From Pseudomonadota bacterium (GTDB lineage Bacteria; Pseudomonadota; Gammaproteobacteria; Burkholderiales; Rhodocyclaceae), in assembly GCA_021849505.1 (NCBI GenBank), contig JAJZSW010000006.1, positions 1-57,176 of the forward strand: 57,176 bases of DNA. The letters run 5' to 3'. Below, piece by piece: positions 1 to 57,176 of the stretch. Below the pieces are notes generated by a model, which saw only the letters and a program-made list of their open reading frames with translations, searched no databases and was not told the DNA's origin. The translations under genes and the position numbers were made by a program. Every line of letters begins with the position of its first letter. Position 1 is the stretch's first letter.

Positions 1-153
1 ATAACGCGGCTGATCGCCAGCAGGCGACTCGGGATGGAACAGCGTATAGCGGCTCAAGCCTGCGAAACCCGCCAGTCCGACGGGAAATTCGATCACGCGC
101 TCGGGGGCGACGTCGAGAACCGCGGAAGTGGGTGAATCGATGTTCATGTTCAT
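1..153 (-). CDS. fliW: Flagellar assembly factor FliW, N-terminal part (cut by window edge)
   Basis: The first 51 residues are visible and the gene runs off the left edge. The stretch VIEFPVGLAGFAGL at residues 20-33 matches the FliW signature of a short beta strand followed by an FPxGLxGF turn. FliW proteins bind flagellin and the translational regulator CsrA and so couple flagellin production to assembly. The start ATG at 153 follows GGAG by about 10 bases, and that ribosome site overlaps the stop codon of the SPOR-domain gene, so the two are probably co-translated. An in-frame ATG at 147 is an alternative start. The call rests on a short segment only. Confidence 0.6.
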   Translation of the reverse strand, partial: MNMNIDSPTSAVLDVAPERVIEFPVGLAGFAGLSRYTLFHPESPAGDQPRY

Positions 154-159
154 AAAGGC

Positions 160-942
160 TTATCTCCGGACCAGCAGGCCATCGTCGATGCCCATGCTCT
201 TGAGTTTGGCGCGGGCGGCATCGGCTTCGGCACGCGTCGCGAAGGGACCCACCTGTACCCGCGATTCTATCTGCACGGGGATGCCGGCAGCCTGCAATTT
301 GCTCGCCAGTTCCTCGGCATTGGCGTGATTGCTGAATACACCGACCTGCACGAGAAAACGCTTGGCGCCTTCGACCACCTGCGCCAGCGGCTTTGAGGAC
401 GGCGCGGCTGCCGGGACTTGCGCGGCGATGGGCGCGCTGCGCTCGGGGATCACCTTGGCAATTTCCTGACGCGCGTCCGGCTTGGTGTGCGCCGCGGCGG
501 GGGGCGGGGGCTTGATCGAGGCGGCGCGCGGGGTGGCCGGCACCGTCAGCGGCTTGCCGGCCGGCAAGGGCGCAATCGCATCTTCGCTGCGCTCGGGCAC
601 GGCTTCGGCGACAGTCTCTTCCTTCTTTTCCTCGACGGCCGGCTGCTCTTCCGGTTTGGCCGATTCAGCCGTTGCAGGCGGTTCGATCGGCACGGCGGCC
701 ATCTTCGGCATGGCCGGCGCCTGCGGCTTGTTGAGCACGTCAAATACCGCCAGCCCCCCGAGCAGGCCGAGGATCACCACGCCGGCGACGGCGATCCGCG
801 ACAGCAGCCGTTTTCTGAGAACGCTGTCGTCCGCCGGGTCGTCAGCCGCTGCGCCGGGGCTCGAAGCCGATCCCGGGTTCATATCGCCCGATTCCGGAAT
901 CTCCGGCATTGCGGCTTTCTCCGTCATCTCGGTCTGTACCAT
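160..942 (-). CDS. SPOR-domain membrane protein
   Basis: A protein of 260 residues: a cytoplasmic acidic N-terminus, one membrane helix (IAVAGVVILGLLGGLAVF, about residues 50-67), a long Pro/Ala/Glu/Lys-rich periplasmic linker, and a C-terminal SPOR domain that begins near RFLVQVGVFSNHANAEEL. SPOR domains bind denuded peptidoglycan glycans, usually at the division site, so a role in cell-wall or septum organisation is inferred. The start at 942 is chosen because AAGGAG sits six bases upstream; the frame stays open 45 bases further. The gene begins inside the 3' end of the DUF2802 gene (about 100 bases of out-of-frame overlap) and is followed after six bases by fliW. Confidence 0.8.
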   Translation of the reverse strand: MVQTEMTEKAAMPEIPESGDMNPGSASSPGAAADDPADDSVLRKRLLSRIAVAGVVILGLLGGLAVFDVLNKPQAPAMPKMAAVPIEPPATAESAKPEEQPAVEEKKEETVAEAVPERSEDAIAPLPAGKPLTVPATPRAASIKPPPPAAAHTKPDARQEIAKVIPERSAPIAAQVPAAAPSSKPLAQVVEGAKRFLVQVGVFSNHANAEELASKLQAAGIPVQIESRVQVGPFATRAEADAARAKLKSMGIDDGLLVRR

Positions 943-1525
943 CCTGATCTCCTTCTTCAAATAGGCTTTCGCCGCGGCTGAGGGCATGCACCAGCTCGGC
1001 TTCGGCCAGCGAGATGCCCATGCGGTCGGCGACGTCCTGCGCGGTCAGGCCGCGTTGTGCCAGGGCCAGAGCCTCGGCATAGTGCGGGGAAATGTTGCGC
1101 ACGGCGCGCAGGTCGTCGAGTGCGGTACGCAGTTGCTCGACCTCCTTGCGCAACTGCCGCACTTCGCGCTCAAGGTCGGAACGCGCCAGATGCTCGGCCA
1201 GTTGCTCGCCGAAACCGGACACGGGGGCGGGCGCTTGCGCCGCGGACCTCGCAACGGATGCCGGGCGGGCAAGTATTTCCAGGTCAACCACGTCGTTCCA
1301 TTCAGTGCTCCGGCTGACAGGCAATGGCGCCACGGCCTCAGTCAGCTCGGGCGGTGGTACCGACTCCTGCGTTGCCGTCTCTGCCAGGGGTGGTTCCTGT
1401 TTGCCGGATGCGGCGGGCCGTTTGCCAACCCTCAGCAGCCTGATCACGGTGACCAGCAAATAGATGGCCGCTACCCCCACCAGGAGCAGGATTGCCTCTC
1501 GCCAGCCGAACATCTCCGCTTCCAT
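842..1525 (-). CDS. DUF2802 family membrane-anchored protein
   Basis: About 227 residues: an N-terminal membrane helix (AILLLVGVAAIYLLVTVIRLL), a Pro/Ala-rich linker, a coiled coil (DLEREVRQLRKEVEQLRTAL), and a C-terminal helix-turn-helix-like DUF2802 module with GLTAQDVADRMGISLAEAEL. Function is unknown; the family is found beside flagellar and polar genes in proteobacteria. ATG at 1525 is chosen; an in-frame GTG at 1531 and an ATG at 1513 are alternatives. The last 30 or so residues are read out of frame over the start of the SPOR gene and look low in complexity, so the true ancestral stop may have been lost. Confidence 0.7.
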   Translation of the reverse strand: MEAEMFGWREAILLLVGVAAIYLLVTVIRLLRVGKRPAASGKQEPPLAETATQESVPPPELTEAVAPLPVSRSTEWNDVVDLEILARPASVARSAAQAPAPVSGFGEQLAEHLARSDLEREVRQLRKEVEQLRTALDDLRAVRNISPHYAEALALAQRGLTAQDVADRMGISLAEAELVHALSRGESLFEEGDQDGTDRDDGESRNAGDSGIGRYEPGIGFEPRRSG

Positions 1526-1570
1526 CCGCACCCGACCTCATCCCTTGCCCATTCCCGGGCCTCGCACCGA

Positions 1571-1600
1571 TCATAAACGGGGGCCCCCCCCCTTAAATGG
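1571..1600 (-). promoter_or_regulatory. G/C homopolymer tract in the upstream region of the DUF2802-SPOR-fliW genes
   Basis: On the minus strand nine G are followed directly by five C (plus-strand positions 1579-1592), about 55 bases before the DUF2802 start. A -10-like TATGAT follows the tract, and the tract plus three bases gives exactly 17 bases of spacing to an upstream ATTTAA. The -35 match is poor, so promoter status is tentative. The rest of 1526-1759 shows no gene and no clear terminator. Confidence 0.3.
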
Positions 1601-1759
1601 CAAGCAGGCCTTTGTTTTTGCCGTGTTTTCCCCAAGTCTCTTGAAACCGGCGGCCGGACCCTCATATCTCGTTACAAATTTAGCTTTCGTGGCAGGGAAC
1701 CGGCCGGATTCCACCGGGTCGCATTGTTTTCCCTTCCGTTCAATGAAAGGATTAGCAGC

Positions 1760-1954
1760 ATGAACCGCACACGGCTGACCCTGATCGACGTACTGCAACC
1801 CCGCAGGTTTCAGGGCACTCCGGAGCGCTCCCGGGTCACGCGCACCATCGTCCAACCTGAAATCGATGCCTTCGAGGAGCAGGAAGCACGCAGCATGGCG
1901 CAAAAGTCGGCGCTGGCAGGACGGCATGCCACCGAGACGGCGCTCCAACTCTAA
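1760..1954 (+). CDS. Small hypothetical protein carrying a copy of the dispersed repeat
   Basis: A 64-residue ORF, MNRTRLTLIDVLQPRRF..., not recognised. The ATG at 1760 has AAAGGA eight bases upstream, which supports translation; the longer open frame from 1724 has no better site. It has no membrane segment or signal peptide; the middle is charged (IDAFEEQEARSMAQ). The C-terminal third contains KSALAGRHA, encoded by one copy of the dispersed repeat seen again at 40-45 kb. It ends three bases before the converging thioesterase gene. It may be a real small protein or a remnant. Confidence 0.45.
   Translation: MNRTRLTLIDVLQPRRFQGTPERSRVTRTIVQPEIDAFEEQEARSMAQKSALAGRHATETALQL
1900..1926 (-). repeat. 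Dispersed repeat, copy A (reverse orientation)
   Basis: On the minus strand this reads TGCCGTCCTGCCAGCGCC followed by GACTTTTGC, one mismatch from the common core. It lies in the small ORF at 1760-1954, where it encodes KSALAGR. It is the only copy outside 40-45 kb. Confidence 0.75.
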
Positions 1955-1957
1955 GGG

Positions 1958-2374
1958 TTATTCGACTGGCGGCACCGGTCGTTTGCTGCCATCGGCGTTG
2001 AGGCAGACGTAGGTCAGTGTCGCCTCGGTCACCTTGACCACGATCGGGTGAGCCGGATTGCGTTCAGCGAAGACTTGCACATCGACGGTGATCGATGTAC
2101 GGCCGGTACTCACGATTTTCGCGTAGAAACTCACCACGTCGCCGACCGAGATCGGCTGCTTGAACAGGAATGAATTGACCGCCACCGTCGCGATGCGTCC
2201 CCGTGCCCGGCGCATCGCCGGAATGGCTCCGGCGATGTCGACCTGGGCCATCACCCAGCCGCCGAAAACATCGCCCGAGGCATTCACGTCAGCGGGCATC
2301 GGCATCACCCGCAACACCGGCTCTTCCCCTTTGATCACCACGCCTGAATGCTGGATGTTCATGGCGCCGATCAT
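1958..2374 (-). CDS. Acyl-CoA thioesterase, YciA-type hot-dog fold
   Basis: A 138-residue single hot-dog protein. NASGDVFGGWVMAQVDIAG (about residues 31-49) is the characteristic helix of the YciA/acyl-CoA thioester hydrolase family, with the catalytic Asp in GDVFGG, and the end RPVPPVE is typical. It should hydrolyse acyl-CoA esters in the cytoplasm. The start at 2374 (MIGAMNIQ) follows a G-rich stretch; ATG at 2362 is also possible. It is divergent from the ABC exporter, with only about 31 bases between the two starts, so their promoters must overlap. Confidence 0.85.
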   Translation of the reverse strand: MIGAMNIQHSGVVIKGEEPVLRVMPMPADVNASGDVFGGWVMAQVDIAGAIPAMRRARGRIATVAVNSFLFKQPISVGDVVSFYAKIVSTGRTSITVDVQVFAERNPAHPIVVKVTEATLTYVCLNADGSKRPVPPVE

Positions 2375-2393
2375 ACCCCACCCCCGCCACTGC

Positions 2394-2399
2394 TAGAAT
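2394..2399 (+). promoter_or_regulatory. Extended -10 box for a possible leaderless transcript of the ABC exporter
   Basis: TGCTAGAAT is an extended -10 element. Its last base is followed by six bases and then the ATG at 2406, so transcription would start at or next to the start codon. No good -35 and no ribosome site are seen. Confidence 0.4.
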
Positions 2400-2405
2400 T
2401 TGATC

Positions 2406-4220
2406 ATGCGCCGCGATATCGCCCTGCCGGCCCCGCCGCCTGCGGAACGCCACGACTGGCATACCATAAAGAGACTTTTCCCTTACCTCTGGCAGTGGCG
2501 CGGGCGGGTACTGTTCGCATTGGCCTGCCTGATCGGCGCGAAACTCGCCAATGTCTCGGTGCCGCTGGTGTTCAAGGACATCGTCGATGGCTTCGCCCCG
2601 GCCGATCCAGCCAAAGCCATCCTGATCGCGCCGCTGGCGCTGATCGCTGCTTACGGGGCATTGCGCTTCGGCGTCTCGCTGTTCACCGAACTGCGCGAAC
2701 TGCTGTTCACGCGCGTCACCCAGCGCGCGGTGCGCACCATCGCGCTGCAGGTTTTCGAACACCTGCACGCCCTGTCGCTGCGTTTCCATCTCGAACGCCA
2801 GACCGGCGGCCTGACGCGCGACATCGAGCGCGGCACGCGCGCCATCGGCACGCTGATCAGCTACACGATCTTTTCGGTGCTGCCGACGATCGTCGAGGTC
2901 GCGCTGGTGCTCGGCATCCTGGCGGCGCGCTACGAGCCGAGTTTCGTCCTCATCGCCAGCGGCACCCTGGCCGTCTATATCACCTACACGATCCTGCTCT
3001 CGAACTGGCGCGTGCATCTGCGCCGCGAGGTGAACGAGCTCGACTCGGCCGCCAACACCCGCGCCATCGACAGCCTGCTCAACTACGAGACGGTCAAGTA
3101 CTTCAACAACGAGGGCTGGGAAAAGGCGCGCTACGACCAGCAGATGCAGAAATGGGAGAACGCGCAGATCCGCAGCCAGTATTCCCTGTCCTGGCTCAAC
3201 CTCGGCCAGGCGGGCATCATCGCGGTCGGCGTGTCCCTCATGATGTGGCGCGCGGCCGTGGGTGTGGCAAACGGCACGATGACCGTGGGCGACATCGTGC
3301 TGGTGAATGCCTTCCTGATCCAGCTCTATATCCCGCTCAACTTCCTGGGCGTGCTGTATCGCGAAATCCGCCAGTCGCTCACCGACATCGAGCGCATGTT
3401 CGCCTTGCTCGGCCAGAACAAGGAAATCCAGGATGCGCCGGATGCCCGTCCGCTCGAGGCCGGTCCGTGCGCGGTGCGCTTCGAGAACGTCAGCTTTGCC
3501 TACGAGGCACGCCGGCCGATCCTGCATGACGTCAGCTTTGAAATTCCTGCCGGACGGACGCTGGCAGTGGTCGGCCACAGCGGCTCGGGCAAGAGCACGC
3601 TGGCACGGCTGCTGTTCCGCTTCTACGACGTCAATGGCGGAGCGATCCGCATCAATGGCCAGGACATCCGCCAGCTGACGCAAGCCAGCCTGCGCGCCCG
3701 CATCGGCATCGTGCCGCAGGACACCGTACTGTTCAACGACACGCTCAAATACAACATCCGCTACGGGCGACCCGATGCCAGCTTCGAAGAAGTGCAGGAA
3801 GCGGCCCGGGCCGCTCACCTCGCGGAGTTCATCGAACGGCTGCCCGACGGCTACGACACGCGAGTCGGCGAGCGTGGCCTCAAGCTCTCTGGCGGCGAGA
3901 AGCAGCGCGTCGCGATTGCCCGCACCCTGCTGAAAAACCCCCCGATCCTGATTTTCGACGAAGCCACCTCCGCACTCGACTCGAAGACCGAAAAGGCGAT
4001 CCAGGCGGAGCTGGAGCAAGCCGCCATCGGCCGGACCGCGTTGATCATCGCCCATCGCCTGTCCACAGTCATGAGTGCTGACGAGATTCTGGTACTGGAT
4101 GGGGGTAAAGTCGTCGAGCGCGGCACGCATCGCGCCCTGCTGGAGCGGGATGGTGCCTACGCCCACATGTGGGCATTGCAGCAGCAAGAGAACGATCCGC
4201 CCCCGGGGTACGTGCAATAA
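2406..4220 (+). CDS. ABC exporter, ATM1/heavy-metal type (fused permease and ATPase)
   Basis: A half-transporter of 604 residues: six membrane helices (about 20-310) and an ATPase domain (about 345-590) with Walker A GHSGSGKST, signature LSGGEKQR, Walker B ILIFDEATSALD and switch His in AHRLSTV. The NYETVKYFNNE segment in the membrane domain is typical of the mitochondrial/bacterial Atm1 group, which exports glutathione-type or metal-linked substrates; a homodimer is expected. ATG at 2406 is preferred to TTG at 2400. No Shine-Dalgarno is visible, and a -10-like box ends six bases upstream. A bidirectional terminator follows directly. Confidence 0.85.
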   Translation: MRRDIALPAPPPAERHDWHTIKRLFPYLWQWRGRVLFALACLIGAKLANVSVPLVFKDIVDGFAPADPAKAILIAPLALIAAYGALRFGVSLFTELRELLFTRVTQRAVRTIALQVFEHLHALSLRFHLERQTGGLTRDIERGTRAIGTLISYTIFSVLPTIVEVALVLGILAARYEPSFVLIASGTLAVYITYTILLSNWRVHLRREVNELDSAANTRAIDSLLNYETVKYFNNEGWEKARYDQQMQKWENAQIRSQYSLSWLNLGQAGIIAVGVSLMMWRAAVGVANGTMTVGDIVLVNAFLIQLYIPLNFLGVLYREIRQSLTDIERMFALLGQNKEIQDAPDARPLEAGPCAVRFENVSFAYEARRPILHDVSFEIPAGRTLAVVGHSGSGKSTLARLLFRFYDVNGGAIRINGQDIRQLTQASLRARIGIVPQDTVLFNDTLKYNIRYGRPDASFEEVQEAARAAHLAEFIERLPDGYDTRVGERGLKLSGGEKQRVAIARTLLKNPPILIFDEATSALDSKTEKAIQAELEQAAIGRTALIIAHRLSTVMSADEILVLDGGKVVERGTHRALLERDGAYAHMWALQQQENDPPPGYVQ

Positions 4221-4250
4221 AAAAGCCGGCATAAAGCCGGCTTTTTTATA
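4219..4250. terminator. Bidirectional Rho-independent terminator
   Basis: AAAAAGCCGGC, a five-base loop and GCCGGCTTTTTT form a hairpin with A- and T-tracts on both sides. It serves the ABC exporter (plus) and rplQ (minus), the last gene of the alpha operon. Confidence 0.9.
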
Positions 4251-4265
4251 TTCGGTGAATACCGC

Positions 4266-4658
4266 TTACTCGACGGTTGGCGCTTCGCCCGCTGGCTCCT
4301 CAGGGCGATCGAGCAGTTCGACATAGGCCATCGGCGCATTGTCGCCCACCCGGAAACCCATTTTCAGGATACGCAGATAGCCACCGTTGCGTGCCGCATA
4401 GCGCGGTCCGAGCACATCGAACACCTTGACGACAATCTCGCGATCGCGCAAACGATCGAACGCGAGGCGGCGATTGGCGAGCGAGGGTTTCTTCCCCAAG
4501 GTGATGATCGGTTCTACCACACGGCGCAATTCCTTGGCCTTGGGGAGGGTTGTCTTGATGGCTTCATGGCGTAACAAAGAAACCGCCATGTTGCGCAGCA
4601 TCGCTTGGCGATGGGAGGAGGTACGATTGAGTTTGCGCAGTCCGTTACCGTGACGCAT
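4266..4658 (-). CDS. rplQ: 50S ribosomal protein L17
   Basis: 130 residues starting [20 protein letters not shown], the L17 signature; E. coli L17 has 127. L17 sits at the exit-tunnel side of the large subunit. It is the final gene of the alpha operon (rpsM-rpsK-rpsD-rpoA-rplQ), 88 bases after rpoA, and is followed at once by the bidirectional terminator. The C-terminal tail is acidic ([11 protein letters not shown]). Confidence 0.97.
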
Positions 4659-4746
4659 CTTCTTTTCTTCCTTTCACTTTTCTGTGGCCGCCGCTTGGTG
4701 GAATCATTGCAAGCGACCGGTTAATTGTTGTTGTGAGTTATTGATT

Positions 4747-5736
4747 TCAGCCCATCTTCTCGAGCCCGACCGGCGGCCAGTTCTCGAGTTTCATACCCAG
4801 TGTCAAGCCACGCGAAGCCAGGACTTCCTTGATTTCATTCAGGGACTTGCGACCCAGGTTCGGGGTCTTGAGCAATTCGGTTTCCGTCCGCTGGATCAGG
4901 TCGCCGATGTAATAGATATTCTCGGCCTTCAGGCAGTTCGCCGAGCGCACGGTCAACTCAAGATCGTCGACCGGATGCAGCAGGATCGGATCAACCGTGG
5001 TCTGCTTCGGTGTTTCGATGGAGATCGGCGTCCCTTCGAGATCGGAAAAGACGGACAACTGGTCCATCAGGATCCCGGCCGCATAGCGAATCGACTCCTC
5101 GGGGTCGATGGCGCCGTTAGTCTCGATATCGATGACCAGCTTGTCGAGATCGGTACGCTGCTCGACGCGCGCAGCTTCAACCTGGTAACTGACGCGCCGC
5201 ACCGGGCTGAACGATGCATCCATCAGGATACGGCCGATCGTCTTGTTTTCCTTCGCCGCGGCACGGACGTTGGCGGGCACGTAGCCCCGGCCGGCCTCAA
5301 CCTTGATCTGCATGTCGATCTTCCCGCCCGGCGCCAGATGTGCAATCACATGGTCAGGGTTGATGATCTCGATGTCATGGTTCGCCTCGATGTCGGCAGC
5401 GGTGACCCTGGCTTCCTCACCCTCGCATTTCTTCGAAAGGGTGAGAGTCGTCTCGCCACGGTGATGCAGACGCATGACCACGCCCTTCAGATTGAGCATG
5501 ATATCGACCACGTCCTCGCGTACGCCTTCCAGCGTCGAATATTCGTGCAGAACGCCCTCGATGGTGATCTCGGTCGGCGCTGCTCCAGGCATGGAAGACA
5601 GCAGAATGCGGCGCAACGCATTACCCAGCGTATGGCCAAAACCTCTTTCGAAGGGTTCCATGACAACTCGGGCATGCACGGGCGACAATGCCTGAACGTC
5701 GATGATGCGGGGTTTCAGAAGCGCATGACTTTGCAT
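4747..5736 (-). CDS. rpoA: RNA polymerase alpha subunit
   Basis: 329 residues, same length as E. coli. The N-terminal domain (about 1-230) carries [20 protein letters not shown] for dimerisation and core assembly; the C-terminal domain (about 245-325) has [17 protein letters not shown], the DNA- and activator-binding '265 determinant'. It is the fourth gene of the alpha operon; a strong hairpin separates it from rpsD and may tune its expression relative to the ribosomal proteins. Confidence 0.98.
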
Positions 5737-5759
5737 CTTCGTACCTCAAATAAACAGAT

Positions 5760-5785
5760 GCGCCCAAGGCAAATGCCTCGGGCGC
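5760..5785 (-). promoter_or_regulatory. Intercistronic hairpin rpsD-rpoA
   Basis: Arms GCGCCCGAGGCA and TGCCTTGGGCGC pair over 12 positions (one G-U) around a two-base centre. It fills the 61-base gap and is followed by ATCTGTTTATTTG. It is probably an attenuator or processing/stability element, because the downstream rpoA must be transcribed. Confidence 0.6.
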
Positions 5786-5797
5786 AAAGGAATGGAA

Positions 5798-6427
5798 TTA
5801 ACGCGAATACAGTTCGACCACGAGGCCTTCCTTGATGGAAGGCGGCAGTTCTTCGCGTGCCGGATAGGCCTTGAATAACCCCTTGCCCGCCTTGACATCG
5901 ACCTCGACCCACTCGGGAAAACCACGCGACTCCGCTGCTTCCATAGCCGCTTTGATGCGCAAATGGGCGCGGGCCGCATCAGTCAGCTGGATCGTGTCGC
6001 CGGGATTGACGTTGAAGGAGGGAATGTTCACACGCTTGCCATTGACCAGTACGCCATTGTGGCGGACGATCTGGCGTGCTTCCGCGCGGGACGCACCGAA
6101 ACCCATCCGGTAAGCGACTGAATCAAGACGTCCTTCGAGAATCTGCAGCAGATTCTCGCCGGTCTGCCCCTTGCGGCGATCGGCTTCGGCGAACGTTTTG
6201 CGGAACTGGCGCTCGAGAACGCCATATAGGCGACGAATCTTCTGTTTTTCGCGCAGTTGCTGGCCATAGCCGGACAGACGCTGGCCAGATTTCTGGCCAT
6301 GCTGGCCAGGCGCATAGGAACGGCGTTCGATGGAGCACTTGTCGGTAAAACACTTTTCGCCCTTGAGGAAGAGTTTCTCTCCCTCGCGACGGCATTGACG
6401 GCATTTCGGATCGAGATTGCGGGCCAC
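5798..6427 (-). CDS. rpsD: 30S ribosomal protein S4, zinc-type
   Basis: 209 residues. S4 nucleates 16S rRNA 5'-domain assembly. The N-terminus has four cysteines (C9, C12, C26, C31), the pattern of zinc-binding S4; the S4 RNA-binding domain follows (about 98-160, LDSVAYRMGFGASRAEARQIVRHNG). In E. coli S4 represses the alpha operon. It lies 24 bases downstream of rpsK. Confidence 0.98.
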   Translation of the reverse strand: MARNLDPKCRQCRREGEKLFLKGEKCFTDKCSIERRSYAPGQHGQKSGQRLSGYGQQLREKQKIRRLYGVLERQFRKTFAEADRRKGQTGENLLQILEGRLDSVAYRMGFGASRAEARQIVRHNGVLVNGKRVNIPSFNVNPGDTIQLTDAARAHLRIKAAMEAAESRGFPEWVEVDVKAGKGLFKAYPAREELPPSIKEGLVVELYSR

Positions 6428-6451
6428 TTGGCTTATTCTCCTTTGCTGCGC

Positions 6452-6841
6452 TTAGATGCGGCGCCGCTTGGGCGGCCGGCAACCATTGTGCGGAATCGGG
6501 GTGATATCGGTAATGCTGCTGATCTTGATACCGAGCGCATTCAAGGCACGCACTGCGGATTCGCGGCCCGGTCCGGGCCCCTTGATGCGGACCTCGAGAT
6601 TCTTGATGCCACATTCCTGAGCCGCTTTCCCGGCTGCTTCAGCCGCAACCTGTGCGGCAAACGGGGTGGACTTGCGCGAACCTTTGAAGCCTGCACCACC
6701 CGAAGTCGCCCATGACAGGGCATTGCCCTGGCGATCGGTAATGGTAATGATGGTGTTGTTGAAAGAAGCGTGAACGTGCGCGATACCCTCAGCAACGTTC
6801 TTCTTAACCTTCTTCCGAACCTTGGTCGTCGTTTTGGCCAT
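6452..6841 (-). CDS. rpsK: 30S ribosomal protein S11
   Basis: 129 residues, as in E. coli. [19 protein letters not shown] and the end [18 protein letters not shown] are diagnostic. S11 lies on the platform next to the decoding site. It starts 18 bases after rpsM, in the alpha operon. Confidence 0.98.
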
Positions 6842-6859
6842 GTTTATCTATCCTGCTGA

Positions 6860-7225
6860 TTATTTCTTGCTGCCGGCAACAGACTTGCGCGGACCCTTGC
6901 GTGTGCGAGCATTGGTACGGGTTCGCTGGCCGCGTACAGGCAATCCACGACGATGACGCACCCCTCGATAACAACCCAAGTCCATGAGGCGCTTGATGCT
7001 CATGGTCACCTCACGGCGCAAATCGCCTTCAACTGCGAATTTACCCACCTCTTCGCGCAGGCGGTCCATATCTGCTTCGGTGAGATCCTTGATCTTCGTT
7101 GTGCGGATCACGCCAGCCGCGTCACAGATCTTCTGCGCACGGGAACGGCCAACACCGAAGATTGCCGTCAGGGCAATCTCGGCATGTTGATGATTCGGAA
7201 TATTTACGCCTGCAATACGGGCCAT
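6860..7225 (-). CDS. rpsM: 30S ribosomal protein S13
   Basis: 121 residues (E. coli 118), [20 protein letters not shown]..., with the basic tail [17 protein letters not shown] that contacts P-site tRNA. S13 bridges the small-subunit head to the large subunit. It is the first gene of the alpha operon, with its own promoter at 7289-7317 and a leader hairpin. Confidence 0.98.
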
Positions 7226-7265
7226 ACGCTTACCTTGTCCCTAATTTCTGATTACGTTCAATAAA

Positions 7266-7287
7266 GCCGGTGAAATCGAGAACCGGC
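7266..7287 (-). promoter_or_regulatory. Leader hairpin of the alpha operon
   Basis: GCCGGT and ACCGGC pair around a ten-base loop, directly downstream of the -10 box, about 40 bases before the rpsM start. It is at the 5' end of the mRNA, a position suited to autoregulation or transcript stability. The E. coli S4 pseudoknot is not obviously reproduced. Confidence 0.45.
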
Positions 7288-7288
7288 G

Positions 7289-7317
7289 ATTATAAGAAAG
7301 TTCCGCCTGCTTTTCAA
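7289..7317 (-). promoter_or_regulatory. Sigma70 promoter of the alpha operon (rpsM)
   Basis: On the minus strand TTGAAA (7312-7317), a 17-base spacer, then TATAAT (7289-7294). The -35 box contains the TGA stop codon of rpmJ (7314-7316). The discriminator is GC-rich (CGCCGG). Confidence 0.8.
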
Positions 7318-7427
7318 CCTTGGCGTTGCTTGTGGCGCGGATCGGCACAGATTACGCGTACCACGCCATTCCGGCGAATAATCTTGCACTTGCGACAAAT
7401 GCGCTTGACTGAAGCCTGTACTCTCAT
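7314..7427 (-). CDS. rpmJ: 50S ribosomal protein L36, zinc-type
   Basis: A 37-residue protein [20 protein letters not shown]... with the zinc ligands C11, C14, C27 and H32, i.e. the Cys-containing form. It is the last gene of the spc operon, between infA and rpsM. Its TGA stop lies inside the -35 box of the rpsM promoter. Confidence 0.95.
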
Positions 7428-7456
7428 GTTTTTTCTCCGCAAAATCCTTTGAATTA

Positions 7457-7675
7457 CTATTTGGCTCGAAATACGATGCGCGCCTTGTTGAGATCATAAG
7501 GCGTCAATTGAACCGTAACCTTGTCACCTGGCAAGATGCGGATGTAATGCATCCGCATCTTGCCGGAAATGTGGCCCAACACAACATGTCCGTTTTCCAA
7601 CTTGACCCGAAATGTGGCGTTCGGCAGGTTTTCCAGCACCTCGCCTTGCATTTCAATTACATCTTCTTTCGCCAT
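7457..7675 (-). CDS. infA: Translation initiation factor IF-1
   Basis: 72 residues, [20 protein letters not shown]..., a single OB fold that occupies the A site during initiation. ATG at 7675 is the conserved start; a four-codon upstream TTG extension is unlikely. It lies between secY (20 bases) and rpmJ, an order common in betaproteobacteria. Confidence 0.97.
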
Positions 7676-7695
7676 GAAATCTCGCAACTTCCCAT

Positions 7696-9030
7696 TCAGC
7701 GAACCGGCAAGCCAGTGCCCTTGAAGTTTGCCTTCTTCAGCAGACTTTCATATTGGTGAGACATCATGTAAGCCTGAACTTGAGCCATGAAATCCATCGT
7801 CACAACCACGATGATCAACAGGGAAGTTCCACCGAAGTAGAAAGGCACATTCCACTTCAGGATCAGAAACTCCGGCAGCAGGCAGACCAGCGTGATGTAG
7901 ATTGCGCCAACCAGCGTCAACCGCATCAGAATCTTGTCGATATAACGGGCTGTCTGGTCGCCCGGGCGATACCCCGGTACGAAGGCACCGCTCTTCTTCA
8001 AATTTTCAGCGGTTTCTTTCGAATTGAATACGAGCGCAGTATAGAAGAAACAGAAGAAGATGATCGCAGCAGCGTAAAGCAAGACATAAACTGGCTGGCC
8101 CGGAGAAAGCGTTGCGGCAATATCCTTTAGCCATGTCATTCCTTCGCTGGCGCCGAACCAGCCTGCGGCTGTGGCCGGGAAAAGGATGATTGATGAAGCG
8201 AAGATCGGTGGAATCACACCAGACATATTCAACTTGAGCGGCAGATGTGAGCTTTGCCCGCCGTAAACCTTGTTGCCAACCTGACGCTTGGCATAATTCA
8301 CAAGTATTTTGCGCTGGCCGCGTTCAACGAAAACGACAAAACCGGTCACTACCACGACCAGGATACAGATAACGATCGACGTTAGCGGATGCATCGCTCC
8401 CGTACGCACCAGTTCGAAAAGTCCGCCCAAGGCACTTGGCAACCCCGCTACGATACCGGCAAAAATGATGATGGAGATGCCGTTGCCGAGGCCTCGCTCG
8501 GTGATCTGCTCACCAAGCCACATCAAAAACATAGTTCCGGTAACCAGGGTCATCACCGATGTCACCCGGAATAGCAGGCCCGGATCGAGAACCAGACCAG
8601 CCTGGCTTTCCAAAGCGATCGTCATGCCGATCGCCTGAAAAAGGGCAAGCAGCACTGTTCCATAACGGGTGTACTGGGTAATCTTTCTGCGTCCGGCTTC
8701 ACCTTCCTTCTTCAGTTGCTCAAGCGCCGGAACCGCATGCGACATCAACTGCATGATGATCGAAGCTGAAATGTACGGCATGATGCCGAGAGCAAAGATC
8801 GTGAAGCGAGAAAGTGCCCCGCCCGAAAAAAGGTTGAAGACGCCAAGAATTCCACCTTGCTGGGAGTTGAAGAGCTCGGCAAGTTGTTCCGGGTCAATGC
8901 CAGGAACAGGAATATGCGCGCCTATGCGAAATACAATGAGCGCCCCCAGCAGAAACCCTAGCCTTCGCCACAAGTCACCGAACTTGCCAGACTTGCCAAG
9001 GGCGAGTGCTTCAGAACTGGGGTTTGCCAC
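7696..9030 (-). CDS. secY: Protein translocase subunit SecY
   Basis: 444 residues with ten predicted membrane helices and typical SecY segments: [13 protein letters not shown] in the first periplasmic loop and [22 protein letters not shown] near the cytoplasmic loops. It forms the membrane channel with SecE (gene at 34495) and SecG. It is in the spc operon after rplO. Confidence 0.98.
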
Positions 9031-9055
9031 CGTTTACTCCTGTACCATGCCGTTG

Positions 9056-9505
9056 TCAGGCAACAGCCGCAATATCGGCCACGCTGCCACCCGCAGCTTC
9101 GATGGCCGAACGCGCTCCCTTGGTGGAACCAACGCCCTTCAAATTGACCTTGCGCGTCAGCTTGCCGGAAAGAATCACCTTTGCCGAGAGGCTTCCTGCG
9201 GGAACAATGCCAGCCTGCATCAGAGTCAAAAGATCAACATCCTCGACGGGGAGTTTTTCAAGATCGGACAAGCGGACTTCAACACTTTGTCCGGCCGTCA
9301 TTGAAACGAACCCGCGCTTTGGCAAGCGCCGCTGCAGAGGCATTTGCCCGCCTTCGAAGCCAACCTTATGGAAGCCACCTGCGCGGGACTTCTGGCCCTT
9401 ATGACCGCGGCCTGCCGTCTTCCCAAGTCCACTGCCGATTCCACGACCAACTCGCTTGGAAGCGTGCTTGGCGCCATCGGCCGGTTTCAGGTTGTTGAGT
9501 CGCAT
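9056..9505 (-). CDS. rplO: 50S ribosomal protein L15
   Basis: 149 residues, [26 protein letters not shown] at the start with the glycine/lysine-rich extension [12 protein letters not shown] that threads into 23S rRNA. It is needed late in large-subunit assembly. It starts three bases after rpmD. Confidence 0.98.
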
Positions 9506-9508
9506 TGC

Positions 9509-9691
9509 TTATCCCTCGCACTTCACTAAGTAGGCAACTTTCTTGATCATTCCGCGCACAGCAGGCGTATCCTGAACCTCAGTGCTATGGTTGATACGGC
9601 GGAGTCCCAGACCACGTACGGTTGCACGGTGATCCTGCTTCGTTCCGATGATGCTCTTGACGAGAGTCACTTTGATTTTCTTGTCTGACAC
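9509..9691 (-). CDS. rpmD: 50S ribosomal protein L30
   Basis: 60 residues, [28 protein letters not shown]..., a small alpha/beta protein bound to 23S and near 5S rRNA. Two bases separate it from rpsE, so translation is probably coupled. Confidence 0.97.
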
Positions 9692-9693
9692 GA

Positions 9694-10224
9694 TCAGGTC
9701 TCCAGGATTTCCTGCACCGACTTGCCGCGTTTCGCAGCGATTTCGGCAGGTGTGCTCATGGCCAGCAGGCCTTTTATGGTCGCGCGTACCAGATTGTAGG
9801 GGTTCGTCGAACCTATAGCCTTGGCCACGACGTCAGTCACACCCATCACTTCAAAAACGGCGCGCATTGGACCACCGGCAATCACGCCCGTACCGGCAGC
9901 CGCGGGGGACATGAGAACCGTCGTTGCACCATGCTTGCCCACCACCGGGTGATGGAGGGAACCATCTTTAAGGTTAACTTTTGATAACTTGCGGCGGGCT
10001 TCATCCATGGCCTTCTGAACGGCAACCGGCACTTCGCGCGCTTTGCCCTTACCCATGCCAATGCCACCGTCGCCATCGCCAACCACCGTCAAAGCTGCGA
10101 AGCCGAGAATGCGGCCGCCCTTGACAACCTTGGTAACGCGATTGATAGCCACCATTTTTTCGCGCAATCCATCATCGCGCTCCTCGGTAGCCCGTTGCTG
10201 CTTCTTTGTTTGCGGTTTCGCCAT
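9694..10224 (-). CDS. rpsE: 30S ribosomal protein S5
   Basis: 176 residues (E. coli 167; the extra residues are at the Lys/Gln-rich N-terminus). [21 protein letters not shown] starts the double-stranded RNA-binding domain and [12 protein letters not shown] is the conserved C-terminal helix. S5 affects decoding accuracy. Confidence 0.98.
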
Positions 10225-10249
10225 TTTTTACTCGCTCTTTCAGCCGGCG

Positions 10250-10603
10250 TTAAAACTTCAACCCATTTTCACGGGCAGCCTCGGCGAGAGCCTTGACACG
10301 CCCATGGTATTTGAATCCGGAACGGTCAAACGCCACCTCGGTTACACCCTTGGCTTTGGCACGCTCGGCAATCAGTTTGCCGACAGCCTTCGCGGCCTCA
10401 ACATTCCCCCCGTTCGGCAATTGCTTGCGCAAATCAGCTTCCGCAGTCGATGCTGCCGCGAGCACTTGCGTTCCGCAATCGGAAAAGACTTGCGCATAGA
10501 TATGGCAGTTCGAACGATTGATGCAAAGGCGGACAATCTTGAGCTCCGCAATTTTGGCGCGGGTTTTGCGCGCCCTGCGCAGACGAGATTCTTTCTTGTT
10601 CAT
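10250..10603 (-). CDS. rplR: 50S ribosomal protein L18
   Basis: 117 residues ending [27 protein letters not shown], diagnostic for L18, which carries 5S rRNA into the central protuberance. It is in the spc operon between rplF and rpsE. Confidence 0.98.
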
Positions 10604-10635
10604 GAATAGACCCTTAGTGTCGTTGCCGCGAAGAG

Positions 10636-11169
10636 TTATTTCTTCTTGGTTTCCTTGATGACCACAACTTCATCCGCATAACGGATGCCTTTGCCCTTGT
10701 AGGGTTCGGGCGAGCGATATGCACGCACTTCAGCAGCAACCTGTCCCACGAGCTGGCGATCAATACCCTTGATCAGGATCTCTGTCTGGGTGGGGGTTTC
10801 GACCTTGATGCCACCAGGCATTTCATGGACGATTGGATGGGAATAACCCAAGGACAGATTCAACTTGCTGCCTTGTGCTTGCGCCTTGTAACCCACACCA
10901 ACCAGCGTGAGCTTTTTCTCAAAGCCTTTCGTGACACCTGTAACCATGTTGTTAACGAGCGCACGCATCGTTCCCGACATTGCAGAGCCGTTCGGCTGAT
11001 TCTCTTGAGCGCGGCACAACAGCGCTTCCCCTTCCTTTTCAATCCTTACGGAAGGCAGAATGAATTGCGACAAGGATCCCAAAGGACCCTTGACGGTAAC
11101 TTGGTTTGCGGTCAACGCCACATCAACACCTTTCGGCAGAGTGACCGGATTCTTGGCGATACGAGACAT
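10636..11169 (-). CDS. rplF: 50S ribosomal protein L6
   Basis: 177 residues, as in E. coli: two related folds, with [19 protein letters not shown] at the start and the C-terminal [20 protein letters not shown] that contacts the sarcin-ricin region. Confidence 0.98.
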
Positions 11170-11179
11170 ACGCTACTCC

Positions 11180-11575
11180 TTACGCCACAATGCAAAGCAC
11201 TTCGCCACCCACATTGGCGCTACGCGCCTTGCGGTCCGTCATCACCCCTTTCGGCGTGGAAACGATTGCGATGCCTAGCCCATTCATGACTTTGGGCAAA
11301 TCCTGCTGACCCCGGTAGACACGCAAGCCCGGACGCGAAACCCGCTCAAGCCTTTCAATGACCGGACAGCCAGCATAGTACTTTAGTTCAATGTCAAGCT
11401 CGGACTTTGCGCCATCCTTCCGGACAGCAAAGTTCTCGATATAGCCTTCATCCAGAAGCACCTTGGCAATTGCCTCCTTGAGCTTGGACGACGGCATCGA
11501 GACACCCAGTTTTTCAGCCATTTGTCCATTGCGGATACGGGTCAGCATATCGGCGATCGGATCAGTCATACTCAT
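11180..11575 (-). CDS. rpsH: 30S ribosomal protein S8
   Basis: 131 residues, [20 protein letters not shown], ending with [20 protein letters not shown]8 binds helix 21 of 16S rRNA and in E. coli represses the spc operon by binding near rplE. It starts ten bases after rpsN. Confidence 0.98.
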
Positions 11576-11585
11576 TCTTCAGCCC

Positions 11586-11891
11586 TCACCAGCTTGCCTT
11601 GGACATGCCGGGAACTTCCCCGCGCATGGCAATATCCCGCAGCTTGTTACGACACAAGCCAAACTTCTTGAACACACCACGCGGACGCCCCGTCAAGGCA
11701 CAACGATTGCGCTGGCGAACTGGGCTTGAATTGCGCGGCAGCAACTGCATTTTCAGCCGCGCTGCCATGCGCTCATCATCGCTCAGCTTGACATTTTCGA
11801 TTATGGCCGTCAGTTCAGCCCGCTTTGCGGCGTACTTTGCTACCAACTTGGCCCGCTTTGCCTCACGATTTTTCAGAGAAAGTTTTGCCAT
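11586..11891 (-). CDS. rpsN: 30S ribosomal protein S14 (long, zinc-free type)
   Basis: 101 residues from [16 protein letters not shown]; the open frame continues upstream into rplE but the conserved start is at 11891. It is the long form without the CxxC zinc motif, as in E. coli. The C-terminal [20 protein letters not shown] is characteristic. It sits in the small-subunit head. Confidence 0.97.
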
Positions 11892-11898
11892 GAGTCCC

Positions 11899-12441
11899 TC
11901 AGTTTTTGAAGGGGAATTTAAATGCAGCCAAGAGCGCCTTGGCTTCTGCATCGGTTTTTGCGGTCGTGGTAATGCTGATGTTCATCCCCCGCAATGCATC
12001 GATCTTGTCGTACTCGATTTCGGGAAATATGATCTGCTCCTTCACCCCGATGTTGTAGTTGCCACGACCATCGAAGCCCTTGTTGCCCGGTATGCCACGA
12101 AAATCACGGATGCGGGGAATGGCGACACTGACCAGGCGATCAAGGAATTCATACATCCGCGTGCCGCGCAAAGTAACCATGCAGCCAATTGGATAGCCTT
12201 CCCGAATTTTGAATCCGGCGATTGCCTTGCGTGCCTTGGTAACGACCGGCTTTTGTCCGGCGATCTTGGTCATGTCACCTACGGCATTTTCAAGAACCTT
12301 TTTATCTGCAACGGCCTCGCCTACGCCCATGTTCAGCGTAATCTTGGTAATCCGCGGCACTTCCATCACGGAAGAATATTTGAACTGCTCCCGCAATTGC
12401 GGCAGCACGTCCTTTCTATAAAACTCTTGCAAGCGTGCCAT
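11899..12441 (-). CDS. rplE: 50S ribosomal protein L5
   Basis: 180 residues. L5 binds 5S rRNA and the P-site tRNA elbow. [21 protein letters not shown] and [19 protein letters not shown] are family signatures. It lies seven bases before rpsN and nine bases after rplX. Confidence 0.98.
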
Positions 12442-12450
12442 GACTATCCC

Positions 12451-12768
12451 TTACGCCTTAACCAGTTCGCCATTTGATTTGAACACCCGCACCTTGGTGC
12501 CATCCTCAAGAATCTTGAACCCGACACGATCTGCTTTCTGGGTTGCCGGGTTAAACACGGCAACATTGGACAGATGTATTGGCATTTCTTTTTCAATGAT
12601 TCCGCCAGCCTGACCTTTCATCGGATTTGGCCGCGTATGCTTCTTGACGCGATTCACGCCCTGAACCAGCAGATACCCTTCATCCAGGCAGGTCAGTACC
12701 GTGCCGCGGCGCCCTTTGTCACGTCCGGTGGTGACCACCACATCATCACCTTTACGAATCTTTTCCAT
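12451..12768 (-). CDS. rplX: 50S ribosomal protein L24
   Basis: 105 residues with a KOW motif near the start ([19 protein letters not shown]). It is one of the two assembly initiators of the large subunit and lies near the tunnel exit. Confidence 0.97.
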
Positions 12769-12788
12769 TTCCGCTCCTATCCGTCCGC

Positions 12789-13157
12789 TTACAACACTTC
12801 CGGCGCGAGCGAGACAATCTTCATGAAGCGCTCGCTGCGCAGCTCCCGCGTGACTGGACCAAAGATGCGCGTGCCGATGGGCTCCAGCTTGTTGTTCAGC
12901 AGAACTGCCGCATTATTGTCGAATCTGATCAACGATCCGTCCGAACGACGCACACCCTTCGCAGTGCGCACGACGACAGCGCTGTAAACCTCACCCTTCT
13001 TGACGCGACCGCGCGGCGCAGCATCCTTGATGCTTACTTTGATAATGTCGCCAATGCCGGCATACCGACGCTTTGAACCGCCCATTACCTTGATGCACAT
13101 GACCGAACGCGCACCCGTGTTATCGGCCACGTCTAGCCGCGATTGCATTTGAATCAT
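12789..13157 (-). CDS. rplN: 50S ribosomal protein L14
   Basis: 122 residues from [20 protein letters not shown]; the frame opens four codons earlier, but GGAG lies five bases before 13157. L14 forms part of an intersubunit bridge. It is the first gene of the spc operon, preceded by a consensus promoter and a leader of about 115 bases. Confidence 0.98.
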
Positions 13158-13277
13158 CTTGCTCTCCAACTTAACCCGTGCACGCGCTGTGCTGCACAGT
13201 CAGTTTTGGACCCCGTTCGCTAATGCGTGGGACTCATTGCCGGCATATATGACTCCGGCTTGATAAAAAGAGGCGGA

Positions 13278-13305
13278 ATTATATCGATTCTGCCTCGTCT
13301 GTCAA
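13278..13305 (-). promoter_or_regulatory. Consensus sigma70 promoter of the spc operon (rplN)
   Basis: On the minus strand TTGACA (13300-13305), a 16-base spacer and TATAAT (13278-13283), both hexamers perfect. The following AATTCCGCCTCTTTTT is shared base for base with the str promoter. The leader to rplN contains two short hairpins (GCCGG/CCGGC and CTGTG/CACAG). Confidence 0.9.
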
Positions 13306-13313
13306 ATAATATT

Positions 13314-13583
13314 TTAAACGACGCGTGCTTTTTCAATCACCTTGCAAACGCGCCATGCCTTGGTTTTGGCAATCGGCGCACATTCTTCGATCTGGACAAG
13401 GTCTCCGTTTACGGCGCTCAAGTCCTCGATATGAGCATGATACTTCTTCGAACGGGTTATTACTTTGCCGATCACGGGGTGCTTGACACGACGCTCGATC
13501 AAAACAGTCACGGTTTTTTGCATCTTGTCGCTAATGATTCGGCCCTCAAGAGTACGGCGCATGGGTTGGCTTGCCTGGTTCAT
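13314..13583 (-). CDS. rpsQ: 30S ribosomal protein S17
   Basis: 89 residues with [19 protein letters not shown], the OB-fold signature of S17, an early-binding protein of the 16S 5' domain. It is the last gene of the S10 operon. Its start codon overlaps the rpmC stop (ATGA). Confidence 0.98.
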
Positions 13584-13774
13584 TTAGCAATAGCCCTTTC
13601 ACACTGGATGGTCTTGATCCGCGCAATATCCTTGCGCAAATTTCCGAGCTGGCTGCTGTTGCTCAACTGCTGGGTCGCCAGCTGCATGCGCAAGGAAAAC
13701 TGGGCCTTGCGCAAATCGAGCAACTCCTTGTTGAGCTCTGCATCGGTCTTGTTTCTGAATTCGATGGCTTTCAT
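13580..13774 (-). CDS. rpmC: 50S ribosomal protein L29
   Basis: 64 residues, [21 protein letters not shown]..., a two-helix hairpin at the tunnel exit that helps bind the signal recognition particle. It overlaps rpsQ by four bases and follows rplP by three bases. Confidence 0.97.
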
Positions 13775-13777
13775 TAC

Positions 13778-14191
13778 TTACCCCAAATGACGCGTAACAA
13801 ATGTCGTGGCAATCGGCAGCTTTGCAGCTGCAAGGTCAAATGCCTCGCGTGCCAATGCCTCATCGACTCCGTCCATTTCATACAACACCTTACCAGGTTG
13901 GATTTCGGCTACCCAATATTCCGGATTACCTTTGCCATTGCCCATCCGGACCTCAGCTGGCTTTTTCGAAATCGGCTTGTCCGGGAAAATTCGGATCCAG
14001 ATTCGGCCGCCACGTTTGATGTGACGAGTCATTGCACGCCGCGCCGCCTCGATCTGGCGGGCTGTCAGGCGACCACGCGCGATCGCCTTTAGCCCGTATT
14101 CGCCAAAGCTGACCTTTGCACCGCGCGTCGCCAAACCGGTGTTGCGGCCCTTGTGTTCCTTACGATACTTTCGCCGTGCTGGCTGTAGCAT
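13778..14191 (-). CDS. rplP: 50S ribosomal protein L16
   Basis: 137 residues. [19 protein letters not shown] at the start and [27 protein letters not shown] are typical. L16 organises the A-site tRNA elbow region; the Arg81 hydroxylation region (RMGNGKG) is conserved. Confidence 0.98.
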
Positions 14192-14197
14192 TTTTCT

Positions 14198-15091
14198 TTA
14201 CTCCTTCACATCCTGACCAGCAGAATTGGTCTTTGCGCCCGCCGTTTTACGTACGCGCTTAGCAGCAGGTTTTGCCACATCGCCCGTAGCAACTTCCGCC
14301 TTGGGCTCTTGTCCTGCTGCTTCCGCTTTCCTTGGAGCCTTCCGGGTCGCTGGTTGGGCTTCAGCTTCAGTTGCGGCAGCACCGGTTTTACCGGGGCGCC
14401 TAGCGCGCTTCGCTGGCTCTTCATTTGTCCGTTCTGGTACGGTGGCCGCAGCTGTTTCACCGCGCGTCATCGACTCGCCCTTGAAGACCCAAACCTTGAT
14501 GCCAATAACACCATAGGTTGTCTTTGCCTCGGATGTGCCATAGTCAATTTCGGCACGCAGGGTGTGGAGAGGGACCCGGCCTTCGCGATACCACTCGGTG
14601 CGGGCAATTTCAGCGCCGTTCAAGCGGCCCGAACTCATGATCTTGATGCCCTGAGCTCCGAGCCGCATTGCATTCTGCATCGCACGCTTCATGGCACGAC
14701 GGAACATGATGCGCTTTTCCAATTGCTGGGCAATGGAGTCGGCTATCAGTTGAGCGTCGATCTCCGGCTTGCGGATTTCCTCTATGCTCACATGCACAGG
14801 CACACCCATGCGCCTTTGCAGGTCCTGCTTGAGTAGCTCGATATCCTCACCTTTTTTCCCGATCACCACACCGGGGCGAGCGCTGAACACGGTAACTCGC
14901 GCATTCTTTGCCGGTCGCTCGATCACCACTCGGCCAACAGATGCGTGTGCAAGCTTCTTCTTGAGGTATTCACGAACCGCAATATCCTCGCGCAACATTC
15001 CAGGAAACGCCTTTGAGTTGGCAAACCAGCGCGAAGACCAGTCACGTGTAACTGACAAGCGAAAGCCTATCGGATGAATTTTCTGTCCCAT
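14198..15091 (-). CDS. rpsC: 30S ribosomal protein S3 with a long charged C-terminal tail
   Basis: 297 residues against 233 in E. coli. Residues 1-210 are a normal S3: N-terminal domain, KH domain with [17 protein letters not shown] and C-terminal domain ending near [16 protein letters not shown]. The remaining 80 or so residues are an Ala/Lys/Arg/Glu/Pro-rich, low-complexity extension ([18 protein letters not shown]...). S3 lies at the mRNA entry and acts as helicase with S4 and S5. Longer S3 tails are known in betaproteobacteria, but this one is at the long end. It is in the S10 operon, six bases before rplP. Confidence 0.97.
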
Positions 15092-15100
15092 ACCTCTTCC

Positions 15101-15430
15101 TTATTCGCCAACCGTGACGTAGATGTGGCAGGTTTGCTTGCTGATGCGATTGCCACGCCCCTTTGCCCGTGCCGTGAAGCGCTTCAGTACCGTACCTTGT
15201 TCGACATGGATGCGTGTCACCTTGAGTGAATCGATATCAGCACCATTGTTATGCTCAGCATTGGCAATAGCCGATTCCAGAACCTTCTTGACGATGACCG
15301 CACCTTTTTTTGGCGAGAAGGCAAGAATGTTGAGAGCCTGATCCACCGACTTGCCCCGCACGAGGTCGGCGACCAGTCGCCCCTTTTGCGCCGATAGGCG
15401 GACACCCTTCAAAATCGCGTTAGTTTCCAT
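15101..15430 (-). CDS. rplV: 50S ribosomal protein L22
   Basis: 109 residues, [22 protein letters not shown]..., with the beta-hairpin [20 protein letters not shown] that lines the exit tunnel (macrolide and stall-peptide contact). It is in the S10 operon. Confidence 0.98.
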
Positions 15431-15442
15431 TGAATTTGTCCC

Positions 15443-15721
15443 TTACTTCTTCGCCGCCTTCTTGCCGGCCGCATGCCCCTTGAATGTACGCGTCAACGCA
15501 AACTCGCCGAGTTTATGGCCGACCATGTTCTCAGAAACATAGACCGGTATGTGTTGTTTGCCGTTATGCACGGCAATCGTCAAGCCAATGAAATCAGGCA
15601 GAATGGTGGAGCGCCTTGACCAAGTCTTGATCGGACGCTTGTCGCTCGAAGCGCGCGCGGCATCGACTTTCTTCAGCAGATGATCATCTACGAAAGGACC
15701 TTTTTTGATTGAACGTGCCAT
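15443..15721 (-). CDS. rpsS: 30S ribosomal protein S19
   Basis: 92 residues, [19 protein letters not shown], with [21 protein letters not shown]. It is a small-subunit head protein that forms a heterodimer with S13. It is in the S10 operon between rplB and rplV. Confidence 0.98.
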
Positions 15722-15731
15722 GCCCTACTCC

Positions 15732-16559
15732 TTAACGCTTGTGACGGCGCTGAACAATCATGCTGTCAGTCCGCTTGTTACTGCGAGTACGATAACCCTT
15801 GGCCGGTTGTCCCCACGGACTCACCGGCACGCGGCCTTCTCCGGTACGGCCTTCGCCACCACCATGCGGGTGATCCACAGGATTCATTGCTGTACCACGA
15901 ACGGTTGGACGAATGCCACGCCAGCGGTTTGCTCCAGCCTTGCCAATCTTGCGCAGATTGTTTTCTTCGTTTCCGACCTCACCAATCGTGGCACGACAAT
16001 CAACATGGACACGGCGAATCTCGCCTGACCGCAAACGAACTTGCGCGTAGCTACCCTCTCTGGCCAGCAACTGGACAGAAGTTCCGGCCGCACGCGCCAT
16101 CTGCGCGCCCTTGCCCGGCATCAACTCGATGCAGTGAATGGTGCTACCCACAGGAATATTTCGGATAGGCAATGCGTTGCCCGACTTGATCGGCGCTTCC
16201 GGCCCACTCAACACTTCCTGGCCAACGATCATGCCCTTCGGCGCGATGATATAGCGACGCTCGCCATCGGCATAACAGAGCAGCGCAATGTTGGCGGTAC
16301 GGTTCGGGTCATACTCGAGACGCTCGACCTTTGCCACGATGCCATCCTTGTTCCGCTTGAAATCCACAATGCGGTAGTGCTGCTTGTGACCACCGCCCTG
16401 ATGTCGAGTAGTAATGTGGCCGTGATTGTTGCGCCCCGCCTTATTCGACTTTTTCTCAGTCAGCGCATCATGGGAACGCCCTTTATGCAGATTCGGATTG
16501 ACAATCTTGACGAGCGCCCGCCGACCGGCAGATGTAGGTTTGACTTTGACAATGGCCAT
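15732..16559 (-). CDS. rplB: 50S ribosomal protein L2
   Basis: 275 residues. L2 is needed for subunit joining and peptidyl transfer; the conserved [16 protein letters not shown] loop carries the key His. Its ATG overlaps the rplW stop codon by one base. Confidence 0.98.
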
Positions 16560-16873
16560 TACGCAGCCCCTTCTGCGAAGTTAATTTCCTGCCCAGGCAT
16601 CAAACTGACGAATGCCTTACGGACATTGCTACGTCGCCCCATGGTTCTGCCAAAACGCTTGGCCTTGCCCTTCGCATTCGCTACCTGGACTGCACTTACC
16701 TGAACCTTGAAGAGCAACTCAACGGCGGCCTTGATTTCAGGCTTTGTTGCATCGGGAGTAACAACAAATACAACCTGATTGGCCTTTTCAGCCAGCATAG
16801 TTGCCTTTTCCGAAATTTGCGGCGCCAAAAGAACCTGCATCAGGCGTTCCTGATTGAATTGTTTAGCATTCAT
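16559..16873 (-). CDS. rplW: 50S ribosomal protein L23
   Basis: 104 residues, [21 protein letters not shown], with the tunnel-exit loop [22 protein letters not shown]. It is the docking site for trigger factor and SRP. It overlaps both neighbours (four bases with rplD, one with rplB). Confidence 0.98.
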
Positions 16874-17490
16874 GCCAACATCTCCTCCAGTTTCGTTACC
16901 GCCCCTTTGGTCAGCAACACACGCGGGAAACGAACCAGCGTAAAGGGATCAGCATGCTTGGGTTCGAGCACTAGCACATTTGGCAGATTTCTTGAAGCCA
17001 ACATCAGGTTGTCGCTCAGGTCATCAGTCACTAGAAGAGCCGATTCGACACCCATAGTTTTGAGTTTTTGCACAACAAGGCGTGTCTTCGGCGCCTCTAC
17101 CGTAAAGTCTTCAACGACCGCCAAACGGTCTTCACGTGCAAGCTGCGACAGAATCGCAGCAATACCGGCACGGTACATCTTGCGATTGACCTTGTGCGAA
17201 AAGTTCTCATCCGGGGAATTCGGGAAGGTACGACCACCACCACGCCATAGCGGACTGGAAGTCATGCCGATGCGCGCACGACCAGTACCCTTTTGCCTCC
17301 AAGGCTTCTTTGTGCTATGGCGAACCTCGGCACGCGTCAGTTGCGCTCGGTTGCCGGAGCGGGCATTCGCCTGATAGGCAACGACCAATTGGTGGACAAG
17401 GGCCTCGTTATAGTCGCGCCCGAACAAGCCATCGGAAACGCTGACAGTAGCGCCAGTCTGCCCCTCAGCATTAATCAGTTTTAGTTCCAT
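16870..17490 (-). CDS. rplD: 50S ribosomal protein L4
   Basis: 206 residues from [18 protein letters not shown]; the open frame extends five codons further, but the conserved start is 17490. The tunnel-lining loop [26 protein letters not shown] region is present. In E. coli L4 represses the S10 operon at the leader RNA. Confidence 0.97.
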
Positions 17491-17501
17491 GGGCACCCCT
17501 T

Positions 17502-18155
17502 TCACTTAGCGGCCGCAGCGGTCTTCACTGCCGGACGAATAATCACCTGACCGCCACGCGAACCCGGTACAGCGCCCTTGATCATCAGCAACTGACGGTT
17601 TTCGTCGATACGCACAACCTCAAGATTCTGGGTAGTGCGCTTGACATCGCCAAGATGACCTGCCATCCGCTTGCCAGGGAACACACGGCCAGGATCCTGC
17701 GCCATGGAAATGGAGCCCGGGGAATTATGCGAAACGGAGTTACCATGCGAAGCACGGTTAGAGCTGAAATGGTGGCGCTTGATCGAGCCAGAAAAGCCTT
17801 TACCGATGGAGATACCCGTCACATCGACCTTCTGGCCAATCGAAAATATCGAGACATCTACCGCATCCCCTAGACTGGCTTCTGCAGCGCGCGCCTCGTC
17901 AACCTGGAATTCCGTCAGAGATTCGGCAGCCTGGATACCAGCCTTTGCGAAATGTCCCACTGCAGACTTAACTACACGCGAGACTCGACGCGCACCAAAC
18001 GCCACCTGTACAGCTGAATAGCCGTCACTTCCCGGCGTCTTGATCTGCGCAATGCGGTTATTCGACACATCGAGCACTGTCACCGGGATGGTATTGCCAT
18101 CTTCGGTAAAAATGCGCGTCATGCCGACCTTGCGTCCCACAAGGCCTAGACTCAT
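17502..18155 (-). CDS. rplC: 50S ribosomal protein L3
   Basis: 217 residues, [20 protein letters not shown] at the start, with the [20 protein letters not shown] loop reaching the peptidyl transferase centre; the Gln in AQDPGR is the known methylation site of the family. It is the second gene of the S10 operon, after a structured 89-base spacer. Confidence 0.98.
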
Positions 18156-18159
18156 TTTG

Positions 18160-18244
18160 TTCTCCTAAATCCGGCTACGATTGGCCGGGTTGGTGTTTCG
18201 GGCACTGTTATTACCTTAGCACCCGCTGATAACTGCCCTGAAAA
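18160..18244 (-). promoter_or_regulatory. Structured spacer between rpsJ and rplC
   Basis: Two hairpins are visible on the minus strand: GGGCAGTTAT pairing with ATAACAGTGCCC (two-base bulge), then CCGGC with GCCGG just before the AGGAG of rplC. The second could mask the ribosome site. It is a possible site for L4-type feedback; this is inferred from position. Confidence 0.45.
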
Positions 18245-18556
18245 TTACTGCAACTTGATTTCCACATCGACACCCGCCGGAAGATCGAGCTTCATCAGCG
18301 CATCAACCGTCTTGTCTGTAGGATCGATGATGTCCATCAGGCGCAAATGCGTCCTGATTTCGAACTGATCACGCGATGTCTTATTAACATGGGGCGAGCG
18401 CAATATGTTGTAGCGCTCAATCCGGGTCGGGAGCGGCACCGGCCCGCGTACCACAGCACCAGTGCGTTTCGCCGTATCGACGATTTCCAAGGCTGATTGA
18501 TCGATCAGACGATAGTCAAACGCCTTCAGTCGGATACGGATTTTCTGATTTTGCAT
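18245..18556 (-). CDS. rpsJ: 30S ribosomal protein S10 (NusE)
   Basis: 103 residues, same as E. coli: [18 protein letters not shown] at the start and the long loop [20 protein letters not shown]. It is a small-subunit head protein and, as NusE, an antitermination partner of NusB and NusG. It is the first gene of the S10 operon, separated from tuf by a hairpin terminator. Confidence 0.98.
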
Positions 18557-18592
18557 ATCACATCCTTAAAGAACAAGGCGCCCGCAGGGGCC

Positions 18593-18625
18593 AAAAGCGA
18601 AAGGGCAGGATTATCCTGCCCTTTC
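18593..18625 (-). terminator. Terminator-like hairpin between tuf and rpsJ
   Basis: GAAAGGGCAGGAT and ATCCTGCCCTTTC form a perfect 13-base inverted repeat (18599-18625), followed on the minus strand by GCTTTT. The T-run is short, so partial termination between the str and S10 operons is likely. Confidence 0.65.
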
Positions 18626-18642
18626 TGAAAAAAGGCAATACC

Positions 18643-19833
<1,191 letters not shown>

Positions 19834-19857
19834 GATCGATTCCTTTAAAGAACTGGT

Positions 19858-21951
<2,094 letters not shown>

Positions 21952-22021
21952 TTGGATTACCTGTCTTTCTAAACCTGCCGCTGGAGAAAGGGTTGACGAA
22001 CCAATTGCTGCCAGCGGAAAA

Positions 22022-22054
22022 GTAAAAAATAAGCCGCCAGATGAAACTGGCGGC
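22022..22054 (-). terminator. Intrinsic terminator-like hairpin between rpsG and fusA
   Basis: GCCGCCAG, a six-base loop and CTGGCGGC form a perfect 8-bp stem, followed on the minus strand by TTATTTTTTACTTTT. The form is canonical for a Rho-independent terminator, yet it lies inside the str operon. I find no good promoter between it and fusA, so it probably acts as an attenuator. Confidence 0.75.
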
Positions 22055-22068
22055 GTATGACTTCACAA

Positions 22069-22569
<501 letters not shown>

Positions 22570-22947
22570 TTAGGCCTTCTTGGGCCGCTTGGCACCATAC
22601 TTGGAACGGGCCTGTTTACGATCCTTGACACCCTGGGTGTCAAGGCTGCCGCGCACGATGTGATAGCGCACACCGGGAAGATCCTTGACGCGACCGCCAC
22701 GAATCAGGACAACAGAGTGCTCCTGCAGATTATGTCCCTCGCCACCGATATAGGAAATCACCTCGAACCCATTGGTCAGACGCACTTTGGCAACTTTACG
22801 CAAAGCGGAGTTCGGCTTTTTAGGTGTGGTGGTGTAAACGCGGGTACACACGCCACGTTTCGCCGGACAGCTCCCGAGAGCTGGGACTTTGCTTTTTGAC
22901 TTCTCCGCTTGCCGCGGCTTGCGGACAAGCTGATTAATTGTTGGCAT
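22570..22947 (-). CDS. rpsL: 30S ribosomal protein S12
   Basis: 125 residues, [20 protein letters not shown]. The decoding-centre segment [18 protein letters not shown] has Lys at the streptomycin-resistance position (KPNSA), i.e. the sensitive form. It is the first gene of the str operon, with its own promoter at 23027-23055. Confidence 0.98.
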
Positions 22948-23026
22948 AACTGTTATTCCTGTTTCGTGGATCGGTAGGATCGACTACAAGGGAGGCTGCT
23001 TGATTGGTAAGGAAAAAAGAGGCGGA

Positions 23027-23051
23027 ATTGTAGTAGGGACACTGCAAGGCG

Positions 23052-23055
<4 letters not shown>
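23027..23055 (-). promoter_or_regulatory. Sigma70 promoter of the str operon (rpsL)
   Basis: On the minus strand TTGACG (23050-23055), a 17-base spacer and TACAAT (23027-23032). The -35 box contains the TGA stop codon of rpoC (23052-23054). The following AATTCCGCCTCTTTTT is identical to that of the spc promoter. Confidence 0.85.
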
Positions 23056-27254
<4,199 letters not shown>

Positions 27255-27285
27255 GTATTAACTCCTGTCGCGGGTCGGGAGATGA

Positions 27286-31389
<4,104 letters not shown>

Positions 31390-31500
31390 GTTCGCTCCGT
31401 CAGTCAGGATTCAGGGATCGGCAAGCCGGTCCATGACCGAATTGCTGATCGCTAAAACCTGAACTGCTCAAATATGTTTCCAGAAAAACCAATGCAGAAA

Positions 31501-31540
31501 GGCTGGCCGCCCCCAGATTCAACTGAGCAGGCAGCCAGCC
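31501..31540 (-). promoter_or_regulatory. rplL-rpoB attenuator hairpin
   Basis: GGCTGGC and GCCAGCC pair over seven bases, with further G/C pairs inside, followed by TTTCTG on the minus strand. The position, 15 or so bases after rplL, matches the partial terminator that lowers rpoBC relative to L10/L12 in E. coli. Confidence 0.65.
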
Positions 31541-31556
31541 GATGATGCAACAACAA

Positions 31557-31937
<381 letters not shown>

Positions 31938-31979
31938 GATTACAACTCCTGAATGAATATTTGGATCGATGAAAAACGA

Positions 31980-32504
31980 TTACGCAGTCTCTTTGGCGTC
32001 GCGCACGGCGGCGAGACCCCGGACGAACTTCGTCGGGATTTCGTTGAGCGTACGGACGAACTGGGCGATCGGTGCCTGCATCGTGCCGAGCAATTTGGAC
32101 AGCAACTCTTCGCGGCTGGGCATCGAGGCAAGCGCCTTGACACCCTCCGCATCCATGACATAGTTCGGCATGGCGCCCGCCTTGACGACGAGCTTCTGGT
32201 TACTCTTGCCGAAATCATGCAGCAGCTTGGCTGCAGCCACCGGATCCTTGGAAATTCCGTAGATCAGGGGGCCAACCATCTTGTCGGCAAGACCCTCGAA
32301 CGGCGTGCCATTGACGGCACGACGCACCAGGGTGTTCTTCAACACACGCAGATACACACCCGCCTTACGCGCGTTGGCACGCAGGGCGGTGATATCACCC
32401 ACCTCGAGACCACGGTACTCGGCGACGATGATCGACTGGGCGCCCGCCACTTCTGCGGACACTTCGGCGACTACCGCCTTCTTGTCGTCAAGATTGAGAC
32501 CCAC
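31980..32504 (-). CDS. rplJ: 50S ribosomal protein L10
   Basis: 174 residues, [23 protein letters not shown] at 32504 is chosen because AAGGAG lies six bases upstream; the frame is open eight codons further. L10 anchors the L12 stalk and in E. coli represses its own mRNA together with L12. Confidence 0.95.
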
Positions 32505-32734
32505 GGTCAACTCCTTTTCAAACTCCAACGCCGGAACTCGGCGCTGGCGATACGGCGACCTTCATTCAGGAATCGGGATTCCCGTCTTCGGGTAACGCCA
32601 TCTGCGCCGGCTGCCGCCAAGAGCGTCGTCACCGACATCCCTTCAGCAACAATTAAGTCCTTGCGGACACCTGCGGTCTTTGATAACCCGCCGCCCCCAG
32701 CGCTCCTTTGCAGGCGGGCAGCGGCCCAAAGTTC
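32505..32734 (-). promoter_or_regulatory. rplJ leader RNA (probable L10/L12 autoregulatory region)
   Basis: This 230-base gap has no ORF. On the minus strand it contains GACCGCAGGTG followed by the hairpin GTCC-GCAA-GGAC (32657-32668) with a GNRA loop, and later the hairpin ACGGG-AAT-CCCG. The position and structure fit the L10 leader of proteobacteria. No clear sigma70 promoter was found in it. Confidence 0.65.
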
Positions 32735-33439
32735 TTATGCCTGCGCGGCAACCAGGGAAGCCTGATCGACACGCACCCCGGCGCCCATCGTCGAGGACAC
32801 CGAGACCTTCTTCAAATACTGACCCTTGGCGGCAGCCGGCTTGGCCTTGTTCAGCGCTTCGATCAGGGCAGCCATGTTCTGCTGCAATTGATCAACCGAG
32901 AACGAGGCGCGGCCGATGGTGCACATCACGATGCCGGCCTTGTCGGTACGGTACTGGACCTGGCCCGCCCTGGCATTCTTCACGGCGGTCGTCACGTCCA
33001 TCGTCACGGTACCTACCTTCGGGTTCGGCATCAGGCCGCGCGGACCGAGAATCTGGCCCAACTGGCCCACCACCTTCATGGCATCCGGCGTGGCGATGCA
33101 AACGTCGAAATCGATCGTGCCACCCTTGACGGACGCCGCGAGGTCGTCGAAACCGACGATATCCGCACCGGCCGCCTTGGCTTCCTCGGCCTTGGCACCC
33201 TGGCAGAACACGGCGACACGCACGGTCTTGCCGGTGCCTGCGGGGAGAACGACCGAGCCACGCACCACCTGGTCGGATTTCTTGGCATCGACACCAAGAT
33301 TCACGGCCACATCGATGGACTCGTTGAACTTCGCAGTGGCATTTTCCTTGACCAGAGTCAGCGCTTCGGACAAAGGGTAATTCTTGTTGCGATCAACTTT
33401 GGCTCGCGCCGCCTCGACTCGCTTGGAATGCTTCGCCAT
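32735..33439 (-). CDS. rplA: 50S ribosomal protein L1
   Basis: 234 residues, [19 protein letters not shown], with [21 protein letters not shown]. It forms the mobile stalk at the E site and in E. coli represses rplK-rplA. It starts one base after the rplK stop. Confidence 0.98.
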
Positions 33440-33440
33440 C

Positions 33441-33872
33441 TCACACGCCCTCCACGGTAATGCCCATGCTGCGAGCCGAACCCGCGATGGTGCGGACCGC
33501 TGCGTCCATGTCGGCGGCGGTCAGATCCTTCATCTTGGTCTTGGCGATTTCCTCGGCCTGGGCGCGGGTGATCTTGCCAACCTTGTCGGTATGCGGCTTC
33601 GGAGAGCCCTTCTGCACGCCGGCGGCCTTCTTGATCAGGACCGTCGCGGGCGGCGTCTTCATGATGAAGGTGAAGGACTTGTCCGCGTAAGCGGTGATTA
33701 CGCACGGGATCGGCAGCCCCGGCTCCAAACCTTGGGTCTGGGCATTGAAGGCCTTGCAGAACTCCATGATGTTGAGGCCGCGTTGGCCGAGTGCGGGACC
33801 GATCGGGGGCGATGGATTCGCCTTGCCCGCCGGCACTTGCAGCTTGATGTAGCCGACGATTTTCTTCGCCAT
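33441..33872 (-). CDS. rplK: 50S ribosomal protein L11
   Basis: 143 residues, [20 protein letters not shown], the Pro-rich N-terminal domain that activates RelA and binds thiostrepton in other bacteria, then the rRNA-binding C-terminal domain. It is the first gene after a 92-base spacer following nusG. Confidence 0.98.
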
Positions 33873-33929
33873 GTTTGCTAACTCCTGTCAGTGAGTCATA
33901 ACGCATCCCGTACTGGCGACGCTCCTCTT

Positions 33930-33951
33930 GCTGCAGAAAAACCGCTGCAGC
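33930..33951 (-). promoter_or_regulatory. Hairpin in the nusG-rplK spacer
   Basis: GCTGCAG and CTGCAGC pair perfectly around an eight-base loop CGGTTTTT. It lies upstream of rplK, where L1 feedback acts in other bacteria; the L1 target itself was not identified. Confidence 0.45.
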
Positions 33952-33964
33952 GCCGGTAATGAAT

Positions 33965-34498
33965 CTATGCCTTCTCGACCTGTGCGAACTCGAGTTCGAC
34001 CGGGGTCGCCCGGCCGAAAATGGTCACCGAGACGCGCAAGCGACTCTTTTCGTAATTCACTTCCTCGACCATGCCGTTGAAGTCGGTAAACGGGCCCTCC
34101 TTCACGCGCACCAGTTCGCCAGTCTCGAACAGCACCTTGGGACGCGGTTTTTCAACCCCCTCCTGCATCTGCTGCATGATCTTGTTAACTTCCTTTTCGG
34201 AAATTGGCGTCGGCTTGGTGGCCGTGCCACCAACAAAACCGGTGACCTTCGGCGTGCTCTTGACGAGATGCCAGGATTCATCATCCATATCCATCTCGAC
34301 CAGCACGTAGCCCGGGAAAAACTTGCGTTCGGAGGTGTGCTTCTGGCCGGACTTCATCTCGACCACCTCCTCGACCGGAACGAGAATCTGGCCAAACTTG
34401 TCCTGCATCCCGGCACGCGCGATGCGCTCGACCAGTGCGCGCTGAACCGATTTCTCGAAGCCAGAATAGGCGTGCACTACGTACCAGCGTTTCGTCAT
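33965..34498 (-). CDS. nusG: Transcription elongation/antitermination factor NusG
   Basis: 177 residues from [19 protein letters not shown]; the frame is open 46 codons further but runs into secE. The N-terminal NGN domain binds RNA polymerase and the C-terminal KOW domain ([18 protein letters not shown]) binds S10 or Rho. Its ATG overlaps the secE stop (ATGA). Confidence 0.98.
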
Positions 34499-34848
34499 GA
34501 TTTTTTCCAGCCCAGAACCAAATCGTAAAGCACCCACTCCAGGCTCTTGTCGGTAATCCACAGCATGATCGCCATCACCAGCACGAATGCAAACACGATG
34601 CCGGTCGTCTGCAGGGTCTCTTTGCGCGAAGGCCACACCACTTTCTTCGCCTCGGCAATCGACTCGCGCCCAAGAGCAACGAAACGCTGCCCCGGCTCGG
34701 TGAACCAGGCCACGGCGCCGCCCGCGGCAATGCCGAACAACACCGCCAGCACGCGCACCACAAGCGCCTGTTCGGCAAGCAGGTAAAAGCCCGCAATTCC
34801 CGCCACCAGCAACAGCAGCGCCAGAGCGAACTTCAGTTTATCGGCCAT
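34495..34848 (-). CDS. secE: Protein translocase subunit SecE
   Basis: 117 residues from [14 protein letters not shown]. Three membrane helices, as in E. coli, and the conserved amphipathic segment [20 protein letters not shown] before the last one. It clamps SecY. It lies 34 bases after tRNA-Trp and overlaps nusG by four bases. Confidence 0.97.
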
Positions 34849-34882
34849 ATATCCGTGTCTGTCCGTTTCCATCAAGCAAGTG

Positions 34883-34958
34883 TGGCAGGGGCAGAGGGAA
34901 TCGAACCCCCAACCTGCGGTTTTGGAGACCGCCGCTCTGCCAATTGAGCTATACCCCT
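34883..34958 (-). tRNA. tRNA-Trp (CCA)
   Basis: A 76-base cloverleaf with acceptor AGGGGTA, anticodon loop CTCCAAA (anticodon CCA), T arm GGGGGTTCGATTCCC and an encoded CCA end. It lies between tuf and secE, as in other betaproteobacteria. Confidence 0.97.
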
Positions 34959-34985
34959 GCAGCTAAAGACCCTAAAGACCACGAA

Positions 34986-35011
34986 GGGCGACACCCCGAA
35001 GGGTGCCGCCC
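34986..35011 (-). promoter_or_regulatory. UUCG-capped hairpin between tuf copy 2 and tRNA-Trp
   Basis: GGGCGGCACCC, loop TTCG, GGGTGTCGCCC: an 11-bp stem with one G-U pair and a very stable tetraloop. T-rich stretches follow, but no proper U-run. It is probably a 3' boundary for tuf mRNA after processing at the tRNA. Confidence 0.6.
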
Positions 35012-35030
35012 AGCATGGTGAAACGATTTC

Positions 35031-36221
<1,191 letters not shown>

Positions 36222-36261
36222 GATCGATCACCCCAAAAATCAAAAAAACGAAAAATCAAAC

Positions 36262-36337
<76 letters not shown>

Positions 36338-36358
36338 AAAAAACTTAACCGTGCTGCC

Positions 36359-36432
<74 letters not shown>

Positions 36433-36488
36433 CCGCCTACTAACCGGTACTGCAAACAAAACCCTGCTGCCTGCTACAGACAATAAGC

Positions 36489-36574
<86 letters not shown>

Positions 36575-36587
36575 AGCGAAACGCTGC

Positions 36588-36617
36588 ATTATGCAGGACT
36601 TCCCACAGAATTGTCAA
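36588..36617 (-). promoter_or_regulatory. Sigma70 promoter of the tRNA-Tyr/tuf unit
   Basis: On the minus strand TTGACA (36612-36617), an 18-base spacer and CATAAT (36588-36593), followed by the GC-containing discriminator GCAGCG, about 13 bases before the mature tRNA-Tyr. Confidence 0.8.
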
Positions 36618-36631
36618 TGCTGACTCAACAT

Positions 36632-36648
36632 TCCCGGAATAGCCGGGA
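36632..36648. repeat. Inverted repeat between divergent promoters
   Basis: TCCCGG-AATAG-CCGGGA, a 6-bp stem, lies between the tRNA-Tyr promoter and the FAD dehydrogenase start. It could be an operator or a leftover terminator stem; no T-run follows. Confidence 0.35.
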
Positions 36649-36656
36649 CGCGGACG

Positions 36657-36662
36657 TAGAAT
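36657..36662 (+). promoter_or_regulatory. -10 box for a possible leaderless transcript of the FAD dehydrogenase
   Basis: TAGAAT is followed by six bases (AAATAG) and the ATG at 36669, the same geometry as at 2394. No Shine-Dalgarno is seen and the -35 region is poor. Confidence 0.4.
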
Positions 36663-36668
36663 AAATAG

Positions 36669-38057
36669 ATGAATCGTCCCTCCCAGCTGCCCCAGCCCTT
36701 GCTGGCCGTCCTGGCCGCCCGCTTCGGCGAGCGCCTTTCCACCAGTGCCGCCGTGCGGGAACACCATGGCAAGGACGAATCATCGCATGCCCCGATGCCG
36801 CCGGATGCGGTGATTTTTGCCCGGTCGACGGAAGAAGTCGCGGCTGCGGTCGGCCTCTGCCATGAATACAAGGTTCCGGTCATCGCCTTCGGCACGGGCA
36901 CCTCGCTCGAAGGCCACCTGCTCGCCGTCCATGGCGGCCTCAGCATCGACCTGTCGCAGATGAACCGGGTGCTGGCGATCCGTCCGGAAGACCTCGATGC
37001 CACGGTCGAGGCCGGCGTCACGCGCAAGGCCCTGAATGCTGCACTGCATGATACCGGGCTGTTCTTCCCGATCGACCCCGGCGCCGACGCCAGCCTCGGC
37101 GGCATGGCCGCGACGCGCGCCTCGGGCACCAATGCCGTGCGCTACGGCACGATGCGTGAAAACACTTTCGGTGCCACGGTCGTGCTGCCCGACGGCCGCG
37201 TCATCCGAACCGGCACGCGCGCGCGCAAATCGTCGGCCGGCTATGATCTGACGCGACTGTTCGTCGGCTCGGAAGGCACACTGGGGATCATCACCGAACT
37301 CACCGTGCGCCTGCATCCGCTGCCGGAAGCCATCGCCAGCGCGGTCTGCGCCTTTCCGGACATCGCCGCCGCCGTCGATACGGTCATCCAGACCATCCAG
37401 CTCGGCATTCCCGTCGCCCGCATCGAACTGCTCGATGCCCTGTCGATCACGGCGATCAACCGCTACAGCAAGACCAGCCTGCGCGAAACGCCAACGCTCT
37501 TTTTCGAACTGCACGGCTCGCCGGCCGGCGTGGCCGAACAGACCGAAACCTTGCAGGCGCTCGCTGCCGAGCACGGCGGCATGGATTTCGAGTGGGCCGA
37601 CCGGCCCGAGGACCGTTCGCGCCTCTGGCAGGCGCGGCACGACGCCTACTACGCCTGCCTGAACCTGCAACCCGGCGCGCGCTCCATCACCACCGACGTC
37701 TGCGTACCGATTTCGCGCCTCGCCGACTGCATCGCCGCCACGCGCGCCGATCTCGAAGCCAGCGGACTCGTCGCCCCGCTGCTCGGCCATGTCGGTGACG
37801 GCAACTTCCACATGCTGATCCTCGTGCAACCCGGCGATGCCGCCATGCTCGACAAGGCGCAGGCCTTCGCGCAACGCCTCGCCGAACGGGCCATCGCGAT
37901 GGACGGTACCTGCACCGGCGAACACGGCATCGGCCTCGGCAAGCGCAAGTACATGCCACTGGAGCACGGCGACGGCGCACTCTCCGTCATGCGCGCGATC
38001 AAGCAGGCCATCGATCCGGACAACCTGATGAATCCCGGCAAGGTCCTGCCTGACTAG
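36669..38057 (+). CDS. FAD-linked 2-hydroxyacid dehydrogenase (D-lactate/glycolate oxidase type)
   Basis: 462 residues. The N-terminal FAD_binding_4 (PCMH) domain (about 40-215) has GTGTSLEGHLLAVHGGLSID and DPGADASLGGMAATRASGTN; the FAD-linked oxidase C domain (about 220-460) ends with CTGEHGIGLGKRKYM, carrying the conserved active-site His. The family (GlcD, LDHD) oxidises D-2-hydroxy acids to 2-oxo acids with a membrane or cytochrome acceptor. The next gene, a 2-oxoacid:ferredoxin oxidoreductase, starts two bases after the stop codon, so the pair may turn a 2-hydroxy acid into an acyl-CoA; the exact substrate is unknown. Confidence 0.85.
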   Translation: MNRPSQLPQPLLAVLAARFGERLSTSAAVREHHGKDESSHAPMPPDAVIFARSTEEVAAAVGLCHEYKVPVIAFGTGTSLEGHLLAVHGGLSIDLSQMNRVLAIRPEDLDATVEAGVTRKALNAALHDTGLFFPIDPGADASLGGMAATRASGTNAVRYGTMRENTFGATVVLPDGRVIRTGTRARKSSAGYDLTRLFVGSEGTLGIITELTVRLHPLPEAIASAVCAFPDIAAAVDTVIQTIQLGIPVARIELLDALSITAINRYSKTSLRETPTLFFELHGSPAGVAEQTETLQALAAEHGGMDFEWADRPEDRSRLWQARHDAYYACLNLQPGARSITTDVCVPISRLADCIAATRADLEASGLVAPLLGHVGDGNFHMLILVQPGDAAMLDKAQAFAQRLAERAIAMDGTCTGEHGIGLGKRKYMPLEHGDGALSVMRAIKQAIDPDNLMNPGKVLPD

Positions 38058-38059
38058 GC

Positions 38060-41000
38060 ATGCGCGACGTGCGTGACGTATCGCTCGACGACAAATACAC
38101 GCAGGAATCCGGCCGCGTCTATCTGACCGGCATGCAGGCGCTGACGCTCCTGCCACTGCTGCAACGGCGGCGCGACCTGGCGGCCGGACTGAATACGGCC
38201 GGCTACATCTCCGGCTATCGCGGCTCCCCGCTCGGCGCCTATGACCTCGCCCTCTGGCAGGCCAGGAAGCACCTCGATACGCACCACGTCGTGTTCCAGC
38301 CCGGCGTCAATGAGGAACTCGCCGCCACCGCCCTCTGGGGCACGCAGCAGATCGGCCTGGCGCCCGGCGCGAAGTACGACGGCGTGTTCGGCATCTGGTA
38401 CGGCAAGGGCCCGGGCGTCGACCGCAGCGGCGACGTTTTCAAGCACGCCAACGGCGCGGGCAGCGCACCGTTCGGCGGCGTGATCGCCATCGCCGGCGAC
38501 GACCACGCGGCGCGCTCATCCACTGTCGCCCACCAGTCGGAACAGGCCTTCATCGCCGCGGCGATGCCGATCCTCGCCCCGTCCGGCGTGCAGGATTATC
38601 TCGACCTCGGCCTGCACGGCTGGGCGCTGAGCCGCTATTCAGGCTGCTGGGTCGGCTTCAAGGCCGTCGCCGACACCGTCGAATCCTCCGCGGCCGTCGA
38701 TATCGATCCGGATCGGGTGACCATCGTCATTCCCTCCGACTTCGCTTTGCCGCAAGGTGACCCATGGGGCCTCAACATCCGCTGGCCGGACGATCGCCTC
38801 GCACTAGAAGCACGCCTGCTCGAAACCAAACTCGATGCCGCCCGCGCCTACTGCCGTGCGAACAACCTGAATCACACGGTGATCGACTCACCCAAGGCCC
38901 GATTGGGCATCGTCGCCGCGGGCAAGAGCTATCTCGACGTGCGCCAGGCGCTCGAACTGCTCGGCATCGACGACCGCCTCGCCAGTGAACTCGGCCTGCG
39001 CGTCCTCAAGGTCGCCATGGTCTGGCCGCTCGAAGCCGAGGGCATGCGCCGCTTCGCGGCCGGCCTCGACACGATTCTCGTCGTCGAGGAAAAGCGCGCG
39101 CTGATCGAGACCCAGCTCAAGGAGGTGCTGTATCACGCCCCGGCGCGTCCGCGCATCCTCGGCAAGCACGACGAGGCCGGCCAGCCCCTGCTGCCGCCCT
39201 GCGGCGAACTCACGCCGACGCAGATCGCCCAAATTCTGGCAAGCCACATCGGCGCTCACCCGCGCGTCAGCGCACGGCTCGGGCACATCACGGCCGCAAC
39301 ACAGCGCCATGCGCCGACGATTGCCGGCAAGCGCATGCCGTGGTTCTGCCCGGGCTGCCCGCACAACACCTCGACGCGGGTGCCGGAAGGCTCGCGCGCG
39401 CTCGCCGGCATCGGCTGCCATTTCATGGTGACGTGGATGAATCGCGACACCGACACCTTCGCGCAGATGGGAGGCGAAGGTGCGGCCTGGATCGGCCAGT
39501 CGCCCTTCACCGAGACGCCGCATGTCTTTGTCAACATCGGCGACGGCACCTACTTCCACTCGGGCATCCTCGCCATCCGCGCCGCCGTCGCGGCGAACGT
39601 CAACATCACCTACAAGATCCTCTACAACGACGCGGTGGCGATGACCGGCGGCCAGCCGGTCGACGGCGGCCTGACCGTGCCGCAGATCGCGCACCAGTTG
39701 CATGCCGAAGGCGTCGGCCACGTCGTCGTGGTCACCGACGGCAGCCCGCGCGCCTGGCGCAAGAGCGAGCTGCCGCACGGCGTGCCGATCAGGCACCGCG
39801 ACGAGTTCGACACGATCCAGAAGGAGATGCGCGAGTGTCCCGGCGTGTCGGCGCTGATCTACGACCAGACCTGCGCGGCCGAGAAGCGCCGCCGCAGGAA
39901 ACGTGGAAAACTGGCCGATCCGCCGCTGCGCGTCTTCATCAACGCCGACGTCTGCGAAGGCTGCGGCGACTGCTCCGTGCAATCCAACTGCCTCGCCGTC
40001 GTGCCGGTCGATACGACGCTCGGCACGAAGCGCGCCATCGACCAGTCGGCCTGCAACAAGGATTTCTCCTGCCTCAACGGCTTCTGCCCGAGTTTCGTAA
40101 CGATCGAAGGCGGCAGTTTGCGCAAGGGCAGCGCGCTGGACCTTGAGCCTGCCGTCCCGCCAGAGCCGACTTTTGTAACCACGGAGAAACCCTTCAACAT
40201 CCTCGTCACCGGCGTCGGCGGCACGGGCATCGTCACGCTCGGCGCGCTGCTCGGCATGGCGGCGCACCTCGACGGCAAGGGCGTCAGCGTGCTCGACATG
40301 ACCGGCATCGCGCAGAAGGGCGGCACGGTGTTCTCGCACGTGCGCATCTGCGACGACCCGGCCGCGCTCCACGCGCCGCGCATCGCCACGGGCGAGGCCG
40401 ATGCGATCCTCGGCGGCGACGCCATCGTCAGCGCCGCGCCGGAAGCCTTGTCGAAAATGCACGCGGGACGTACGCGCGCCGCCATCAATGCCGCCGCGAC
40501 GCCGACCGCGGAGTTCACTGCGAATCCCGACTGGCGCTTCCCGCTCGACGGCATCCGTGCCGCGCTCGCCGCCACGATCGGCGCCGCCGCGTTCGATGCC
40601 ATCGACGCGACGGCGCTGGCGACGCGGCTGATGGGCAACGCGATCTACGCGAACATCCTCCTGCTCGGCTTCGCCTGGCAGCGCGGGTTGATTCCGGTCA
40701 GCGAAGCGGCGCTGACGCGCGCGATCGAGCTCAACGGCACGGCGGTGGACATGAACCTGCGCGCCTTCCGCTGGGGCCGCCGCGCCGCGCATGATCCGGC
40801 GAGCGTCGCGGCCTTCCTGCCGCAAGCTGCCGTCCCGCCAGCGCCGACTTTTGCAACACTGCTCGCCGACCGCGTACAGCGGCTCACCGATTACCAGGAT
40901 GCCGCGCTGGCCGGACGCTACCGCGCGCGGGCCGAGCAAATCCGCCAGCACCCGGCGGCCGACGATGCGCTCGCCGCCGTCGTGGCGCGCAATTACTTCA

Positions 41001-41467
41001 AGCTGCTCGCCGCCAAGGATGAATACGAAGTCGCCCGGCTCTATGCCGAGACGGACTTCCTCGACCGCGTGGCCGCGCAGTTCGAGGGTGACTACTCACT
41101 CTGCTTTCACCTCGCCCCGCCGCTGCTCGCGCGGCCCGACCCGACGACGGGCCGAATGCCCAAGCGGCGCTACGGCCCGTGGATGATGACCGCCTTCCGC
41201 TGGCTGGCCAAAGCCAGAAAGCTGCGCGGCACGCGCTGGGACATCTTCGCGCGCAGCCCGGAACGCAGGCTTGCCCAGCAGCTGCTCGCGGAATACGAGG
41301 ACGACCTCGATCTGATCCTCGCCAGGCTCGATACCGGCAACCTGGCTGCCGCCCAAGAGCTGGCTGGCTGGCCGGATCTGGTGCGCGGCTACGGCCACGT
41401 CCGCGCAAAGTCGGCGCTGGCGGGACGGCAACTGCGGGAACGCGCGCGTGCGAAACTCGCGGACTGA
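38060..41467 (+). CDS. Fused indolepyruvate-type 2-oxoacid:ferredoxin oxidoreductase
   Basis: 1135 residues. Order: pyruvate:ferredoxin-like and thiamine-diphosphate domains (about 20-600; TPP motif GDGTYFHSG near residue 494), a [4Fe-4S] region with C632, C635, C638, C644 and C665, C671, C676, the gamma/KorC domain (about 708-890, ILVTGVGGTGIVTLGALLG), and a C-terminal DUF6537-type domain. The single-chain form is known in betaproteobacteria for oxidising aryl- or branched-chain 2-oxo acids to acyl-CoA with reduction of ferredoxin. Three copies of the dispersed repeat are translated in it: residues 697-705 and 923-931, on either side of the gamma domain, and 1117-1123 near the end. Confidence 0.9.
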   Translation: MRDVRDVSLDDKYTQESGRVYLTGMQALTLLPLLQRRRDLAAGLNTAGYISGYRGSPLGAYDLALWQARKHLDTHHVVFQPGVNEELAATALWGTQQIGLAPGAKYDGVFGIWYGKGPGVDRSGDVFKHANGAGSAPFGGVIAIAGDDHAARSSTVAHQSEQAFIAAAMPILAPSGVQDYLDLGLHGWALSRYSGCWVGFKAVADTVESSAAVDIDPDRVTIVIPSDFALPQGDPWGLNIRWPDDRLALEARLLETKLDAARAYCRANNLNHTVIDSPKARLGIVAAGKSYLDVRQALELLGIDDRLASELGLRVLKVAMVWPLEAEGMRRFAAGLDTILVVEEKRALIETQLKEVLYHAPARPRILGKHDEAGQPLLPPCGELTPTQIAQILASHIGAHPRVSARLGHITAATQRHAPTIAGKRMPWFCPGCPHNTSTRVPEGSRALAGIGCHFMVTWMNRDTDTFAQMGGEGAAWIGQSPFTETPHVFVNIGDGTYFHSGILAIRAAVAANVNITYKILYNDAVAMTGGQPVDGGLTVPQIAHQLHAEGVGHVVVVTDGSPRAWRKSELPHGVPIRHRDEFDTIQKEMRECPGVSALIYDQTCAAEKRRRRKRGKLADPPLRVFINADVCEGCGDCSVQSNCLAVVPVDTTLGTKRAIDQSACNKDFSCLNGFCPSFVTIEGGSLRKGSALDLEPAVPPEPTFVTTEKPFNILVTGVGGTGIVTLGALLGMAAHLDGKGVSVLDMTGIAQKGGTVFSHVRICDDPAALHAPRIATGEADAILGGDAIVSAAPEALSKMHAGRTRAAINAAATPTAEFTANPDWRFPLDGIRAALAATIGAAAFDAIDATALATRLMGNAIYANILLLGFAWQRGLIPVSEAALTRAIELNGTAVDMNLRAFRWGRRAAHDPASVAAFLPQAAVPPAPTFATLLADRVQRLTDYQDAALAGRYRARAEQIRQHPAADDALAAVVARNYFKLLAAKDEYEVARLYAETDFLDRVAAQFEGDYSLCFHLAPPLLARPDPTTGRMPKRRYGPWMMTAFRWLAKARKLRGTRWDIFARSPERRLAQQLLAEYEDDLDLILARLDTGNLAAAQELAGWPDLVRGYGHVRAKSALAGRQLRERARAKLAD
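40150..40177 (+). repeat. Dispersed repeat, copy B
   Basis: Core GTCCCGCCAGAGCCGAC (one change from consensus) followed by TTTTGTA. It is translated as AVPPEPTFV in the linker before the gamma domain of the oxidoreductase. Confidence 0.8.
40828..40857 (+). repeat. Dispersed repeat, copy C
   Basis: Consensus core GTCCCGCCAGCGCCGAC followed by TTTTGCAAC. It is translated as AVPPAPTFA in the linker after the gamma domain, in the same frame as copy B. Confidence 0.8.
41405..41430 (-). repeat. Dispersed repeat, copy D (reverse orientation)
   Basis: Consensus core in reverse; on the plus strand AAAGTCGGCGCTGGCGGGAC. It is translated as KSALAGRQ close to the C-terminus of the oxidoreductase, in the same frame as copy A. 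Confidence 0.8.
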
Positions 41468-42230
41468 GCCAGCACCGCTACGCGGCGCCCTGTTCGCCCA
41501 GCTCGGCGGCGCGGCCGCTGTCTTGCTGCTCGTCGCCGGGCTTGGCCAGCTGACCGCCGTCGATTTCGGGCAGATTCCCTTCATTCTCGCGCTGCTGCAA
41601 GGCGGCATCGCCGCGCTGATTTCGCTATGGCTGCGCGCGCCGAACTGGTGGCAGCCGATCCATCTCGGCTTCATGCCGCTGGTGGTCGCCGTGCAGCAGA
41701 TCGGCATTGCGCCGGGATGGTTCCTCGCCGCCTTCGTGCTGCTGCTGCTGGTCTTCTGGCGTACCGACAAGAGCCGTGTGCCGCTCTATCTGACCAATCG
41801 CGCGACGGCGGCAGCGCTGTTGAAATTGCTGCCGGCGACGCCCTGCCACGTCATCGACCTCGGCTGCGGCGACGGCGGGCTGCTGCGCCGGCTGGCAGCG
41901 GCACGGCCCGATTGCTGTTTCGCCGGCATCGAACACGCGCCGCTGACCTGTCTGGTAGCCAAACTGCGTGCACTCGGCCAGCCGAACCTGACGATCCGGT
42001 ACGGCGATTTCTGGGAGGAGCCGCTCGGCGCCTATGACTTGGTGTATATCTTTCTCTCGCCCGCGCCGATGCCGCGCCTCTGGGTGAAGGCCAGTGCCGA
42101 AATGGCGCCCGCGGCCCTGCTGGTCAGCAACAGCTTCGAGGTACCGGGTATCGAGCCCGACGAGAGCCTGGTCGTGGCCGATCGCCGGAATACACGGCTT
42201 TTCCTGTATCACCCCGCGCGCCGGGGATAA
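41448..42230 (+). CDS. Class I SAM-dependent methyltransferase with N-terminal membrane helices
   Basis: 260 residues. Three hydrophobic segments (about 19-36, 45-63 and 73-106) precede a Rossmann methyltransferase domain with motif I VIDLGCGDGGLLRRLAA and the acidic loop FAGIEHAPL. The start is GTG at 41448, inside the last codons of the oxidoreductase gene (20-base overlap); no better start was found. The substrate is unknown; the membrane anchor suggests a lipid or quinone substrate, but this is inference. Motif IV is FLSPAPMP. Confidence 0.7.
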   Translation: MRNSRTEPAPLRGALFAQLGGAAAVLLLVAGLGQLTAVDFGQIPFILALLQGGIAALISLWLRAPNWWQPIHLGFMPLVVAVQQIGIAPGWFLAAFVLLLLVFWRTDKSRVPLYLTNRATAAALLKLLPATPCHVIDLGCGDGGLLRRLAAARPDCCFAGIEHAPLTCLVAKLRALGQPNLTIRYGDFWEEPLGAYDLVYIFLSPAPMPRLWVKASAEMAPAALLVSNSFEVPGIEPDESLVVADRRNTRLFLYHPARRG

Positions 42231-42316
42231 AGCCGACGATTCCGCTGCATTTCCGCCCATCCCCCGGGGCGGCGATCAACAATAATCCGTTCCGGACGCA
42301 ACCACGCAGAACGGAC

Positions 42317-43009
42317 ATGGCGGACATCATCTGTGTAATCGGCAACAAGGGCGGCACGGGCAAGACCACGCTGTCGCACATGCTCTGTCAGGGCATGGGA
42401 CTGCTCGGCCAGCGCTCGGTCTGCGTGCTCACCGACACGCACCGCGAGCCGCTCGACCCCGCCGACCGCCGCTACCTGATCGCCGACGCGCGCTCGCGCG
42501 AGGCGCTCGGCAAGGTGACGGACAAGATCCGCTCCCTGAAGGCCTGGCTGGGCGTGATCGACGGCGGCGGCAACCGCACCGAAATGGACAAGCGGCTCTA
42601 TGGCTTGGCCGACCTAGTGCTGCTGCCCTTCCGCGATTCGCATGAGGACATCCGCACCGTGATCCGCGACCTCGAAATGTTCCCGCGCGCCTACGCGATC
42701 CCGACCCAGTGGCCGACCAATGCCTGGCAGCGCGAAGCGGCCGAGAAGGCCGTGACGGAACTGCTGGCGCCCTATCGCGACCGCATCCTCGATCCGATGT
42801 TCAGCCTGTCGGCGAGCAAGTTATTGCTGCAGAAGCAGATTCCGGGCAGCCTGCCGACGCCGCTGGCGAATGCCTGCCGCGCCGTGGCGCACCAGGTCAT
42901 CGACCTGCTGCAACTGCCGCTGGAAGATGCCGTGCCCTTGCAGGGTGTCGCGCGCAACGCTGCGAATGGCACGGTAAACGCGCCACAGCCGATGGCCGTG
43001 GCGGCTTAA
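42317..43009 (+). CDS. ParA/MinD-type ATPase (orphan)
   Basis: 230 residues with the deviant Walker A NKGGTGKTT (signature Lys11, Lys16, Thr17) and a Walker A'-like VIDGGGNRTEMD. No parB-like gene is next to it. Enzymes of this class position plasmids, chromosomes or cell bodies. Two genes downstream lies phaM, whose product links polyhydroxyalkanoate granules to DNA, so a granule-partitioning role is a hypothesis. The Shine-Dalgarno is weak (GAACGGAC). A ten-base fragment of the dispersed repeat follows its stop codon. Confidence 0.75.
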   Translation: MADIICVIGNKGGTGKTTLSHMLCQGMGLLGQRSVCVLTDTHREPLDPADRRYLIADARSREALGKVTDKIRSLKAWLGVIDGGGNRTEMDKRLYGLADLVLLPFRDSHEDIRTVIRDLEMFPRAYAIPTQWPTNAWQREAAEKAVTELLAPYRDRILDPMFSLSASKLLLQKQIPGSLPTPLANACRAVAHQVIDLLQLPLEDAVPLQGVARNAANGTVNAPQPMAVAA

Positions 43010-43019
43010 GAAAAGTCGG

Positions 43020-43649
43020 CTACTTCTTTCCCTGCGCGACCAACAAGGCCTGCGAGCGGTTGTTCACGCCCAACGATTTGAAGATCGCCGAAACGTGGAT
43101 TTTCACGGTGCCTTCGGTTACGCCGAGCATCTCGGCGATATCCCGGTTGGTCTTGCCCTCGGCCAGCAGTTCGAGCACGCGCGCCTGGCTCTTCGTCAGT
43201 CCATAGCGTTCGGCGACGGTCTTGGCGCGCTTGCGCTTGCCGGACAGTTCGCGGTATTCGGGCGGCAGCCAGATCTCGCCGGCCAGCACCTCGCGCAAGG
43301 CCCCCAGCAGCACTTCGGTCGGGCTCGCCTTGGACACGAAACCGGCTGCGCCCTGGCGCATCGCCTTCAGTACCGTGTCGGCATCGTCGAGCGCCGAGAG
43401 GATCACCACCGGCACATGCGGAAAACGCTTGCGCATGACGCCGAGGAAGGCCAGGCCGCCCGTACCCGGCAACATCAGGTCGAGCAGCGCCAGGTCGAAG
43501 TCGTCGTTCGCTTCGAGCAGGTGTGTCGCCTCGTCGGCATCACGCGCACCGATGATTTCAGCCGTTGTATCGGCCTCCTCCAGCGCCTTCAGCGCGAGCA
43601 ACAATCCCTCGCGCACCAAAGCATGATCCTCGATGACCAGAATCCGCAA
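43020..43649 (-). CDS. NarL/LuxR-type response regulator (orphan)
   Basis: 209 residues: receiver domain (about 1-120; E7, D8 and phospho-acceptor Asp57 in LLDLMLPGTGG) and C-terminal LuxR helix-turn-helix (LTKSQARVLELLAEGKTNRDIAEMLGVTEG). It is a DNA-binding regulator; no histidine kinase is adjacent. The start is TTG at 43649 with GGGAG upstream. It converges on the ParA gene and is divergent from phaM, whose promoter region it may control. Confidence 0.85.
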   Translation of the reverse strand: MRILVIEDHALVREGLLLALKALEEADTTAEIIGARDADEATHLLEANDDFDLALLDLMLPGTGGLAFLGVMRKRFPHVPVVILSALDDADTVLKAMRQGAAGFVSKASPTEVLLGALREVLAGEIWLPPEYRELSGKRKRAKTVAERYGLTKSQARVLELLAEGKTNRDIAEMLGVTEGTVKIHVSAIFKSLGVNNRSQALLVAQGKK

Positions 43650-43714
43650 TTTATTCTCCCGATTCGAATACGGCTATCATTGGATGCGAATCATAACCCT
43701 TGTCGAGGCGAAAC

Positions 43715-44149
43715 ATGACGAACGAAACCCAGAATGACCCGATGGAATTCATCAAGAACATGTGGGGCAACATGGGTTTCTCGCTGCCCGGCATGGTCAC
43801 ACCGACGGTCGATACCGACGAACTCGGCAAGCGCATCGCCGACCTGAAGGCCGTCGAGGGCTGGCTCAAGTCCAACCTCAGCCTGCTGCAGATGACCATC
43901 CAGGGCCTCGAAATGCAGCGCGCCACGCTGCTGGCCTTCCAGCAGATGAGCCAGGCGACCCAGGAAGCCGCCGCCGAAGCGGAAAACGCCCCCAACCCCT
44001 TCCTCAACCCCGCGGTGTGGCAGATGCCCTGGGATCTGATGAAGAGTGCCGTCCCGCCAGCGCCGACTTCTTCAGAACCGGCGGCCGAAACACCTGCCGC
44101 CAAGCCCAAGCGTTCACCCCGCAAGAAAAGCGAGCAAAGTAAACCATAA
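43715..44149 (+). CDS. phaM: PhaM-type polyhydroxyalkanoate granule regulator
   Basis: 144 residues from MTNETQNDPMEFIKNMWGNM, preceded by GAGG. The central part, TDELGKRIADLKAVEGWLKS followed by LLQMTIQGLEMQRATL, is the PhaM signature; PhaM activates the PHB synthase and tethers granules to the nucleoid in Ralstonia. The C-terminal tail PAAKPKRSPRKKSEQSK is basic, as in the DNA-binding tail. Copy E of the dispersed repeat (SAVPPAPTS) is inserted just before the tail. The last 36 bases overlap the convergent AEC gene. Confidence 0.75.
   Translation: MTNETQNDPMEFIKNMWGNMGFSLPGMVTPTVDTDELGKRIADLKAVEGWLKSNLSLLQMTIQGLEMQRATLLAFQQMSQATQEAAAEAENAPNPFLNPAVWQMPWDLMKSAVPPAPTSSEPAAETPAAKPKRSPRKKSEQSKP
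44047..44073 (+). repeat. Dispersed repeat, copy E
   Basis: Consensus core GTCCCGCCAGCGCCGAC followed by TTCTTC. It is translated as AVPPAPTSS in PhaM, in the same frame as copies B and C. Confidence 0.8.
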
Positions 44150-45022
44150 GGGTAGCGTCGCCATTCCCAGCAGTGTGCTGGCGGAGATCAGCCAGGCGAC
44201 GCGCGGGCCGTCGCCACCCATGCGCTGGGCGAGGATGTAGGCCGACGACGCCGTCGGCAGCGCCGCGAAAGCCATCACCACGTCGAAATGCACGCCGGTC
44301 AGCCCGATCCAGCGCGCGACCAGCAGGGCGATCAGCGGCATCGCCAGCAGCTTCACCGCGAGGAAATAGCTCGCCGCGCCGCGCCCTTCGGGACCGATCG
44401 CGCCGCGCAGCCTGAGCGCCGCGCCGACCGCCAGCAGGCCCAGCGCGATCGCCGCCTCCGCCAGCCGACCCAGGAAGTGCCCCGCGGGCGCCGGCACGGG
44501 CAGGCCGAGGAGATTCCAGGCCAGCGCGGCGAGCGTCGACAGGAACAGCGGATTTCTCGCCAGCTCTCGCCACACCGAGGTTTCGCCGTGGCGCGCCAGC
44601 ATCCCGACCGCCACGATATTCGCGAAGGGCACCATGCCGCCGGTCAGCAGGCCCATCGACGCGATGCCCGCCGCGCCGTGCAGCTTGGCGGCGACCGCAA
44701 GGCCGATGTAGGAATTGAAGCGGAAGGCACACTGGAACTGCGAGGCGAAGGAAAGCGGCGTAAGCGGGAACAGCGGCCGCGCCAGCAGGGCCAGCAGCAT
44801 CGCGCCGGCCATCGCCGCCGCGCCGGTGCCGATCAGCGGCACGGCCGCGAAGGTCAGCGGCGTCTTCGTGATCGCGTTGAACAGCAGCGCGGGAAACAGC
44901 ACGTAATAGACGAGCTTCTCCAGCCCGGTCCAGAAATGGTCGCCCAGCGCCATCCAGCGCCGCAGTCCGTAGCCGAGCAGGATCAGCGCGAAATCGGGCA
45001 GCAGCGTGAGGGCGGTACTCAC
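44114..45022 (-). CDS. AEC (auxin efflux carrier) family permease
   Basis: 302 residues with about ten membrane helices arranged in two halves, starting STALTLLPDFALILLGYGLRRW. Family members (e.g. MdcF) carry dicarboxylates and other organic acids. The start is GTG at 45022, four bases after the CoA-transferase gene, so it may be the last gene of the acyl-CoA cluster. Its 3' end overlaps phaM in convergent orientation. Confidence 0.8.
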   Translation of the reverse strand: MSTALTLLPDFALILLGYGLRRWMALGDHFWTGLEKLVYYVLFPALLFNAITKTPLTFAAVPLIGTGAAAMAGAMLLALLARPLFPLTPLSFASQFQCAFRFNSYIGLAVAAKLHGAAGIASMGLLTGGMVPFANIVAVGMLARHGETSVWRELARNPLFLSTLAALAWNLLGLPVPAPAGHFLGRLAEAAIALGLLAVGAALRLRGAIGPEGRGAASYFLAVKLLAMPLIALLVARWIGLTGVHFDVVMAFAALPTASSAYILAQRMGGDGPRVAWLISASTLLGMATLPLWFTLLAFLAG

Positions 45023-45026
45023 GAAA

Positions 45027-46199
45027 TCAGATCACGCCCTGGACGCGCAGTGCCTCGATGTCGGCCTCGCCATAGCCCGCGGCGCGCAATAGTGCCGTCC
45101 CGTCAGCGCTGACTTTCGGGGCAGGGCTGCGCACCGCGAATTCCAGCCCGCTCATCTTCAGCGGCGGTGCGAACTGCTGCAGTCCGTCGATCTCCGGCAG
45201 CATGCCGCGCGCCCTGAGTTGCGGGTTTTCCATCGCCTCCTCGAAGCTCAGCACCGGTGTGACGCCGCAGTCGACACTCTCGAACTGCGCGGCCCAATGC
45301 GCGAGCGGCTGGCTGGCGAACAGCGTTTCAAGCTCGCGCCGGGTGCGTGCGCCGTCGGCATCGCGTGCGAGGCCGAAGGGCTTGAGGTCGGGACGCCCGA
45401 TCGCATCGCAGAACACCTGCCAGAACTTCGGCTCGAGCGCTCCCACCGCCATGTAGCGGCCGTCCTGCGTGCGGTAGAGCCGATAGCCCGGCAGGCCGCC
45501 GTTGAGGTCGTCCATGCCGCGCGGCAGCGTCTGCCCGCGCGCCAGCACCGAGAGCAGGCCGGTGTAGGCATGGGCGAAGGTCGCGTCGGTCATGGCCACA
45601 TCGACGTAGCGTCCCGCGCCGGTCGCCCGGGCGCCGATCACCGCGGCGAGGATGCCCATCACCGCCGTCAGCGCGCCGCCGAGCAGGTCGCCGATCTGCA
45701 GGTTGGGAATCGCCGGGGCGCCGTCCTCCGTCCCGATCTGGTCGAGTACTCCAGAAGTCGCGATGTAGTTGAGGTCGTGGCCCGCGCGGTCGCGCCAGGG
45801 GCCGTCCTGCCCGTAGCCGGTGATCGCGCAATAGACGATGCGCGGATTGATTTCCCGCACTGCCGTATAGCCAACGCCGAGTTTGTCGACCACGCCGGGA
45901 CGAAAACTCTCGACGATCACGTCGGCGTCGCGCGCGAGGCGCAGGAAGACCTCCACACCCGCCTGCTGCTTGAGGTCGAGCCGCATGCCGCGCTTGTTGC
46001 GATTGACGACGCGGAAGAAGAAGCTGTCCTCGCCCGGCGCCGCGCCGAGACCCATCGTGCGCGCGTAGTCGCCCGCGCCAGTATCTTCGATCTTGATCAC
46101 CTCGGCGCCAAGGTCGGCGAGATGCAGCGTGCAGACCGGCCCCGGCAGCAGGCGCGTGAGGTCGAGGATTTTCAGCCCGGCAAGCGGGCCGTCAGTCAT
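45027..46199 (-). CDS. Family III CoA-transferase, probably alpha-methylacyl-CoA racemase-like
   Basis: 390 residues, DGPLAGLKILDLTRLLPGP at the start (CaiB/BaiF fold). GHDLNYIATSGVL (His141) and NLQIGDLLGGAL (Asp171) are spaced 30 residues apart, the same spacing as the catalytic His126/Asp156 pair of alpha-methylacyl-CoA racemases, so racemase activity on 2-methyl-branched acyl-CoA is more likely than CoA transfer. Such enzymes serve sterol side-chain or branched fatty acid breakdown. It overlaps the PaaK-like gene by eight bases. Copy F of the repeat lies near the C-terminus. Confidence 0.8.
   Translation of the reverse strand: MTDGPLAGLKILDLTRLLPGPVCTLHLADLGAEVIKIEDTGAGDYARTMGLGAAPGEDSFFFRVVNRNKRGMRLDLKQQAGVEVFLRLARDADVIVESFRPGVVDKLGVGYTAVREINPRIVYCAITGYGQDGPWRDRAGHDLNYIATSGVLDQIGTEDGAPAIPNLQIGDLLGGALTAVMGILAAVIGARATGAGRYVDVAMTDATFAHAYTGLLSVLARGQTLPRGMDDLNGGLPGYRLYRTQDGRYMAVGALEPKFWQVFCDAIGRPDLKPFGLARDADGARTRRELETLFASQPLAHWAAQFESVDCGVTPVLSFEEAMENPQLRARGMLPEIDGLQQFAPPLKMSGLEFAVRSPAPKVSADGTALLRAAGYGEADIEALRVQGVI
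45093..45119 (+). repeat. Dispersed repeat, copy F (perfect palindromic core)
   Basis: GTCCCGTCAGCGCTGAC followed by TTTCGG. The two changes from consensus turn the 12-base centre into a perfect palindrome GTCAGCGCTGAC. It is translated from the minus strand as KVSADGTA in the racemase-like protein, in a frame different from the other copies. Confidence 0.75.
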
Positions 46200-47427
46200 A
46201 CTTGCGCTCGTCGCTGATGACCTTGCCGTCGTTGGGCAGCGTGCCCGGTGCGACGAACTCCACCGTGCCGCGCAGCTTCGTCAACTCGCGCAGACTGTCG
46301 GCGATGGTGGCGGTGGCGGCGGCATCGCCGCTGCCCTCGCAGCGGAGCGTCATCGCGTCGCTGCTGTCCGGATTGGTGACGACGAGCCGCGCGCGCAAAA
46401 TCTCCGGATGGCGCTTCTGCACCGCCGCGATCTGCTCGGGATGGACGAACATGCCCTTGACCTTGGTGGTCTGGTCGGCGCGTCCCAGCCAGCCGCGGAT
46501 GCGCAGGTTGGTGCGCCCGCAGGGTGAAATGCCCGGGAGGATCGCGGACAGGTCGCCGGTACCGAAGCGGATCAGCGGATAGGTCGTGTTGAAGGTGGTG
46601 ACGACCACTTCGCCGACCTCGCCCGCCGGCACGGGGTCGCCGGTGCCGGGGCGGACGATTTCGAGGATCACATCTTCATCCACCACCAAGCCTTCGCGCG
46701 CCGCAGTCTCGTAGGCGATGACACCGAGATCGGCCGTCGCGTAGGCCTGGCAGCCGCTGATGCCGCGTGCCGCGAAGGCTTCGCGCACCGGCGGCAGGAA
46801 GGCTTCACCCGAGACCAGCGCCTTGGTCAGCGAGGGAATCTTCAGGCCGAGTTCATCGGCCTTGTCGAGCAGGATGCGCAGGAAGCTCGGCGTGCCGACA
46901 TAACCCTGCGGCTGCAGGTCGGCCATCGCCTGCAGCTGCTGCTCGGTCTGGCCCACGCCGCCCGGGAAGACCGTGCAGCCGAGCGCCAGCGCGCCGCCTT
47001 CGAGGATCCAGGCGCCCGGGGTCATGTGGTAGGAAAAGCTGTTGTGCACGAGATCGCCGGCGCGGAAGCCCGCAGCGAACAGCGCGCGCGCCGTGCGCCA
47101 GTAATCGGGATTGCGGCCCTCGGGTTCGTAGATCGGGCCGGGCGAGGAAAACACGCGCCCCAGCTGGCCCCAGCGGGCCGCCACCAGCCCGCCGAAGGGG
47201 CGATGCTGTTTCTGCAGTTCGATCAGTTCATGCTTGCGCACCACGGGCAGCTGCGCCAGCGCGGCGCGCGTCGTGATCTGCGCCGGATCGACTTCGCGCA
47301 GCGACTCCGCGAACCATGGTGCGTTGGCCTTGGCGTGCTCGATCTGCGCCGGCAGGCGCGCCATGAGGTCGCGCTCGCGCTGCTGCGGGTCGCGCGTTTC
47401 GAGTGTGTCGAAGTGTTCGTGGCTCAT
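46192..47427 (-). CDS. Phenylacetate-CoA ligase-like AMP-forming enzyme
   Basis: 411 residues of the PaaK branch of the adenylate-forming family: PVVRKHELIELQKQHRPFGG and HNSFSYHMTPGAWILEGGAL near the front, YPLIRFGTGDLSAI and the C-terminal lid RADQTTKVKGMFVHPEQ. It should activate an aryl or acyl acid to its CoA thioester in the cytoplasm; the substrate cannot be read from the sequence. It overlaps livF (ATGA) and the racemase gene. Confidence 0.8.
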   Translation of the reverse strand: MSHEHFDTLETRDPQQRERDLMARLPAQIEHAKANAPWFAESLREVDPAQITTRAALAQLPVVRKHELIELQKQHRPFGGLVAARWGQLGRVFSSPGPIYEPEGRNPDYWRTARALFAAGFRAGDLVHNSFSYHMTPGAWILEGGALALGCTVFPGGVGQTEQQLQAMADLQPQGYVGTPSFLRILLDKADELGLKIPSLTKALVSGEAFLPPVREAFAARGISGCQAYATADLGVIAYETAAREGLVVDEDVILEIVRPGTGDPVPAGEVGEVVVTTFNTTYPLIRFGTGDLSAILPGISPCGRTNLRIRGWLGRADQTTKVKGMFVHPEQIAAVQKRHPEILRARLVVTNPDSSDAMTLRCEGSGDAAATATIADSLRELTKLRGTVEFVAPGTLPNDGKVISDERKYD

Positions 47428-48236
47428 GCCAGCCAGCGCTTGCGGCGACGATAGTGCTTCACTTCGCGGAAGCTCTTGCGGCCCTGGCTTGAGAGGCCGA
47501 GGTAGAACTCCTTGACGTCCTCATTGTTGCGCAGCTCGGCGGCGGCGCCTTCCATCACCACGCGGCCATTCTCGAGGATGTAGCCGAAATCGGCATAGCG
47601 CAGCGCCATGTTGGTGTTCTGTTCGGCCAGCAGAAAGGTCACGCCCTCCTTCTGGTTCAGGTCCTTGACGATGGAAAACACCTCATCGACGATCTGCGGC
47701 GCCAAGCCCATCGAGGGTTCGTCGAGCAGCACCATGTTCGGATTGGCCATCAGGGCGCGACCGATCGCGCACATCTGTTGCTCGCCGCCAGAGGTGTAGG
47801 CAGCCTGGCTGGTGCGCCGCGTTTTCAGGCGCGGAAAATAGTTGTACACCTTGTCGAGGGTCGCGGCCACGCCACCCTTGCCGTCGGTGCGCGTGTAGGC
47901 GCCGGTCAGCAGGTTCTCCTCGATGGTGAGGTGACCGAAGCAGTGGCGGCCCTCCATCACCTGGATGACGCCGCGCTTGACCAGGTCGGCCGGGGTCAGC
48001 GCCTCGATACGCTCGTTGCGCAATTCGATGGAGCCCTTGGTGACCTCGCCGCGCTCGCCATGCAGCAGGTTACTGACCGCGCGCAGCGTGGTGGTCTTGC
48101 CGGCGCCGTTGCCGCCCAGCAGGGCGACGATGCCGCGCTCGGGCACGGTGAACGAAACGCCCTTGAGCACGAGGATCACGTGGTTGTAGATCACTTCGAT
48201 GCTGTTGACGTTGAGAATGGTGTTGGCGGTGGTCAT
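47424..48236 (-). CDS. livF: LIV-type ABC transporter ATPase LivF
   Basis: 270 residues: Walker A LLGGNGAGKTTTLRAVSNLL, signature YTSGGEQQMCAIGRALM (SGGEQ), Walker B MVLLDEPSMGLAP. It is one of two ATPases of the importer encoded by livG, livH, livM and the binding protein. A strong hairpin separates it from the binding-protein gene. The C-terminus is somewhat longer than E. coli LivF and basic (HYRRRKRWLA). Confidence 0.9.
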   Translation of the reverse strand: MTTANTILNVNSIEVIYNHVILVLKGVSFTVPERGIVALLGGNGAGKTTTLRAVSNLLHGERGEVTKGSIELRNERIEALTPADLVKRGVIQVMEGRHCFGHLTIEENLLTGAYTRTDGKGGVAATLDKVYNYFPRLKTRRTSQAAYTSGGEQQMCAIGRALMANPNMVLLDEPSMGLAPQIVDEVFSIVKDLNQKEGVTFLLAEQNTNMALRYADFGYILENGRVVMEGAAAELRNNEDVKEFYLGLSSQGRKSFREVKHYRRRKRWLA

Positions 48237-48268
48237 GGACGCCCTTGGTCGGTCAAAACGCCGGATGC

Positions 48269-48294
48269 GGCGCGGAACCCGGAGATTCCGCGCC
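48269..48294 (-). promoter_or_regulatory. Hairpin after the binding-protein gene
   Basis: GGCGCGGAA and TTCCGCGCC pair perfectly over nine bases around an eight-base loop. It lies in the 69-base gap before livF, at a position typical of stems that protect binding-protein mRNA and lower downstream expression. Confidence 0.6.
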
Positions 48295-48305
48295 CCCGGC
48301 TCAAC

Positions 48306-49634
48306 TTACTGCTTGCATTGCTCCGGCGTGCGCGGAGTGATCTTCTTCTCTTCCGCGTACTTCGCGGAGGTCAGCATCACCATCGGACGAATCACCTTCT
48401 CGTCGGCCTGGTACCAGTCGGAACTGAACTCCCACTTGCTGCCGTTCCAGGTGTGGATGCGCGCCCAGCTCGAGCCCATGTGGTCGAGGCAGGAGGTCTG
48501 CACCGGGCGCATTACCCCGGCGAAGCCGATCGCATCCAGTTTTTTCTGGTCCAGGTTGAGGTTTTCCAGGCCCCAGCGCACCTGCTCGCCGGTCATGACC
48601 TTGCCCTTGCCGTAACGGGTCTGGGCCTGGGCAACACCCTCGACACCGAGCATGGCAGAGATCATGCCGCGCATGTAGAGCACGCTGCCGACCTCTTCCT
48701 TCGGGCCGGTACCCTGTCCCTTGCCATGCAGTTTCTCGAGAACCTCCTTCACCACCGCCGAATTTGGCTCGGCACCATGCTGGAGCGCCACGGCGTTGTA
48801 TCCCTTCGCGCCATCGCCGACGTCCTTGACATCCGGCTCGGCGCCCGCCCACCAGATGCCGTACATCTTGTCGCGCGGGAAACCGGTGGCCTGCGCTTCT
48901 TTCAGCGACGTGGAATTCATCACGCCCCAGCCCCACAACAGCACGAAGTCGGGACGGTTCTGGCGGATCTGCAGCCAAGTGGCCTTCTGCTCGACACCCG
49001 GGTGGGCGACTGGCAGCAGCTGGAGGTTGAAGCCGTGCATCCTGGCGCGCTCCTCGAGCAGCGCGATCGGCTCCTTGCCATAGGGGCTGTCGTGATAGAC
49101 CAGCGCGATCTTCTTGCCCTTCAGCTTGTCGTAGCCGCCCTCCTTCTTGGCGATATGCTGGATCAGCACGTCGGCGCCGACCCAGTAGGTGCCGAGCAGG
49201 GGGAAGTTCCAGGTGAACACCGCGCCGTTCTGCGATTCGCTGCGGCCGTAGCCGGCGGTGATCAGCGGGATCTTGTCCACGGCGGCCTTCTCGGTCAGCG
49301 CGAAGGTCACGCCGGTCGACAGCGGCTGGAACACCGTGCCGCCGCCGTGCTTGCCCTTGAGGCGCTCGTAGCACTCGACGCCGCGGTCGGTGGCATAGCC
49401 GAATTCGCACTCCTCGAAGGAAAGCTTGACGCCGTTGATGCCGCCGCGGGCGTTGACGAGCTTCAGGTAATCGACGTAGCCGTTGGCCCAGGGCGTGCCG
49501 TTCGGGCCATAGGCGCCGGTGCGGTAGACCAGTACCGGGAAGAACTGCTCCTTGGCCTGGGCGTAGGCCGTCAGCGCGGACGACAGGCCGATGGCGGCCA
49601 GCGAGGCGGTCAGGGCAAGTTTGCGTAGTTTCAT
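48306..49634 (-). CDS. LIV-type periplasmic substrate-binding protein
   Basis: 442 residues with a Sec signal peptide MKLRKLALTASLAAIGLSSA cleaved near AYAQA. Two-lobed type I binding fold of the Leu/Ile/Val family: EFFPVLVYRTGAYGPNG-like start, KKIALVYHDSPYGKEP at the hinge. ATG at 49634 has an ideal GGAGGAG upstream; the frame continues open a further 894 bases over livM, which is not coding. The ligand is unknown; the neighbouring CoA ligases point to an aromatic or branched carboxylate rather than an amino acid. Confidence 0.88.
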   Translation of the reverse strand: MKLRKLALTASLAAIGLSSALTAYAQAKEQFFPVLVYRTGAYGPNGTPWANGYVDYLKLVNARGGINGVKLSFEECEFGYATDRGVECYERLKGKHGGGTVFQPLSTGVTFALTEKAAVDKIPLITAGYGRSESQNGAVFTWNFPLLGTYWVGADVLIQHIAKKEGGYDKLKGKKIALVYHDSPYGKEPIALLEERARMHGFNLQLLPVAHPGVEQKATWLQIRQNRPDFVLLWGWGVMNSTSLKEAQATGFPRDKMYGIWWAGAEPDVKDVGDGAKGYNAVALQHGAEPNSAVVKEVLEKLHGKGQGTGPKEEVGSVLYMRGMISAMLGVEGVAQAQTRYGKGKVMTGEQVRWGLENLNLDQKKLDAIGFAGVMRPVQTSCLDHMGSSWARIHTWNGSKWEFSSDWYQADEKVIRPMVMLTSAKYAEEKKITPRTPEQCKQ

Positions 49635-49666
49635 GTTGTCTCCTCCTGCTTGTGGTTGGAATTGCC

Positions 49667-50743
49667 TTAGTGCGGGAACGGCCAGAGCCGCAGTTTTTCC
49701 TTGCCCGTCGACCAGAGCCGGGCAAGGCCGTGCGGCTCGACGATCAGGAAGAACACGATGAGCGCGCCAAAGATCATGAACTCGATATGCGAGACCGTGG
49801 CGACGGAAATGCTGAGTCCGGCCAGCCCTCCCAGCCAGGGCAGGAACTGGTTGAGGAAGATCGGCAGCACGATGATGAAGGCGGCTCCGAAGAAGCTGCC
49901 CATGATCGAGCCCAGGCCGCCGATGATGACCATGAACAGCAACTGGAAGGAACGGTCGATCGAGAAGGCCGCCGGCTCCCACGAGCCGAGGTGCACGAAG
50001 CCCCAGAGCGCGCCGGCGACGCCGACGATGAAGGAACTGACGGCAAACGCCGACAGTTTGGCGTACATCGGCCGGATGCCGATCACTTCGGCAGCGACGT
50101 CCATGTCGCGGATCGCCATCCACTGCCGGCCGATCGCGCCGCGCACCATGTTCTTGGCCAGCAATGCGAAGACCACCAGCAGGATCAGGCAGAAGAGGTA
50201 TTTGTCGACCGCACCATCGAGCGACCAGCCGAAGACTTCCAGATTCGACACCGACACGCTGCCCGAGGTCGAGTAGTTGGTGAACCATTTGATGCGCAGG
50301 AAGGCCCAGTCCCAGAAGAACTGTGCCGCCAGCGTGGCGATGGCCAGATAGAGTCCGCGCACGCGCAGACTCGGCACCCCGAAAATGATGCCGACCAGCG
50401 CGGAGGTAAAGCCGCCCAGCAGCAGCGCGCCGAGCAGGGGCATGCCGTCGATGCGGATGGCAAAGTTGTAGGCGGCGTATGCCCCGATCGCCATGAAGGC
50501 GCCCGCGCCGAGCGTGATCTGGCCGCAATAGCCGACCAGCAGGTTGACGCCAAGGGCGGCGAGCGACAGGATCAGGAAGGGGATGAGAATGGCGCGGAAC
50601 ATGTACTCGTCGACGAGCAGCGGAATGCCGACGAAGGCGAAGGCGATCAGGACAAGAACCGCCCAGCGGTCCTGCAGGATCGGGAAGATCTGCTGGTCCG
50701 TCTTGTAGGTGGTCTTGAACTGGCCGTTTTCTCTGTAGATCAT
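49667..50743 (-). CDS. livM: LIV-type ABC transporter permease LivM
   Basis: 358 residues, nine or ten membrane helices, with the EAA-like loop AIGRQWMAIRDMDVAAEVIGI that contacts the ATPases. It has a short hydrophilic N-terminus (MIYRENGQFKTTYKTDQQ). It follows livH by five bases. Confidence 0.9.
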   Translation of the reverse strand: MIYRENGQFKTTYKTDQQIFPILQDRWAVLVLIAFAFVGIPLLVDEYMFRAILIPFLILSLAALGVNLLVGYCGQITLGAGAFMAIGAYAAYNFAIRIDGMPLLGALLLGGFTSALVGIIFGVPSLRVRGLYLAIATLAAQFFWDWAFLRIKWFTNYSTSGSVSVSNLEVFGWSLDGAVDKYLFCLILLVVFALLAKNMVRGAIGRQWMAIRDMDVAAEVIGIRPMYAKLSAFAVSSFIVGVAGALWGFVHLGSWEPAAFSIDRSFQLLFMVIIGGLGSIMGSFFGAAFIIVLPIFLNQFLPWLGGLAGLSISVATVSHIEFMIFGALIVFFLIVEPHGLARLWSTGKEKLRLWPFPH

Positions 50744-50748
50744 TTTAT

Positions 50749-51678
50749 TTATACCCGGTCAATGATCTTCTCGCCGAACAGGCCTTGCGGTCTGAAGAGA
50801 AGGAATACGAGGGCCAGCATGTAGGCGAACCAGATTTCGATGCCGCCGCCGACGAGCGGGCCGAGATAGACCTCGGAAAGCTTCTCGCCGACGCCGATGA
50901 TCAGGCCGCCGACGATCGCGCCCGGCACCGACGTCAGGCCGCCGAGGATCACCACCGGCAGTGCGCGCAGCGCCACGGTGGCCAGCGAGAACTGCACGCC
51001 GAGCTTGGAGCCCCAGATGATGCCGGCGACCAGCGCGACGATGCCGGCCACGCACCAGACGATCACCCAGATGCGGTTGAGCGGGATGCCGATCGACTGG
51101 GCTGCCTGATGATCGTCGGCCACCGCGCGCAGCGCGCGGCCGGTGCCGGTCTTCTGGAAGAACAGGGCCAGGGCGGCGACCAGCGCGGCGGCGATCAGCG
51201 CGGCGTAGAAATCCTCCTTGTTGATCAGGATGCCGCCCTCGAAAACGCTCTCCAGCATCAGCACGGGGTCTTTCGGCATGCCGACGTCGATCTTGTAGAT
51301 GTCGCTGCCGAAAATCGTCTGGCCGACGCCTTCCAGGAAGTAGGCGATGCCGAGCGTGGCCATCAGCAGCGTCGCGCCCTCCTGGTTGACCAGATGCCGC
51401 AGCACGAGCCGCTCGATCAGCCAGGCCACGACGAACATGATGAGCGCCGCGATGATGAAGGCGAGGATATTGGCGATGATGGGATTGGCGACGCCCAGCC
51501 AGCCGGGGATCCACTCGGAGAAGCGCGCCATCGCGAGGGCGGCGAACAGCACCATGGCGCCCTGGGCGAAGTTGAACACGCCGGAAGCCTTGAAGATCAG
51601 CACGAAGCCGAGCGCCACCAGCGAGTAGAGCATGCCGGCCATCAGGCCGCCGATCAGGGTTTCGAGGAAGAATGCCAT
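50749..51678 (-). CDS. livH: LIV-type ABC transporter permease LivH
   Basis: 309 residues from MAFFLETLIGGLMAGMLYSL; AAGGA lies about nine bases upstream and an earlier in-frame start is unlikely. Eight or so membrane helices, with the ATPase-contact loop GTGRALRAVADDHQAAQSIGI. It forms the channel with LivM. Confidence 0.9.
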   Translation of the reverse strand: MAFFLETLIGGLMAGMLYSLVALGFVLIFKASGVFNFAQGAMVLFAALAMARFSEWIPGWLGVANPIIANILAFIIAALIMFVVAWLIERLVLRHLVNQEGATLLMATLGIAYFLEGVGQTIFGSDIYKIDVGMPKDPVLMLESVFEGGILINKEDFYAALIAAALVAALALFFQKTGTGRALRAVADDHQAAQSIGIPLNRIWVIVWCVAGIVALVAGIIWGSKLGVQFSLATVALRALPVVILGGLTSVPGAIVGGLIIGVGEKLSEVYLGPLVGGGIEIWFAYMLALVFLLFRPQGLFGEKIIDRV

Positions 51679-51697
51679 GTCGTCGCGTCCTTTATCG

Positions 51698-52480
51698 TCA
51701 GTGGCTGGCGCCGAGATAGGCACTGATGACTTCGGGATTGGCGCGCACCTCGTCGGGCGTGCCGTCGCCGATCTTCTTGCCGTAGTCGAGCACGACGACG
51801 CGGTCGGAGATGTCCATCACCACGCCCATGTCGTGCTCGATCAGCACGATGGTGGTGCCGAACTGGTCATTCACGTCGAGGATGAAGCGGCTCATGTCCT
51901 GCTTTTCCTCGACGTTCATGCCGGCCATCGGCTCGTCGAGCAGCAGGATCTGCGGCTCCATCGCCAGCGCGCGTCCGAGGTCGACGCGCTTCTGCAGGCC
52001 GTAGGGCAGGCGCCCGACCGGCGTCTTGCGAATGTGCTGGATTTCGAGGAAGTCGATGATTTCCTCGACCTTGGCGCGGTGCGCCAGCTCCTCGCGCTCG
52101 GCGGCGCCGAGCCGGAAGGCCTGCTGGAGCAGATTGGCCTTCATTTTCAGCGTGCGCCCGGTCATGATGTTGTCGAGCACGCTCATGCCCTTGAACAGCG
52201 CGATGTTCTGGAAAGTGCGGGCGATGCCGGCGCAGGCGGCCTTGTAGGGATTCATCTTGCTGAAATGCTCGCCACGCAGGACGATCTCGCCCTCCTGCGG
52301 CCGGTAGACGCCGTTGATGACGTTGAGCATCGAACTCTTGCCTGCGCCGTTCGGACCGATGATGGCGCGAATCTCGTGTTCGCGCACGTCGAAGGAGATA
52401 TCCGTGAGCGCCTTGACCCCGCCGAAGGAGAGCGAAACGCCCTTGAGGTCGAGAATGATGTCACCGATTTCGCGCGCCAT
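51698..52480 (-). CDS. livG: LIV-type ABC transporter ATPase LivG
   Basis: 260 residues: Walker A GPNGAGKSSMLNVINGVY, Walker B ILLLDEPMAGMN and the LivG-type long signature region (VGRLPYGLQKRVDLGRALA). The start ATG shares one base with the stop of the synthetase gene (TGATG), so translation is coupled. Confidence 0.9.
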   Translation of the reverse strand: MAREIGDIILDLKGVSLSFGGVKALTDISFDVREHEIRAIIGPNGAGKSSMLNVINGVYRPQEGEIVLRGEHFSKMNPYKAACAGIARTFQNIALFKGMSVLDNIMTGRTLKMKANLLQQAFRLGAAEREELAHRAKVEEIIDFLEIQHIRKTPVGRLPYGLQKRVDLGRALAMEPQILLLDEPMAGMNVEEKQDMSRFILDVNDQFGTTIVLIEHDMGVVMDISDRVVVLDYGKKIGDGTPDEVRANPEVISAYLGASH

Positions 52481-54459
52481 CAGGCAGCCCTCCCCTGCAT
52501 GGTGGGGAATATCCTGGCGTCGCGGATTTGCAGGTCGGCCGCGACCTTGCCCTTGCGGCCGTCCTCGAACTTCACCTCGGTCTCGATGAACTGGTTCTGC
52601 TTGCCGCCATAGAGCGCATCGATCAGCACGGCATATTTTTCCGAGATGAAGTTGCGCCGGACCTTTCTGGTTCGCGTCAGCTCGTCGTCGTCGGGATCGA
52701 GTTCCTTGTGCAGCACGAGGAAGCGGTGCACCTGCGTGGCCGCCACCATCGCGTCGTGCGCCAGCTCCGCATTCACCTGCTCGATGCACTCCTGGATCAA
52801 CTGCAGCACCTCGGGCTTGCCGGCGAGGTCGACATAGCCTGAATACGGGATGCCGCGCCGTTCCGCCCAGTTGCCCACCGCCCCCATGTCGATGTTGACG
52901 AAGGCGCAGACCATGGCGCGGTCGTGGCCGAAGGCGACGGCTTCCTTGATGTACGGAAAGAACTTGAGCTTGTTCTCGATGTAGTTGGGCGCGAACATCG
53001 CGCCGTTGGTGAGCTTGCCGACATCCTTGGCGCGGTCGATGATCTTGAGGTGGCCGTCCTCGTCGAGGAAACCGGCATCGCCGGTCATGAAGTAACCCTC
53101 GGCGTTGATCGATTCGGCCGTGGCGTCGGGCCGCTGGTAGTACTCCTTGAGCAGCATCGGTCCCCTGACGAGGATCTCGCCGTTGGCGGCGATCTTGATC
53201 TCGACGCCCGGTGCCGGCAGGCCGACGGAATCGAACTTGATCTTGCCGTCCGGTTGCAGGCAGACGTAGGCGCAGGTCTCGGTCTGGCCGTAGAGCTGCT
53301 TGAGGTTGATGCCGATCGAACGATAGAAGCGGAACAGGTCGGGACCAATCGCCGCGCCCGCCGTGTACGCGACGCGGATGCGCGTCATGCCCAGCACGTT
53401 CTTCAGGGGGCCGTAGACGAACAACTGGCCCAGGGCATAAAGGAAGCGATCCTTGCCGGCCACCGGCTTGCCGTCGAGGATGTCGGCGCCGCAGCGCTTC
53501 GCCACGTCCATGAAAGCGTGGAACATCCTGCGCTTCAGGGCGCCCGCATCCTCCATGCGGATCATCACCTGCGTCAGCAGGTTCTCGAACACGCGCGGCG
53601 GCGCGAAGTAGAAGGTCGGCCCGATCTCGCGCATGTCGGTCATCACCGTATCGCCCGACTCGGGGCAGTTCACCGTGAAGCCGGCGACCAGTGCCTGCGC
53701 GTAGGAAAACAGGTTGTCGCCCACCCAGGCCATCGGCAGGTAGGAGAGCACCTCGTCGGTGTCGCCGAGCTGGTCGAAGCCGCAGCCGCCGCGCGCGGCG
53801 GCGATCAGCGCGCCGTGCGTCTGGCACACGCCCTTGGGCTTGCCGGTGGTGCCCGAGGTATAGAGCATGATCGCCGTGTCGTCCGGCTGGCCTTGCGCGA
53901 TTTCCTGGTCGAGGAAGTCGGCGTGATTCCGGTCGTGGATCGTGCCGGCGGCGATCAATTCGTCGAGACCGTGCAGGAAGGTCTGCGAGTAATGCCGCAA
54001 GCCGCGCGGATCGTCGTAGATGATGTGCAGCAGGTCCGGGCACTGGTCCTTCACTTCGAGCAGCTTGTCCACCTGCTCCTGGTCCTCGACGATGGCGATG
54101 TGGATGCCGGCATCCTGCAGCACGAAAGTCATTTCCTGCGCCACGGCATCCTGGTACATCGGCACCGGGATGCCGCCGAGCATCTGCGCGGCGCACATCG
54201 CCCAGTAAAGCCGGGGCCGGTTGTCGCCGATGATGCCGAGCCGGTCGCCGCGCTTGAAGCCCAGTTCGGCGAGGCCGCAGGCCATGCCGCGCACTTCGCG
54301 CGCCGCCTCGGCCCAGGTCCAGCTTTGCCAGATGCCGAGATCCTTCTCGCGCATCGCCGGACGGTCGCCGCGCACACGCGCATGCGCCAGCAAAAGGCGG
54401 GGAAAAGTATCCTGGCTATCGGGTGCCAGCGTTGCCTGGCCCGATGATGCAACAGTCAT
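52480..54459 (-). CDS. Long-chain acyl-CoA synthetase (AMP-forming)
   Basis: 659 residues. P-loop AIMLYTSGTTGKPKGVCQTH, adenylation motif YGQTETCAYVCLQPDG and the hinge TGDAGFLDEDGHLKIIDRAKD. The length and the extra C-terminal part match the long-chain (FadD15/FACL-like) branch. GGAGGAG lies about eight bases before the ATG at 54459. It is the first gene of the transporter cluster, so the imported compound is probably activated to its CoA ester by this enzyme or by the PaaK-like ligase. Confidence 0.88.
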   Translation of the reverse strand: MTVASSGQATLAPDSQDTFPRLLLAHARVRGDRPAMREKDLGIWQSWTWAEAAREVRGMACGLAELGFKRGDRLGIIGDNRPRLYWAMCAAQMLGGIPVPMYQDAVAQEMTFVLQDAGIHIAIVEDQEQVDKLLEVKDQCPDLLHIIYDDPRGLRHYSQTFLHGLDELIAAGTIHDRNHADFLDQEIAQGQPDDTAIMLYTSGTTGKPKGVCQTHGALIAAARGGCGFDQLGDTDEVLSYLPMAWVGDNLFSYAQALVAGFTVNCPESGDTVMTDMREIGPTFYFAPPRVFENLLTQVMIRMEDAGALKRRMFHAFMDVAKRCGADILDGKPVAGKDRFLYALGQLFVYGPLKNVLGMTRIRVAYTAGAAIGPDLFRFYRSIGINLKQLYGQTETCAYVCLQPDGKIKFDSVGLPAPGVEIKIAANGEILVRGPMLLKEYYQRPDATAESINAEGYFMTGDAGFLDEDGHLKIIDRAKDVGKLTNGAMFAPNYIENKLKFFPYIKEAVAFGHDRAMVCAFVNIDMGAVGNWAERRGIPYSGYVDLAGKPEVLQLIQECIEQVNAELAHDAMVAATQVHRFLVLHKELDPDDDELTRTRKVRRNFISEKYAVLIDALYGGKQNQFIETEVKFEDGRKGKVAADLQIRDARIFPTMQGRAA

Positions 54460-54565
54460 GCGTCGGTCTCCTCCATCCGGTGCCGCGTATCCTGACCATC
54501 TCCGGCGATCGCGTTTTTATTTCCCCGTGCCGCGCTTTTCCGCACTGCACAAGGCCGGTCGGTTC

Positions 54566-54571
54566 ATTGTA
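54566..54571 (-). promoter_or_regulatory. Possible -10 box of the acyl-CoA synthetase operon
   Basis: TACAAT on the minus strand in the 154-base divergent region. No convincing -35 is present, which would fit activation by a regulator such as the adjacent Crp-type protein; no FNR-like TTGAT-N4-ATCAA site was found. Confidence 0.25.
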
Positions 54572-54601
54572 ACTGCGCAGACTCTAGCGTGCGCGGCTGC
54601 C

Positions 54602-54607
54602 TATAAT
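54602..54607 (+). promoter_or_regulatory. -10 box for a possible leaderless transcript of the Crp-type regulator
   Basis: A perfect TATAAT, six bases (TGTCGC), then the GTG at 54614. It is the third case of this geometry in the window. The -35 region is weak. Confidence 0.45.
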
Positions 54608-54613
54608 TGTCGC

Positions 54614-55309
54614 GTGCCTGACAATTCGCCTCCCTCCCCAACCCTCGCCGCAGCCATCGCGCAGTCGCGCTGGGCGCAGCGCCTGAAGCCCGAAGAGCTT
54701 GAGCGGGCACGCCAGGGCATGGCCGAGCGCCGCGTCGAGGCCGGCGGCTTCATCTGCCGCCAGGGCGAGCAGCCCACGTGCTGGATCGGCATCATAGACG
54801 GCCTGGCGAAGATGTCCTCCGACTGGGTGACCGGCAAGACCGCGTCCTACGCCGGCATCCCGGCCGGCGGCTGGTTCGGCGAGGGTTCGCTGCTGAAGAC
54901 CGAGCCGCGCCGCTACGACGTGGTCGCGCTGCGCGCCACACGCGTCGCCTGCATGAAGCGCGAAACCTTCCGCTGGCTGCTCGACCACAGCTTTGCCTTC
55001 AACCACGCGATCATCGAGCAGATCAACGAGCGCCTCGGCCAGTTCATCGGCCTGCTCGAATCCCAGCGCCTGCACGATACCGACACGCGGGTCGCGCGCA
55101 GCATCTCGATCATGTTCAACCCGGTGCTCTACCCGGGCCAGAACGCCACGCTCGCCATCTCGCAGGAGGAGATCGGGCATCTGGCGGGCGTCTCGCGCCA
55201 GCGCGTGAATCGCTCGCTGAAGCTGCTCGAGGATGCCGGTTTCCTGCGCATCGAGTACGGCGGCATCACCATCCTCGATCTCGACGGGCTGCGGCGCTTC
55301 GGTGGCTAG
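54614..55309 (+). CDS. Crp/Fnr-family transcription regulator
   Basis: 231 residues with an N-terminal cyclic-nucleotide-binding-type beta barrel (about 20-135, GGFICRQGEQPTCWIGIIDG) and a C-terminal winged helix (ISQEEIGHLAGVSRQRVNRSL). The four-cysteine iron-sulphur pattern of FNR is absent, so the signal is not evident. GTG at 54614 is chosen because the frame upstream is non-coding and a -10 box lies six bases away. It is divergent from the acyl-CoA/transport operon, a natural candidate target, and overlaps rlhA by eight bases. Confidence 0.82.
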   Translation: MPDNSPPSPTLAAAIAQSRWAQRLKPEELERARQGMAERRVEAGGFICRQGEQPTCWIGIIDGLAKMSSDWVTGKTASYAGIPAGGWFGEGSLLKTEPRRYDVVALRATRVACMKRETFRWLLDHSFAFNHAIIEQINERLGQFIGLLESQRLHDTDTRVARSISIMFNPVLYPGQNATLAISQEEIGHLAGVSRQRVNRSLKLLEDAGFLRIEYGGITILDLDGLRRFGG

Positions 55310-57176
55310 ACGCATCGAACTGCTCGCCCCCGCCCGCACCGCCGAAATCGGCCGGCAGGCTATCCTGCACGGCGCCGACGCGGTGTATATCGGCGGGCCG
55401 GCCTTCGGCGCGCGCGAGAAGGCCGGCAATTCCATCACCGCCATCGCGGCGCTGGTCGAATTCGCGCACCGCTTCCACGCGCGCATCTACGTCGCGCTCA
55501 ACACCATCCTGACCGACGCGGAACTCGATCCGGCGCGCCGACTCGCACTCGATTGCTGGAACGCCGGCGTCGATGCGCTGATCGTGCAGGACATGGGCCT
55601 GCTCGAACTCGACCTGCCGCCCATCGACCTGCACGCCTCGACGCAATGCGACATCCGCACGCCGGCCAAGGCGCGCTTCCTCGCCGACGCCGGCTTCTCG
55701 CAACTCGTGCTCGCGCGCGAACTCTCCCTCGGGGAAATCGCCGCCGTGCGCGCCGCGCTGCCCGCCGACGTGCTTGTCGAGCACTTCGTCCATGGCGCGC
55801 TGTGCGTCGCCTTTTCGGGCCAGTGCTACATCAGCCACGCGCAGACCGGCCGCAGCGCCAACCGCGGCGACTGTTCGCAGGCCTGCCGCCTGCCCTACAC
55901 GCTGCAGGACAAGGAAGGCCGCGTCGTCGCCTTCGAGAAGCATCTGTTGTCGGTCAAGGACAACGACCAGAGCGCCAACCTGCTGCCGCTGATCAGGGCC
56001 GGCGTGCAGAGCTTCAAGATCGAGGGCCGCTACAAGGACGCCGGCTACGTCAAGAACATCACCGGCCATTACCGGCTGCTGCTCGACGCGCTCTTCGAGC
56101 AGCACCCGGAGCTTGCGCCGGCTTCGAGCGGCAAGGTCAGGCTCGGTTTCGTTCCTCATCCGGACAAGACCTTCCATCGCGGCAGCACCGACTACTTCAC
56201 CCACGGCAGGAGCAGCAACCCCGCGCACATCACTGCCTTCGACACGCCCGCCTTCGTCGGCCTGCCGATCGGCAAGGTCGCCCGGGTGGACAAGGCCTCG
56301 TTCGACATCGCCACGCAGGAGGCCTTGGCGAATGGCGACGGTCTGAGCTGGATGCACAAGCGCACGGTCGTCGGCACGCAGGCGAACCAGGTCGAACGGC
56401 TGGACGGCGGCCACTGGCGCATCTGGCCCAACGATCCGGTCGACCAGCTCCCCGGACTCAAGCCCGGCGCCACCATCAACCGCAACCGCGACCAGGCCTG
56501 GGAACAGGCGCTGACGAAGGACTCCGCCGCGCGGCGCATCGCCGTCGATGCGCTGCTCGCCGCAACCGCGGACGGCTTCGCCCTGACGCTCGCCGACAGC
56601 GACGGCATCAGTGCCAGCGCGATACTGACGATTGAAAAACAGGCCGCGAAGCAGCCTGAAAGCGCTGTGGACGCACTGAAAGCCCAGGTGTGCCGTCTCG
56701 GCAGCACCGACTTTGCATTGCGCGAATTCAAAGTCGAGTGGGAGCAGCCGTGGTTCATACCCAACTCCGCCGCGAACCAGTTGCGCCGCGATGCCATCGC
56801 CGCGCTCGCAGCCGCGCGACGTGCGGCCTACATTCGCCCGCTGCGCCGGACTGCCACCGAGCCGCCCGCGCCCTACCCCGAAACCGCGCTGAGCTACCTC
56901 GCCAACGTCCACAACGCCGCCGCGCGCCGCTTCTACGCAAAGCACGGCGTCCAGCTGATCGCGGCCGCCTACGAGGCGCACGAGGCAACCGGCGAGGTCG
57001 CGCTGATGATCACCAAGCATTGCCTACGCCACGCCTTCAACCTCTGCCCGCACCAGGCCAAGGGCGTCACGGGCGTGCAGGGGCAGGTGCGCGCGGAACC
57101 GATGTCGCTGATCAACGGCAACGAGCGCCTGACGCTGACCTTCGACTGCCGGGCCTGCGAAATGCACGTCGTCGGG
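55302..57176 (+). CDS. rlhA: U32 family protein RlhA, 23S rRNA 5-hydroxycytidine synthase (3' end cut by window)
   Basis: 625 codons are open to the window edge without a stop; E. coli RlhA has 653 residues, so nearly all is present. ARRIELLAPARTAEIGRQAI at the start, the U32 signature GQCYISHAQTGRSANRGDCS and C-terminal cysteines (KHCLRHAFNLC, FDCRACEMHVV) that could hold an iron-sulphur cluster. RlhA hydroxylates C2501 of 23S rRNA using prephenate. The start is GTG at 55302, inside the end of the Crp-type gene. A peptidase function, the old family name, is less likely. Confidence 0.85.
   Translation, partial: MARRIELLAPARTAEIGRQAILHGADAVYIGGPAFGAREKAGNSITAIAALVEFAHRFHARIYVALNTILTDAELDPARRLALDCWNAGVDALIVQDMGLLELDLPPIDLHASTQCDIRTPAKARFLADAGFSQLVLARELSLGEIAAVRAALPADVLVEHFVHGALCVAFSGQCYISHAQTGRSANRGDCSQACRLPYTLQDKEGRVVAFEKHLLSVKDNDQSANLLPLIRAGVQSFKIEGRYKDAGYVKNITGHYRLLLDALFEQHPELAPASSGKVRLGFVPHPDKTFHRGSTDYFTHGRSSNPAHITAFDTPAFVGLPIGKVARVDKASFDIATQEALANGDGLSWMHKRTVVGTQANQVERLDGGHWRIWPNDPVDQLPGLKPGATINRNRDQAWEQALTKDSAARRIAVDALLAATADGFALTLADSDGISASAILTIEKQAAKQPESAVDALKAQVCRLGSTDFALREFKVEWEQPWFIPNSAANQLRRDAIAALAAARRAAYIRPLRRTATEPPAPYPETALSYLANVHNAAARRFYAKHGVQLIAAAYEAHEATGEVALMITKHCLRHAFNLCPHQAKGVTGVQGQVRAEPMSLINGNERLTLTFDCRACEMHVVG

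Follow-up and report, generated by a model that had tools for sequence, protein, structure and literature searches.

The window, i.e. the whole stretch of 57,176 nucleotides that was analysed, contains a gene for a single-chain indolepyruvate ferredoxin oxidoreductase family protein, and three of the window's copies of a 24-nt word, TGCCGTCCCGCCAGCGCCGACTTT, lie within it. The protein matches the profile of the single-chain family with 1688 bits over its whole length (profile positions 12-1174 of 1196), and its Pfam domains are TPP_enzyme_C (residues 451-537), POR, of the gamma/KorC type (720-907), and DUF6537 (933-1120). The window holds seven matches to the word at up to 3 mismatches and 100 shuffles of it hold none, and the three copies in the enzyme gene, at the positions given in the original prediction, are genuine. 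The features are as follows (heuristic gene calls).

1903-1926, - strand: motif copy, 1 mismatch, outside called genes
38060-41467, + strand: host gene, single-chain indolepyruvate ferredoxin oxidoreductase family protein, 1135 aa (NCBIfam NF009588)
40150-40173, + strand: copy B, 1 mismatch, in the linker preceding the POR domain
40828-40851, + strand: copy C, exact, in the linker joining the POR domain and DUF6537
41407-41430, - strand: copy D, exact, close to the C-terminus of the host protein
44047-44070, + strand: motif copy, 1 mismatch, in called gene 43715-44149, with the peptide AVPPAPT again
45093-45116, + strand: motif copy, 2 mismatches, antisense in called gene 45027-46199 (-)
56691-56714, + strand: weak motif copy, 3 mismatches, in called gene 55302-57176 (+)

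Copies B and C are indeed read in one frame and yield near-identical Pro-rich peptides, AVPPEPTF (residues 697-705) and AVPPAPTF (residues 923-931); copy D, in which the word lies on the strand opposite to the gene, yields KSALAGRQ (residues 1116-1123). The earlier description of the three copies as marks of domain borders is apt for B, which ends about 15 residues upstream of the POR domain, and for C, and is loose for D, which overlaps the end of DUF6537. The expectation that they would be found where the protein tolerates change was borne out: in 19 homologues without the element, conservation at the sites of B, C and D ranks at percentiles 8.3, 0.1 and 2.3, respectively, among all 8-residue windows.

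Abundance, borders and placement of the word

The 2.75-Mb genome carries 512 copies at up to 3 mismatches (239 on the + and 273 on the - strand), against 0 for the reversed control, and 311-728 copies are present in 17 of the 18 other congeneric genomes. G006, placed in the same genus, has 0 copies, which counts against the uptake reading proposed below. The borders of the word are sharp, with flank information of at most 0.17 bit beyond one base on either side (G000 and G017), and its half-sites keep a spacing of 15 in 50/51 pairs sampled from G000, in 32/41 from G017 and in 199/208 at the named loci. Off-spacing pairs include tandem arrays, and some arrays in G017 combine the motif with inverted halves; a variant of the motif with more widely spaced halves was discarded, as only scattered cases turned up. 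The information content is about 33 bits, compared with the 13.4 needed to mark 512 sites, although the former is inflated by the choice of sites with a score threshold. Exact matches to the word are also found in 40 viral contig stretches.

According to heuristic gene calls in five genomes, 40/69, 47/65, 30/42, 23/28 and 8/15 copies lie inside genes (53-82%), the density of noncoding copies is 2.3-5.5 times that of coding copies, and two of the six reading frames are hardly used, with 3 of 148 copies between them. Beyond the enzyme, the motif lies at the 9.6th conservation percentile in TrpB and at the 15.8th in GlmS.

Origin of the coding copies

It had been proposed that the element inserted at the domain borders of the enzyme, in which case homologues were expected to reveal insertion-type gaps of about 8-10 residues, or that it helped to fuse the subunits. 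Alignment of the homologues bore out neither proposal, and for insertion it gave the outcome named in advance as refuting it, sequence of similar length in homologues that lack the repeat. The segment around copy D measures 32 residues in 30/30 orthologues. The segments around B and C were compared with 20 element-free rows (G006 plus the 19 rows from genera other than g1, g2 and g9): segment B has 34 residues in the host protein and 35-45 in all 20 rows, and segment C has 42 residues compared with 40-53, being longer in 19 of the 20 rows and shorter in G006 only. In addition, each of the 30 orthologous loci is a single open frame (1137-1250 aa), whether or not it carries the element. Since the element-free homologues are the same fused enzyme, the element did not create the fusion, and with the full-length NF009588 match this led us to reject any role in subunit fusion. 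Real insertions do exist at these enzyme sites in G004 and G005 (27 and 29 residues), and they consist of a different, longer repeat.

The same picture emerges at other sites. TrpB aligns without gaps from 20 residues before the site to 26 after it (30 loci; 36 genomes searched), and the motif residues are gapless relative to solved structures in 8/8 housekeeping proteins, which were hand-picked out of 87 intragenic copies. A comparison of the distances between flanks at the DNA level, for which pairs were obtained at 28 of 127 focal sites, intergenic ones included, gave zero net indel in 29/69 focal pairs versus 125/130 control pairs; taken alone, these counts lean against the uptake reading and the substitution it implies. 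The net change of -24 expected of an empty site was seen in 0/69 pairs. Indels occurred in 40 pairs: 30 of these represent sites B and C of the enzyme, whose linkers also vary in length among element-free rows, and the remaining 10 span -9 to +203. Because this comparison is confounded by the variable B and C linkers and by intergenic sites, we relied on the alignments at the protein level. As homologues match the surrounding sequence without a change in length, these alignments indicate that the coding copies tested arose by substitution and not by insertion; the enzyme segment lengths, TrpB and the eight structure comparisons together led us to reject insertion at domain borders. Such a gapless origin would also be compatible with any selected binding site.

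Dialects and competence genes

Related genera have their own versions, or dialects, of the word. In k-mer counts on extra genera it was recovered in g90, g88, g62 and g69 and not in g70 or g47; the dialect models of g70 and g69 are built on 7 and 6 sites, respectively, and we claim no dialect for g47 because the model of G064 had drifted, reaching 18.8 bits and scoring 4 hits in the control. The samples of G006 and G036 yielded no motif, and the top k-mers of G036 belong to a different repeat. A CTG core is present in the words of g11 and g90 and absent from the forward consensus words of g1, g2 and g9. The g1 word begins with TGCCGTC, which is also how the AT-DUS, ATGCCGTCTGAA, continues after its first base; the resemblance may be due to chance. 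Our tree of 26 genomes, made from two proteins, has five nodes with support below 0.3 and does not show the motif-bearing genera to be one clade; this, too, counts against the uptake reading.

The search for competence genes covered ComEC and the ComP family. ComEC was found in 36/36 genomes searched and a pilin of the ComP_DUS family scored above the cut-off in 53/61 genomes, motif-rich or motif-free; the motif-rich but incomplete genomes G013 and G015 gave no ComP-family match. In the genome of the window the gene for the ComP-like pilin lies at L223:19150-19548 on the minus strand. ComP_DUS and ComEC thus failed as discriminators, being nearly universal and present also in motif-free genomes.

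Discussion

The word looks like a 'self' tag for DNA uptake. Because the DUS of the Neisseriaceae and the uptake sequences of the Pasteurellaceae reportedly behave alike, we regard the repeat as quite probably a recognition word distributed over the whole genome and similar in kind to DNA uptake sequences (DUS/USS-like), i.e. a putative uptake signal. Besides the substitutional origin, the permissive sites, the noncoding excess and the dialects, this reading is supported by the abundance of the word in both orientations, its sharp borders, its information content, the even spread and lack of polarity of the + copies in G017 (among the matches listed) and the presence of ComEC and of ComP_DUS-family pilins, although the latter two do not discriminate. 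The Pasteurellaceae USS has a 9-nt core with T-rich flanks, unlike the unrelated, GC-rich 24-nt word described here, which ends in a short T tract. In the excerpts of PMC1939737 consulted, the USS is described as overrepresented in genes and in excess in noncoding DNA, and a gradual origin by point mutation is suggested from homologous genes; our word shares all three properties. For the Neisseriaceae, the excerpts of PMC3630211 and PMC2397512 describe the DUS as directional, with very many copies in and between genes, permissive sites and lineage dialects. The present word is likewise directional, intragenic as well as intergenic, permissively located and split into dialects by lineage, but it is found in a different family and its 24 nt are roughly double the length of a DUS (10-12 nt). 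A 5'-CTG-3' core is given as common to all DUS dialects in the part of PMC3630211 consulted, whereas the core is inconstant here, and in this respect the word departs from the neisserial DUS.

Alternatively, an intracellular chromosome protein with a part in nucleoid organisation, recombination hotspots or segregation could bind the word, which selection would then keep at each site; we consider this unlikely. The sharp 24-nt footprint and the making of the word by substitution, as for selected sites in general, agree with this, as does the even spread of + copies over the first 1.4 Mb of G017 (among the matches listed; KS p=0.71). The strands in 20 G017 stretches, being uneven (20 + versus 45 -), favour it as well and count against an uptake signal; the +/- counts are 15/38 at positive GC skew and 5/7 elsewhere (Fisher p=0.49), and 229 + and 229 - for the whole G017 genome. 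Words of the Chi/KOPS type, however, are polar by chromosome half, and no such polarity was seen for the G017 + copies: of 180 among the matches listed, 100 lie in a half that makes up 51% of the chromosome (p=0.23). Moreover, the information in the word is far above the need for that many sites, the word appears to alter amino acids in TrpB, and its dialects vary between genera.

It is very improbable that the repeat is a short mobile element (MITE, REP/BIME or RPE-like) inserting in frame at tolerated sites such as domain borders, and for the coding copies tested such insertion is refuted. The many near-identical copies, their higher density between genes, the G017 arrays with inverted halves, the long insertions in G004 and G005 and the indels in 40/69 flank pairs, 30 of them at enzyme sites B and C, would fit a mobile element. 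The constant segment D, segments B and C that are no shorter in element-free rows (apart from C in G006), the lack of any flank pair at -24 and the gapless TrpB and structure-compared proteins do not. REP/BIME elements, which are associated with RAYT transposases, are short, abundant and dispersed like the present word, which also forms a few arrays with inverted halves, but they are extragenic and form hairpins. Here, more than half of the copies are intragenic, the coding copies tested align without gaps in homologues, folding of the motif is no better than that of shuffles (z-scores +0.83, +0.37 and -0.33), and the REP-type transposase family Y1_Tnp is missing in 11/18 motif-rich genomes, G000 and G017 included (it is present in 7/18, with one match each, and in 4/10 motif-free genomes), on which grounds a REP/RAYT element was rejected. 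The Rickettsia palindromic elements also occur in frame in proteins, but as insertions of more than 100 nt, unlike a 24-nt word apparently made by substitution.

Paired transcription terminators, or another RNA element, are extremely improbable: noncoding copies are enriched between convergent genes in four of five samples, G028 being the exception (in G017, 6 of 18 such copies, in regions with 9% of the noncoding bases), but inverted pairs at most 80 nt apart are lacking among 71 noncoding copies, which rejects the paired form, the structure z-scores are unremarkable and over half of the copies are intragenic in each of the five samples. That Pro-rich AVPPAPTF linkers are favoured in the enzyme, the DNA repeat being a mere consequence, has next to no probability and is refuted, since despite the near-identical peptides of B and C other copies encode other peptides in other frames (KSALAGR, KVGAGGTA, CRPASADF) or lie in noncoding DNA, i.e. 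what is shared is the DNA word.

If the word is an uptake signal, a receptor of the type IV pilus/competence machinery would prefer DNA that bears it. Fragments with better copies would be taken up and recombined more often, by which copies would accumulate through molecular drive, possibly with added selection for the uptake of own-kind DNA, and the word would have spread through point mutations together with a bias in uptake and recombination. The three copies in the enzyme gene would then be three easy places for writing the word, and no role for it in the protein is needed.

With moderate confidence, and judging from genome sequences, we predict that the Rhodocyclaceae, the probable family of the motif-bearing genera, have a sequence-specific uptake system of their own, with a 24-nt word and genus dialects that would bias recombination to their own kind. 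None of the titles and abstract openings listed from the open-licence PubMed Central literature mentions an uptake sequence in this family, and in the portions of the literature consulted such sequences are confined to the Neisseriaceae and Pasteurellaceae. If true, the Rhodocyclaceae would be a further family with sequence-specific uptake, and one with an unusually long word. Such a further case, in apparently environmental Betaproteobacteria and with dialects and a longer word, would permit an independent comparison of the origin of uptake specificity, of its receptor and of uptake words as a barrier to recombination. The findings also call for caution, as repeated peptides such as AVPPAPTF and KVGAGGTA in these genomes reflect the DNA word and not protein function.

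The repeat in the oxidoreductase gene

The window holds seven copies of the 24-nt repeat TGCCGTCCCGCCAGCGCCGACTTT (at most 3 mismatches) and 100 shuffles of its sequence hold none. Three of the copies (B, C and D) reside within the gene of a fused enzyme, as had been noticed in the original prediction, which also placed them at the correct residues:

38060-41467: single-chain indolepyruvate ferredoxin oxidoreductase family protein, 1135 residues
40150, + strand: copy B of TGCCGTCCCGCCAGCGCCGACTTT, 1 mismatch, before the POR domain
40828, + strand: copy C of TGCCGTCCCGCCAGCGCCGACTTT, exact, between POR and DUF6537
41407, - strand: copy D of TGCCGTCCCGCCAGCGCCGACTTT, exact, at the end of DUF6537

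It had been proposed that the copies were inserted in-frame at the domain borders and possibly helped to fuse the subunits. An alignment of 30 orthologous loci contradicts both ideas. Twenty rows, i.e. G006 (a genome assigned to the window genus, g1) and 19 rows outside the genera g1, g2 and g9, are element-free, with at least 7 mismatches at every site, as background segments show too. Segment D (query 1100-1131) counts 32 residues in all 30 rows, while the motif is present there with 0-3 mismatches in five of the nine same-genus rows and the other rows show at least 8. Segment B has 34 residues in the window protein versus 35-45 in the element-free rows, and segment C has 42 versus 40-53, being shorter only in G006. 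In the other same-genus rows the lengths vary in both directions (B 34-63, C 40-69). As all 30 loci are single open frames (1137-1250 aa), the fusion is independent of the element. The suggestion that the element is kept where it is harmless is supported: few parts of the protein are less conserved than the three sites.

Large insertions exactly at the sites do occur in two relatives, yet what is inserted is another and longer repeat with the core TTGGCCCCCC.CGCTCG...CTCGCTGCCC...GGGGGGCGTCGGCT.GGGACGGC, located exactly at the 24-mer and in-frame: 29 residues in G005 (locus L057, site B) and 27 in G004 (L034, site C). The window's own genome contains it as a tandem of two units (L217:6400-6620).

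Genome-wide abundance and placement

Among 61 genomes counted, 18 of the 19 of the window genus carry 311-728 copies (512 in the window's own genome). Outside this set G019 has 528 and G026 751, and the remaining genomes 0-5. The nineteenth, G006, has none in this count; the word may have been lost or the genome may be misplaced in the genus. A 449-kb sample of G000 yielded 13, 28, 19, 9, 11 and 10 copies at 0 to 5 mismatches, respectively, and no match at up to 5 mismatches for the reversed control. Beyond one base on each side the flanks hold at most 0.17 bit (G000, G017).

When genes are called heuristically and copies are counted up to a limit of 3-5 mismatches, set per genome, 40/69 (G000), 47/65 (G017), 30/42 (G026), 23/28 (G019) and 8/15 (G028) copies lie inside genes, and the density outside genes is 2.3-5.5 times that inside. 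Among the reading frames of 148 intragenic copies, LPSRQRR is used by three and SRRWRDG by none.

Some further arrangements were observed. G017 stretches (L231-L250) contain arrays with a 54-nt period, built from the motif and an inverted half. In L083, L037, a G026 stretch and one further named locus the motif is split, its two parts (GCCGTCCCGCCAGT...CACGCCGACTTTT) lying 24-27 nt further apart. Exact 23-mer copies in 40 viral contig stretches (L171-L210) may come from flanking host DNA or from phages that infect these bacteria. L227:8624 and its counterpart in a relative (L024) have the motif at the same site but in opposite orientations, and the net length is unchanged; this points to separate acquisitions at a position that tolerates the word. 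The window also holds a perfect 300-nt duplication (18642-18941 and 35030-35329, 16.4 kb apart), perhaps part of duplicated tuf genes.

Copies within housekeeping genes

The samples of G000 and G017 show the motif inside many recognisable genes. Eight were hand-picked from 87 intragenic copies and compared with solved structures in two alignments apiece, the names being taken from the matched molecules: TrpB, PdxJ, cysteine desulfurase, an isopropylmalate isomerase-type large subunit, GlmS, IlvD, RlmE and Fmt. The motif residues are gapless in all eight. Gaps nearby occur in two of them: in PdxJ they add up to 7 residues and stop about 4-8 residues upstream of the motif, and in IlvD one of the two alignments has an 8-residue gap directly after it, where the other alignment ends.

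TrpB (30 loci; 36 genomes searched) shows no gap in the stretch that reaches from 20 residues upstream of the site to 26 downstream of it. Outside the genus QMPELAGRQ is the commonest peptide (11/24 rows, variable codons), whereas G000, G010, G012 and G004 have QMSALAGR(Q/H), whose coding sequence is the motif or a close variant of it; the word was therefore apparently made by substitution, with two amino-acid changes, in a direction that we infer. In GlmS, for which 35 genomes gave 30 loci, visual inspection picks out the site in g1, g2, g9, g62 and g88; g69 has a degenerate form, and in the remaining rows the eye recognises none. Next to the site the alignment has four additional columns, which are occupied in g2 and G032 and, by a single residue, in G004, and are empty elsewhere. 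The sites rank at the 9.6th (TrpB, 8 element-free rows) and 15.8th (GlmS, 11 element-free rows) conservation percentile.

Genus-specific words

Motif-independent k-mer counts brought out related words in the g2, g9, g11, g90, g88, g62 and g69 samples, and none in those of g70 or g47. The position models read:

g1: TGCCGTCcCGCCAGCGCCGACTTT
g2: CGCCGTGtCGCCAGCGCCGACTtT
g9: CGCCGTCcCGCCAGCaCCGACTTTT
g62: CGCCGTctCGCCAGCGCCGACTTTT
g88: CGCCGT.TcGCCAGCGCCGACTTTt
g11: CGCCGTGCcGc.GgGACTGACTTTT
g90: CGGCGTGcCGCCACGGCTGACTTTc

The g62 and g88 words are near that of g1; those of g9, g11 and g90 are clearly unlike it, as is that of g69 (AGCGTCGACTTT, from the generic-pattern listing). The models of g69 and g70 comprise 6 and 7 sites, and we claim no dialect for g47. 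Within 150 genomes of the family, a generic pattern has at least 50 matches in 23 genomes (10 of 68 genera) and 0-23 in the other 127, against at most 10 in any genome for the reversed control; genomes without matches may have words invisible to the pattern. Among the matches listed for named genomes with the exact 25-mer, 69 of 80 rows are labelled Rhodocyclaceae, from which we infer the family name.

Functional interpretation

The main alternative is that the word is a selected intracellular binding site. In its favour, the strands are uneven in 20 sampled G017 stretches (20 + and 45 - copies), although the whole genome has 229/229. Against it speak the apparent lack of polarity of the G017 + copies (an apparent 100 of 180 in 51% of the chromosome, judged from the 100 matches listed, all of them on +), their even spread among these matches, and an information content of about 33 bits, a value inflated by thresholding, where 13.4 are needed.

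Because the word is substitution-made, directional, permissively placed, in excess in noncoding DNA and present in dialects, we liken it to the uptake sequences (DUS of Neisseriaceae, USS of Pasteurellaceae). Passages of PMC1939737 describe a gradual point-mutation origin of uptake-sequence copies and their presence in noncoding regions above expectation, and parts of PMC3630211 treat dialects and the CTG core (see also PMC7811141 and PMC12616744). A cited paper on uptake sequences argues that recombination as well as point mutation creates new copies. Genes for ComEC and the ComP family are present, but motif-free genomes have both too. Beyond the observed sequence pattern, the system would comprise a receptor that recognises the word and biased DNA uptake. 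Judged from sequence, the Rhodocyclaceae most likely have a new type of uptake sequence, longer than those described, and the novelty belongs to the word, not to the enzyme.
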